Source of the DNA: Lucifuga dentata
Lineage: Eukaryota; Chordata; Actinopteri; Ophidiiformes; Bythitidae
NCBI GenBank assembly: GCA_014773175.1
Contig: VXCM01006074.1
Location: 1 to 64,000, forward strand
Direction: 5' to 3'
DNA length: 64,000 nt
Shown: piece by piece, positions 1-64,000 of the stretch
How the letters are laid out: the number at the start of each line of letters is the position of its first letter
How positions within the stretch are numbered: the first letter of the stretch is position 1
The notes under the pieces: generated by a model
What the model saw: only the letters and a program-made list of their open reading frames with translations
Told to the model about the DNA's origin: nothing
Database searches by the model: none
Made by a program: the position numbers and the translations under genes

Positions 1-326
1 AGCCAGAGAGGCAGAAAGTATTTATTTCCAAAATTCCAGATACAATAACAGAACCTTAAATACTTTCAAATAGTGTGATAAGACACAAATTCCTTTGGTA
101 ACAAGAGAGATTTTATTGTTATTAGAATAACATTTTTCAAAGAACTGAGTATAATTACATCTAGAATGTCAGTGAATGAAAACCAATTATTATAGCCTAT
201 GTAGAGGTGAGAACATTTTGGCTATTGGTCAAATTGAAAATGACATGAATGTTCTACGTGGATTTAGAGGCTGTCATGAATAACACATATGTAAACATAT
301 GACAAATGAATACCTAAGGTTATTGT
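1..326. other. AT-rich stretch, nothing recognised
   Basis: No coding relic, RNA gene or terminal repeat is visible here. Confidence 0.5.
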
Positions 327-396
327 ATTATTGTATGATGTTCTGTGTGATAGGCTTACTGTAGTAAGCCTATCACACAGAACATCATACAATAAT
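327..396. repeat. Perfect inverted repeat, 33-bp arms, 4-nt loop
   Basis: Positions 327-359 are the exact reverse complement of 364-396, separated by TGTA. The arms are not flanked by a transposase or by obvious target-site duplications. It could form a 70-nt hairpin or cruciform. A replication template switch that perfected an imperfect palindrome is an alternative to a tiny foldback element. Confidence 0.95.
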
Positions 397-768
397 TGTT
401 GACTAAGTTGGATGGATTACTATTACAATATCTTAGTAACTAAGACTTCCTATGCAACAATGCTTTATACATTTATTTTATTAAATTATTATTATTATTA
501 TTATTATTATTATTTTAAGTGTCCTGTGTCCTGTGTTATCAAAATTTAGATCTTATCTAAATTTTCATGAATCCCAAGAACTATCCCTTCTCAAATGTGA
601 TATCTTCAGCCATCGTCCGCACCGTCCACACGTGTTCTATGAACAACAGGTAGCAGACTGTGTCTGACTTGACAGCCAACTTTTAGCTCCTCCCCCTGCT
701 GCTGCCTCCTGCTCTTGCCTGTTTTCCAGGCGAGACATTTGTTCTAGTTTTTGTTTTTCTCTTTTACC
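397..768. other. Unassigned DNA with an ATT microsatellite
   Basis: Positions 485-514 are an (ATT)n tract. The remainder is unassigned. Confidence 0.5.
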
Positions 769-1555
769 CAGAGGTGGGCCGTCAGGGCCAGCAAAGCCTT
801 CTCTGCTGTCCTAGAGATTGTCAGAATCAGAAAATTATATTTTGATAATATATATTGTAATTAATACTATATGTGTTTTACAAAGTTTTTTTCCCATCAG
901 TCTATTATTAACGTCATTTCATTGCTATTCTCTCCTGCTGCTTCGAGAGCAGCTCATAGAAATTAGAGCTTTTATCCAATCAGATTTTCCACCTGTGCTG
1001 TCTCCGGGTAAAAAAAAATCTAGCCTGAGGCCTTCAGAATCTGGAGTGAATCCCCTCTGCTATTCAAGCAAATGAGACGATGTTGTTGATCATCATATTC
1101 TTTAACCAATCAGATTTCGAGTTTCCCATGTTGGGCGAATTCTTTTACAAGTCAGGGCCTTCTAGCTGGTCTTGGCCTACGTCATCAGAGGGCCAGTTAG
1201 TGGAGGGCAGCTATGCAGCGTACAGCCTATCGGAAATTCAACAGAAGAAGAAGCTGACTGAATTAAACCCAGATAGCATGTAACGTAGCATTATCTAAGA
1301 TTTATTTAAACTTTCTTTCGTGACATTTATATTTTTAGATGTAGTGCTTTAGATTTTTTGTTAAGATTTTTACTTAGTCCTGTTGTTTTTTAACACACAA
1401 TGGCTGAAGGAGGAGAAGAAATGGATTAACTGACAACGCCTTTTTCCAGAAGGATCTTTAAAGAAAAGCTGAAAATACTGTACAACTGTATGGTTAAACT
1501 CTTTCTAAAGACAGAAAGGAGGATGGACTTTGTCTTCAGATGATGAGCAGCTTTG
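769..1555 (+). pseudogene. Possible hAT transposon left end with small exon relic
   Basis: The sequence starting CAGAGGTGGGCC at 769 has the CAG...TG look of a hAT terminus. About 630 bp downstream an ATG at 1400 opens a short frame, stopped by TAA after nine codons. The frame resumes with residues LTTPFSRRIFKEKL, which resemble the start of ZMYM1/DUF4371-type hAT transposases as I remember them. A GTAAG donor follows at 1556. No matching right end or target-site duplication was found, so this is a weak call based on two small pieces in the right order. The rest of the element, if it ever was here, is not recognisable. Confidence 0.35.
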
Positions 1556-3311
1556 GTAAGTCTGATGGATTTTTATGTGGCTGGAATCTGTGGAGAAGCC
1601 TGTTGAATCTGATTGTGTTATTTGTGTTTTACAGCATTTTTGCTTACTTGCTGGTCGTATGAGTAAATGTGATGGTTGTTGTGAGTTTGTTCTTGTTTCT
1701 TTGGTAATGACACTGATTTAGGCTATGTCATGTTTATATGTGATGCAGCATCCTGTCATAATGCATAATAATGCTACATACTTGATGCTTTTAGTCAACA
1801 TGTAGTTAGTGTGTTGTAACCGTCATAGATGTTGATCCTCTTGTTAAATCATTTTATTCCACTGGATAAATGTTACTGTCACTGTGGATATGGGCTGGTT
1901 ATGTCTAATGACAACATACAGCCCTAGTGTCATATTGAGGTTATTAGACGGTGTTTAATTGCGGGAGGATAGCACTGAAGGCCTAGATATAAAATACATG
2001 GCCTGCCATTGCTTTAACCACCTTAAATAAGTGATTTAAACAAGGTGTTTGGTGTCTTTTCTTTCAGCTTACAGTCTAAATCATCATATTTTCACTTTTA
2101 GATACTATGTAGGAACAATAGAGACAAAAAGCACATAAAACAGACAAAAGCACCTATAGAAAATCACATATACTTATTCATAAATCTTGAAAAAACTGCT
2201 AAAGTTTTTGTCAATACACAAAAAAAAAAAAACATTTGAACCCTTTTACATTCAAATAAAACCTCAAAATGCTCACAAAAGCTCTTTTTTCATGTCAAAG
2301 AGCAGCAAAATTAGGCAGAAAATGTATAAATTTGAATTATTCTCACACACCAAATTTATATTTTGCAACATGTCAGCTTCCCCTTCGTCCACAGACATGA
2401 TCTGGATGTCATTAGAAAGCTCACTCTCATCTTTACAGTACTTTTTACTGCGTGAGAATAAATGCATTGAGCACAAAGGTAGTAGGTGAAACCTAAATAG
2501 TGGATCGCTTATATGGTACCATGACATCGACCCCGGTGGAGTAATATAAGATGCTGTATTACCTGTGTGTTTGAAACACCGCCATAAGTGGTTCAGCCCC
2601 CTTAGAGGTGTTCAATCTGCCAGGTACAGGCTCCTTTTAATAAAGACTCACTGAACTTGCCAAAAAGAACATTTTTGTTTTGCCCCACCATATCAGTAAT
2701 GGTGTGGAGCTCTGCTTTTGAAAAATTGACCTTTCATGCAGCCATTTTTACCATTTGCGGCGGTTAGCCTTTTTATACCATATTTTTTGGCACAAGTGTA
2801 ATTGGTTAATCCAAATACTGCTGCTGTGTTACAATCATCACACCTTTTAATAATCATAATTGGCTCATATTGTGGGGACATCACCTCCACGGCCAGCAAT
2901 CATGACACTAAGCTTTAAATTCCATATTTAAAGGTTCCATGTCATGAAAAACATGTTTTTCCTTGTCCATACTATAATCATCCTTCAGCCTATCAAACCT
3001 GAGAATTTGGAAAGCCAAAACCTCTGGTGTTGTTTCCATAGCCTGCATTTTAGGTAAGCATGTGTTTCTACAAGCCGTTTTGATTTTGGTCTTTTTGTTA
3101 CGTAACAACNCTGCATTTTAGGTAAGCATGTGTTTCTACAAGCCGTTTTGATTTTGGTCTTTTTGTTACGTAACAACAGGATCATTTGCATAATGCCCAC
3201 CTCCAAGGAGGACAACCACTCCCACTCCTCTCTGCTGTCAGTGCCTGTAGCTGCCATTGTTGTAGTTTGCTAATACAGGAGATGTAGGTTCAAGCGAGAC
3301 AGGCCAAGTGT
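1556..3311. other. Unassigned non-coding stretch
   Basis: Open frames on both strands around 2187-2527 and 2693-2899 have no recognisable domain and overlap each other. A poly-A run lies near 2220. The piece just upstream of 3312 (from about 3250) probably belongs to the same repeat as the THAP relic. Confidence 0.4.
3043..3177. repeat. 67-bp duplication flanking single N (3110)
   Basis: 3043-3109 is repeated at 3111-3177 across one N. This is a probable unmerged contig overlap. Confidence 0.9.
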
Positions 3312-3560
3312 TGTGTTGTTGGCTGCAGAAACCAACATAAATGCCTGTTTTCCCCAGCCAGCATCGGACGCTAAAAAGAAACAGTGGTTAGATTTTATTT
3401 ATGATAACAACGTTCCGGCTGCAGTGGCTGCTAGTCGTTGGTCTGTGCTAACCACTTCACCAACGAGGGACAATACAACGCTGGCTTAGCCTCTAACCTG
3501 ACCCTTAAAGATGGATCCATACCAACTGTAAGTGACCCAACAACAACTGACATGCAACAG
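3312..3560 (+). pseudogene. THAP zinc-finger exon relic, frameshifted
   Basis: THAP domains are C2CH zinc-binding DNA-binding modules found in host THAP proteins and in P-element and Kolobok-type transposases. Three frames carry consecutive pieces of one domain. Residues CVVGC start at 3312. KKKQWLDFIYDNN follows after one shift. The VCANHF core (3441-3458) comes after another shift and runs through LTLKDGSIPTV, a typical THAP tail. The exon appears to end at CAG|GTAAGT (3560/3561), a good splice donor. The two zinc-ligand pairs (CVVGC and C..HF) are therefore present but no longer in one frame. No transposase core follows downstream. Domain identity is fairly secure; whether the source is a transposon or a captured host exon is open. 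Confidence 0.7.
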
Positions 3561-3582
3561 GTAAGTGTCGCCACTTTATGAT

Positions 3583-3717
3583 AATATTTACAGTTTATTC
3601 CAAGTAAGGTGCAGTAGCTTGGCCTGATAACATGTCGCGCTTTGCTAACNAATATTTACAGTTTATTCCAAGTAAGGTGCAGTAGCTTGGCCTGATAACA
3701 TGTCGCGCTTTGCTAAC
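3583..3717. repeat. 67-bp duplication flanking single N (3650)
   Basis: 3583-3649 is repeated at 3651-3717 across one N. Probable assembly overlap. Confidence 0.9.
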
Positions 3718-4690
3718 GTGTGTCCTATTAGCTTGTTAGCTCATTGTTTTGTTTGATTTTTATATAGTCCATGGAGCATTGTTGATAAATCAGTTGCCTT
3801 GTGTGGAGAGAAAGAGAATTAGATATGGTATTTTATGGTACTTAACATGTGTAGTCCCATCTATAATTTCATTTATAGACATAAATGAGTGAATAAATAT
3901 TTGAATGAATGAGATGTTTTAAAATTGTTTATATTAGTTCATCTGGTTTAAAAACCATTTAAAAGCAGTGATGGATTAGAAGTTATTAAAAGTTGTTAAA
4001 AAGTCTATAACTACTGTTACTTTGCTTTGATAAAGCTCAGCAAGAGTTTGGTTGTAATGTACATAAAGCAATGTGCGTAACTAATTCACAAACTACCCCG
4101 GAGTACATAAACTAAGATTGACAGCTCTTTCTTTCTTTATTGTTATTGGATATTATGTTTTACTGAGCAAATCATCTGTCATTCTGAAGGCAGAGGGGCG
4201 GGGCCTAAAGGTGCTGCCTCAGAGCTGCACTTCAGGCAAATCAGATGATGGTGCATCGTAAGGATGTGACTACTTGTTGAGATGCAGGACGGGATTTTGT
4301 TTAAAACTTAACGCAGAGTTACACCCATGTTGTGGACTTAATTTCCAACTGCAAGAGACAGAGAGAACCTCCTTGGACCTTTTTTTTGTTGGATTTCTTT
4401 TAATGGACGTAGACGTTCGCCGCTCATTGAGGTGTGGGCCGGACGTGTCGCCTGAGTTTGAGATCCTGCATGGACTTGACATTGCCCGGATAGAGCATCG
4501 TTGCAGACTGTTCCAGTATCACGCCTAAACTCCAGTCATCTCCCCTTTGCTCATTCTTCATTCAACCAGTCCAGGTGACATTTCACCAAGTTGTGAGTAA
4601 AACTACATGCACGTGCCTTTTTATTTCATTTCTGTTTTCCTGCTTGCACTGCAAGTGAACAAGTCAGTCGTTTTAGACTCCAGCGCTCCC
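3718..4690. other. Unassigned stretch
   Basis: An 84-codon plus-strand frame at 4274-4525 has no recognisable motif and is overlapped by another frame on the opposite strand. I see no transposon ends. Confidence 0.4.
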
Positions 4691-4799
4691 AAGCCACAAC
4701 TCAGGCCTGCAACGAGTGGTTATTCTGGCCTAGTGTGTGTGTGTNAAGCCACAACTCAGACCTGCAACGAGTGGTTATTCTGGCCTAGTGTGTGTGTGT
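4691..4799. repeat. 54-bp near-identical duplication flanking N (4745)
   Basis: 4691-4744 is repeated at 4746-4799 with one mismatch, ending in a (TG)n tract. Probable assembly overlap. Confidence 0.8.
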
Positions 4800-4917
4800 G
4801 CGTGAGAGTGGAGGCCTGTCTAAGTTCTTTATTAAGTGAATTTTGGGACTATTTAAGTAAAAAAGAAATTGGACAATATTATTTTTTTTTGTATTTTAAT
4901 TATGTGGAAATAAATCA

Positions 4918-5520
4918 GATACATATCAGATATTCACCAGTGTGACTGCTGTCTAAATCCACAGATCAGAATTTCCTTCCCATTCTGACTCCTATGTAAT
5001 GTTCTGCTTTATCTGCATATGATGATGTCAGCATCAATATGATGATGCTCTCTGTAAACAGAAATGGAGGACATGCTATATATATCAGACATGCTGATGT
5101 GTGTTTATGTCAAATAGATGTGTTAGTGTGTGATAACAGGCTCCTGTTACAGCAGCAAAACTCCAACTCCACCCTCTTCTCCTCCGTGATTAACCGATGA
5201 ACATACGTGTCTTGATGGAGAGATAAACGCTCACACAACGTATCAGATGTTCCTCTGCATGTGAAAGTTTTAACCTGCTGATCAGATTTTAATACCTCTC
5301 CCATCTTAGTCCATTGAAGTGTTGTCTTTACATGCGTCTCAGAAAAATGTGAGTATATGTAGCTGCATCCTGCTGCTAAGGTCAAAGGTCAAAGTGTGTA
5401 AAGACAGGATCAGACATGAGCCACTTAAAAAAAGAAAATGTAAATATGCCGGACAAAAAATCAGATAAAGGCAAAAGATCACAATTGTGCATCATGACTT
5501 GTAAAGTAAGTCCAGCCTAA
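4918..5520 (+). mobile_element. MITE family M1, copy 1 (left end lost)
   Basis: This copy aligns by eye to 28866-29290 in the same orientation and to the reverse complement of 7028-7755. The shared core runs from a TATCAGATATYCACCA motif through a purine-rich stretch to a right end reading ACTTGTAAAGTAAGTCCAGCC. The right end matches the terminus of the 7-kb copy. No coding capacity is apparent, so this is a non-autonomous DNA element whose autonomous partner is not visible here. Confidence 0.65.
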
Positions 5521-7027
5521 TTTGTTGTGTTTCCACCTTTAGCTGTTAGCCAGTTAGCTTGTAACTGAAGCACTTCAAACAGGAAGCTCCTTTTTAGGAA
5601 ATAATTCATCAGGTACTGACCCTGTCATGCTTGTTTAGTTTCTTCTCGTTGCTCATGATGTGAAAATTTATCAACATGTCATCATGCTGCAATACGGTCA
5701 ATATCATGATGACAGATTTTTGACATATAAAAACCTGTATTATCATGAATGATGTGAAATGGTCCAGTGGTTGTGTGTTGTCCCTTAACTGTAATTACAA
5801 TATAAGATAATAAGTAATTGATTTAAGTATCCCTGTCAGTGAAATGAATCACAATTTTGATATATTTTTCTAAAGTATTAAGTTCTACTAAGATTATGAT
5901 CTACTAATTCATTAATGGACTAGTTAAACTAATTAAAACATAATTAGTCTTCACTTACATTTCTTTTGTAGCAAGACTTTCAGATATAGGATAAATCCAT
6001 GTGTGTTACATAATTAAATGAGAATGTTGTCCTTGTAAATAACATTTTTACCAACTATCAATCATGTTTTTGCTCTACACGGAGCTTGTAAAGTTAAACA
6101 TGTAATGTTAAAAGAATAAATTTTTGTTTTGAGATACGATCAAATTTTAACTCTCTATAATTTAGTTGGTGTTGACACACATCACTATTATCACTTGCCT
6201 CTTATCTGGGTGACAAAATGGAATTTCAGTGGTGGATATATAGGTGATTCTACAGGAGCCAATCTGTTATCGTGTGGAGATCTTTATCTGTCATCACGAG
6301 GGACTTTATTCAGGTTTAACTGCCTCCACAGTGCTTGGATTTATGGCTGCTTTGCTTGTGCATGAATCCCTCTGCATAAAACTCTGCCTTCACATTTGAT
6401 TTGTGCTGATCCTATAAGCACAAGTATTTAAACAATATTTTAGAATTATTTATTACACAAACAGAAAGTGTAAAAGAAATATGAGCCAGTCACACAGGAT
6501 CATTTGTCATGTCAAACATCATAATAAAGAATAAAAAAGTAAAATATTTTTTAAATAAAAGCAACTCATCACTAACACCACAATTAACACTGAATATTAA
6601 AACGTGATCCCTGCCTACAGACATATTATTTGGATAATGACATCCAATGTGTGGACTTGAATTTGCAGGTTGCATCTTGTCATCTGGATTGTTCCTGCAT
6701 TGTGATTGGATCTGAGGATGCAGCTCATTAGGTGGTTCATGTTTCCTGTTTGTTCCATGGATGAGTTTCATCCACATTTACAAGCCGTAACTCCTGATTC
6801 AAACTTAATAACTTTATTAATGATAATGAGCAGGAAGAAGAGGTGTGGTGACGTTTTGGACTTAGGGGCAGATTTTATCTCCTGAATGTGTCCAAACTGT
6901 ACAGATTGTACTTAGGATAGTTGTGACTGAGATGTGATCACAGAGTCAGAACATTCAGACTGCGCTCAGCTTTTCCAGGTCAGTCACTCCAAAACATACT
7001 CACAACCAAACCATCACTTACACTAAA
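5521..7027. other. Unassigned AT-rich stretch
   Basis: There are no coding relics, transposon ends or RNA genes that I can support. The open frames at 6129-6365 and 6490-6777 carry no motif. Confidence 0.5.
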
Positions 7028-7755
7028 GCTGGATTTACTCTTCAAGTCTTGATGCTCAAATCCGATTTTATGCCTATATCCGATTTTTTGACCAGCGTAT
7101 TACATTTTCTTTTTTAAGTGGCTCATATCTGATACCTGTATTTACACAGCTTTTACCTGTAGCAGCCCGGACGCAGTTGCGCATGAGTACATTTCTGAGA
7201 GTGATGTAAACAAAACGCTTCAGTGGATGAGAGAACTGTTTAAAAATATAATCAGCAGGTTTAAACTTTAACATGCAGAGAGAAACATCTGATATGTTGT
7301 GTGACCATTGATGTTTCCCATCAGGACACGTATTTCCACGGAGACACGTATTTTCACGATCACAGAGGAGAAGCGGGTGGAGTTTTGATGTAATCGCAGC
7401 TGTTATCACACACCAACATGTATATTTGACAGAAACGGACATCAATGTGTCTGATATATACAGTATGTCCTCCATTTGTGTTTACAGAGAGCGATCATCG
7501 TATTGATCGCTTACATCATTCATATGCAGATAAGACAGAACATGACGTCGGAGTCGGAATAAGAAGGAAATTCCGATCTGTGTATTTAGACAGCAGTCGC
7601 ACTGGTGGATATCTGATACATATCCAATTTGTTTCCACATATGTAAGTCGCCCAAATCGGTTTTACCATTTACATGTTCATGTATCCGATAGTGTCGCAT
7701 GTGCGCAAAAAATCGGAATGAGGTTGCATGTGTGTGGTCGTGTAAATACAGCCTA
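7028..7755 (-). mobile_element. MITE family M1, copy 2, both ends present
   Basis: The left end GCTGGATTTAC and right end GTAAATACAGCC are inverted versions of each other. Subterminal ATCCGATTTT motifs recur near both ends. Relative to copies 1 and 3 this one is inverted. It is about 730 bp with no transposase. The element spans open frames on both strands, such as 7074-7475, which are therefore not genes. Superfamily is not assigned, because the target-site duplication could not be read confidently. Confidence 0.65.
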
Positions 7756-10506
7756 ATACACCACAGCAACAAACACCATGCATGAATGTTGCTATGTGCT
7801 GCAAATTGGGTGAGCGTTCCTATGCAAGCCTAGAGGGGCTGTTAGATGGTGTTTTCATCAATCCCCAGACCCAGCATGCATACATACATACACATTTTCC
7901 TGTCCTAACCTTGAGATTTTCAGCACCCACAGAAGATCGAGAGCTTATAACAGGAAATCAGTGGTGAAATGAACTGAATCTGCATACCAACAAACTTTCA
8001 AGATGGACAAGTTAGACACAGCTCTTCTTCCTGCTTGTGGTTGTCATGATATAAGTACCAGTGCTATGATTACATATTAAGCAACATTAACAGCTGCTTC
8101 AGGCCCAATGAACGCCCAGGGACCCTCTACCAAAAGTTTGGTGTCATTATCTAAAAAAGTTTTTCATGTTGTTAGAAATAAAAATCCTCTAAAAATGGTT
8201 TACTTGAAAGCATTCAATTTCAAACCGTGTAATTCTAATTCTGTAATATTTCAAACATTTGTTTGTGCATTTATATATATTTGTGAGATAATCTATGTTT
8301 CTGTAGCTCCTAAAACTTGTCCCAGGTGTGGTGTGACATGCATTTGCCACCAGGTGCTTATATACTAGTCAAGCTTGTGACATGCTGGGCTGGGAAGCTA
8401 ACTGGAGATTCAGCCCCAGCCTCCGGAGAGACACGACAGAGTCAGAAGTTGGGGGTTCCGTGACCGTGCAAATAAATAGTGGCGATCTGGCTGGTCCCAA
8501 ACCTTAAATGATTCCATACATGGAAACAACACCAATGTGGGAGTTACAGCAGAGCGCCAATGCATACCCGACCAGCAGTCGCACAGAAAGAGAGAGAGAG
8601 AGACAAAAAAAAAAGAGTCACTGTATCAGTGGCAACTCGGCACTTGAATGTGGAGAGCGCCACTAGTGTCCAACTATGGTACAACAACACAGAAAAGCGT
8701 ACAACTATGCTGTTACTGTTACAAGCTAACAAAAATACACTTGTCTGCCAGTAAGAAATCATTTCACAGCTGTAAATAAAGCCCTTCATACTGAATGAAA
8801 GTTGTTCTTTCTGTAATTGGTTTTCAAATAAAATAATTATAAATAATACATACTGTAATTAGGCACATTTGATTGATTGAAATTCTCTCATTTGGCTGAA
8901 GGACTGCAGTGGAAACATCAAGAAAAGCACTGACAGCAGAAGAAATGGCAGCACGGGAAGCTGTTTGTGCCGTGGCGAGCGATCGCGGTGCTCTCGCTGC
9001 TGCAGCTGATGGCCTGCAGCTTGGTAGAACGGCGTGCTGGTGGAGATACAGCCACATTTTGCTGCGACAGATTTTAGGGGACTTGATCTTTCTCTACCGT
9101 GGAGAAGAAACCAAGAGAAGTAAAAGTTAAACGTTTAAACTCAGATATTGCTCTACGTCAGATTATAGGTTATGAGTTTCTCCTACATTTTTGCGTTGCT
9201 TCTGCACAGCAGGCGGGTCAAAGTTGAGTTTGGTCGAACGCTGAGCACAGCAGCAGAGGAGACGATCCCAGCAATGCGTATCGTTTAATGTCGTATGCTC
9301 GTATGGTTGGGGGTCGTCGGTCAGCTCCCCAATACACACAAATGGCACATTCAGCTCAACGTGTTGCTCTCTGAAGCTGCTACATGTAAATCAGAAGACA
9401 AACTGGAAAAACGTACACTATTCATTTGTTTGTAACTGTCATGAGATTACAGTTTGCAGCAGTCACCCTTGAGGTTCTTATTAAAGTCACATGACCACCT
9501 CACCTGCTCCAATTCCCTAATCAGCAGCATTCAGCCATTTTTCTGCTTGCCTGCCCTGTGGTTTTTTTTTTTGTTTTTTTTTTGGCGGAGGGATGTGTTT
9601 GTGAATCCTGACCTCGGCCTGCTCTCTGGTTTTCTGATTACCTGCCCCAGCCAGTTTGGATCAGTTCTGCTTACCTGCTTGTGTTTTACCTGTGAATGAA
9701 TATGAGTCCTTACTGAACCTGAAGCCTCACCTTGTAGCTCTCACAGTTTGTGAAAGACGTCCACAGCAGCAGATAAGGAGTTTAAAGATGATGAATGCGA
9801 CACTGTTGCTCAGCTTCATACTAAAGCGCAGACAGAGCTGCAGCAGACGGCTAATTTAGGCGCTGACATCGCACTGCAGCACCGGCAAAGAAAACAATGA
9901 AAAGGAAAGAAACATTCAAGATTAATAGCCTGTCAGCACAAGTGGAAGCCAATAACATGGATCAGTGAAATCACAAGTTCCTGCTTTGTGTTTCAGTGGG
10001 ATAAATATATCTGAGTGAGCAGACCAAATGTTTGGGAATAGTCTTTGTAAAGGCCTTGAGGATTTTAGCTACAAATTGGAAAACCCATCAGTAATTTATC
10101 ACTGGGTGGCATGTTTAAACCAAATAAACTAAGCGACCTGGAGCAAAGATATATGTTCATTTTAGCAGCTCAGATTAATACAGTGTGTTCTCACTTTGTG
10201 GATCTGAAATAAATTTATAGCAAACCCTGTATGCGAATAGTATGTTTTTTTTTTTTTTTTTTTNTTTTTTTTTTTTTTTTTTTTGACATAATTAGGCCGG
10301 AATTTTTAAAATATATATATTTTTTACAATTATCAACAAGTCCCTTGAAAAGATGAAAACCAAAAGACTTTAGAAACGAATCTAAATCCTGGTGACGCTC
10401 TTTCCTCCTTCCACACAACTCCACAGGAATTTAAAAGAGGAATTATTGATATTTTATCAATAGTTTTTGAAACTTTACATTTCACAAAGGCATCTTAAGG
10501 TTAAGA
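7756..10506. other. Unassigned stretch with poly-T runs
   Basis: There are no domain-bearing frames. Poly-T runs lie at 9564-9592 and 10244-10284, the latter containing a lone N at 10264. Short frames at 8909-9130 and 9454-9699 show no motif. Confidence 0.45.
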
Positions 10507-11127
10507 TTCGGATGAGCCGAGTGGTCAGATGAAACGAGTATCCTTTACAGAAAATGCACTTTTTATGAGCACGAGTATCATCCCAGTAAAATGTGTCACT
10601 TCCATAAGGAAACTCCTCATTGGGTAGTTGTGTCCACGTCGCTCTGTGCTTGGCCAGCCACACACAGTATTAACCTCTGTAGTGTGTGATCATGCTGCAG
10701 GAGGGTGTGTGTGTGTGAGGAACTCAGACGTGCAGCGCAGCAGGTGAAGCAGAGCGCACAAGAACGTGAGGTCATTAAAACTCATCATTTAAAAACTGAC
10801 TGATCAGCTGAGTGAGTTTATCTATCAAAGTTATTGATCACTAACACGTGAGGCAAATACAGTTTGAAACGTCGCCCAGATTTCACACCTCTGAAATTTA
10901 CCAGCAGAATGAAGTAGGTCTTAATTTTAGCGTGTGGGTTTGTTTCACGAATAGCTACCACGTCAGGTAAATAAGGAAATATCACAGTTAATGCCTCCTT
11001 AAGGCTAACGCTAAAATATGTTGCTAACAGGCGTTTATGACTGAGGAACGTGGTTACACCATGATATTTGTGCATAGAGATGTGATAAATCATGTGCCTC
11101 AGTTTATGAATCTGGGCTATTATTAGA

Positions 11128-11185
<58 letters not shown>

Positions 11186-11305
11186 CACATAACATTGTGT
11201 TTTGTAAATGAAAAATATCATCCTCCCCCCCAAAATAAAACCCCCATTAAATCTCTGTGATCACAAGCACAAACATCACTGTTCAGTGTTTAAATTTAAT
11301 TTTTA

Positions 11306-11358
<53 letters not shown>

Positions 11359-11685
11359 NGCATGTGTTGTGTTGATTGATTGAAGTTTATAAAACCTTGT
11401 AGTGTAAATAGCTCTCTGACTGATCAGAAACATTGATCTGAAGATCAATTCTGAGGCTGTTCTGTTAATAATTTTATAATAAACAATAAATAGAGCAACT
11501 CAACTTATGATCAACCCATATCCATGTCAGGCTTAAAATACCAACTTCCGAGTTTAAGCCCCGCCCACTTTTGGGTTAACCCATGCCCACTTCCAGATTA
11601 AACTCCGCCTATCCGAGTACAGATATGGATAATTTATTTGGTTGAATAGATACAGATAGATAATAGTGTACTCGCTCATCCCTAG
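10507..11685. mobile_element. Unassigned TIR repeat R1, copy A
   Basis: The low end reads GGATGAGCCGAGT and the high end, reversed, reads GGGATGAGCGAGT, giving imperfect terminal inverted repeats. The whole interval matches the reverse complement of parts of 23707-27066. No coding sequence is recognised. Inside are (CT)n and (CA)n tracts (about 11131-11186) and a poly-A run ending in an N at 11359. This copy provides the empty site that dates the RTE insertion in copy B. I do not recognise the family. Confidence 0.65.
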
Positions 11686-11789
11686 TGAAGATGATTGTCA
11701 AATTCATCGTACAAAATTCCACAACTTTTAATTCGACTGGTTTTTACTTAACTGCTCTGATAAATCTCTCCCCTTTTAACTGGCTCTGT

Positions 11790-13200
11790 TCCTAGCCATT
11801 TTAAGCATGCTGTTGTTGAACCACTGTTGCAGAAACCTAATCCCGACCCTTCACTACCTGATCGTTACAGGCCTATGTCTAAGCTGCCGTTTTTGTCAGA
11901 GGTTTTGGTCGTTGCCATGCAGCTTACAGCTTTCCTGGAGAGACAGACATGACCAATAAATTTCAGTCAGGTTTTCATAAACTACATTCAACTGAAACTG
12001 TTCTTAGGGTTACTAATGACATCATGATGGCAGTGGATGCTGGGATTTTTATGTATTAGTCTTATTAAACCTCAGCTCAGCCTTTGATACTGTTGATCAC
12101 AACCTTTTGACGAACAGGTTGTGGGAGTTTCTGGGTCAGCGCTAGACTGGTTTTCATCTTATCTTGCAGACAGGACGTTTTTGTCTCTATTAATCAGTTT
12201 ACATCAGACAAAGCTGCCTGTCATATGGTGTTCCACAGGGCTTTGTTTTGGGACCTATTCTGTTCACCTTATATATGCTTCCTCTTGGACAGATAATTAA
12301 CTATTTTAATAACATTTCTTTCCATTTTTATGCCGATGACATCAGTTACTGTGCTCTTTCAGCCCAAATGAGCTTTTTAAACTTGTTGAGCTAAACAAAT
12401 GTTTGACTGCCATCAAGCATTGGTTAGCTGATAATTTTCTGAAGTTAAACATGGATAAATCAGAGACTCTGATCATTGCTCCTGACAGCTCAAAGATTAA
12501 AGACCACATCAGATCCTTAGACTCCTCTGTAAAGTCTAGCCTGTGGAACCTTGGTGTCATGCTGGACAAATCTATGTCCTTAGATTGTCATGTCAGGCAG
12601 CTGGTTCACTCTTCTTTCTCTCACCTGAGGAACATTACCAAGCTAAAATCAGTCATGTCTCAGGATGAAATGGAAATGATTATTCATGATCTTATTGCAT
12701 CTCTTTTAGATTATTGTAAATGTCTTTTTACATGTCTTAATAAAACATCTTTACATTGTCTTCAAACTGTACAAAATGCCGCTGCATGGCTTTTAACTAA
12801 ATCCACCAGGAGATCTCATATTACTCCTATTTTATCTTCACTTCACTGGCTTCTAGTTAATTTTAGCGTTAATTTTAACATTCTTATTTTAACCTTTAGC
12901 CGATTCTTATTTTAACCTTTAGCCGACCGTGCATGGCTTTAGAGTCGTGTATGATCAGGCAGACCTCTTATAGTCCTGTACCTCCAGGAGGTCCCTTAGG
13001 TCTTCAGGTCAGAGGTTATGGAAGTACCCCATACCTGCTTGAGGACTCATGGAGATCATGCTGTTCGGGTTGTTGCTCCTAAACTGTGAATGAGCTCCAT
13101 CCTCCCTCTGCTCCTCTGATTCTGTGGCGCTTTTAAAAGGCAGATAAAGACTTTCTTCTTTAGACAGGCTTTTGGATCATATCTTAAATCTGTGGTATCG
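11790..13200 (+). pseudogene. L2-clade LINE reverse transcriptase relic
   Basis: The intact ancestor would copy its own RNA by target-primed reverse transcription. Several frames in order carry RT pieces: an NRLW-like region after SSAFDTVDHN (about 12070-12120), the catalytic YADD box at 12330-12341, then a 170-codon open frame (12403-12912). That frame includes DKSETLIIAP, NLGVMLD, LDYCKCLFTCL and HITPILSSLHWL, the characteristic C-terminal landmarks of fish L2 RTs. Upstream the frame is broken by several stops and shifts, and no endonuclease is recognised, so the copy is 5'-truncated and dead. Its 3' end continues after a solo LTR at about 13917-14030. Confidence 0.8.
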
Positions 13201-13213
13201 ATGTTCTGTGTTC

Positions 13214-13912
13214 TGTTGTGGGAAAAATTGATATCCATACTTATTCCGGGTTTGCAGATCACACAACTCTTTATTAATGTGTACACGGGAAGCAATCATA
13301 CAGCCCTCGCCTTCGTCTGTCCCAAACAGCTTCAAAGATAAGACTCCTTTCACCCTTTTAATATACATTCATTTCTGCTAAGTACTCACCCCTCCCTTTC
13401 CTGCTGGGCCTGTCATCACCACGTCTTTGCACCAGCTGTTAGGCACCTCAGCCTGGGAAGTGCCAATCTTGTTTATGCTAGGTCTTACATATGGGCAGTT
13501 CTACAAAACAGACCTATGACCTTGGTTCTCACGACAAAACTTCAGCAAGTGTTCCAACTTTAGAGGACCTTAAAGGACCCTCATACAATTTACTACCAAA
13601 CAACTGGCTTCTGGGTGTAATAAGAAGCTTCTAGGCCTCTGGACTAAAGCTGGTGGTGTTAGATCGTGGTATGACAGCTGAACTCCTCAGGACAGGGCTT
13701 CAGCCATGTACAAAGATGCTACTGAGCTCTGTATGAGACTTACAAATTAATATAAATGAATACATGTTGTCGTTAATGGTGATACATATTGTATAAATCA
13801 AAATCATGCAAACATATGAATCAAAACATATAAATCAATCAATATTCATAATCAACACATCAATCAATACATCAGGTTACATAGTTAACAAGTACATTCA
13901 AATTTTCACTCA
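13214..13912 (-). repeat. Solo LTR inserted in the L2 3' end
   Basis: On the minus strand the interval begins TGAGTG and ends CCACAACA, the TG...CA form of an LTR. It contains a TATTAAAAGG promoter-like motif and an AATAAAG signal near its 3' side. It is bracketed by GTTC (13210-13213 and 13913-13916), a candidate 4-bp target duplication, and it separates the L2 coding relic from the L2 tail. No internal retroelement sequence lies next to it, so a solo LTR left by LTR-LTR recombination is the simplest reading. A 4-bp duplication is weak evidence alone. Confidence 0.55.
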
Positions 13913-13916
13913 GTTC

Positions 13917-14030
13917 TTTGAATTTTCATTTGTTTTGTTTTATGTTACTTGTATTTTACTGTATCTGTGAAGCACTTTGTGACTGTCTCTGAAGGGGTGC
14001 TATATATATACATTTTACTTACTTCCTTCC
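13917..14030 (+). repeat. L2 LINE 3' tail
   Basis: The stretch reading GAAGCACTTTGTGACTGTCT, then a GGTGCTATATAT motif and short ACTT repeats, is the usual end of fish L2 copies. It continues the relic at 11790-13200 beyond the solo LTR. Confidence 0.7.
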
Positions 14031-14589
14031 ATTTCCAGTTAGTGGTTGTAAATGAAGGTAAGTAGTTTAGTTAGAACTTTAGATTGTTCATTGATAACCT
14101 TAAAGAAAAATGAAATGAGGAAAAACCCCACAATTTCAATCTTCTCAAACAAAAAAGTATTTTCCTCATACTTCTACAATACTTGTTTCCCTTTAGCACA
14201 ATAAACTAAACAATGTCTCTCTCAATTAGTCAAAAATGTTTAAATAATTTAAACAGAAACAGGCATTTTTACTTGTTAAATTATTAATGCCCTTAAACTG
14301 TTATATAACTTGAGATGGCAATTTCCCATGAGCGATAAGTTTCAAAGCCATTCGAAACTTCTGGTTTTGAAGCGGGGTATGACATTAACTGTGGTTACAT
14401 GCACACTTTTTTTCATTCTGATTGAAATCATTTTGATGAAGATTTCGGGTCAACTGTTTACATAGGATATTATCTATTTCAATCTGGTGTTGACATGCAC
14501 TGACATTTAATCGGAATAGCTTTGTGATGTGCACGTGTTTGATGAGCTCCCTGTAGATCGTCTATTATTTTATTATGATATTATATATA
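14031..14589. other. Unassigned AT-rich stretch
   Basis: A MITE-like TTACATGCAC motif near 14395 is the only suggestion of an element. No ends were confirmed. Confidence 0.35.
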
Positions 14590-14594
14590 TTATA

Positions 14595-14726
14595 TTGTTA
14601 TGGCTGGCTCAAAGCCATAACAAAAACAGGGAGAGATGCAGAAGTTTCAGTTCACCAAGTGTTTAATATGTGCCTTATTTACAATACAACAACTAAAACA
14701 GAGAAATAAGAAATGATGGTGAAGAC
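14595..14726 (-). repeat. LTR-like repeat L1, truncated copy
   Basis: This matches 21150-21271, which continues into a fuller copy. On the minus strand it ends in a GTTATGGCTTTGAGC block. It is cut at 14726 by the hAT end that starts at 14727. Confidence 0.6.
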
Positions 14727-14784
14727 CAGCGTTGGCGTTATGGGTGGGCCTTGGGGGTCCAGGCCTGCCCAAAAGGGTCACTGN
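14727..14784 (+). mobile_element. hAT left terminus (CAGCG...) with empty site elsewhere
   Basis: CAGCGTTGGCGTTATGGG starts directly after GTGAAGAC (14719-14726). In the paralogous repeat at 21264-21271 the same GTGAAGAC is followed by CGCCGGAG instead, so the boundary at 14726/14727 is an insertion junction. GTGAAGAC would be the 8-bp target duplication expected for hAT elements. The right end with its second copy of that octamer was not found. The left end probably belongs to the ZMYM1-like transposase relic at 16351. A lone N without flanking duplication lies at 14784. Confidence 0.6.
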
Positions 14785-14909
14785 TGAATTCCCTCCCTAG
14801 CAAAAAAGAAAAAAAAAAACATGAACAATAAAAGCAAAATTAAGTCACCCAATCTGGTAATGAAAGACATAACACTGTAATCCAAAATAAAGCACAAAAG
14901 ATATATAAC

Positions 14910-15877
14910 TGTAGTAAAACATGGAGTATGGAGTGGAAAAACAGGTTACCAAATTACAAATAATAATTTTTCAAGTAATTTTTCACTTTTCAAATTTTTA
15001 ACTTTCACGTACTGGTTTTAAGTACCCTTTCAATTACTTCATTATCTATTTTCCTACTTATCCTTTTGAGCACTTATTCATTTAAAGCATGTAACTGTAG
15101 AAGGCATAAGACCCAGATACAGTGAATATATCAGTATGTTAACCGGATTTGCTTAACCATATTGCAATCAAGTGTTATTATTAAACACGTGGTATTTAAT
15201 ATAGAATTGTGTGTTAACACATTTATAGTTCATTTATGTACGTGATCCTTTTATCCTTTTCTTTCATATTATTATCACATCATATTATTTTCTTTTTTCT
15301 ACTTCATAAGAATCCTTTATTTTGTTGAGTGAATTATGATTCAACTATGTAACATGTTTGCAATAATAATAATGACAATATAATAAGAACTTGTTGAAAG
15401 GTGAATATAGGGTTAAGAATATGTGTGCTGTCTACAGACATTACATTATGAGTTCATGCTTCCTGTTGTCAGTGAGTATGCAGTGGCAGCCAAATAAGGT
15501 CATGACCCCGCCAGATGAAGTGACAAACTCTGTCAGAACAAACTTTGCCAAATTTGCCGGAACAAATTTTGTTAAAATGACATAGGTGTGAAAATGCACC
15601 CAAATGCATCACGATTTTAGGGGATATAGAGCATAAAAACCCCATGATTTGTGTGTTCGGGGCAGCTCTTCCTCTGTTACTGGGCAATATGTACTCTCTG
15701 ACAGCTTGAAGATCTATTTTTAACTCTTTTTACATTTTTATATTGACAATCCTGTAGAGGAAGATCTGTAACTTTTAAACTTTTAATAAACCTTTTGCAT
15801 TTTTTGAAAACTTTCCATTTCTTGATTTGCTCCTCATCCATTTCAATACTTGGTGAGTACATTTCTTGATATTCACA
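14910..15877 (+). repeat. ERV-like LTR, copy 1
   Basis: Starts TGTAGTAAAAC and ends ATTCACA (TG...CA). It carries a TATA-like GATATAGAGCATAAAA block near 15630 and AATAAA near 15785, followed by a T-rich stretch, in the order of a U3-R-U5 LTR. A similar LTR lies at 56915-57813 in the same orientation. No gag, pol or env is seen next to either. The priming site just after the LTR (GGGCGGGGGCTGA) does not match a standard TGG-beginning site, so retroviral versus other LTR origin is unsettled. Confidence 0.6.
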
Positions 15878-16155
15878 GGGCGGGGGCTGACACGGCCTAA
15901 TTATTAGGGCCTATTTGGTAAATACTACAACCATCATTAACATTGTCAGAACACCTGAGACCAACGGGGTCCTGCTATTTCCAAGGATTTAAGGCAACTC
16001 AGGTAATTTTCTGACCGTATAGATTGGTGTTCACCCAGAATTCAATTTTGACCCATTAAGGTACTTCTAGGGTGACCTGAGTACCGGTGTCCTACTTATT
16101 AGGGCTAGACATGGTGAGTGTATGTTTCACTAATAAAATAAATGGACAAAACAAG
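15878..16155 (+). repeat. Leader region downstream of ERV-like LTR, copy 1
   Basis: Strongly similar to 57814-58085. Both begin GGGCGGGGGCTGA and stop matching after TAATAAAATAAATGGAC. It resembles a 5' leader but has no coding content. Confidence 0.55.
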
Positions 16156-16350
16156 AATAACCATTCTGAATGCCTAGCCAATTAAATACAACTACCACAT
16201 ATCCACATTATATGACCAGCCAAACAATTACAGTAGTTGCGGGGAGAGTTAGGTTGGCTGTGCTGATGTGGGCATTTTTTTGGTGGTACACATACACAAA
16301 GCTAAAACTTGACCTAGCATTGTGCAAAATTTAGCCAACACTCAGTCAAT

Positions 16351-18498
16351 ATGGACATAAGAAAATGGTTTGGAACTGCACCCACTTTGGCAATAAATCG
16401 TGGCAGTAACAACCAAACTGTAGCTAATGAGTCGGCTGACATTAGCTCAGTTACTACTGCACCTGATCCTAACACACAGAAGGGCTGTGGTGATGCAGTA
16501 ACGTTAGCATTCCTGGGGACACTGATGCTGTCAGGGCTAAGCAGCTAACGGAGACTGACATTTGCCCCGATGATTTGAGAACAGATGGGCCTACACAAGT
16601 CAGACTTGAGAAGTATCTCTCACATCTCTTTGGAACTAAAAAGAGGTCATTCATGTCTTCATGGTATCACAATCGAGAGTGGCTCGAATATTCCATCAAG
16701 CAGGATGCTGCTTTCTGTTACCCTTGGAGAAAATTTTGCTATTCTCAGTCCAAATGTGATCCAGCTTTCACTAGCAAAGGCTTCACTGACTGGAAACATA
16801 CAGTAGAGGCTGATAAGTGACTTAACAAACATGGGATTTCCAAGGAACATTTGACCTGTTATAGTCTGTGGAAAGAAAGAGATCAGCGTATAGAGAAAGG
16901 GAAACAAATCTCAATGCTAGTCAATGCAGATCAGCTCCAGAAAAATCGGTACTACGTTTCTAGTATTATTGATGTCATGGAGTTTCTAGTTTCTAACCAG
17001 CTGCCTTTATGTGGTAAATTAGATGCATTTGGTGATATATCTGAAGGAGGAAGCGGGCTTTTTGTCCTTATTTGACTTCAACACAAGGAAAGACCCCCAG
17101 TTGGCCCAAACTGTGAAGTAAGTTCCCCGAAACGCAACATACACAAGCCATGAGATGCAAAATGAGCTTATTTGCATAATGAGCAATGTTGTGACCGAAG
17201 CTATTGTGAAAGAAATTGGAGATTCATGGTTCATGATCAAAGTAGATGGAACAAGGGATCCTACTGGAAAAGAAAAAGAAAATGTTTCCATAGTTATTTG
17301 TTGTTTCAATGAAGAAACACGGGAAATAACAGAATGGCTGCTTGTGATGGCCACCACAGACTAGGATAATGTGCAGTCCATTACCAACATCACTCTGTCT
17401 GAGTTAGCCAAGGCAGGTCTGAGTCCCTCTAAGATTTTAAGCCAAGTGTATGATGGTGTCTTGGTGATGTCTGGAAAGCATTGGAGGTGTCCAGCGGCTT
17501 TTGCAAGACAAACTTGGCCGCGAGGTTGCTTTATGTTCACCGTTTAAACCATCAGTTGCATTTTGTTGTTGTCCACATTGTCGCATGGAGCAAGCCATCA
17601 GTGACTTCTTCAATATACGCAACACTGTCTACAACTTTTTTCATAAGCCCACCGTTGCCATACATTACAGAGGTGGAAAAACTGAAACATTTGCTGGACC
17701 AGAGGTGGATGGGTCATCTAGCAACTGTTGCAGTCATTCTTGGGTCATTTGAGGACATCAAATCAATCCTTGCAGATATTGATCCATGGAGCAGAATTAT
17801 GCATGGAGGCTATATGGCTGTTACGGGAGGTGTCAGAGCAAAGTTTTGTGTTCATCGCTCATCTAGTTCACAAGTTATGTATAGGGGACTTCCAGTGAAA
17901 TTGTGTCTTTGCCTTGAGTATTTCTGATGTAGTTTGAGCCCCTTCATTTTCTGTTTGTATATCCCTTGTAAATAAAACTTCATTGTTATAAGTGCTTTTG
18001 CTTCTGGACCCTGCTAACAAGATGCTACAAGGAGAAGAGACAGACCTTATAACTGGACTGTCACTTGTGTCAGCTGCTCTGGATTGTGTGCACAAACTGT
18101 GGGATGAAGAAGAATTCTCCACGCTCTGGGATGCAGTTACAGCGAGTGCCACTGCCACGACTACCATTTCAACAAAACGCAGATGCCAAGTCAATAAAAA
18201 CTTTGACTTATATGTAGTTGAAGAAGTGACTGGATCCAAGAACCATGACAAAACTGAACTACAGAGACTGTATTTCAGTGCCTTGGATCACGTACTTGGA
18301 CAGATGGAGGTGCGCTTCAGTGAGCGCAACACCGCACTGGCCGCTGCACTTAAAGTGCTTGATCCAGAGGGAGAGACATTGAGACCACTGGCCAAAATTA
18401 CACATTCTACTCCATTCAAAGTGCTGCGTAAGAACATATTGATCTGCCAGTTGTGCTGCCTCCAAAACATTTTCCACCTATTGTTCTGTCAAGTATGA
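16351..18498 (+). pseudogene. hAT transposase relic, ZMYM1/DUF4371-like
   Basis: An intact member would be a cut-and-paste transposase of the hAT superfamily with an N-terminal TTF-type zinc finger, a DUF4371 region and a C-terminal dimerisation domain. The relic starts MDIRKWF at 16351. After a shift, a TTF-like segment at about 16575-16818 contains SWYHNREWLEYS, DAAFCYPWRKFC and GFTDWKH. Next come QNELICIMSNVV and VDGTRDPTGKEKENVS (17155-17361), matching the DUF4371 region with its catalytic-site D. Later, at 17992-18495, lies a region ending with LAALKVLDPEG. Multiple stops and frameshifts separate the pieces and no hATC block follows, so the 3' end is missing or was replaced by the Gag relic. 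The assignment is fairly secure; the exact subfamily is inference. Confidence 0.75.
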
Positions 18499-19336
18499 GG
18501 CAATACAGACAGGGAATGAGTTTTTAAACTGCTCCAACAGGATTAAGTCACGAAGACTTGTCAAAAGTATCAACATTACAAGCCGCACCTGTTAAAGTTG
18601 TTGACCAAGCCACGAGCAAACTCTAAATGTGATTAGGTGTCATCTTTCCTGCAGTTCCTGAAACGCTGACAATAGGCCCTCCAGCACCATCTCATACACT
18701 TTAAGGACAGCAGCTTTAACCTTCCTGTAACTTATGCTGTCAGTCAGACAATGCAGAGAACGCCTCCTGGGCTTTGCCCATCAACATTCACTGTAGCATT
18801 ATGGTACAGTCAGAGTTGGGCCAGTTCCACATGTTAGCCACTCTCTCAAACAGTGAAAAGAATGTCTCTGGATCACTCATTAAATTTTGGAACGAGATGA
18901 AGATTACTAATTATATCAAAGGAGCCAGGTGAGGGCTGGCCAGCAACTGAAATTTCACCATCTAACTGTCTGTCTACACTCACATTTCCTGCTCCATTTA
19001 GACATAGCCTAGTTTTCCCGTTTTTTTTTTTTTTTTTTTTNATATATATGCAATTTAATCTAGCAACAGACAGATAATACTGTATATAGTGCATAGGTGA
19101 ATGTGTTAGTTTTCCCATTTCAAATTTATTTTCGTCTGCTCCATTTCAAATTTCATCCTTTCCAATTTCATTTCTTCTTCCGTTTCCATCCCTTTTTTTT
19201 GCTCAATTTCAGCATTGTGTTTTATCCTTTCAAGTTTGACATTCTGTTTTAATTTGTCACGTTCCATTTGCAACATAATCAGTTCTTTGTGTTGCTCATA
19301 AGTTAACTGAAAATTCTCAGAATTAATCAACGGATC

Positions 19337-19942
19337 TTATGCTGCATTCGACAGACCTCAGAAGTCTAATTTTTCCCAGTTGTAAGCTCCAACTTCCAAC
19401 CTCAAACCATTCCAGCCAAATGTAATCAAAAAAGCATGGCTGAACACCAATAAATAAAAAAAATTGTAAAATTAATTAAACATTGCAATAAATGTTAACT
19501 AAAGTAAAGTTAGATTACAGGACTGTCTGGTTGTGTTGTTTTACAATGATATTAATCGCTGTGGGTATTACACTTTATGCAGAGAAGTAATATTATGAAA
19601 TTATTTACACTTATGTATCAATGGCAAACAGGTATTATACAAAANAGAGAAGTAATATTATGAAATTATTTACACTTATGTATCAATGGCAAACAGGTAT
19701 TATACAAAATAAATAGTTAACTTGGAGATATATTCTGACCCTTTTCTTTCAATTTCATGCAAGAAAAAATACTTTATTTGCCTTTTAGCTGATCATTTCC
19801 ATTCACAAAGCTCACTTCTACGGCGCTGCCATGTTGAATAACATCATACTCGGTAAGTCGGGGGAGCTCTGAGTTCAAGTGCCATTCCAACGCATTTTTC
19901 CAGGTAAGAAATGAGTTCTAAGGTCTGTTGAACACAGCATAA
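19337..19942 (+). mobile_element. MITE family M2, copy 1, with candidate TSD ATC
   Basis: TTATGCTGCATTCGACAGAC at the left and its inverted counterpart ending CAGCATAA at the right form terminal inverted repeats. ATC flanks both sides (19334-19336, 19943-19945), a 3-bp duplication like those of PIF/Harbinger elements, though not the usual TWA. It sits inside the minus-strand Gag relic. Related sequences are at 59399-59652 and, inverted, 60838-61311. Length includes an artefactual 64-bp duplication. Confidence 0.65.
19581..19709. repeat. 64-bp duplication flanking single N (19645)
   Basis: 19581-19644 repeats at 19646-19709. Probable assembly overlap inside the MITE. Confidence 0.9.
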
Positions 19943-20477
19943 ATCCGCAGCTTGAGATACCCCATCAGAGGGTACAGTCAAAATTTCCGATAAATTGGCC
20001 TTATATCCACCTGGTAGTGATAAGCTATTTTGAGCAATTTGTTACAGGACAAGTCTGTTGCTTTAAGGAAGTGCACTGCATTATGAGTACACGGGTAGCG
20101 ACCTGTGGCTAAGCTAGCGGATGTGTGTGTTTTGTCAGCCGGTGATGAATGTTGTACGTGCGTTGCCATGCTGTAATATTGGAGTTTGCAGCTATGAATG
20201 TCTAAAAAGCTCAGAAGATGCTGAATTGAGTGCCTGCCAGCCCCTGTCATTTTTGATCTGACAATAAAGCCATCCGATACAGTAAGAATCACTCTGTTTG
20301 GTTTCTCTTTGGATGCGTTTAACAGACCAAGTTAGTTACCACGCTATGAGCCATACACCAGGTCTCCCTTACCATGGTTCGGGGACGAGAGGTGGAAAAG
20401 GTAACAAAATGCTCTTTTATGCACAAATCCAATAACTCCTCTGAAGGAGATTTGAAGAAATTATCAATGTGAGCCAT

Positions 20478-21149
20478 TGTTTTTTGTTTTTTTTTTACCC
20501 AGTGCAAAAAAGCGAAATACCAAATCAGGCTGCCTGCATTAACAAAAAGCCAAATGAGGAGCGGAATCCCCCTATCTACCTAACCAGAAGCTTTCTAAAC
20601 TCATCCCTAGTCTTCAGAGAGGCAGGCAGGGTGGCGGGCTTTTATGTACCAAATACCAGCGATCCAAGAAGGCAACCAGCAGTCGGCATCCCCTCTGAAA
20701 CCATGGCATGCTCCCAAGTGCAGCAGTACTCTAACCACCTTCTCTCACAAAAAATAAAAAATACAAATCTATTGGGGAATAGTTTAGCTAATGCTCCATT
20801 GCAAATAAAAATACAAACAACAGTTGTACTCACTTCATTTGGACTGTGGAGACTCTCCCAAACAAAACACAAAACCGTGTCATCTAGTTAAAGGCGGCAG
20901 CAGTAAAAAAAAAAAAAAAAAAAANAAAAAAAAAAAAAAAAAAAGAAAATGCCACAACGAGCATCTCTCAACAAGCAATCAGCTGATCAAATTCAAAACT
21001 GGTGCGCAGAGTGCAAAGGGAATCCCCATCAATGACATAATGGGCTACCCAAAGCAGCCAATCAAAATACGCCACAAATATAACAAAAGAAACCCGGTTT
21101 TCAAAAATAACAAATGCACCCAAATCAAATGGACAACCAAAACAAAAAT
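20478..21149. other. Unassigned stretch with poly-A/N junction
   Basis: A poly-A run with an N at 20925 lies here. The open frame at 20469-20888 overlaps others and has no motif. It may belong to the leader of the Gag element that starts at 20477. Confidence 0.35.
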
Positions 21150-21490
21150 GCTCAAAGCCATAACAAAAAACAGGGAGAGATGAAGAAGTTTCAGTTCACT
21201 TGGTGAACTGAAACATGCCCTATTTACAATACAACAACTAAAACAGAGAGATAAGAGATGATGGTGAAGACGCCGGAGTGATAGCTGTAACAGAAACAGT
21301 GATGACAGGAGCAGAGCAGCACTGGGAGAGAGTCTCAGGTGTATGGAGGAAGCTGCAGGTTTTTATATGCTGACTGGTGCATTGGGCCCAGGTGCTCCAA
21401 GTCAGACAGATTATGGTCCCACGCCCACTGCTTACCTGAAAAACAATTATACAGGCAACAGCAGAAACAAGCTGGAGGGCCATCACAATA
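21150..21490 (-). repeat. LTR-like repeat L1, longer copy with promoter
   Basis: On the minus strand it starts near TGTGATGGCCCTCC, has ATATAAAAACCTGCAGC (a good TATA block) in the middle, and ends in the GTTATGGCTTTGAGC block shared with 14595-14726. The copy preserves the site occupied by the hAT end in the other copy. Whether it is a true LTR or another promoter-bearing repeat is unresolved. Confidence 0.5.
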
Positions 21491-21965
21491 GATAAAAAAA
21501 AAAAAAAAAAAAAAAAAATCTCCCTCTCACCATCCCATGGGGTTGTTGTTTGTGTCTTCCTCAAGCTTGGGTCCTCTACCAGAGGCCTGGGAGTTTGAGC
21601 ATTCTGCACAGTATCTTAGCTGTATCTTCACTCCTAGGACTGCATTCTTCTGGACAGAGACCTCAGATGTTTTCTGGAATCTCTTGGAGCCACACTCCCA
21701 GTTTGGGGGTCACAGCCCCAAGTGCTACAATTACCACTGGGACCACTTTGGACTTCACTTTCCATGTCCGTTCCAGTTCCTCTTTCAGCCCTTGGTACTT
21801 CTCGATCTTCTCGTGCTCTTTCTTCCTGATGTTGCTGTCAGCTGGGACTGCCACATCTATCACAACGGCCTTCTTCTGCTCCTTGTCAACCACCACCATG
21901 TCTGGTTGGTTAGCCAGCAGCAGCTTGTCTGTCTGGAACTTGAACTCCCACAGGACCTTAGCTCT

Positions 21966-22000
21966 GCCATTCTCAACCACCTTTGGTGGTTGAGAATGGC
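21966..22000. repeat. Perfect inverted repeat, 16-bp arms
   Basis: GCCATTCTCAACCACC (21966-21981) and its exact complement at 21985-22000 flank TTT. Part of the complex insertion inside the LINE fragment. Confidence 0.95.
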
Positions 22001-22032
22001 CAAATGATGTGGTTGAGAATGTGGTTGAGAAT

Positions 22033-22080
22033 GTCCAAATGGGAGACACCACCACCTTTGGTGGTGTCTCCCATTTGGAC
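22033..22080. repeat. Perfect inverted repeat, 22-bp arms
   Basis: 22033-22054 is complementary to 22059-22080 with a 4-nt spacer. It shares the CCACCTTTGGTGG centre with the neighbouring palindrome. Confidence 0.95.
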
Positions 22081-22183
22081 TTAGGGACTTCCAGTCCGTA
22101 TTTGGCACAGATGTTCCNCACCTTTGGTGGTGTCTCCCATTTGGACTTAGGGACTTCCAGTCCGTATTTGGCACAGATGTTCC
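22053..22183. repeat. 65-bp duplication flanking single N (22118)
   Basis: 22053-22117 repeats at 22119-22183. Probable assembly overlap. Confidence 0.9.
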
Positions 22184-22797
22184 TCTACACTATCCCAACC
22201 GCCTGGTTATGCCTCTCAGTGTATGCTGTCCCAGCTAGCATCTTAAACCCTGCTACTATGAGCTGGACTGTCTCAGTCTGCACCGTGGGTCCTGTCTGCT
22301 GTGGTAGACTCCTGCCTCTGTGGATCTGGTGCTGAGGGCCTGCTCTTGTGCTGCCATGATCAGAGCCTCTGTGCTGTCTTTCAGACCAGCCTTTTCTAGC
22401 CACTGGTAGGATTTCGTGATGTCAGCCACTCCCTCTATCTGCCGATGGTACATCCCATGGAGGGGCTTGGTCTTCCATGATGTCTCTTCTTTTTCCTCAT
22501 CACCCTCCATCTTCTGCTGCCTGAAGTACTCACTTAGCGGTTTGTCCTGGGGGGCCATCTTCCTGATGTATTCTTGGATGCTCCTTGTTTCATCCTGGAT
22601 AGTGGCTCTGACACTCACTAGCCCCTCTTTTTGCTGAGCATACAGTCTCAGGGTGCTGGACTTTGGGTGGAACCCTCTGTGCATTGTGAGGAGTTTTTGT
22701 GTCTTGACATCTGTGGCGTCCATCTCTTCCTGTGGCCAGCTTATTATTCCAGCTGGGTATCAGATGACTAGTAGTTCATACATGTTGTATATATCCA

Positions 22798-22848
22798 TGT
22801 CCATGCACGGATATACATGGATACGGATAATATATCCGTGCATGGACA
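22798..22848. repeat. Perfect inverted repeat, 18-bp arms, 15-nt spacer
   Basis: TGTCCATGCACGGATATA (22798-22815) is complementary to 22831-22848. A (TTA)n microsatellite follows at about 22869-22900. Confidence 0.9.
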
Positions 22849-22868
22849 CAGATATATATATATATAAA

Positions 22869-22902
<34 letters not shown>

Positions 22903-23078
22903 TGTCTTTTCAGCACAGTATTGGCTGTTTTTTGTGTTGCTCTTAATCAACAGCATGATAATGAGGCGTGCTTAGTGCTATAGGAAGCAGTGAAGGGGAG
23001 AAGGCAGCACAGAAAGCCTGTTTGGTGATGGTGTTCGCAATGTAATCTTACTGCTCCGCCTCCTCCTAAGACCAGAAA

Positions 23079-23237
23079 TCAGTGGATGAAGGTCTGCAGC
23101 AAAGACTGGTGGAGCGGGTTGTAGTTTTGGAATTTTCTGACTTTGAATGGAAGCAGAACTTTCGGATGACGCGCCAATCATTCACAGAGTTATGTGGACT
23201 TGTGGAGGGATTTATGGCTGCAGATGAAGTCGATTAA
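23079..23237 (+). pseudogene. PIF/Harbinger transposase N-terminal relic
   Basis: HARBI1-like transposases open with a conserved segment of the form W..RV...F...EW..NFRM....F..LC. The frame here reads LVERVVVLEF, then FEWKQNFRMTRQSF and TELCGLVEGF, ending at TAA 23235-23237. There is no DDE catalytic core downstream and no start codon in frame nearby. An arginine-rich stretch typical of the region just upstream can be guessed in another frame, which suggests a frameshift. It is a short 5' fragment of a transposase, non-functional. Confidence 0.65.
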
Positions 23238-23706
23238 AATTTCAATCGGTTTGCGACTGTTTATTCTGATTGAGGTGTTTATATGGGTCATTTTTATTCT
23301 GTTTGGGCTTTTACCATGATAATAATTGGAATATACAGCTCCATATAAACATGACTACTGTCTCGAAACATCAGTCACGTGACCACCATGTCAGTTTCCA
23401 GCATTCTAGAGTTCAGGTTTCTGCCAGCAGGCTGTGAACAACCAATATTAGAAACATTTACATTTCTAACATTGGTTGCATAACGTTGATACATTTCTAA
23501 CATTCATTGGTCTAACATTTTTAGAAACATTTTGAAACGTGTTTCAAACCAACATGTGTTTCAAATGCATCACAACTGTTTTGAAGATTTGAAATTGCCG
23601 TCTCTATATATAACATCATAAACAATGGTTTACTGGTATTTTACATTCTTATCATAGCAGTAACATCTCTGAAGTCAGACAGTAAGCTAACATGCTAACA
23701 CGCTAA
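23238..23706. other. Unassigned stretch
   Basis: MITE-like TTTATTCTGATT motifs occur, but no matched ends were found. Confidence 0.35.
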
Positions 23707-25522
23707 CTAGGGATGAGCGAGTACACACTCTGTATCTATTCAACCTGACCTGGAAACCCAATCCGGACCTCGTACGTGTGCACACGCACATTGCATTTAG
23801 AAAACGCATCTACATCTGGTTGCCAGTTTCGTTTTTACGACGTTTAAGTTTAACATGACATTTTTATACCTTTTTTTTTTTTTTACNTTTTTTTTTTTTT
23901 TACATTAAATTTAAATGGATGAATTTCCTTGTCATTTGTCAGGTGATAAACTTACAAAATGCATCATTAAAGGTAACTTTAAATAGTTATTTAAAAAAAA
24001 TAGAAAATAATAAATAAATAAATAATAGATCACCACAAAAGCCTGTTTTTACAATACTGAAAAAAATAACTAACATATTTAGCATGTAATTTAAGCAATT
24101 AATTATGTTTTATATTTCCGTCAGTGGGACGATGACTTATTAGCAGATGCCTCATGGTATATCTACATATTAACCCCCACAGTTATCTTTGGCTTCACAT
24201 TGCTCATTATTTTTTTATTCAGTACTTCTAGGTTTTTTTTTTGTTTTTTTTTTATTGCTTTGCTATAATTTATTTTTATTTTTATTTTTCACTCTTCTTT
24301 GTGTGTTTCCATTCAGCCTATGGACGTTATGTTACAGAAAGAATATTGATTCAGTTGTAAGTTATTGTAAATAAACTTTGTATTTTCTATTCAGCAGCCT
24401 CTGCCTCCAGTTCACTCTGGGTCTTATACCAGCTCATATCACCTGGTCACATTTGAAATATATTTTATTCTTTTCATATTAACATTTAATAAAATCACAT
24501 TGTGATTGCAATTGAACTGATTCAAGATCTTTATTTCATTTTAATCAAATCCTGCTTGAATACATTTTTTTTTTTTTTTTTTTTTTTTTGTACAAGCTGA
24601 CTGCTAATGATAAATGTAGAAATGTGATACAGCCACACAGACAAAAAGACACACTGAAGTCTCTCGGTTATGTTAATAAAATTGATTAAGAAAAAAAAAA
24701 GTGTTCATTTTTTAAAATTGATTATGCTGTACTACCAAAATCCAGTGGTCCACTTAAAAACAAAAATAAATAAATAAATCCATTAATAGAATAATATCTT
24801 AGGGTAGGAATTATTATTATTATTTTTTATTAATAGCAGTAGTAGTAGTAGCATTAGAAGTAACTAGGATGTGTTATACATACATACACACACTATATAT
24901 ATAACTTTTTAGTCATTAATTATAATATAACCCCATGTTATTATTTACATTTTAAATGTTATTAACTTTGAAACAGCATCATTCAAATTCTTATTAACTT
25001 CAAAAACAACGTATATAAAATTTTAGACCCTTAAGAACTTAATTCAACCTTTTATTACCTTCAGAAGAATGCATATAAAATGTAGGCCCTTAAGAAGCTT
25101 TTTTTTTTTCTTTTCTCCATACTTTATTTGATTCTACAGAAACAAAGAAACTGCCGTAAATTGCAATGTTGAAAGACTGGATCTTCCAGGCCAAATCAGG
25201 TTTCCAGTCCAAATCGGCTAGTGACACAACCAACTAAATTATCCATATCCTTACTCGAATGGGCAGGGCATAACCCGGAAGTTGGTATTTTAAGCCTGAC
25301 ATGGATATGGTTGATCAGAAATTGCTCTATTTATTGATTCTTAGAAAACTATTTACAGAACAGCCTCAGAATTGATCAGATCAATGTTTCTGATCACAGA
25401 GTCAGAGAACTATTTACACAAGTTTTATAAACTTCAGTCAATAAACACAACACATGCAGTATTAACATGTATGAAGGAAAATGCATCAACTACAGTTTTC
25501 TCAACATAACTTTCTTTTTTAT

Positions 25523-25558
<36 letters not shown>

Positions 25559-25584
25559 NTTTTTTTTTTTTTTTTTTTGGGGGG

Positions 25585-25953
25585 GATGATATATTTCATT
25601 TACAAAACACAATGTTATGTGGTGTGTGTGTGGGGCAGAGAGAGAGAGAGCTATTGCTCTAATAATGGCCCAGATTCATAACGTTAGCGCATGATTTACC
25701 ACATCGCTATGCACAAATATCATGGTATAACCACGTTCCTCCTTCATAAACACCTGTTAGCAACATATNGATGATATTTTTCATTTACAAAACACAATGT
25801 TATGTGGTGTGTGTGTGGGGGAGAGAGAGAGAGAGCTATTGCTCTAATAATGGCCCAGATTCATAACATTAGCGCATGATTTACCGCATCGCTATGCACA
25901 AATATCATGGTATAACCACGTTCCTCCTTCATAAACACCTGTTAGCAACATAT
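25585..25953. repeat. ~184-bp non-identical duplication flanking N (25769)
   Basis: 25585-25768 repeats at 25770-25953 with at least four differences. The differences make haplotype (allelic) contigs placed end to end more likely than a simple overlap. Confidence 0.85.
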
Positions 25954-25987
25954 TTTAGCTTTAGCCTTAAAGAGGCGTTAATGTGAT

Positions 25988-26004
25988 ATGTCCTTATTTA
26001 CATG
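25988..26004. repeat. 17-bp target-site duplication, left copy
   Basis: ATGTCCTTATTTACATG recurs exactly at 26550-26566. Copy A has the corresponding site once, uninterrupted. Confidence 0.95.
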
Positions 26005-26549
26005 TCTTCTTCTTTTCCTTTCGGCTTTTCCCTTCAGGGGTCACCACAGCGAATCATCTGCCTCCATCTAACCCTATCCTCTGCCTCCTCTTCTCTCACA
26101 CCAACTAACTTCATGTCCTCTTTCACTACATCCATAAATCTCCTCTTTGGTCTTCCTCTAGGCCTCCTGCCTGGCAGTTCCAACCTCAGCATCCTTCTAC
26201 CGATATGTTCACTATCCCTCCTCTGTACATGTCCAAACCATCTCAGTCTGGCCTCTCTGACTTTATCTCCAAAACATCTAACATGCGCTGTCCCTCTGAT
26301 GTACTCGTTCCTGATCCTATCCATCCTCGTCACTCCCAAAGAGAACCTCAGCATTTTAGTCTCTGCTACCTCTAGCTCTGCCTCCTGTCTTTTCCTCAGT
26401 GCCACTGTCTCTAAGCCATACAACATCGCTGGTCTCACCACCGTTTTGTACACCTTTCCTTTCATTCTTGCCGAGACTCTTTTGTCACACATCACACCTG
26501 ACACTTTTCTCCACCCATTCCAACCTGCTTGCACACGTTTCTTCACCTC
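26005..26549 (-). mobile_element. 5'-truncated RTE-type LINE inserted in repeat R1
   Basis: A 545-bp insert lies between perfect 17-bp duplications. The minus-strand frame 26546-26034 (170 codons, uninterrupted) is the C-terminal domain that follows the RT in RTE-clade LINEs: VRPAMLYGLETV, AETKMLRFSLGVTRMDRIRN, LRWFGHVQRRD, RGRPKRRFMDVV, ending RCGDP. The 3' end after the stop is short and purine-rich, ending in GAAGA-type repeats instead of a long poly-A, as RTE elements do. Because the frame is still open the insertion may be fairly young, but it lacks endonuclease and RT core and cannot move by itself. Confidence 0.85.
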
Positions 26550-26566
26550 ATGTCCTTATTTACATG
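26550..26566. repeat. 17-bp target-site duplication, right copy
   Basis: Exact match to 25988-26004. Confidence 0.95.
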
Positions 26567-26863
26567 TAGTGGTAGCTATTCATAAAACAAACCCACACGC
26601 TAAAATAAAGACCTGCTTCATTCTGTGGTAAATTTCAGCGGTATGAAATCTGGACGACGTTTAGAACTTTATTTGCCTCACGTGTGTAACTGATCAATAA
26701 CTTTGATAGATATACTCACTCAGCTGATCAGTCAGTTTTTAAATGCTAGTTTTAATGATTTCCCTCACGCTCTTGTGCGCTCTGCTTCACCTGCTTGGCT
26801 GCGTGCATCTGAGTTCCTCATACACACACACACACACACCTGCGAGTGTGATCAGACACATGG

Positions 26864-26898
<35 letters not shown>

Positions 26899-27066
26899 GC
26901 TGTGTGTGGCTGGCCTATCACAGAACGACGTGGACACAGCTACCCAATGAGGAGTTTCCTTCATCACCAGTACAAACAGTGACACATTTTACTCAGATGA
27001 TTTACATGCTCGTAAAAAAGTGCATTATCCGTACCGAATACTCGTTTCATCTGAGTACTCAGCACG

Positions 27067-28865
27067 TTAACGCTGAGTGCCTAGAGTTAACGTGCTGTCC
27101 ACTGCCGTGTGTTTGCTCCGTTCATTTCAGCCTTGCTGGAGAAGCAGGCAGGCTTTTCCACCAGCCAGCTGAAGTCTGTCACCTGCTGTGAATTGTTCTG
27201 GTCCAACATCACTCATGTCACTCTCTTCCCCTTGATCAAATCAGCTGAAAGTGCATGCCCCTTTTAATGCCTGTCTGAACTTCAGCTTAAACAATTATAA
27301 TATCATCTGTTCAAAATGTTAATGTTTTCTTTTTGATTTCAGTGATTTTTGCTTGGAGATTTTCATTGTGTGCTTGGTGTATCTGTGTGTCACTGGTGTT
27401 TATGGGCATTTACTTTTTCACATGGTGATAAAGGTATTTGAGCTTTTCTCCTTCAATAAATGAAACAATCCTTTAAAAACTGTATTTTGTGTATACTCAG
27501 CCTGTCTTTGTCTTATATTAAATTTTGTTTGAAAATCTAATACTATAAAGTGTGACAGATATAAAAATAAATCAGGAAGGGGCTAATACTTTTTCAGGGC
27601 TTTGTGTAGTTAAATGGGTCCTTTCAGTGCATTGTTTTGAAAAAGGCATGTAAAAATGTTTGTAAAAAACACTTAGAAAATACTCATGACCTTGAAGAAT
27701 GATTCTTATCAGGAAACACATTTGTAGGATCATTCCATTGTTGTCTTGATTAAATGAAATTTGTTGCTAATCACAAAAGTTGTGTCTTTTATATTACCTA
27801 TGATCATCAATTAATCCATCATTTCTATTGGATCACATGATGTCAGTTTATTTTAAATTAACTACCATAAATGACCATTAAAAATTACAAATAAAGCATA
27901 CATGTTTTAAGGCCTAAATGGTGGCTGTAAATGTGCATAAGTCTGGATGACTGATGTGAACCTGTGCGTGGTTGTAATGTGTGACTGTGTGTGTATTTTT
28001 ACACACATTGTCTGGACGTGCCTTGGCTCCTTCAAGGCTACGCAGCACAGAAACGAGTAAATTATGATGGAGCCATACTTTTGAGTTATGGGATGCTGAC
28101 AGTGCCTGACCCTCCATGTTGATCAGGGTTTTAGAGGGATATTCACAAGGTTATATTGAATTCATTGATAGGCAGGATAAAAATGTTACGTGAAGTGGAA
28201 AGATCAAGTTAATTACAGTAACCCCTTATCATATAGCCACCTCATAACTACTCCTCATAACTAGTCTGCATCTTACTCTCTCTCACAGCCTCATAACTAC
28301 TGCTGTTTATAACTAGCTTGAACATGCTGTAACATAATTTTCAGATTTTCAGAACTATTCAGCAAGTTATGTCATATACTGTAATGTCATGTTAATGTCA
28401 TAACAGGGTCTCTCAATGTTCTATCTCAGCTATGCAGCAGAATTCCAACCACATGAAGTTTGATCCCTGGCAGGGACACATCTGGCTTGTATTCATGGAT
28501 GGGAGGACAGCATGTGTTCTTGTCCCTGTCACTGCCTCAGTTGCACCATACCTCAACATCAGGTGAGGTATGGTGCAACCTTGGTGGATAATACTCCCAG
28601 GTTGTCTATCTTCAGAATAATGAGAGTAACTTGGAAAAAAAAAAAAAAAATTTGTTAACTACGCAGAGTCACACTTGGTATGTGTCATGAAAACTGAACC
28701 TTGTTACACGGATACCACCATCTTGGAGCGGCATGATACAGCATGGGTTTGTGTGCATCACGTGGTAGAGGCGCTGTCTGTTGTGCCTTTCAGCTTGTGT
28801 TTGTTATTTTTCCACAAATTGAAAGTTAAGAATGAAGTTAAGATGTTTGATAGATTTACACTCTG
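27067..28865. other. Unassigned stretch with one hairpin
   Basis: No coding relic was found. A perfect hairpin lies at 28540-28579. Poly-A is near 28637. Confidence 0.4.
28540..28579. repeat. Perfect inverted repeat, 16-bp arms, 8-nt spacer
   Basis: GTTGCACCATACCTCA (28540-28555) is complementary to 28564-28579. Confidence 0.95.
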
Positions 28866-29290
28866 ATATGTATCAGATATCCACCAATGCTGCTGTCTAA
28901 ATCCACAGATCAGAATTTCCTTCCCGGTCTGACTCCTACGTAACGTTCTGCTTTATCTGCATATGATGATGTCAGCATCAATATGATGACACTCTCTGTA
29001 AACAGAAATGGAGGACATGCTATATATATCAGACATGCTGATTATGTCAAATAGGTGTGTCAGTGTGTGATAACAGGCTCCTGTTACAGCAGCAAAACTC
29101 CAGCTCCACCCACTTCTCCTCTGTGATTAACCGATGAACATACGTGTCCTGATGGAGAGATAAATGCTCACACAACATATCAGATGTTCCTCTCTGCATG
29201 TGAAAGTTTTAACCTGCTGATCAGATTTTAATACTTCTCTCATCTTAGTCCATTGAAGTGTTTTCTTTACATGCATCTCAGAATGTGTTA
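28866..29290 (+). mobile_element. MITE family M1, copy 3 (internal part)
   Basis: Closely similar to 4918-5380 in the same orientation, differing by scattered substitutions. It lacks the right end seen in copies 1 and 2, since homology stops near the CATCTCAGAA motif at about 29285. Confidence 0.7.
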
Positions 29291-29930
29291 GCATAACCTA
29301 GCTATGTGTTCCTGTCACTCAGAATGCATTAAAACTTCCATTATACTCGGATTAAGTCCATTTTTTCAACAAAAACATCTTAAATTGATTGAAGTCAGTG
29401 TAAATCAGAGCAACAGACCTATATGATACATTTGTAAATCGATTTGCATGTAAACGTCACCTCCACCCTGCAGCCTCCGCATACTCCCTTTATGCCATGT
29501 GTCATGTATATTCAGCAAACCAGGAATTCTGAGAATTCCGTCCACGTCTACATCTGACTGGTATTACTGTCTTAATGTAGAAGAGAAGATACTGGAGTGT
29601 AGCAGCATGTAAATGTACAGACTGATAAGCCATTACTGAGCAAGTCAGACACTCTGTACATTTGGAGGACGTGTTTTTGATGATCACCAACAGGGAACTC
29701 TCTAGCCATAAAAAAAATAGCTGCTTCAAATCTTTTACTTTCACTTTCTATGTCTCAAAAGCTCTGACAAACGTCCCTACCACTGGTTCCTTCTTCTACT
29801 TTTTGCTTGTTTTAATGCACATTACCGCCTCCTACAGACTGGCTGACACAACAGCACCCAAAACATCCTACAATTCAACTTTTCCACCTGTAATGTCATT
29901 GCATCTTATGAAATGCACTCCCTTTACTGG
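29291..29930. other. Unassigned stretch
   Basis: Open frames at 29502-29955 overlap on both strands and show no domain. Confidence 0.4.
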
Positions 29931-30513
29931 AAGGCAGGAAGGACGGCTACTTTGAAGAATCCACTCACCAGTTCAGATAGCATATCGATTTTGTGTAATA
30001 GTGCAGGTACAAAGCCCATTTCAATGCCCTGTACTCTTATACAAGTCTTACAGGAGGACTTCTCGATTGTGTCAATACATCAGCAAGAATAAATGATTAT
30101 AACCTCCCTGTATCTCTTAAAATCTTAACAGACTGCTCTCCTGTTAAAGAATCTCTAAGCTATCAAGAATGAATGGCTTAAAGCAAAGAGCAGGATCACA
30201 CTGCTGAGTTTGTGGCTTTTCAAAGCAGAGTTCCAATTCACTTTTTATCATCTGGTGGGGGAACAACAGAAGACTGTGCTTATGCCTCAGACTTAATTAA
30301 ATGGCCTTTCCTGTGACAGTAAAAACACTCTTTTGGCTGGGGAGAACTCTGTTTTGGCCTGTCAGGTAGAGAACCAGACTCCAATTTGGTGGGCCTAAGC
30401 ACTGTTGGCTTAGCATCTGAATGACGAGAGACAAACACATTCTTGTGTGTCAGCATGAACTCATCAGCCAATATTGTTGCTTTTGACAAAGGAGACACTT
30501 TCTGTTCATTCAA
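29931..30513 (-). pseudogene. Retroelement Gag zinc knuckle and protease relic
   Basis: On the minus strand, a Gag tail (ATILADEFMLTHKNVF from about 30480) runs into a CCHC-type knuckle (CFYCHRKGH, about 30335-30302) whose last Cys is replaced in the sequence that follows. The frame then breaks. Further down come pieces of an aspartic protease: ILRDTG with the catalytic Asp-Thr-Gly at 30114-30106, then SFILADVL and a region resembling GFVPVPLH. The order Gag-knuckle-protease is that of a Ty3/gypsy-type or related LTR element. No RT, integrase or LTRs flank it. It is a second copy, not a continuation, of the Gag family seen at 18499-20477. Confidence 0.65.
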
Positions 30514-31142
30514 ATAAGTGACTATTTTTTAATGGCAAATACCTTTTGAAATCTTCCAGCAGAGTCATTAACATAGAAAACGAGATGGCATAATGTTGTT
30601 AAAATGATATTATGTTTTAACAAGATATGAAAATTGTTAAAACAAGAAACATTTCTCCTTGCATTATAATATGACAATTGGGTCTGAAGAGAAAAAAGCG
30701 CTAACCTGCTGTGGAAGAAGGCGGCACTTTGGCCCAAAGGCATTATTACCATGGCTCATCTCCTTATAACATGGACACTATACCCCACAAGGACCCCACA
30801 TCATGTTATAATGAGAAATGTTTCTCGTTTTAACCAGATAATTTTGTATCTCCTTAAAATGAGATAAGTTTGTATCTCGTTATAACGGAAATTGTTATAA
30901 TGAGATACCTTCACGTTAAAAAGGAGAAACAATCTTGTTATAACAAGGAGAAACTGGGCCATTTTTTTTTTTTTTCTTTTTTTTTTGGTCGCAGTGGGAG
31001 CTCTGCACTTTTGTAACTACTAGCTAGTTCTGAGCTTCTTCTTCACACATTTTTGACCTAATGTGCAAAGTCTACCTTGTTTAATAAGGATGTGCTAATC
31101 TAAAAGTGGATGCTACTGTTCAAAATATAGCATTCAACAAGA

Positions 31143-31189
<47 letters not shown>

Positions 31190-32147
31190 TTTGCATAATA
31201 AAGTCCCAGGCCATAGTCAGTGGATCGTTTTGGTTTGGGTTGGGGACCCCAGAGTAAAATGTTGCACAGGGCCCCAAGATGTTCAGAAACGGCCCTGGAC
31301 ATAGTGCACCTGTTTTGCTCTTTGGAGTCAACAGCAAAGATTGAGTAGGGTGGAAGAAGATCATGGATATCCGAAGGTAAATCATCAGGTATGGGAAGAT
31401 TTGGAATATTCACCTACTGAAAGAAATTTTCCACATAGATTGGTCAATGGTTGAGTATTATCAATTTCATTTGCAGGCATATAACATGGACAGTGATGTT
31501 GAATAAAAGCACTATAAATTCTGACCCAAAAATTAAAACCTTAACCACAATTAAGTAAAGTACTGTCTGAAGTTATAGGAACTTGTGAAAAAAATTGCTG
31601 TATAGTGAGAATGTAGTGAGGATACCTTCAGAATAATACCATGAATAGTTTTTATTTATTATCATAAAAGTACAACTAAATTAAATTAAGTATTTGGCAT
31701 GGCTACCCTTTGCTTTTATAAAAAGCACCAATTCTTCTTGACACCTAAACGTAACTATATATGATCACAGTTTTGTAAGGAACTGGGCAGGTAAATTGCT
31801 GTCTCAGGTAACTGTGTCACTTCCAGGTTTTCAAAAAAATAATGTTTGTAAACCTACAGTATGATATCTGCTGTTGACACAGTAATGCAGAAGACATAAC
31901 CATTTGTTTTTTTGTGAAACATGAACAGTTCCTATAACTTGTGCACAGTACTGTATGTCTTTACATCTAAAAACATGAGTTCAATGTTGAAACTGTGTTT
32001 AAATATAAGTAAGTATAGACAACAAACGCAATGTGATATTAATCTGTATTAAGTATGCCTTTACATTAAAGCACATGCCAGTGGTATAACAGTCAATGTT
32101 TACAATAATGAAGAAAAAACACCAGAGTCTATGCCTGACAGGCTTAC
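30514..32147. other. AT-rich stretch with palindromic MITE-like tract
   Basis: Between about 30590 and 30960, GTTATAA/CTCGTTATAACG-like motifs recur in both orientations, as in some fish MITEs. No clean ends are seen. A poly-T tract and a (GA)n tract (31148-31184) lie here. Two overlapping minus-strand frames at 31120-31413 run through the (GA)n tract and are not genes. Confidence 0.45.
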
Positions 32148-32937
32148 CTCCACTATGTTCTCAGTATTAATTGATGCCAAGTTCACAACTGTTACATCAT
32201 CTTCACTCTCCATCATTCTGTGGGTCTCATAACAATGTATCTGCGTCATCTATTCCTGTCGTGTCTATGGGCATTTCTAAGGTTCCAGGGCTTTCCAGGG
32301 GGGGTCACCTGAAGGCCTCACAAAATCACTGTTGGATCTCCACTGGTTGAATGTCATTTTCTTCTTCACTGCTAAACCCAGAACCTGTCTGTTGATCCTT
32401 GGTGCAAATGTAAAACCTGAGCATTTTCAATTTGGTCTGATCATACATGTGGCAATCAGTATCATCCAGAGGGACAAGGTTTCTTGAAAAGTCACTGACA
32501 CAAAAGGAAAACTGTTCCACAACTCTCATTTGCATGACAACCCATTTATGAAGAAGAGATCTTTACCAATTTCCAGTATCTGGGCAACAGTTGCATGTTT
32601 ATCCTCCGCTCTAACATCCTTTGTTCCTCCGCCACCTCCAGTCTTGGCTTATTCATTGTTGCTATAATGAAGCCATCCGATCTCTGTCCTTCTCTGTTGT
32701 CTTTGTGCTGATCTGTTGCTGTCTGGCCATTGGATTCCCTTCTCTCCAAGATGGAGTGGAGTGTAGATGCTGTGTTCTAATTGTACCTGCTCTTCTATTA
32801 ACGTTGCTTCAAAGCTTTTCTAATGATGCTTCTTTATCAATGGCAGCAAATGAGAGGATGGCCAGTCTGTCACCATATCTTTCAATATATTTTGAAAGTT
32901 GTTCCTCTGTCATAATCCTTAGAACAGACCTATTTAT
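32148..32937 (-). pseudogene. N-terminal exon of a G2/M E3 ubiquitin ligase-like fish family
   Basis: On the minus strand the exon starts after an acceptor (TTTGCAG, 32938-32944) and ends at GAG|GTAAGC (32148). Its first part reads RIMTEEQLSKYIERYGDRLA, a SAM-like motif found at the N-terminus of a large fish family annotated as G2/M phase-specific E3 ligase-like (HECT) proteins. After several frame changes come EIGKDLFF, then SDFSRNLVPLDDT, TKLKMLRFYI, and near the donor EDDVTVVNLASIN. These landmarks are in family order. At least three frameshifts or stops break the exon. No HECT domain was found in the lower-coordinate DNA. Family naming is from memory and moderately certain. Confidence 0.55.
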
Positions 32938-34106
32938 CTGCAAAGGCAAAAACAAAACATTCTTTCAATATATTAACTGACAGCTAACATCCACACAACA
33001 AAACAAACAAAATACAAGTACACTGTGCACTTATGGTAATGACTTTGATAAAATGAAATGACATGGGATACTGAAAGAGCAATCCCATTACATGATTTTT
33101 GCCCAGTGTGGGGATAAACAGTAAATAGCTGTAAGCAGAACATATGATTTCACATCCTGTTTGTTGTTTGGACGGGGGAACTGAATTTGTGCCTTTCAGC
33201 AACATTGTCTTGGCCTAACTTGTCGGCTTTCATTAGATTTATGGTTTATGGTTTCTTCAGGGATGTGTCTAGACCTAAGAAACTCTTCCACATCCTCCTC
33301 CATGGTTGCATGTATGACTCTGATAAACACAAGGGTAACCTTCAAAAGAGGTTTCAACACAACCTTGCTTTATGCTTTATTAAACTTTTTAATAGGGCTG
33401 CAACTAACGACTATTTTGATAGTTGAATAATCTATTGATTATTGAAACAATCGATTATTCAGATTGTGAATTGCACAACTATTCAATGGCTCTTATTTAG
33501 CTATCAGCTTTTAAATTTAGCTTGAGGTTGTTTTAGGCGTGCTAAGTTACAATATTCAGGGTTGAACTGCCTCATCATTTGTTGCTTCACCATCATCACA
33601 GCCTCATGTCCCTGACCAGCATGGTGAGGATGACTCAATGAGGGCAGTCGCTTGCCGCAGCACAAGTCTACTTCCTTTGAAGAAAGCATCCATGGTAGCG
33701 TTACTGCACGGCTCCTCTTCAGACTTCATCTGATATAAAAAGACAGATTTGTCAGGCAAAAGATTAACACTACTCTTTTAAACTCCNGACATTGAGTTCT
33801 AAATACCGTACATCAGCCGAGTATCAGCCAATCTCGTGTATAAGCCAACCCCCTGATGCTGTTCCATCAATTTATTTGTTTAGCAAATTACCTGTTTTTC
33901 TGGGTATTATCATGGTATTCCTGTGATTTTCTGAAAATAATCCATGTATGGGTCGTGGCTGTTTTAAAACTTCATCGCTTTAAAGGGGCTTCTCTTCCTG
34001 ACGCACACCAGAGTGGTAACATCATGCTCTTGTTCTTTTCATAACTTATTTATTTTCAAAATCAAAATAACAAAACATGATGTAAGATGAGATCAGAAAC
34101 TATACA

Positions 34107-34241
34107 CTGCCCTGTTCCTCATAAACACTGGCTCCGCCTCCAGCTGAGCATCTATAAATAGACTCCTCCTCCANCTGCCCTGTTCCTCATAAACACTGGC
34201 TCCGCCTCCAGCTGAGCATCTATAAATAGACTCCTCCTCCA
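34107..34241. repeat. 67-bp duplication flanking single N (34174)
   Basis: 34107-34173 repeats at 34175-34241. Probable assembly overlap. Confidence 0.9.
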
Positions 34242-35172
34242 TGAAACAGCTGATGATCATCACCTAATCAGTCAGTTAAGATATAAATATTCAAACATAA
34301 TAACTTACTTGATTTCACTTTTTCCAAATTAAACATTTTAATCATTTGACAATTAACCAAGAAATGGCTCTAACACCTGTACCGGTAAACATGATATTTA
34401 TTTCAGCAGCTGATTCGTTACTGACCAATCACAGCAGCTCTTACTGGCCGCCGCAAAATGGATAAGATGTTTAGTCAGGAAATATCTCATTCTAAAGTAT
34501 GATATAAACTATTTTCCATGGGCTGACCCCCCAATTTGCTTTGTGAAATTTGGTAATAAAAATGCTCATATACACATTAACAGGAATTGTAGATTTTTTT
34601 CTTTTTTTTTGATTTAGAAAATATGAAATTCTCTGGTCTTCTTGGCAGCAACACGTTCTCCAGCCATGAACCTCGCCATGAATGATGCCACGTTTAAGAT
34701 TGTATAGTTAGGGCACATTTGGAACAGCATTTTGATGTGAATAATAATTATTTGCTACTCAACGCCATTAAAATTCACTGATCAAGAGAAAATATATAGA
34801 AAATGTTACAGCTCATAATATGAACATGGCTTTTAGCATTAAGCTAATGTAACTAGCTAGCTAGCTAGCTTACCCAGACGAGTTTTCATCATCCAGAGAG
34901 CCAACATGCCTCCTCTTCAGATGCTCCAGTATAACTAATGTGCTCCATGCCAGGAAAGCTCAGCTTTGCATATGTTGCACACACCTTTTTGGCCAGGTTA
35001 AGAGTGAAATGCTGCCATACTTTGGAGGGTTTTGGTCATGAAGGTATTTCCATCATGCTTCACTTCATTCCAGTAACCACTGATGATGTCACCAACTCAT
35101 CGGTGATTAAATTCGTTGGCAACTAATTAGGGGTCAAGCATGAAGTGCTGGAACCCTATTGTTTTTGTATGG

Positions 35173-35209
<37 letters not shown>

Positions 35210-35239
35210 AAGTGCTGGAACCCTATTGTTTTTGTATGG

Positions 35240-35272
<33 letters not shown>

Positions 35273-35522
35273 GTTATTAATATTTTTATTCCGCCAAAAA
35301 TACCCCTAAAAGTGGATGCACAGGTCAAACGGTGCAACGTGTAGAAGTGAAATTTGCAAGGTAGGTACATAAGGAGATCTATTCATATGCAAAAATTCAT
35401 AGGGGTAAACCACTAGGGGCCCCTATAATAAAGCCCAACGTGTTTTGGCTAATAACTTTTGAACTGTGAGGCACACATTCAAGTGCTTTATATCATTGTG
35501 TTCGGTGAATTGAGCTGCATCC

Positions 35523-35657
35523 GAAGCCATAAGCCACACTCATTTGTGCCATGATAGATTTTTTGCAATTTTGCGAAAAATGCTAAACCNGAAGCCATAA
35601 GCCACACTCATTTGTGCCATGATAGATTTTTTGCAATTTTGCGAAAAATGCTAAACC
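35523..35657. repeat. 67-bp duplication flanking single N (35590)
   Basis: 35523-35589 repeats at 35591-35657. Probable assembly overlap. Confidence 0.9.
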
Positions 35658-36574
35658 TTTTGCGAACTAGTCTCTGGATTTTTAATGTACAAGCAAGTAA
35701 TTGGTGTCAAAAGAATCTTTAGAGTGAGTACTTTAATAATTATTAAAAATACTTTTGAATTTTGACTTTGTATTTTCACAGTATGGATTTGCATTTTTGT
35801 TGTTAGCTGTGATTTTACAAAAACTGCTATATCTTCCTGATAGATACTTCAAATGACATCAACTTTCAATATCTCATTCACAAGTCAATCCTGAATGACT
35901 TTACCAAATTTGGTGTAAATCCACATGTAGGGGGCGCTATAACAAAAAATTGGCTCCACACCCTAAACCGTTGGAGCTAGAAAGCTGAAATTCACAGAGT
36001 AGATAGGGGAGGTGTCCCTGTGTTGACCCACCAAAAATCATGCATATCAAACATAAGTGGGCGCTATAATCAAGCTAAATGTCATAATATAGTACAACAC
36101 ATTTTGGCTAATAACTCGAGATCCATGAGTCACACATTCAAATGCTTTATACCGACATGTTCAGTGAATTGAGCTGCATCCAATGACATAAGCCACGCCC
36201 ATGTGCACCATGATAGATTTTTCACAATTTCGCGAAAAATGCTAAACCTACGTTTGCAAACTAGTCTCCGGATTTTTTTTTTTACGTAGAAACACGTAAT
36301 TGCTGTCAAAAGATTTCTGACTGTCTTCTTAAATAATCATGAACTGCATTTTTGATTTTCGACTTTGTATGGTTCGCAATATGGATTACAATTTTGTGCT
36401 ATTAAATGCCATTTTACAAAAACTGCTATATCTTCCCGATAGATGCTTCAAATTACACCAAACTTCAGAATGTCATTCACATGCCATCCCCAAATGACTG
36501 TACCAAATTTGGTGTAAATCCACCTATAGGGGGCGCTATAACAAAAAAAATTGTCTCTCCAGCCTAAACCATTC

Positions 36575-36709
36575 GAGCTGGAAAGCTGAAATTTGCTGGG
36601 TAGATAGGGGAAGGGATCCTGTGTTGACCCACCAAAAACTGNGAGCTGGAAAGCTGAAATTTGCTGGGTAGATAGGGGAAGGGATCCTGTGTTGACCCAC
36701 CAAAAACTG
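36575..36709. repeat. 67-bp duplication flanking single N (36642)
   Basis: 36575-36641 repeats at 36643-36709. Probable assembly overlap. Confidence 0.9.
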
Positions 36710-37946
36710 TGCATATTGAACATAAGGGGGTGCTACAATAAAGGTAAACATTATAATTTAGCACAGTGCATTTTCCTATTAACTTGTGAACCATGAGTTC
36801 AAATGCTTTATAAAATACCTCTTAATGTGGTTGGCAGCCCAAACTGTCCAATGCGGAAAAGTGAAATTTACAGGATAGGTACATCAGAGGGAGATATATG
36901 TATATACAAAAATTCATAGGTGGAAACCACTAGGCAGCGCTATAATGAAGCTCTATGCATTTTGTTTAGTAACTTTTGAACTGTAAGATTCACATTCAAG
37001 TGCTTTACATCAACGTGTTCAGTCAAATGAGCTGCATCCAAATGCTTAAGCCACACCCATTTGCGTCATGATAGCTTTTTCGCAATTTTGCAAAAAATGC
37101 TAAACCTACTTTTGCGAACTAGTCTCTGGGTATTTTACATAGAAACAAGTAATTGGTGTCAGAACAATCGTTAGACTGAGTTCTTCAATTATCAGAAATT
37201 ATCATTTAATTATCAAAAACATTTTTGAATTTTGACTTTGTATGTTCGCAATATGGATTTGCATTTTTGTTGTTCACTTTCATTTTACGAAAACTGCTAA
37301 ATCTTCCTGATACATACTTCAAATGACACCAAATTTCAGAATCTCATTCACAAGTCATCCCAGAATAACTATGCCAATATTGGTGTAAATCCACCCATAG
37401 GGGGCGCTATAACAAAAAATTGGCTCTACAGTCTAAACCATTCGAGCTGGAAAGCTGAAATTTACAGGGTAGATTGGGGAAATGACCCTATATTGAACCA
37501 CCAAAAACTGAGCATATCAAACATAAGGGGGCAGTATAATAAAGGTAAAGGTCATAATATAACAACACATTTTGTCTAATAACTTGTAAACCATGAGTCG
37601 CACATTCAAATGCTTTATACTGACACGTTTGGTGAATTAAGCTACATCCAATGACATAAGCCACGCCCATTTCCACCTGGATAGATTTTTCACATTTTCG
37701 CAAAAAATGCTAACCTACTTTTTGCAAAATACTCTCTGGATTTTTTACATTGAAACAAGCAATTAGTGTTAAAGGCAAATGTGTTTTTCTTCAGAACTTG
37801 CTATGGTCGTGGGCCTTGGGTTCTGACTTGCATAGGGTCCGAATTGCGTTATTATGCTTGGACCCCGATATAATTGCTTGCAATTCTAGTTTGGTCATTG
37901 ATTTTTGTCAACTACATCGATTATTCATTGCACCCCTACTTTTTGA

Positions 37947-39665
37947 AGATACCAAATCAAACATAATTAAACTTTTTGTCTTTTTTGGCATCTTTTGTTG
38001 GCTGTAGTGCCAATCTACAATACAAAGAATAGAGGATATAGGAATGTTGTTAGTCTAATATGAGATACGTTTTATTGACATTACTGTTCATAATTATTAT
38101 TCTACTTTTCTCCACTTAAAATCTTTAGTTTTTACTTTGCCCCTTGCTAAGTGTGGCAGAAAATCCATCTCAAAGCTAAATATTCTTTCAAGGGTTGGTC
38201 TGATTTTATTGGCATTAATATGTTTTTTGTTGCTTTTAATTCTTGTGAGGTGACCTTGAATGCCTTGAAAGGCGCCTTTAAATAAAATGTACTTATTCAT
38301 TTTTATTTACTATCATAGTTTTTGGATTCTTTTGTTTCTATTGTTCCATCTGTTATTACAGGATTATTGCACTCTCGGGGCAGTTTCATTCATTTCCGGT
38401 ATACGTACCTCAGAATACTCACCTGGCCATTCTGATTCTCCTCTGAGTGTATATTTGTACATATTATCCTGTTCCATGAATAGAAACCTTTATATCTACC
38501 TGGAGACTCCGAGTTCTGTTTTGGGTTCAATTCTGCCATAAATGTGACAGAAGCATAGCTGTGGACTACAGTCAATTACAACATTTATCAAATTGTGTTG
38601 CTGCCATAATTTGGAAAAATCACCATCCAAGCCACACCTACAGTTCTTCCTTCTTCCACAGCTACACAGGAGTTTTCTCCATGTTGGTTACAGATGAATG
38701 GTGTGGGTACGCAGAGCACAGCTGAACTGTGCAGTGCAGAGATGGCAAGCAGACAGCAAAATATGACAATATGGTTTGAAAATTGGAAAAGTTGATGCTG
38801 AAAGATCAAGTATATATTTATTTAAAGATTAAAGTATTGGCAGAAGGCTGATTTGTCACTGAAGCTCTAATCATCACATGAACCTCACCTCATTATGGCA
38901 AAAGTTTTTATGTCACTAATCCCTGTTATTCTCCACCTGTCCACCAGCCATCATTACACCCCTGGTTGGTCACCTGACACACAACCACTCCCATTTCCCT
39001 CATCAGCTTTCCAGTATGTATGAATTGTCTTCAAAGCCCTGCTCCAGCCTTCCAGGCTTCTTTTGTTAGCCTCCCTCTGTCCTTTAGGATTTGTTTTCCT
39101 AGTTCATTGGTTTAAGTCCTGGCTCTGGTTCCATCTGTCCCTGCTCTACACATTCCTTATTAGCTAAATCTGTGTCTTTAACCAATCACAGTGGGAGGCA
39201 TCAACTCTTGATTAAGTGAACACACCTGATTTTGCTAATCATCTGTAGAGCAGGGAGAGATGGAAAATACACAGTGCTGTAAACTTCAGGACCAAGATTA
39301 AGAATCACTGATAAAAGTCATGTCTTATGCCTCCTGCAAACTGTGTAATAACAGAGATCCTCTAAGTTCATTGAATGTCACATAGTGCCTTTGTATCAGT
39401 TTCAGACTAATGATGATCAGGTTTGATGAATGTCAGATTTCCTGGTGATTTGAAACACTAAGCAAGCAGGAAAAACTCTACAGGCAAAAATGTGTCCAAC
39501 TTGTAATTTGATTTGCAGCAGCAGTCAAACTGTGAGATTTCAAATTTTGTTGTCTCAGACTGTGTTTGGTTAAAAACAAAAGTGCAAAATTTGTCTTCCT
39601 ACCAATTGGGATGTCTCATACTGCAATCTAGTAGCGGCATTTTGCATTTACAACCAAATACTTCA

Positions 39666-39696
<31 letters not shown>

Positions 39697-40081
39697 CAGT
39701 CTACAGGAGCCTTTAAACAGCTGCATCAGTTCATTATGATTCAAATAAATCACCAGCAAAATCACTCGCCAGTGGTTGTTCAGTGAGGCAATGTGTTCGG
39801 TATAGTATAATCTGCAGATTTGGGGAGATTTGATGAATTTAACATTTGGTTGTGTTTAGTGCTACTGCTGTCGTTGCACATAAATTATCTTGTTAAGTCA
39901 AAGCAAATGACTGAGCTACTTTGGTATTTTGGATCTCAGTTTCAAATAGCTAACAGAGCTCTTAATGTGAACAAGTTCCCACAAGTCCTGTTACATTTCC
40001 TTTGTTGCCAATGGAATTCAAGAGAGCCATACATTATTGATGCTCTCTTAAACTTGGAAATATAATAGTATATATATGCAA

Positions 40082-40127
<46 letters not shown>

Positions 40128-40149
40128 NTATAATAGTATATATATGCAA

Positions 40150-40195
<46 letters not shown>

Positions 40196-40216
40196 CATAT
40201 ACATATAGTGTGTATG

Positions 40217-40270
<54 letters not shown>

Positions 40271-43158
40271 CGAGTTATTGAAAAAGCCTTGCAATGCACA
40301 CTTACAACCCTCTTCGTAGCTTAAAACACGACATGTAGAAAACTAGAAAACTTTTTTGGCTAAAACCAGTGAACTCCACCTCATTATGGCCAAGGTCAGA
40401 TGGAGATGCTCATTTTGAAAAGTCACCACAACAATCTGTCACTCTCAGAACCTTATTATATGAACAGGAACTGGCATTCTAATGGCCGTGTAGATTTGCA
40501 GACATGGCCGGTCAGCACACAGCATTGCAGCCTACCATCAGGGATAAAGCAACAAACAAAGCTGACCCGCTGACCCCTGCAGCACAAACAATAACAAGGA
40601 AATGGGTCTGCAGGAAGATGGAGGCGTGGGAAAGAAACAGCCTGAGAGGAGAGTTAGTGCATGCAGGCCTAATGATGAAGGATGCACAGGGAGGAAGCAG
40701 ACTGTGCCTGATTGCTCAGTGGTACAAAACAGCCTGTTAACAATGAGCCAGGGAACAATAGAGGAAGTGGCTCCAAGGACCTTCTAATATCATAAACACT
40801 GAAAAGACTTATTAGAATGGGGTTATAATAAATGACCTAAAGGACTGTCCACATTCATTCTTCCTGACTAGAGCAGCAGCACACACTGAACTGGATTGTG
40901 AACCAGCTGGCACATCAGTAGCAGCTGCTCATTTAAGTTTTGGTTTATTTAACTTTATTTAAAGATGTAAAATATACAGACAGACTGACGGTAAATCTGC
41001 TGTGCAGGAGAGAGATTTATATCCTTATTCATCAGTAATATCATGTAACTGACAATTGACACAAAACCTAGATAAATGATGTGCTTTGCTTTTATTGAAA
41101 CATTTTATTTTTTTATTTTATTATTATTATTTATTTCCTTTCAGCTCACTGTGAAAAACATATACAACATGGTTCCACATTATCATGGGTCAAAGCAGCT
41201 AGAATGATGTAAAGTGGACAACAGAAAGCATTTGAGGACGTATGTTCAGCACAACATCTGCTTGTAATCAGCACCACCACTGTGTAAAGTCATTCAGTAA
41301 CATGCTTTATTACAGTACTAAAGTATTGTAACATTGGGAATGCCATTTTGAGTTACTATCATATTAGATAGTTTGAATTCAGTGATAACAGAGTAGAATA
41401 CAGTTAGGGCATGGCTCATGTGTTCTGAGATAAAACGTTCTCTTTTACAGCTTTTACATAGCGTCAGTGAAACTCTCATCAGGTAAGTCTCTGCTCTGTC
41501 AGTCAGTGAGTTATCCAATCACAAGGGTTTGTTACCAAGGAGAGATCTGGGGTTAGCAGGTTGTAGTGTAAATACGCTTTTGATTGGGACAAGAGTAAAG
41601 ACAATAAAGATTATACCTAGGATAATAAATAAGATAGTCTTTACAATTTATCCAATTGGAAAGGAGGTGAGTTCTCGGCTATTTGAGTCAAGCTCCACAC
41701 AAATAAACCAAATAAACATTCCTCTGAGTTTTATAATTTATTAAACACCCACACCAAATGATAGAAAATGACTGGGGTCAGAGCAAGAATGTGAATTTTA
41801 TGGCATTAAGCTGACTCAGATTAGAAGGAATGATTGGCAGTGGAGGAGAAAGGAGTCACTTTTGCTATGCTATCGGTGATGCTAAACAGTTAGCCGTAAC
41901 AGAGACAAGATTAGCAAGGAAGAAAATTTAAATCAGAAATGGTTTCTCTCTAATTACCCCATGACAGAGGCAGGTACTTATGGTGAAGCCAGTGCTGGAT
42001 TCAGTCGATCCGGCAAGAGACTTGGCTAGAACCTGGCTGATAACCGGACTGGACCAAGTGGGCGGACAACCTTCTGTCGGCTGATTCCTCAGGGAGAGGG
42101 CATCGATTGTTGCAATTGATCAGTGAATTCTTCAGATTTCTCAGAAACCATGATGCTTGTTCACTCTTCTGGCTCACAGGGACAACATGGATGCGATCGG
42201 TCAATGAAGGCATCTTTGTGGTGGTCTCAGGTAGCGGGATTGGCTGTCTTCTGTGTTGGAAGTGAATGAGATTCACCTGAACTGACTTGTACTTTAACTG
42301 ACTTGCTATGTAAAGTGGCAAAGTTCTTGCGATGAGGGAACAAAAACACAAGTTTATTCCTTTTATTGTCCAACAGTTTTTTGCACTCCATCTAGAACGT
42401 ATATTTTATGTGGACATTTAGAACACTGTTTTACTGCACAGAATGTGTTTCAGGTTCTCACATTTTAAAATCTATTCAATGTGACTTATATTTGTGACTT
42501 ATAATGTGACTTATATTCTGAAGTGACTGTTGGTGTCATAAGAATGGAAGACTCCCATTGTTCTCTCCTGTCAAAGACTCAGGTGGATGATGCTACTGGA
42601 CCAAACAACAGTGTGAACAGGTACTTTAATGTTTAACACCTGGCCTTTACTTCTACAGTCTCTCTGAGCCAATTTCTTAGTTCCACCACAAAGTCAACAA
42701 GGTTAAGAGAGTAATCCAGTATGAATGAGTCTTGCCTAACGGTGTTTTGTGCTCCAGCTAGAAGGTATATTGTATGGGGACATTTAGAATACTGTTTTGT
42801 TACTAAGAAGGTGTTTCTTCTTGGCAGAATATCACTCTGTTTTGGGACCATCACAACATCCCCACAGCACATATTAAGTCAGAGTGTGTGCGTCTGATAA
42901 TTTTTTGTTTGAACTCGAAACCGGGGGCGATGTGTCCCCACAAGGGACATAAACATGGTGTGTGAAATGTCCCCACAAAGCCTGTTTAATTCAAGATGTG
43001 TGACCACAAACAAAACTTGACTGGGCAGTAAAAAAATTAATTTATTTTAAATCTGATGATTGCTTATTCTAGTGTGTTTGGAATTATTTCTGTTTTTATT
43101 TTGTCACAGCTGTTTGTGTTCTCAATGTTTTGTGTACTATTGCCTTTATTTACAGATT
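37947..43158. other. Mostly unassigned DNA with microsatellites
   Basis: Near 38250-38300 is a LINE-like 3' tail (GAAAGGCGCCTTTAAATAAAATG). A poly-A run lies at 39668-39696. (TCTA)n (40085-40195, duplicated across an N at 40128) and (TG)n/(TA)n (about 40226-40270) follow. A 60-bp block at about 42374-42432 recurs imperfectly at about 42743-42802 (ACTCCATCTAGAACG versus GCTCCAGCTAGAAGG). The minus-strand 116-codon frame at 42001-42351 has no motif I recognise. Confidence 0.4.
40061..40195. repeat. 67-bp duplication flanking single N (40128), in (TCTA)n
   Basis: 40061-40127 repeats at 40129-40195. The apparent doubling of the microsatellite is probably an assembly overlap. Confidence 0.9.
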
Positions 43159-45461
43159 ATGACAGAATTCCAAAATGAACACAAGATTGTTATACCAAGA
43201 CTGCAGAGGACGAAAAGCATCCTTGTAAGTTTTCAATTAAATGGCTATCAAATTCTGTATTTTCTGAGCCATGATTGTAGGTATGTTTAAGGTGTGTATA
43301 TACAGTATATATAAATTGATTTTTCCTTTTTAGATGAAAGATCTATCTATCTTCAGTTCTTGAAGATTCTGAGGATATTTACGATTCAACATCAGCAAGT
43401 GATGATGAATATGTTCTAGATAGCAGATGTGAAAGTGAACACAGTGAAGCTAGCCTTCAAATTTCAAAACATTTGTCTGTGGATGATTGGCTCAATGTTT
43501 CTGCAGTCATTGATTCCACAACATCAGATAACATGGACTTCGACCAGATCAGCTTTACAACTTCAGATAATTTGAATTTTGGTAAGAGCAGTATTACCTC
43601 TGAAGTCATAGGAGCCATAGTCAAATTACCAGCTCAAATCAGGACATGATTGACAGCATTTTTGTTAGTTCTTCCCAAAAAAGAAGTGGAAATAGAGTGT
43701 AGGACAAGAGACATTATTGCTTATACTGTTGTTAACCTTATGCAAAAATGGCAAGGCATCTGGAATCTGCACATAAAGATAAAGTTGATGTGAGCAAAAT
43801 CATAAGCTTTCTGAAAGGCTGCAAAGAAAGAAAACAAAATCTAGATTATATTTGCAACAGAGGCAACTATGCTCACAATGCTACTGTTATGGAGTCAGGG
43901 AAGGGGGAACTTGTGCCATTCAAATGACCACCCAAGGCAGCAAAAGGAAATGACTTCATGCATTGTGCATACTGCCAAGGACTATTTATGAGAAAAGTTT
44001 CTGTGGCGACACTTGCAGAGTTGTACACTTAAGCCTGGATCAGTTGCCCCAAAACCAGGAAAGAACCGTGTTCAGTCCATGTGTACATTCACAGGCCCTG
44101 CCTTCACACGTGAGCAGACAACTGTGGGAAGTTATTAGTGCTATGAATCCTGACCCCATAACAGATGTAATCAAACATGACCATGTCATTATTGAAGTTG
44201 GACAACACCTGCTAAACAAAGGTGGTACATCAGCCAAAAGTAAAAGGTGTGTGCGAGAGAAGATGTGAGAAATGGAACGACTTCTTCTAATGGCCAGGAA
44301 AGTTACCACCTTGAAAACGATGGAAGATTTCATAAATCCAAGGAACTACATTGAGACAGTGAAAGCTGTCAGATTTACATGTGGCTATGACAATGAAGCA
44401 AACAAATTCTTAGTCCCATCACTGGCAAATAAACTTGGGAACACCTTGGTTAAAGTCAGCGAACTCTTAAAAGCTCAGAGTTTGATATCAGATAACAAAG
44501 AGCTAGTGAGGAATGCCACTGAGTTCCTAGACATCCATAAGGAAAAGTGGAATGAGATGATCTCTGCAAGAGCACTACAAAACATTGTGGAAGCAAAGTG
44601 GAATGTACCCACTCTCATGCCCTTTACTGAAGATGTCCAAAAACTGCAACTTTCTCAATCAAGTGAAAGATGAGTACACCAATGAATTATCTGAAAATCC
44701 TTCAGCTGCATCCTGGACAAACCTTGCAAAGGTTTGTCTGATTGTCTGACACAGATCATTCTGTTTAACCAATGCAGGGAAGGAAAAGTGGCAAGCATGT
44801 CCTTACAAGTATTCTTATCAGGGGACACTTCCAATCCTCATGAAGATGTAGACTGGACACTCTCTGAAGTGGGGGAAAAAAAAACCCTGCAGACACTTCT
44901 CAAGAATTGTCAGGAGGGGAAAACGAGGTCGACCAGTTCCAATTCTGTTGACTCCACAGATGTTGTGTGTATTAGAAATGCTTGCTAAGCAGAGAGAAGA
45001 TACTGGAGTTCTGAAAGACAATGAATATATGTTTGCAAGACCAGGAGCTCTGACACATTTCTGAGGTTCAGACTGCATTCGCAGCTTTGGAAAGGCTTGT
45101 GGTGCAAAGTGTCCAGAGGCACTGACATCTACTAAACTAAGAAAGCATGCTGCAACACTTTCAACAGTACTAAATATGACAGACACAGAGATGGATCAGC
45201 TGGCAAATTTTCTTGGCCATGACATGAGAATCCATCGGGAGTTCTGTCAACTACCTGAGAAAACCCTTCAACTCACCAAGATCAGTAAAGTTGTAATGGC
45301 ACTCGAGCAAGGAAGATTAGCTGAGTTCCATGGCAAGAACTTAAATGAAATCAGTGTAGATCCCGATGGTATGTCTTTTGATTTGCATTTTCCTTTCTTT
45401 ACCTTTCTTTTTTCTTTTATTTTTTTTTACTTTTTTTAAATTAAATTACATTTATGAATGG

Positions 45462-46020
45462 TTTTTGGTGTGTTTTCTACAGAAAAAGTTATGCACAGTG
45501 ACATAGAAGACAAGAATGGAGAAGAGGGAAGCCTTTCCTCTTCAATTGATGGTATGTCAGTAAGTCAATGTCAAATGTAACAGGTGTTTTAGTTTATTAT
45601 TCACCAATCATTGAGTAAATTTTGTGTAACTTTTTTGTGTTTTTTCCATTGTCTTGAAGATGAATGAATTTGTAGGTTATACACATTCCATCCAATATTC
45701 TTGTACATACTTTCTATACCTAGCACATTATCTCTTACAATTTCTTTTTGTTAAATTATTTTCAGGACCTGTTTTTGGTGTGTCTTCTACAGAAGTTCTG
45801 CACAGTGATGTAGAAGACAAGAATGGAGAAGAGGGAAACTTTTCCTCTACAGTTGATGGTATGTGGTGTCAGTAAATTAATGTCAAAAGTAACAGCTATT
45901 TTAGTTTATTATTCACCAATCATTGAACAACTGTGTTGTGTAACTTTTGTGTTATTTTTTTCCATTGTCTTGAAGATGAATGAATGTGTAGGTTATACAC
46001 ATTCCATCCAATATTCTTGG
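45462..46020 (+). repeat. Intragenic tandem duplication containing one exon (period 310)
   Basis: The acceptor block TTTTTGGTGTGTYTTCTACAG occurs at 45462-45482 and again at 45772-45792. The phase-1 exon that follows (69 and 66 bp) encodes EKVMHSDIEDKNGEEG and EVLHSDVEDKNGEEG. The following intron sequence, including TTTATTATTCACCAATCATTG and GGTTATACACATTCCATCC, is also repeated. Copies differ by scattered substitutions and small indels, so the duplication is not recent. The exon is symmetrical, so adding it kept the frame. Confidence 0.9.
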
Positions 46021-46724
46021 AAGCACATTAATGTAATGTACAAGTCATGACATGCACTTAGTATCTTATTGTAAGATAGTACTTTGTTGCTTTTGTAAAA
46101 GCCAAAAAATGCAAAAAATATTTTTGATTTTACCTCCTTTGGTTCAAAGGACAACGCACAAACATAATCCCAGCAAAGTAATCATCACTGAGGAAGCATT
46201 TGATTATTTAGAGTTACACTCTGCAATATATCCATGATGACTGGCTTGCTGTGTGAGACTCCTGCACTTTGAAAATCTCATTTATCATTGACATTTGATG
46301 TTTATTCTAAAACACTGAATGAACATCAAATAATCATCACTGATCAAATTAATAACTTTCCATATTTACTTGCAAATGATGAACACAGTTATACACCTAC
46401 ACACTTTAATAGTTTATTGCTCTTCTTTTATAAATATAAACAATGACACTGATAGGGTATAGTCAACATTTTTTTTCATACACATGGTGGACTTTTAAAA
46501 TGTTACATTTTGTTTTTTTTTTCCATAGAACAATCAGCAGAGGAGACACTTCCACCTCCTGAGAGAAATAAAATGCCACCACCCACCACCTAAGAAATGC
46601 AAACCATCATCAGCATACAATGAGGTATCCTCAGAAGTCAATGCTGTGAGGTCTTCCACCAAAGGTGAGCTCTATATACATTATCCATTTTTTGTATGCC
46701 AAACAGATAAAACTGGAAAAGGCA

Positions 46725-46815
46725 CTACCTACCTACTTACCTACCTACCTACCTACCAACATAACTACCTACATACCTACGTACCTACATAACTACCTAC
46801 CTACTACCTATCCAC
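46725..46815. repeat. (CTAC)n microsatellite in an intron of the Crypton-like gene
   Basis: An interrupted CTAC repeat lies inside the last intron (46665-47080). Confidence 0.9.
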
Positions 46816-47300
46816 CCAGCCACAGTGTGGTATCATAGTAAGGTTTCTAACTTGTAACCCATATGTAATAAATGTCATCCAGAAGTTGATGTGAAAATTG
46901 TATTATTATTGTTATATTGTTTTTTTCACCATACATTGTTTTGGTGGGTAGCCTGTTGGGTATCCAGTCTGGGGCAGGACTCCACTGTAGACAGCATGTA
47001 CCTGTATATTGGCACATGATTTAGAACTTGCTTATCTTTTTATTTACACAGTTGTTTTTCCTTCCTCCTTTTTGGTAAAGCTGCCCAGAAGAAGAAAACA
47101 CCCTGGCAGCAGACAGAGGTGCAGGTGGTGGAGAGGCACATGAATCGCTTCATCACTTCTGGTGTTGTACCAACAAAGAGAGACTGTGAGAAATGCTTAA
47201 AGGCTGAGCCAGTAGCTCTCACAAACCGGAACTGGCAGAATTTTTGAAATTCTATCTTTATAACTGTACGGCCTACAAAAGGAAAATGCAGCGTAAATAG

Positions 47301-47973
47301 CATGCAGCAATGGTTCCTACTCAGGTATGGCAGTTATTGTTTAATTAGCTTTTTTTTTTTTTTTTTTTANAATTTGCAATGTTTTTGTTTAATTTGCACA
47401 ATTTGAATTGTATTTTATTTTGACCTGAATTGTTAAGTTTGTTGTTAAATACACTAAAATGTTCAATGCAATTTAAATGAGTTTGATTTCTTGGAGTTAA
47501 ATTAGCCCAGTTACTGTAAGTTAAATTAACTGAATGTTTAAGATGGGTTAGGGTTAGTTGATTAGGGTTAGTTAGTTGGTACTTAAAGCTTGTTAGATGA
47601 CAGTAGTTGATAGATGAATAACATTGATTAATATGGTTGACTATGGTTTGAAGAAAAGAAAGAATAGTTATAACGGTAGGAAATGTAAAAATTTGACCAC
47701 TAACATCAAAGAAATTTACATATAAAGAAGAGTCAGAACAATCTGTAGTACAAATGTGAATTTATTTATGCTATTAGCACAAACTGTAAGTCAAAACATT
47801 GTAGGTCACATTTATATTCTGTGATCAAGGCAGCAATAATTATGTGTACAATGATCTTTAGGACTGATGCAGTTTTTGCAAGTGGTTGAACTGGTGTTTA
47901 AGGCCTTACTTAAACCTAATGATTAATAATACTGAAGGAGAGTAAAGTTCATTTAACATGATAATGCAGAAAT

Positions 47974-48004
<31 letters not shown>

Positions 48005-48306
48005 GCTATTTTAATACAGTCCCCAGTAATCACAGTGGAATTTGTGTGAATTATGCAAATAATATATTAATGAGGTCCTCATCACACATTTACTGGTTTT
48101 TCCAGATGTCCCCAGGAAGCATGTTCCAGTCATTACTTCATCATTTCAGAGATATGAAGCTGTGCATAAGCTAACTAAGCTGTGGTGATTATGCTTGATT
48201 TTTTTCATACCCCTACAACCTTTAGAAATGGTGGTCCCCAAAAGCGATGATCGGAAACTTGGTCCTTGCATGAAAACCTGTGTGTGTGTGTGTGTGGGGG
48301 GGGGGN
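47301..48306. other. Unassigned stretch with poly-T runs
   Basis: Poly-T with an N (47370), a second poly-T (47980-48004) and a (TG)n/poly-G run ending in an N at 48306. Two TTAGGGTTAG-like words near 47550-47575 are not a telomeric array. Confidence 0.5.
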
Positions 48307-48309
48307 ATG

Positions 48310-48673
48310 GGTCTGGTTCCGGGTTTCTGTGTTCCATCCCTCGTCTGGGTGCTGTGTCTTGCCCTCACCAGCTTGGTGGACCACCAGCATGAGCATCAGC
48401 TTGCTCATGCATGGGGCATGGGTGTATTGGCCCTTGACCCACTGTGGCCCACTGTCCACCCCTGGCAGTTGATCCCCATGGCTTTGTGGCCATGGTGTGG
48501 GCTGTCTCCTGGGCCTGGGGTCACCTCTTTTGTCTTAGCAACATTAATTTCCAACTCAGTGATTTGGCACCAAGTCAGAAGAGCCTTGGTGTGGGTCAGG
48601 TATTCGGCTTCATCTAAGGGACCATACTTCTGTAAGAGGCCGACTAATGCCATGTCATCAACGTACTTACAGA
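48310..48673 (-). pseudogene. LINE reverse transcriptase relic, C-terminal half
   Basis: On the minus strand this continues the RT whose N-terminal half lies at 51489-51897, beyond the nested hAT. It reads KYVDDMALVGLL, containing the Y-x-D-D catalytic box, then ALLTWCQITELEINVAKTKE, the segment that usually follows it in Jockey/CR1/Rex1-type LINEs. The frame remains open to about 48405. The copy is cut at the low-coordinate side by a G-rich/(TG)n junction with an N at 48306, so the RT thumb and 3' end are missing. Confidence 0.75.
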
Positions 48674-48681
48674 GACTAAAG
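48674..48681. repeat. hAT target-site duplication, left (GACTAAAG)
   Basis: Matches GATTAAAG at 51489-51496 in seven of eight positions. Confidence 0.8.
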
Positions 48682-48914
48682 CAGAGGTGCCCAAACGTTT
48701 TCCTATGAAGGGCCAAAAATTAAACTTGATGGAGGGCCGTGGGCCAAAAGTAAACATTGCACTACATTAAATTTATAACATTAAATATAATATTAAAACA
48801 TAAAGGTTGCCCCAGCTCCCCTCATTTATGACTTCATAATATTAAAAACATTACTCTGTAATCTGCTCAACTTATTCCATTTTATTTTTCAAGGTATATC
48901 TTATGTAACATCAA

Positions 48915-49049
48915 CCATTCAGTGCTTGCAGTATCAGTGACCACTAATGAGAGACATGAAGCTGATCCTTGCTTTGCAAAANCCATTCAGTGCTTGCAGT
49001 ATCAGTGACCACTAATGAGAGACATGAAGCTGATCCTTGCTTTGCAAAA
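48915..49049. repeat. 67-bp duplication flanking single N (48982)
   Basis: 48915-48981 repeats at 48983-49049. Probable assembly overlap. Confidence 0.9.
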
Positions 49050-49520
49050 GTCTTTCAAAATTGGGCTGCAGCTGACTTCCTGACAAAGTAAGGATATCAT
49101 GTAGGTGAGAGTCAGTTAGTGTGCTTCTCAGCTTGCACTTGTTCAAGTTCATCAGACTGAAAGCCACAGAGGTAGGTACTGCCAAAAAGGGACAGCATCA
49201 CCTGTGCCTGTTTATGTATCTGTGGGTACCTGTCTGCTGGGACACATCTGTAGAAGTCTATCAAGGGGAGGGATCCAAACTTATTTTTGAGTTCTGAATC
49301 ACACTGTAGCTCAGTCAGTTCCATCTGAAGCTCATCACTGCCTGTGTCTATGCTGATGGTGAAGGGCTGAGCAAACAAAGTCAGCTGCATTGTGTCTGAA
49401 GTCCTCAAAGTGCCCATCAAACTCCTGGACAAGGTTGCTCAGAACAGCATCGTACTCAGGTACCCTCTCTTTCATCATGCCTGCCTTTCTAAGACTGGGA
49501 ACATGAGCTAAATTCCCTGT

Positions 49521-49655
49521 ATGTGGGGATGAGAGAGAGAGGAATAGTGTAAGATTGGGAATGAAAAAAGAGAAAGACAGGCATGTANATGTGGGGATGA
49601 GAGAGAGAGGAATAGTGTAAGATTGGGAATGAAAAAAGAGAAAGACAGGCATGTA
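49521..49655. repeat. 67-bp duplication flanking single N (49588)
   Basis: 49521-49587 repeats at 49589-49655. Probable assembly overlap. Confidence 0.9.
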
Positions 49656-50741
49656 TAAGGAGGAAATTAATCCATGATAATTTCTGAGAGCTTTAAAAAA
49701 AATAAAAAGTTTGATTTAAAAAAACAACCAAAAGATGACTGGATATACACTGGATATAACTGCAAACTAAATATAATTGCTACTACTAATAATAATAACT
49801 GCACATCAGTATAATATTGTGACTATTTGAATGTTATAATTATGAATGTTACCTGCTGAGAGATGTCTTCTGAGTACCAGCAGTTTCTGTTTGAAGGCTC
49901 TGACATGATCATATAGCTGAGTGATGATCTGCTCCTTCCCTCAGAGCTGAACATTCAAAACATTCAGCAGCTGATGTCCACAAGAAAAGTCAGGTCAGAA
50001 AGCCATTTCTTATCCGTGGGCACTTGAATGTTACCATCCTTGCTGGCCTGAAATCCCTGATCTCATCACACAGATCAAAAAATCTCCTCAGAACTTTTCC
50101 TCGGTTCAGCCATCTAATGTCCTGGTGGTACAACACATCACCATATTATGCATCCATCTCATCCAGCAGGACCTTGAACTGGTGATGAGACAGCACCTTG
50201 GAGCGGATTTTATTGACAATGCTGACAACTTTGCACATCACATCTACGAGTCCGATGGATTTGGCAACCAGCTGTTCTTGGTGTAAAATGCAGTGGTACT
50301 TTACCACTTCCCCCCCACATTCACTGACCTTCCCAGACACCAACATAGCAAGGCCAGATTTCCTCCCCACCATCGCTGGGGCTCCATCAGTTGTAAAGCC
50401 AGCCATAGTCTCCCACTTTCATTCATTCTTTTTCAGCACACTCTCCATAGCCAAAAAAAATTATATCTTCTCCTTTTGTAGTACCAGAAAGTGTCTCAAC
50501 GCCAGCTAGTTCTTGTGTTATTTCAAACTTGTCATTTATTCCACGTAAAAACACCAACAGCTGTGCAGAATCGGATATATCGGTGCTCTCGTCACAAGCT
50601 ATAATAAAGGCAGAAAATCTGGTTGCTTTTTCCTTGATTTGCTCACCGATATCTTGTGCCATGTCCTCTATGCGACAGGTAATGGTATTCTGGGACAAGC
50701 TGATTTGCGAGCACGTCTGTATCTGAGAGGGGCACATGGTT

Positions 50742-50876
50742 TCTGCAGCCACAGCTAGGCACTGCTTGACAAACTCTCCAGTAGCTAAAGCTCTTCCACT
50801 TTTAGCAANTCTGCAGCCACAGCTAGGCACTGCTTGACAAACTCTCCAGTAGCTAAAGCTCTTCCACTTTTAGCAA
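50742..50876. repeat. 67-bp duplication flanking single N (50809)
   Basis: 50742-50808 repeats at 50810-50876 inside the hAT coding relic. It falsely interrupts the frame. Confidence 0.9.
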
Positions 50877-51892
50877 TTAGGGCAGAAATCTGATAGCTGG
50901 CATTCTCCTGAGCAGATGAAGGCCGCTGCAGCGGGCCCTGCTCACAGCGGAGTTTCGCTAGCAGCTCGCTAGCCTTCTGCTTTTGTGCCTCGCCACAGTA
51001 CTTTGAGAAAGCTAAAGAATGTTTAGTTTCATAATGACGGCGGACACTGTACTCCTTTAAAACAGCAACTGGCTGCTTGCAAATAAGACACACTGCCTTG
51101 TAATCAACTTCAGTAAAAAAAATAATAGTCATGCCAATCTTTTTTTTCTGTGCCACAGCCTTGATCTCTCCATCATTGCCTGTTGACTGATAGTCATGTC
51201 CTGTCTTGAAGCACGCCGTAAGTACACCTTAAAGTGCACATTTACATTTAAAAAAAAAAAAAAATCAAATTCATTATACTCTCTACATTTGAAGTAATAC
51301 TTTTTACTTATTTATTATTTATATGGTGAAAAAATAAAAATAAAATATTAAAAAAAAAAATAAAATTAAAAATGAACGTAGTCAATGGCATTATCTTTTT
51401 TTCCACTTGTCAAATATGAGGTGGCAGGCCAAATCAAAGGTCATGAAGGGACAACTTTGGCCTGCAGGCCCCAGTTAGGGTGGTGCTGGATTAAAGCATT
51501 GCTCAGTCATAGAATCATTAGTGAAAAGGGAGGACAGCACAAGGGAAAGGACACGACCTTGTAGACAGCCTGTGCTCACAGTGAGCAGGTCTGACATTGT
51601 CCCATTAATACAAACTCTGTGGGCAAAAGGAAAGGAAATCTTTAACGTCAGTCCACTATCTCCAAGATTAGTAAGCCTGTTTAGAAGAATATGTGTCTTC
51701 ATTGGATTAAAAGCAGAATTGAAGTTAACAAATAAAACCCTGGCATATCCTTTAGGTTGCATAAGATTTCTAGTGACTGTGTTGAGCAGAGCCAGAACAG
51801 CATCATCTGTGCCTCTGCTTCTCCTATATGCAAACTGAAATGGGTCTAACTGACTAGCCATAGATGTAGTTAAGTAATAAGTGATGACTCTG

Positions 51893-52202
51893 TCCACGGT
51901 TTTACACAGTATGGAAGTAACAGTAATTGGTTGAAAGTCATTTAGTGTGCTTGCACCAGTCTTTTAGCCACAGGCCTAAAAATTGAAAGTTTCCATGATT
52001 TAGGCACTGCGCAGATATTCAAATGAAGTTGGAACAACCTAGTAAAANTCCACGGTTTTACACAGTATGGAAGTAACAGTAATTGGTTGAAAGTCATTTA
52101 GTGTGCTTGCACCAATCTTTTAGCCACAGGCCTAAAAATTGAAAGTTTCCATGATTTAGGCACTGCACAGATATTCAAATGAAGTTGGAACAACCTAGTA
52201 AA
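51893..52202. repeat. ~154-bp near-identical duplication flanking N (52047)
   Basis: 51893-52046 repeats at 52048-52202 with at least two differences. Possibly two haplotype contigs placed in series. Confidence 0.85.
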
Positions 52203-52543
52203 AACCCCTTCAGTTGGAAAGCACACCCTTTAAGCAGACGGGCTTTTTGTCCATCTGGGCCTGTGGCCTTATTGGACTTCAGTTTAGAAAGACTAGCAGC
52301 AACATCAGCCTCCTCAGTAACTATGAGGTATCAGCAGGAATCTTGCTGCATAATTCATTACATTCAGTCCATCTGCCACAGTCCACCTAAACCTGCAGTA
52401 AAAAGTATTTAAGTCATTAACAAAACTTTGATGGGTATTTGCAAGACTTTCTTCCTTTTTGTTAGACCTTCCCATCAACGTGTTTAGGCCCTGCCATGCC
52501 TGTCTTACATTTCCAGTTATGAATGTTGTTTTGATTTTGTCTT

Positions 52544-52670
52544 TGAAAGCCAGTTTTGCCTTAGCAGTTTTCTCTCTTAACTGCCTCCTTTTTTCACTCA
52601 GCAGTTNTGAAAGCCAGTTTTGCCTTAGCAGTTTTCTCTCTTAACTGCCTCCTTTTTTCACTCAGCAGTT
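52544..52670. repeat. 63-bp duplication flanking single N (52607)
   Basis: 52544-52606 repeats at 52608-52670. Probable assembly overlap. Confidence 0.9.
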
Positions 52671-53503
52671 CTACTGTTTATTACCAGACAGAAAGCACTT
52701 TTCCTTTCATTAAGACAGCTCTTCAGCTCTTTAGTTACCCGGGACTTATTATTAGGAACAATTTTCAGTTTTTGTCTCACATACAGTATCTTCATAGAAT
52801 TTAAGATAAGATGTAATAGTGTCTGTGATATCATCAGCATCTAAACAGGATTCAAAGAAAATGTCCCAGATAGTGCTCTCAAAGCAGTCACTCAGTTGCT
52901 GCCTGCATCTATCAGACTATACTTGTATGATCTTAGTGACAGGTTTTACTGTCTTCACAGCAGCTCTATACTTGGGCAGAAGATGAATTACATTATGGTC
53001 AGATTTGCCCAAGGGTGGTCTGCATAAAGCTTTGTAGGCATCCAAAATGTTTCCGAAGCAAAGGTCAAGAGTCCGAGTTGAGCGAGTGGGACAGTCTACA
53101 TATTGATGAAGATCAGGCAGATGACCAGGAAGGTTCATGTATTAAAATCTCCAAGAATAAAAACAGGTTGATCTGCTGAGTGATAAACTGCATTGTTATA
53201 ACTCTCCGCTATTCTTGCAGCTGCAACATCATCATTTGGTCCGGGAACATAGGTAGTAATCATAGGTATAGGTAGTAAGACAGTAATCTGCCCGAATTCC
53301 CATGGGAGATAAAAAGGTCTAAAAGAGACCATTAAAATTTCAAAATCCAATGTGCACATGTCACACTGAAGTGTGAAGTTCTTCCAAAAATGTTTTCTAC
53401 CCACTGTTAAGAAAGGAGGCCAGAGTTNAAAAAAAAAAAAAAAGAAAAGGAAAACATCTAAAATATGCCCCTCCCAATCAGCATAATCAATAAAAGCACT
53501 CAA

Positions 53504-54290
53504 TAAAACACCAATATTTAGCAGACAGGAGTATGAAACAGCAAGTCCAATAAAAGTCTATGGGTGAGTCCTTTAAGCCCGAGAGTACACACTTCACCTA
53601 GTTTGTAGCAGGAGCACTAAGCAGAGGAGGTCCAATACCTTAGTTTTCACTGCAGTACCTTAGGCAGGGAGAGCGCATGGAAATGCAACTCCGTCTGATG
53701 GACATGTGCATAAATCCATCCGATTTGCCCCTCGTCCGATCCACCCACAGCAACTCCGTCTGACGGGCATATGCATAACCTGTGAGTCTCCAACTGCCTC
53801 GGGGCACTTTGCAAACCACACCGTCCTTCCTTCGTGCGTTAATTGTCTCCACGTGTCATCTGCTCTCTCTGCTGCTCCACCTGCCTCTCACACAAAAGAA
53901 TCTGCCTTTTTGTCTCCGCCAACACGGAGACCTGGAGGGTGCGGCCAATCAGTCACAACTGTTTCTCATCAGTCATTGATCCATCAAGATTACATGCACA
54001 ACATCACCATTTGATAAAGTCAAACATACAATATAATAATACTGAACATGCAATACGATAAGATAGTTCATCATCACAGCTAAACTACTTGATAAAATCT
54101 AACATGCAATATAATAAAACAACAAGGATCAATTCAGATTAAAAACTCATTCTTACATTACTTTGACACACACTTGTTCACGTATGCAGTGCTGTTTGGC
54201 CCAGCTGTTATCCACAAACGTACGTAGCCCTCCTCCTATGGACTTAAAAGAGCTGTGCTCGTCTCTGTCTGCTCTAATTGTTGTATAACT
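53504..54290. other. Unassigned stretch, possibly LINE 5' region
   Basis: Contains two near-identical CAACTCCGTCTGAYGGRCAT blocks (about 53690 and 53750). Overlapping open frames on both strands have no motif. Confidence 0.4.
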
Positions 54291-54860
54291 TCACAAATTT
54301 GGGGTTGCATGATTTTTGAGCCATGTCTCTGTAAAACATGAGATTACTCTGCCTAAATTCTCTAATACTATGTCTAAAGTGTTGATTTGTTGCTTCCAGG
54401 AAATTTCTTGCATTTCAGCCACATGTACAGCTTTTCCCAATGTTGTCATGAATCTTTCAACTGTACCATGAGCTTGCAGCCATAGTGGGGTGATGTGGTG
54501 AAAACCTAGATAGGCAGCAAACTGGGAGAATTGGTCACCGTTGAATGGAGGACCATTATCCGATTTCATGATCCTGGGAATCCCGAACATGAAAAAGATC
54601 TTGTCCATGACTGGAATAACAGTGTTGGCTTTTTCTGCTGCTAGGGTGTCATAAATGTCATGCACTCATTCCCCTGCTAAGTGCAATAACAATGCTTTGA
54701 ACCTAGCATCTCCTGTTAGATTCATTGCTGTTGTATAATTGTCAAATCTTTGTACCCACTTATTCCACCGAGGTCTGACAGAGCTGGGGTCTGTTTCTGT
54801 GTCAAATTCTGTGTGGTGGAAGTGCAGTGTTGCTGGCCAAGCTTGCTATAGGGATCCGAC
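54291..54860 (-). pseudogene. Ty3/gypsy Gag fragment fused to integrase core
   Basis: On the minus strand a Gag piece (RWNKWVQRFDNYTTAMNL, then ARFKALLLHL, a TGA, and HDIYDTLAA) runs straight into an integrase core (ANTVIPVMDKIFFMFGIPR, SDNGPPFNGDQFSQF, HITPLW, GTVERFM, LGKAV) without protease, RT or RNase H. In the integrase DDE triad the second Asp (SDNGPPF) and the Glu (GTVERFM) are present. The first Asp would have been in the deleted part. The junction lies within the 124-codon frame 54665-54291, so the deletion is in frame. After about 54340 the frame shifts away from the family sequence. This is a dead, internally deleted copy. Confidence 0.75.
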
Positions 54861-54994
54861 TATTATCTGGTCATCGATCACATTAGCTTAGCTTAGCAAA
54901 TCACTTGTTTCCATTTTCCTTCTTTTTCCTTTTGTCGAGAAAAACTTTTTTTTCCCAGCACCTCCCATATGCTCTTTGTCGCCAATATGTTTTC

Positions 54995-55500
54995 TATTGT
55001 GCAAATCCGACAACACCGAAATTTATGATAACCAGCAGATGTTAACACTGCAGCCAAACACTCTCTGACTCTGTTCTCTTATGTGTAATTCCTCTAGTCA
55101 CCACTAGGTGTGTAACTTTGATTTGCTCTATTTCACAACATTACCGTTGACATGTTAAAAGATATTTGCATGTTATTCATGTTTCAGCCACAAGGTGGAA
55201 AATGGTCCATGTTGACATGTTCTTGTAAGAAAATCATTTTATTCTGCAAATAAGACTTTGTTCAAGGGGAAGTTCATCTTATTCTGAAAGGACTGCACCT
55301 TGTTTGTGTTGGTGTCTCTGTGTTTCTGTTTGTGTCAGTTAACGTTAGCTTGAATGCAGCACGCTCAGCAATGCAGCAAAGCTAAAGTGATGCTAAGGCT
55401 GTGAAGTTCTTCTAATTGTTTCTCTGTTTTTGATGAATAAAGTTAAAATGACACACTGCTGAGCGACTGTCTGGTTTCAACAAGAGCCATCGCTAACTTT
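54995..55500 (-). repeat. Probable 5' LTR of the gypsy relic, part 1
   Basis: On the minus strand, upstream of Gag, the sequence reads ...CAATAGAAAACA followed by TATTGGCGACAAAG. This looks like an LTR end (CA) with a TGGCGAC-type primer-binding site, as in other fish gypsy elements. The LTR body would run toward higher coordinates and is interrupted at 55501 by the TTAA-flanked element, resuming at 56756. The upper boundary is unclear (before 56915). Confidence 0.5.
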
Positions 55501-55504
55501 TTAA

Positions 55505-56755
55505 CCCTTAAATGCATGAGTTGTTTTCCATCCATTCTTATATATGTCGGGTCGTTAGAGACCCATAACTTATGCAACGCAAATTGAACTACAAAGTGAA
55601 ATATTTTTGTTTGTAAACTTTTCAGAACATTGTATGAACGATAACAAATCCACAAAAATAAAAAATAAAAAACTTTTTTTGCCACATTATATTTTACAAT
55701 GGCTTATAGATCCCGTCATCAAAGTCAGTGTTGTGCCGAACTCCAAATCCCTGCCGAAAATCACATCCCCACTTTTGCCTAGACTTGCATCCACTATAAA
55801 TAATTTTCTGAATATGAAGGAATTAAATCAGCTTCAGAGCTGACATTTGGGCTGTTTGGATGTGAAACAGCGTGAGTTTGGTGATGTGAGCCTCCTCAGG
55901 GCTGAGAAAGGATGGGATGCGTTTTTCAGGAAGTGGCTCTTCTGCCCAGATTTATGTCCAGTGTAAATAACTTTCTGAAGATGAAGGAATAAAATGACAT
56001 TAAAAATTCATATTTGGGGTTATTTCTGTGAGACAGGATGAGTTTGGTGAATGTAACGCTCCTCAGGACCGAGAAAAGAGGGGATGCATTTTTTGGCAGA
56101 AACAAATAAGAATGGAGGACTGAATCGCTGCTGCCCAACAGACTTACTGTAGGTATTACTGTTACTGCCTGTAAGAAGTGCCATAATAACTGTCTGATAA
56201 AAGTTATTCAAAGGAATAAATACTGCCTTGGATTACATATATGATCCATTGATCGTGAGTGGGGAAATTCTCAGCAGAGACGTAGTCCTCGGCAGAACAC
56301 CGGAGCATCACAGCGATGCTGCTATGCAGTGAAGCATGTTACACGGTGCTGCAGCGTCCTTCTGTAGCAGTAAGCTAGCAGAACAGTTTACAGCAGAAAC
56401 AGCTTCTTCCTGCTAGTTTCAGCGTTTGATCATCATATCAGTGATACTACAGCGCCACCTAAGGACCAAAGTTGAAAACACAACTATAATCTGCTGCCTG
56501 TATACCAGGGAAAAAAAAAAAAAGTACCGTTGTTACATATGTTGGGTCTCCAGCGACCCGATACACTACTTAGCAAAAAACATTAGAAACACAATTATTT
56601 TCACCAATTTTGACAAATCACAACCATAAAACTGTTAAAAACAAAGAGTTTGAGGAATACCAGGAGGTTGAGTGCTTAAATGAAAAAAATTAATGAATTA
56701 GAGGTGTGGTAACGTGGTCCCGGGTCGCTAACGACCCGACCTATGCATTTAAGGG
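55505..56755. mobile_element. piggyBac-type MITE with TTAA target duplication
   Basis: The ends CCCTTAAATGCAT and ATGCATTTAAGGG are perfect 13-bp inverted repeats. TTAA lies immediately outside both (55501-55504 and 56756-56759). Both are diagnostic of piggyBac-superfamily insertion. The 1251-bp interior encodes nothing recognisable. Three copies of a palindromic GGGTC-N6-GACCC word sit near the ends (55549-55564, 56544-56559, 56722-56737). A degenerate direct repeat of about 170 bp lies in the middle (from about 55780 and about 55950; anchors ATAATTTTCTGAATATGAAGG and ATAACTTTCTGAAGATGAAGG). It inserted in the probable gypsy LTR. Confidence 0.9.
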
Positions 56756-56914
56756 TTAAAGTAGAACTTTACATCTATAAGTCTGATCTTTCTTCTCCAT
56801 CATTAGTGTTAGCATATAACATTAGCCACAGGAAGTGGGGAAAAATGTAAACAAAAGCATCGCCTCAGGAAGTGAAAAAACGGATGTGTTATTTGCATTA
56901 ATTATTTTTAACAT

Positions 56915-57813
56915 TGTAGTAAAACCTGGAGTATGAGGAGGAAAAAACAGGTTATCAGATAATCCCAAATTACACTTATATATTATTTACCTTTTCATAC
57001 TCGTTATTATATATTAGTCAGTAGATATTCTTTTCTTACTCAGTATTATATTACATTCAAGGCANTACTCGTTATTATATATTAGTCAGTAGATATTCTT
57101 TTCTTACTCAGTATTATATTACATTCAAGGCATGTAACTGTAGAAGGCATAAGACCCAGATATAGTGATTATATCAATATGTTAATCAATATTGCTTCGG
57201 CATATTTTAGCAACACATTTTACTTATTCATTATACTTATTCATATATGTTATTTTGTTATTTGTTATTCTGTTTTGTTTCATTTGGATTTTTACAGTAT
57301 TGTATGGCAAAATATTATATGTGGTGCTTTTCAGCCTTATATTATTCATTATATTACTTATGTTTGGTATTAATCACATTTTTATAGGATATTGTGTAAG
57401 TTTATACACATTTTTATACACATTTTACAAGGTCAATTGAGGTGAAAAGCGTTCAGGCGCTACTCACTACCAAGGTGTGAAAGAGCAGCGCACCCAACTG
57501 AGTCACGACACCCGATTGCATTAAGACAGGAAATATACCCAAATATGGCATAGTACCAGTGAAAATAGAGTATAAAAAGCCTGTATTTTGATGACTTAGG
57601 GGGGGGCTTAACCTCAATAACTGGGTAATACGTACTTTTTGTCAGTTTGAGAATCCTTTTTTGATACTTTGTGTATTTTATTGATAATCCTGAAGAGGAA
57701 GATTTGTAACTTTTTACCTTTTTAATAAATTTTTACATTTTTGAAACTTTACTATTTCTCTGTCTGCCTCTCATTCTACTCAACTTCTGGTGAGTACAGT
57801 TTTGATATATACA
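56915..57813 (+). repeat. ERV-like LTR, copy 2
   Basis: Begins TGTAGTAAAAC and ends ATATATACA, matching copy 1 (14910-15877). A clear TATAAAAAGCC box lies near 57572 and AATAAA near 57725. Length includes a 67-bp artefactual duplication. Confidence 0.6.
56998..57132. repeat. 67-bp duplication flanking single N (57065)
   Basis: 56998-57064 repeats at 57066-57132. Probable assembly overlap. Confidence 0.9.
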
Positions 57814-58085
57814 GGGCGGGGGCTGATGTGGCTTAATTACTGAGCCACCTCTGGTAAATACTACAACCATCATTAACATCGTCAGAGCACCTGAGACCAA
57901 TGGGGTCCTGCACTTTCCAAGGATTTAAGGCAACTCAGGTAATCTCTGACCGTCTAGAGTTATACTCGCTCAAGATTCAATTTTGACCCGTTAAGGTACT
58001 TTAAGGGTGACCTGAGTACCGCTGTCCATCTTATTAGGGCTAGGCACAGGGTGTGCATGTTTCACTAATAAAATAAATGGACATA
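57814..58085 (+). repeat. Leader region downstream of ERV-like LTR, copy 2
   Basis: Matches 15878-16155 and stops at the same TAATAAAATAAATGGAC motif. Confidence 0.55.
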
Positions 58086-58220
58086 ATTTAAACATGTTAA
58101 AAAGTCCACCTGATTTGCAAAAATTAACACGTTATTTTCCCAGCCCTAGTTTATATATTTAAGAAAGAGAGAGATCAACAGAGAGAGTCAGTCTGTCTCT
58201 ATCTCTCTGCACCTGTGCAT

Positions 58221-58256
<36 letters not shown>

Positions 58257-59398
58257 CCCCACCATTCTGTCACAGCTGATGACAGTGATGTATGGCACAT
58301 CTACACAAAGTGTCTTAATGCTTTGTTTCTCACAGGCTTGATGTTGGATTTTCTTGGATCAGGAGAGGTTGAGGGTAAAGATGAAGCTGTTACCTCAATC
58401 CTCACACTACGCCCAGGTAACTCCAAGCTACCAAGGGAGTCAGGAGGCACAACCACAGTCTCAGTTTTATCTTTCAAGGTCAGAGCAGCAGCAGCATGAA
58501 CAATGTCATCACTCACACACGCACACACACACCCATACACAAACTGCACAATATTCATTTATAAGCACAGTAAACATAATCACAGCAGACTGTATGAAGA
58601 ATGACCCCGCAGCACACAAACCAAACTCACTCGGATCAGTTTGCTGAGGAGTTGTAATCCTGCAGTTTGATTTGAGGAGCACATGCTGCTTCCTGCTTGG
58701 TGAGTTTGATATCTTAATGGAATGTTATGGCAGCTGTGTATTAGCACAGCGATGGGATGGAGCCTCGGAGGCTTTGACGAGTGTACCCTGATCCCACTAA
58801 TTACACTCTGCAAGTCATGAGTTGATTACAGATCTGTCGTGAGAAACTTACCACGCCACCTGGCAAAGACTCTCCTTACAACACTAATCCAGTCCTCCGC
58901 TTACTCACTACTCTGCTGTGGTCCTCACAAGTAACATGCTTCCAGGGCTCCATGCAGGCTATTATTAAATGTATCTCTCCTCTGAGGGCCGCTGATGCCG
59001 AGGAGCAAAGGAAGAGGCATGTTAATCATCTGATCTTGCTCTCTCGGGGATGTGAGCAGATAGCTGGGATTCTACACAAGAGAAATTTAAGTAATATTAA
59101 TATTTCACTCATAATTTTTTATGTTAGGACAGGAACGCTGGTGCATGTTGGTTACCACTTCTCCTGTGTTTCTTTGTTATCGTTTTGTTTATTCCTGTGC
59201 AAATTTNTTTTTTTTTTTTTTTTTTTTTGCTGTGTTCAGGTTTGGGAACGGTGATAGTTTGGTCGTTTTATGAGCTCTTTGCTCTGTCAGTTCTTTGCTG
59301 GAGAGACTGGTTTTCTTTTTCCTGCTGAGCTGCTGGCTGCACTGACTGGAGCTAGCTTGCTGCTGCTGCATTAACGTCTTTTAACTGTCGTCTGCAGC
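58086..59398. other. Unassigned stretch with CT and CA microsatellites
   Basis: (CT)n at 58221-58253 and (CA)n near 58512-58532. Open frames on both strands at 58301-58558 have no identifiable domain. Poly-T with an N at 59207. This may be ordinary single-copy intergenic DNA. Confidence 0.4.
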
Positions 59399-59652
59399 GG
59401 GAACTTACCTTTTTATTTCAATGTCATGCAAGAAAAAATACTTTACTCGCCTGTTAACTGATCATTTCCATTTATGAAGTTCACTTCCATGCACCGCCAT
59501 GCTGCGTGATGTCATACTCGTTGAAGTCGGGGTAGATGGATTTGATCCGAGTTTCCCAGTTGGAGTTCCGACTTCAAGTGCTGTTCCAACAAATTTTTCC
59601 AAGTAGGAAGTCGAAAAATTTTGAGTTCCAAGTTAACTGGAATGCAGCATTA
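59399..59652 (+). mobile_element. MITE family M2, partial copy (right half)
   Basis: Matches the right half of 19337-19942, ending GGAATGCAGCATTA. The left half is absent. Confidence 0.65.
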
Positions 59653-60837
59653 GGTGATGTGTTTTAAGGACTGTTAGTATTGTATTTTATGATGCTTTCT
59701 GATGTACAGTATGTACACTTTCCCCTTCTTATATATCTCTTTGGATAATGTATACCTGATTGTATTATTTTACTTTATTTGCACTGTGTCTTTAATCCTG
59801 TAGTTTACTATGCTGTTGGACATGTACTCTATGGTTGTATAGGACCTGGTATTGTGTGGGTAGGACTTCATATCCCAGGTGCACTTGCATGATCTAACAC
59901 AGGTGTGTTCAATCTGCTCCATTTTGAGATATCAGTGCTGTTTGGCTGCGTTTAGAAGTTCTTATCTGATCGCTCCTCGATCCTTGCGTGACCTGGAAAC
60001 CAATCAGGTCCTCCATCTTTAAGGACGTTCCAAAGCTCTTATTTCTGTTATGACGATGCAGGAGCTTCATCAGGGAGACATGAGCGAGGAAACACAAGAC
60101 AATCCTACAAGAAGTCTGTTACCTGACAGGCTTTACCTGCCTCTTTACTGGAAGTCTGTTTCTGATTGGACAGATCTGCTATAGCTGATCTGATACACCG
60201 ACACACATCTTAGTATGACTTCATCATGACTTTCATCAAACACGTGAACTGAAAAATAACAGCAACATCTCAGGTGTAAAATGACTCTGATTATTGATGT
60301 TTGATTTAGTCTGATTGATCATCTGATTAAAAAGACTGCATGTGTGTTCAGTTCAGCTCTGAATGATGAAAGAATCATAAAACAATAAAACAACAAGCAG
60401 CAACAAAATCCTCTGACATGTTTAATAAAACGTCCCATTAGTTAAAGTTCACTAACGCTGATAAACTTTATATTTTAACTCTCTGAGCAGAGAAACACAC
60501 TTAGAAATGTGACGATCTGTAGATTAGAAAGTCAGATTGTTCTGCATGTTTGTCAGATTGTTCATGTTCATTGTTACAGTAATAATCAGAATATTTCATT
60601 ATTTTATCATCTTGTAGAAACTAAAACACAGCAGCTCCAAGCGCTCTGACAGCTGATCAGCTGTGACATCATCAGTAAGTGACGTCGCTTCAGATGATGC
60701 TGAAGGAGCGATGATGTTTCACTTATCTTAAATCATAGCCCCTCAGCTCCTCTGTGCCTTTTACTTACGTCTTCAGTGGGCAGGACTAAGATGCAAGGAA
60801 AAGGCGCAAGTGAGAGAAATATGGAAACGAATAAGAA
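59653..60837. other. Unassigned stretch between MITE copies
   Basis: No coding relic, RNA gene or clear ends were seen. Confidence 0.45.
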
Positions 60838-61311
60838 ACTCGGAATGCACCCCCAGTCGGAGCTCCGACTGGGAAACTCGGACCAAATGATCTACCCCGA
60901 CTTCATAAGTATTACGTCAGTAAACTTGGTAGTGCCTTGGAAGCGAGCTTTATGAAGGAAAATGATTAGCTAACAGGCGAACAAAGTCATTTTTCATATG
61001 TGACATTGAAATAAAAAAAGTCAAAATATATCACCAAGTTAACTGTCTATAGTGTATAATAACTGTTTGCCATTGATATATAAGTGTAAAAATAATTTCA
61101 GAATATTACTTCTCTGCACAAATGTTTAATACTATGATTAATATCATTGTAAAACAACACAACCAAACAGTCCTGTAGTCTAACTTTACTTTAGTTAGTA
61201 TTTATTACTACATTTATTCTGATAGTATTTATTGGTGTTCAGCTATGCTTTTTGTTTACTGGAACGGTTCCAACTGGGAAAACTCTGACTTCCGAGGTGA
61301 CTTGAATGCAG
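60838..61311 (-). mobile_element. MITE family M2, inverted copy
   Basis: Starts ACTCGGAATGCA and ends TGACTTGAATGCAG, an inverted pair. The interior is the reverse complement of the M2 interior, including TAACTGTCTATAGTGTATAATAAC and GGTGTTCAGC motifs. Confidence 0.65.
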
Positions 61312-61742
61312 ATAAGTCTACAACAGCAATGGCATAGGAGCTCCTCCTGATTGGGCTTTGCGCGCCTTTCATTGTCACCACCACCTCTTTCTAGGGTGTG
61401 GTCAGTTTGCATATTTTTCGAAACATTTAGCATTTAGTTTTAACATTTATATTTATGTTTATAGTTAATATTTACATTTTACTTTAATTTGTAAATGTTA
61501 AATCATTGTGTGTAGCAAAAGTCATACTTAAATATTAAACTGTTGGATTTCTGTCTAAATGTAAGGAAAGTATGCTAAATGATCAAAAAACTGTCAGTTT
61601 CAAAACAGACCACCACTTTTACATTTGGTGCCCCATATGAAGCTGTTTTATACGTCTGTACTGTATATGTAATAAATAAGCAAATAAAAATCTTAATGTA
61701 ATTTAGCTGTTTATTACTGTAAAACAATATTAACTAGAAGGT
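61312..61742. other. Unassigned AT-rich stretch
   Basis: Nothing recognised. Confidence 0.5.
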
Positions 61743-61762
61743 GCAGTTTCTGAAGAAACTGC
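61743..61762. repeat. 20-bp near-perfect palindrome abutting TIR element N2
   Basis: GCAGTTTCT-GA-AGAAACTGC, directly against the GGGG at 61763. Either part of the element end or a target-site feature. Confidence 0.9.
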
Positions 61763-63160
61763 GGGGTGATTGCATGCTGAACCCACCGCTTGAAGCGATT
61801 GCTGGAAACGGATTGAGACTTGCTTGAAACTGATTGAAACATGCTTAAAAAGATGATGAAGTTTGAATTTTATCATAAGAAATCAAAGGTGATAATTGAG
61901 CTGAAAGAGGCAAAGATATGAAGACATGTTGAATCTCTGCATTCAATTTAATAGGGAGTTTTAAAGAAAAGTTGAAAAAACGTGCTGAAATGAGGTTGAA
62001 TATTTTGGAAAGTATGAAAGATATGAAAATTCTGTTAACACCCCTTAAAGTACACATCGAGCTGAACACTGTGAAACTGGTTTGAAGTTTCTATCTGTAT
62101 GCACGTGAAAGTAGCAAGTTTTCAAATATTAGAAAATTTGAAAATTTTAAAAACCACTGAAATGGCCCTTTAATTATCTCATAAAGTATGAAAGATACAA
62201 AAAATTGGTCCGGGGTTCAAAGACAGGGAACAGTTAAAAGAATATTTTAAAAGTTGAATGACATCTCTACGTTAATGTGTGAAGGAATGGGAAGAGCTGA
62301 AAGATTGGAAATTCTGAAGAATTTGAAAACTGCTGAAATTGCCCTTTAAATTTCTCTGAAAGTATGAAATGTAGGAAAAATCTGAATCCACTTGAAATAG
62401 CTGAAAGTTGGATGAATGTTTTGAAAGTGGAAGGAGAGTTCTAAGTGAAAGTATGAAGGAGTGGGAAGAGCTGAAAGATTGGAAATTTTGAAAAAAAATT
62501 GAAAAATTGGTTGAAATAAAGTCTAATAATTCAAAAACTATGAATTATGGGAAAATTCTGTTGACACCCCCTAGAGAGGTAGTCAAGCTGAACATGTTGA
62601 AGTTGGTTTGAAGTTTCTATCTCAAAGTGTGTAGGACTAGATAAGTTTGAAAAATTGGAAATTTTGAAGAATTTGAAAACCACTGAAATTGCCCTTTAAT
62701 TTTCTCCGGAAGTATGAAAGGTGGAAAAAATCGGAATCCATTGGGAATAGTTGAAGGTTGGATGAATATTTGAAAAGTGGAATGAGAGTTCTAAGTGAAA
62801 GTATGAAGGAGTGGGAAGAGCTGAAAGATTGGAAATTTTGAAGAATTTTCCCATTCATTTTCAATGGGAAAATTTTGGGAAGAAATGTGGAATATTCCGG
62901 AAAGTATGAAAGATATGAAAATTCTGTTGACATCCGATAAAGTCGAAAATAGGTTGAACGGGATGAAATTGGTTTGAAGTCTTTAGGTTGAAGTTTGTGG
63001 AAGTAGTTGAGTGCCAAAAAACGTGACAGAATAATAATAATAATAAAGAATTTTGGTTGAAGGGAACATAGAGGTGATTGCTGTATGCAATCACCNATAA
63101 TAATAATAAAGAATTTTGGTTGAAGGGAACATAGAGGTGATTGCTGTATGCAATCACCCC
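61763..63160. mobile_element. TIR element with ~350-bp internal repeats (N2)
   Basis: GGGGTGATTGCAT at the left and ATGCAATCACCCC at the right are perfect 13-bp inverted ends. Inside, a degenerate unit recurs: AAAATTCTGTTGACACCCC-like blocks (near 62025, 62540, 62910) alternate with GTGAAAGTATGAAGGAGTGGGAAGAGCTGAAAGATTGGAAATTTTGAA-type blocks (near 62270, 62450, 62800). No protein is encoded; the long minus-strand frame at 62637-63188 is a by-product of the repeats. It is organised like element N1 (35130-37866) but shares no obvious sequence with it. Confidence 0.7.
63034..63158. repeat. 62-bp duplication flanking single N (63096)
   Basis: 63034-63095 repeats at 63097-63158, falsely doubling the right end of N2. 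Confidence 0.9.
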
Positions 63161-63240
63161 AAATATGTACAGGCATGTTTTGATGCATAGAACATTTCTT
63201 CTTGGATTATCTCAAAGCAGAATCTTCCTGTTTGTCATGT

Positions 63241-63450
63241 TCTAAAAAATGTCTATGACATTGTTGTTGATTGGAACATCTTTCTGTTGCCAGTAAAAGA
63301 AGCTCTGACAGCCTCTCCTCTCTGCAAAGGCTGTGACGTTTGTTTTTTCACCAGCTTTAGTTTGGAGAAAGAACGTTCCACAGTTGCTGTGGACACTGGG
63401 AGAGTGCCGTGTACCTTGAGCATCTCCAGTCCCGGAGGTAGAGCAAATTA
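63241..63450 (-). pseudogene. hAT C-terminal dimerisation domain relic
   Basis: The minus-strand frame from about 63440 reads LEMLKVHGTLPVSTATVERSF, then SKLKLVK, the hallmark of hATC domains in DUF4371/ZMYM1-type hAT transposases. After a frameshift it continues with a piece ending VPINNNVIDIF, the usual end of these proteins. The upstream catalytic part is absent in the remaining window and would lie at higher coordinates. This is not part of the 16.3-kb relic, which is on the other strand and lacks this domain. Confidence 0.75.
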
Positions 63451-64000
63451 ATTGGCAGGGCATTTTATGTTTATGGGCAGGCATCACGGTCAGATGGGAT
63501 TGTTGGCGTGCGGAGGGGGGGAAATCACGAAAACTCAGAATTCATTTTATTCGCTCTGAGGTCAATTTCGCGTAGCCAACATAACGTTTTATGTTGAACT
63601 CGGCGCGCATCTTTGTTGTGCCTCAAACTGCATCCTTACCAAGAATTGCATCCCCACTCCCGGACAACGGATCATGTAATCTAAGACAATATTTATAGCA
63701 AACAGTGATTATGGCACTTCTGAAGGTCAATATGCCCGCCCCTAACGTCGGGTCCGATCATTTCAAACATGTTGGGGATTACGTTGAGCACACAATGTGC
63801 ACCTAATCAACATTAAATCTGCTCAAAGTAATGACAGAAAACATAAAGCAGAAATGCATGACAGTTCTCATCATGGTAATTCTTACCTGTGCTGTTTTAT
63901 CTGATGCAGGGATCCGCTGCCTCACACAGCTTCTTCAGTCTGGCTTTTTGCCTTCTTTTTTTTTTTTTTTTTTTTAAGCAGGCAATGATGAAGTTTAAAA
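63451..64000. other. Unassigned stretch to window end
   Basis: No further transposase pieces were recognised on the minus strand. A poly-T run lies near the end. Confidence 0.4.

What the first reader, a model, noticed from the sequence alone, without database searches (positions are those of the whole stretch)
43159..47300. Crypton-like tyrosine recombinase gene with intact introns but a Cys at the catalytic Tyr position
Directly visible: a multi-exon plus-strand relic with GT-AG introns, two Cys/His motifs, then YR-type boxes (TKLRKHAAT with Arg at 45140-45142; FLGHD with His at 45218-45220) and HREFC, where the nucleophilic Tyr would be. Established: YRs need R...R...H...Y, and Cryptons and their domesticated relatives use this fold. 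Inference: it belongs to a large fish family of uncharacterised YR proteins. It is the best candidate here for an under-described system, although this copy is dead.
Basis: partly seen in the sequence, partly recalled or inferred. Interest (0 to 1): 0.75.

Follow-up and report, generated by a model that had tools for sequence, protein, structure and literature searches.

The report
Dead fish transposon with recombinase gene
This stretch is a decayed copy of what looks like a jumping gene of fishes that cuts and rejoins DNA with a tyrosine recombinase; most intact relatives keep the catalytic tyrosine lost here, and about half also carry a histone-methyltransferase-like domain, an unusual pairing for a transposon.

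Summary
Observation confirmed. It is dead: at least six frame changes and five in-frame stops in the main exon. A linker exon lies upstream (42547-42612).

It belongs to a large family, mostly of fishes, plus two frogs. Pfam shows no recombinase, but profile comparison with shuffle controls and two predicted structures show a real tyrosine-recombinase domain. Of 213 family proteins retrieved (isoforms included), 183 keep Tyr; 103 carry a KMT5A/SETD8-like SET pattern, absent from this window. A shad has five 97.9-99.8% identical copies on five contigs, so the family was probably mobile recently.

The Cys here is best read as decay. Elsewhere Tyr loss looks meaningful: in a 13-row cyprinid clade 0 of 12 testable proteins keep Tyr, the catalytic domain is relaxed, and the other domains are not, which suggests a young domestication.

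Crypton-like in mechanism (inferred); Crypton membership untested. No SET-bearing YR transposon turned up in the papers searched; Repbase was not searchable.

The parts
42547..42612 (+). linker exon, decayed copy of the tandem '...LLSKTQMDDATGP...' unit that lies between SET domain and zinc fingers in intact relatives
   Evidence: tblastn with the frog relative P0035, 73% identity over 22 aa, and with P0005; neighbouring 366-bp-spaced repeat 42366-42451 / 42732-42817
43159..43224 (+). exon ending ...PRLQRTKSIL; donor GT at 43225
   Evidence: tblastn P0005 435-459; sequence
43334..45368 (+). main exon: acidic region, two zinc fingers, core-binding domain, YR catalytic domain; six frame changes, five in-frame stops
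43718..43774 (+). zinc-finger motif 1 (C-x2-C-x9-H-x4-H), one in-frame stop inside
   Evidence: Cys/His kept in 205-208 of 213 relatives
43964..44027 (+). zinc-finger motif 2 (C-x2-C...H-x3-C), split by a frame change
   Evidence: kept in 211-212 of 213 relatives
44776..44778 (+). catalytic Arg-I codon (aligned to R470 of P0012)
   Evidence: R in 207 of 213
44921..44923 (+). beta-hairpin catalytic-type Lys codon (aligned to K517)
   Evidence: K in 201 of 213; family profile aligned to the XerD hairpin
45140..45142 (+). catalytic Arg-II codon in TKLRKHAAT (aligned to R590)
   Evidence: R in 202 of 213; family profile aligned to the XerD HxxR Arg
45218..45220 (+). catalytic His codon in FLGHD (aligned to H616)
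   Evidence: H in 204 of 213
45245..45247 (+). Cys codon TGT at the nucleophile position (Y625 of P0012), 9 residues after the His
   Evidence: spacing of 9 also in 70 of 76 recombinases compared; Tyr in 183 of 213 relatives
45369..45482 (+). GT-AG intron after DPD; 21 of 35 unnamed contig proteins appear to run into an intron at the same place
45483..45551 (+). small exon EKVMHSDIEDKNGEEGSLSSSID
45793..45858 (+). tandem duplicate of the preceding exon (90% alike)
   Evidence: family D14
46529..46664 (+). exon of the proline-rich linker before the C-terminal domain; one frame change
   Evidence: tblastn P0012/P0035
47081..47300 (+). last exon: C-terminal helical (perhaps homeodomain-like) domain, stop TAG 47298-47300, one frame change

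Best explanation
The region is a dead copy, lacking the SET part, of an intron-containing DNA transposon of fishes whose intact protein is SET domain (KMT5A-like, in about half of the proteins retrieved) - repeat linker - two zinc fingers - tyrosine recombinase - C-terminal helical domain. Shown: the homology, the YR domain, the conserved R-K-R-H-Y set in intact relatives, the decay of this copy, and near-identical intact copies on different contigs of other fishes. Inferred: that these copies moved as a transposon; that the zinc fingers and C-terminal domain bind the element's ends; that the YR excises the element, probably as a circle, through a phosphotyrosine intermediate and joins it to a new site, as proposed for Cryptons; that the SET domain modifies chromatin at donor or target, or ties movement to the cell cycle. 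In this copy the nucleophile is Cys and the frame is broken, so it can do none of this; the Cys most likely arose in or shortly before decay.
Confidence: 0.85

Rival explanations
1. The family is a host gene family that grows by segmental duplication; the relic is a pseudogene of a host DNA-binding protein that only inherited a YR fold.
For: Multi-exon genes with many isoforms; one lineage (cyprinid clade, 13 rows, SH-aLRT 99) looks vertically inherited and recombinase-dead. No element ends were seen.
Against: Near-identical intact copies on five contigs of one fish and on different contigs of three others; in six Tyr-bearing cypriniform rows the catalytic domain is the best-conserved domain, 0.926 mean identity, though zinc fingers follow closely at 0.917.
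Confidence: 0.12
2. The Cys is a functional change: the window copy comes from a recombinase-dead, domesticated lineage like that of cyprinids, and died later.
For: Cys stands in 8 of 12 testable rows of the cyprinid clade, and the AU test does not exclude the relic from that clade (p 0.107, lnL 27.1 lower). Codons for Arg-I, Lys, Arg-II and His remain in the relic, as those residues do in 11 of the 12.
Against: Both trees put the relic outside that clade, though at different places; it has stops and frame changes throughout, so a single A-to-G step needs no special cause.
Confidence: 0.08
3. A YR retrotransposon (DIRS/Ngaro type) whose reverse transcriptase part is lost.
For: Such elements make up 2.1% of the zebrafish genome (PMC9341512, passages seen) and use a YR.
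Against: No RT domain is among the Pfam domains of the 120 rows listed in each; introns are kept among copies; the RT fragment at 51478-51963 lies on the other strand 4 kb away.
Confidence: 0.02

Closest known systems
Crypton DNA transposons (CryptonA/I of animals; PMC3212892, sections read)
   Same: YR-encoding element without reverse transcriptase, multi-copy, patchy in hosts, gives rise to host genes with dead YR domains
   Different: Animal Cryptons are described as having no C-terminal domain; this family has zinc fingers, a conserved C-terminal helical domain, in about half of the proteins retrieved a SET domain, and no DUF3504 match in the Pfam scan of 8 members. Placement in a YR tree with Cryptons not tested.
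DUF3504 genes (KCTD1, KIAA1958, ZMYM2/3/4, QRICH1, WOC; PMC3212892)
   Same: YR-derived proteins that lost catalytic residues and carry other DNA-binding parts, like the cyprinid Tyr-less clade found here
   Different: Those are described as very old and lacking most of the catalytic residues; 11 of 12 testable rows of the cyprinid clade keep R, K, R and H and lack only the Tyr, and most carry a SET domain
KMT5A/SETD8 (PR-Set7)
   Same: SET domain best match, E 1.4e-27 over residues 30-145 of P0019; YDYG motif kept in most rows shown
   Different: Here fused to a recombinase; the KMT5A stretch RLINHS reads RLVND; absent from the window copy
Xer recombinases, Cre, lambda Int
   Same: Fold, hairpin Lys, R-II, LGH, 9-residue spacing to Tyr
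   Different: HxxR His is Thr; no significant match to single XerD; added zinc-finger, C-terminal and SET parts
SETMAR (SET domain and mariner transposase fusion gene; listed for zebrafish in PMC2200798, passages seen)
   Same: SET domain joined to a transposon enzyme
   Different: SETMAR is a fusion with a DDE transposase (recalled); here the fused protein belongs to a multicopy family with near-identical copies on several contigs

Membership tests
Tyrosine recombinase superfamily | YR/TopIB fold | tested here: met
   Two AlphaFold2 models of intact relatives; top VIA rows Xer, Cre, TopIB, lambda Int; hhalign E 1e-5 with shuffle control
Tyrosine recombinase superfamily | R...K...R...H...Y catalytic set in intact members | tested here: met
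   207, 201, 202, 204, 183 of 213; HxxR His position is Thr in 198
Tyrosine recombinase superfamily | Tyr nucleophile in the window copy | tested here: not met
   Cys TGT 45245-45247
Crypton | YR element without RT/RNase H | tested here: met
   No RT in the relic pieces, in 8 relatives scanned or among Pfam domains of rows listed
Crypton | YR sequence clusters with Crypton YRs | not tested
   No Crypton reference sequences were at hand
Crypton | DUF3504-type YR recognised by profile | tested here: inconclusive
   8 representatives, no DUF3504 or phage_integrase row at E<=10; HMMER filters drop weak matches
CryptonA / CryptonI | No C-terminal domain (as described in PMC3212892, section read) | tested here: not met
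Crypton | No terminal inverted repeats; short direct repeats or none at ends | not testable with these tools
   No second DNA copy; own-genome search did not complete
DIRS/Ngaro retrotransposons | RT and RNase H with the YR | tested here: not met
   (rows listed)
KMT5A-like SET protein | SET domain in intact relatives | tested here: met
   KMT5A E 1.4e-27 for P0019; pattern in 103 of 213
KMT5A-like SET protein | SET domain in the window copy | tested here: not met
   best E 0.38 in the 64-kb window
Domesticated YR gene (cyprinid clade, not the window copy) | Vertical inheritance, intact frame, loss of nucleophile, other domains kept | tested here: inconclusive
   0 of 12 testable rows with Tyr; catalytic domain relaxed relative to the others, interaction -0.074, column-bootstrap 95% interval -0.113 to -0.035, groups chosen after the tree was seen; no DNA for dN/dS, no synteny test

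The most novel reading that the evidence does not exclude
A distinct superfamily of YR DNA transposons, separate from Cryptons, that captured a KMT5A-type histone methyltransferase, uses it to prepare chromatin or time its own recombination, passes between fishes and frogs, and is repeatedly turned into host chromatin regulators by losing the nucleophilic Tyr, with a young cyprinid case, apparently next to rnf214, caught in the act.
Probability: 0.3. Interest if true: 0.8.

Novelty: new variant of a known kind. Interest (0 to 1): 0.55.

Why it matters
As of 2011 there were no studies of Crypton transposition, no known function of domesticated Crypton YRs, and only very old domestication events (PMC3212892, Discussion part 1 read); a 2022 review still calls the mechanism undetermined (PMC9406493, passage seen). 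A recently dispersed fish family with intact copies gives an experimental system, and the cyprinid clade would be a young domestication in which loss of the nucleophile precedes loss of the other catalytic residues. A recombinase fused to a histone-methyltransferase-like domain would make transposon control of chromatin directly testable.

Tried and rejected
Pfam and PHROGs scans for a recombinase: no relevant match. Sequence search of the PDB with a relic piece and with alignment A1: no YR. hhalign of A1 against single XerD: right register but E 0.43, probability 0.1%, so a family profile was built instead. SET exon in the window: none. Relatives in IMG/VR: none (3 and 37 pattern stretches, none confirmed). 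Horizontal transfer between fish and frog: the frog Pseudophryne copy is 85.7% identical to a Serrasalmus copy, about as much as copies of different fish orders are to that same copy, but a tree with the frog outside the fishes is not rejected (p 0.443), so transfer is only suspected. A second frog, Ranitomeya, carries another subfamily. Idea that the Cys marks a functional lineage: see rivals. Relic placement differs between the two trees. Papers: ten searches showed no YR transposon with a SET domain in the listings. Of the 8 papers that hold both 'SET domain' and 'Crypton', 4 were opened for passages and none links the two; the other 4 were judged by title and start of abstract. Repbase and Dfam could not be searched, so a catalogued family is possible. 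One reference found there, a male-specific SET-domain gene setdm of gibel carp (title only; paper not held; PMC8448357 only cites it), might be a relative; not tested.

Rows dropped: the family profile left out 10 of the 40 rows of A2, all without Tyr (one further Tyr-less row, P0130, stayed); 76 of 82 candidate recombinases (80 loci, XerD, lambda Int) passed the script's filter. Domain-identity means used 10 Tyr-less and 6 Tyr-bearing SET-carrying cypriniform proteins, chosen after the tree. In one search, 13 of 35 contig proteins did not match the pattern used and 1 (P0096) reads on without the intron residue. Counts of 213 include isoforms and are not independent events; only the best 120 matches of each search were retrieved.

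Full report
What is in the sequence. Blocks of about 60-80% identity to intact fish proteins follow one another in order across the core, while 20 shuffles of the region give a best E of 0.34. Two further catalytic-type residues are present: Arg-I at 44776-44778 and the beta-hairpin Lys at 44921-44923. The gene extends upstream to a decayed linker exon at 42547-42612. Splice sites agree with relatives: the codon interrupted at 45369 rejoins as DPD-EKV, as DPDEK in P0005, P0012 and P0019 and NPDEK in P0008. The copy is dead: six frame changes and five in-frame stops in the main exon, a frame change in each of two later exons, no SET exon in the window.

Tyr and Cys. In all 213 retrieved proteins aligned to P0012 (isoforms included) the counts are R-I 207, K 201, R-II 202, H 204 and Tyr 183; the others have Cys 14, Ser 4, Phe 3, a deletion 3, Asp 1, Gln 1, no coverage 4. 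The window's Cys is one A-to-G step in an already broken gene.

Is it mobile? Five loci of Alosa sapidissima on contigs of five different lengths encode proteins 97.9-99.8% identical over 1275-1557 residues, all with Tyr; a sixth is only 45-47% identical. Brienomyrus, Metynnis and Pagrus each have a pair on different contigs at 99.1-100% over 567 residues; Carassius gibelio too, but it is polyploid (recalled). In 21 of 35 unnamed contig proteins the reading frame appears to run into an intron at the same place as in the window, so copies keep the intron, which fits DNA-level movement and not retroposition. Element ends could not be found: the host genome search did not complete.

A possible young domestication in the family. 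A clade of 13 rows (SH-aLRT 99), two of them named rnf214 in Labeo and Puntigrus and one (Cirrhinus) with RING-type domains in the same gene model, holds no Tyr in the 12 rows that cover the site: Cys 8, Phe 2, deletion 2. Eleven of the 12 keep R, K, R and H; the Cirrhinus row has Glu for Lys. Of the 12, 10 carry PF00856. Sinocyclocheilus and Cyprinus have one copy in each half of the clade, as homeologues of a tetraploid would (inference). Within six Tyr-bearing cypriniform rows the catalytic domain is the best-conserved part (mean identity 0.926); within ten rows of this clade it is the least conserved (0.866), while SET, zinc fingers, core-binding and C-terminal parts are about as conserved as in the Tyr-bearing rows or more so (0.887, 0.927, 0.910, 0.910 against 0.878, 0.917, 0.913, 0.846). 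The domain-by-group interaction is -0.074, with a column-bootstrap 95% interval of -0.113 to -0.035; pairs share ancestry and the groups were chosen after the tree, so this is indicative. The zebrafish protein P0126 has lost both His and Tyr. The relic is not in this clade in either tree, but the AU test cannot exclude it (p 0.107).

Mechanism. [quoted passage not shown] Only the domain content and active-site conservation are shown; every step of movement is inferred.

What is known. Kojima and Jurka (PMC3212892; outline, abstract, sections 5, 6, 8 and Discussion part 1 read) describe animal Cryptons as lacking a C-terminal domain, report CryptonA in medaka with few remnants in other vertebrates then sequenced, and note that DUF3504 domains lack most catalytic residues and had no reported function. 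CryptonF elements with an added C48 peptidase are a precedent for extra domains. Some CryptonV families are cited as inserting in microsatellites (PMC8869645, passages). Zebrafish Cryptons make up 0.9% of that genome (PMC9341512, passages), so members of this family may already be catalogued. Searches for SET domain or KMT5A with Crypton or YR and passages of four papers showed no such element.

Verdict. The relic itself is an ordinary dead copy. The family it reveals, a recently dispersed YR element with a KMT5A-like SET domain and a Tyr-less cyprinid offshoot, is a new variant of a known kind and worth following up.

Noticed in passing
window, 29 single N positions, e.g. 40128, 48982, 49588, 50809: Single Ns are often flanked by exact direct repeats: 67 nt at 10 of 29, 62-65 nt at 4, 16-19 nt at 4, none at 11. 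This looks like an assembly-join artefact (overlap kept on both sides). None lies inside 43159-47300.
   Followed up: partly
cyprinid proteins P0062, P0121, P0056, P0059, P0069, P0075, P0105, P0088, P0091, P0089, P0001, P0002, P0129: Clade without Tyr in the 12 members that cover the site, mostly SET-bearing, some named rnf214: candidate young domesticated gene.
   Followed up: partly
P0126 (Danio rerio): Zebrafish relative has lost both catalytic His and Tyr and shows only a remnant of the SET domain, but keeps zinc fingers and the C-terminal part.
   Followed up: no
P0102, P0104, P0118 (seahorses and seadragon): Second Tyr-less group (Ser/Cys) in syngnathid fishes, on long branches.
   Followed up: no
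P0035 (Pseudophryne), P0137 (Ranitomeya): Two frogs carry different subfamilies; the Pseudophryne copy is 85.7% identical to a Serrasalmus copy; horizontal transfer suspected, not shown.
   Followed up: partly
gibel carp literature (reference lists of PMC9945428 and PMC8448357): A male-specific SET-domain gene, setdm, on extra microchromosomes of gibel carp is cited (title only seen); gibel carp carries several members of this family, so a link is worth testing.
   Followed up: no
50788-51228 (-) with 50149-50869 (-): Spin-doc type zinc finger (PF18658) and neighbouring frames that read like a hAT-related gene fragment (the hAT label is recalled).
   Followed up: no
51478-51963 (-), 54294-54665 (-) and 48408-48719 (-): Reverse-transcriptase fragment (PF00078), integrase-core fragment (PF00665, below its curated cut-off), and a frame with YVDDM that looks RT-like by eye but has no Pfam match.
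   Followed up: no
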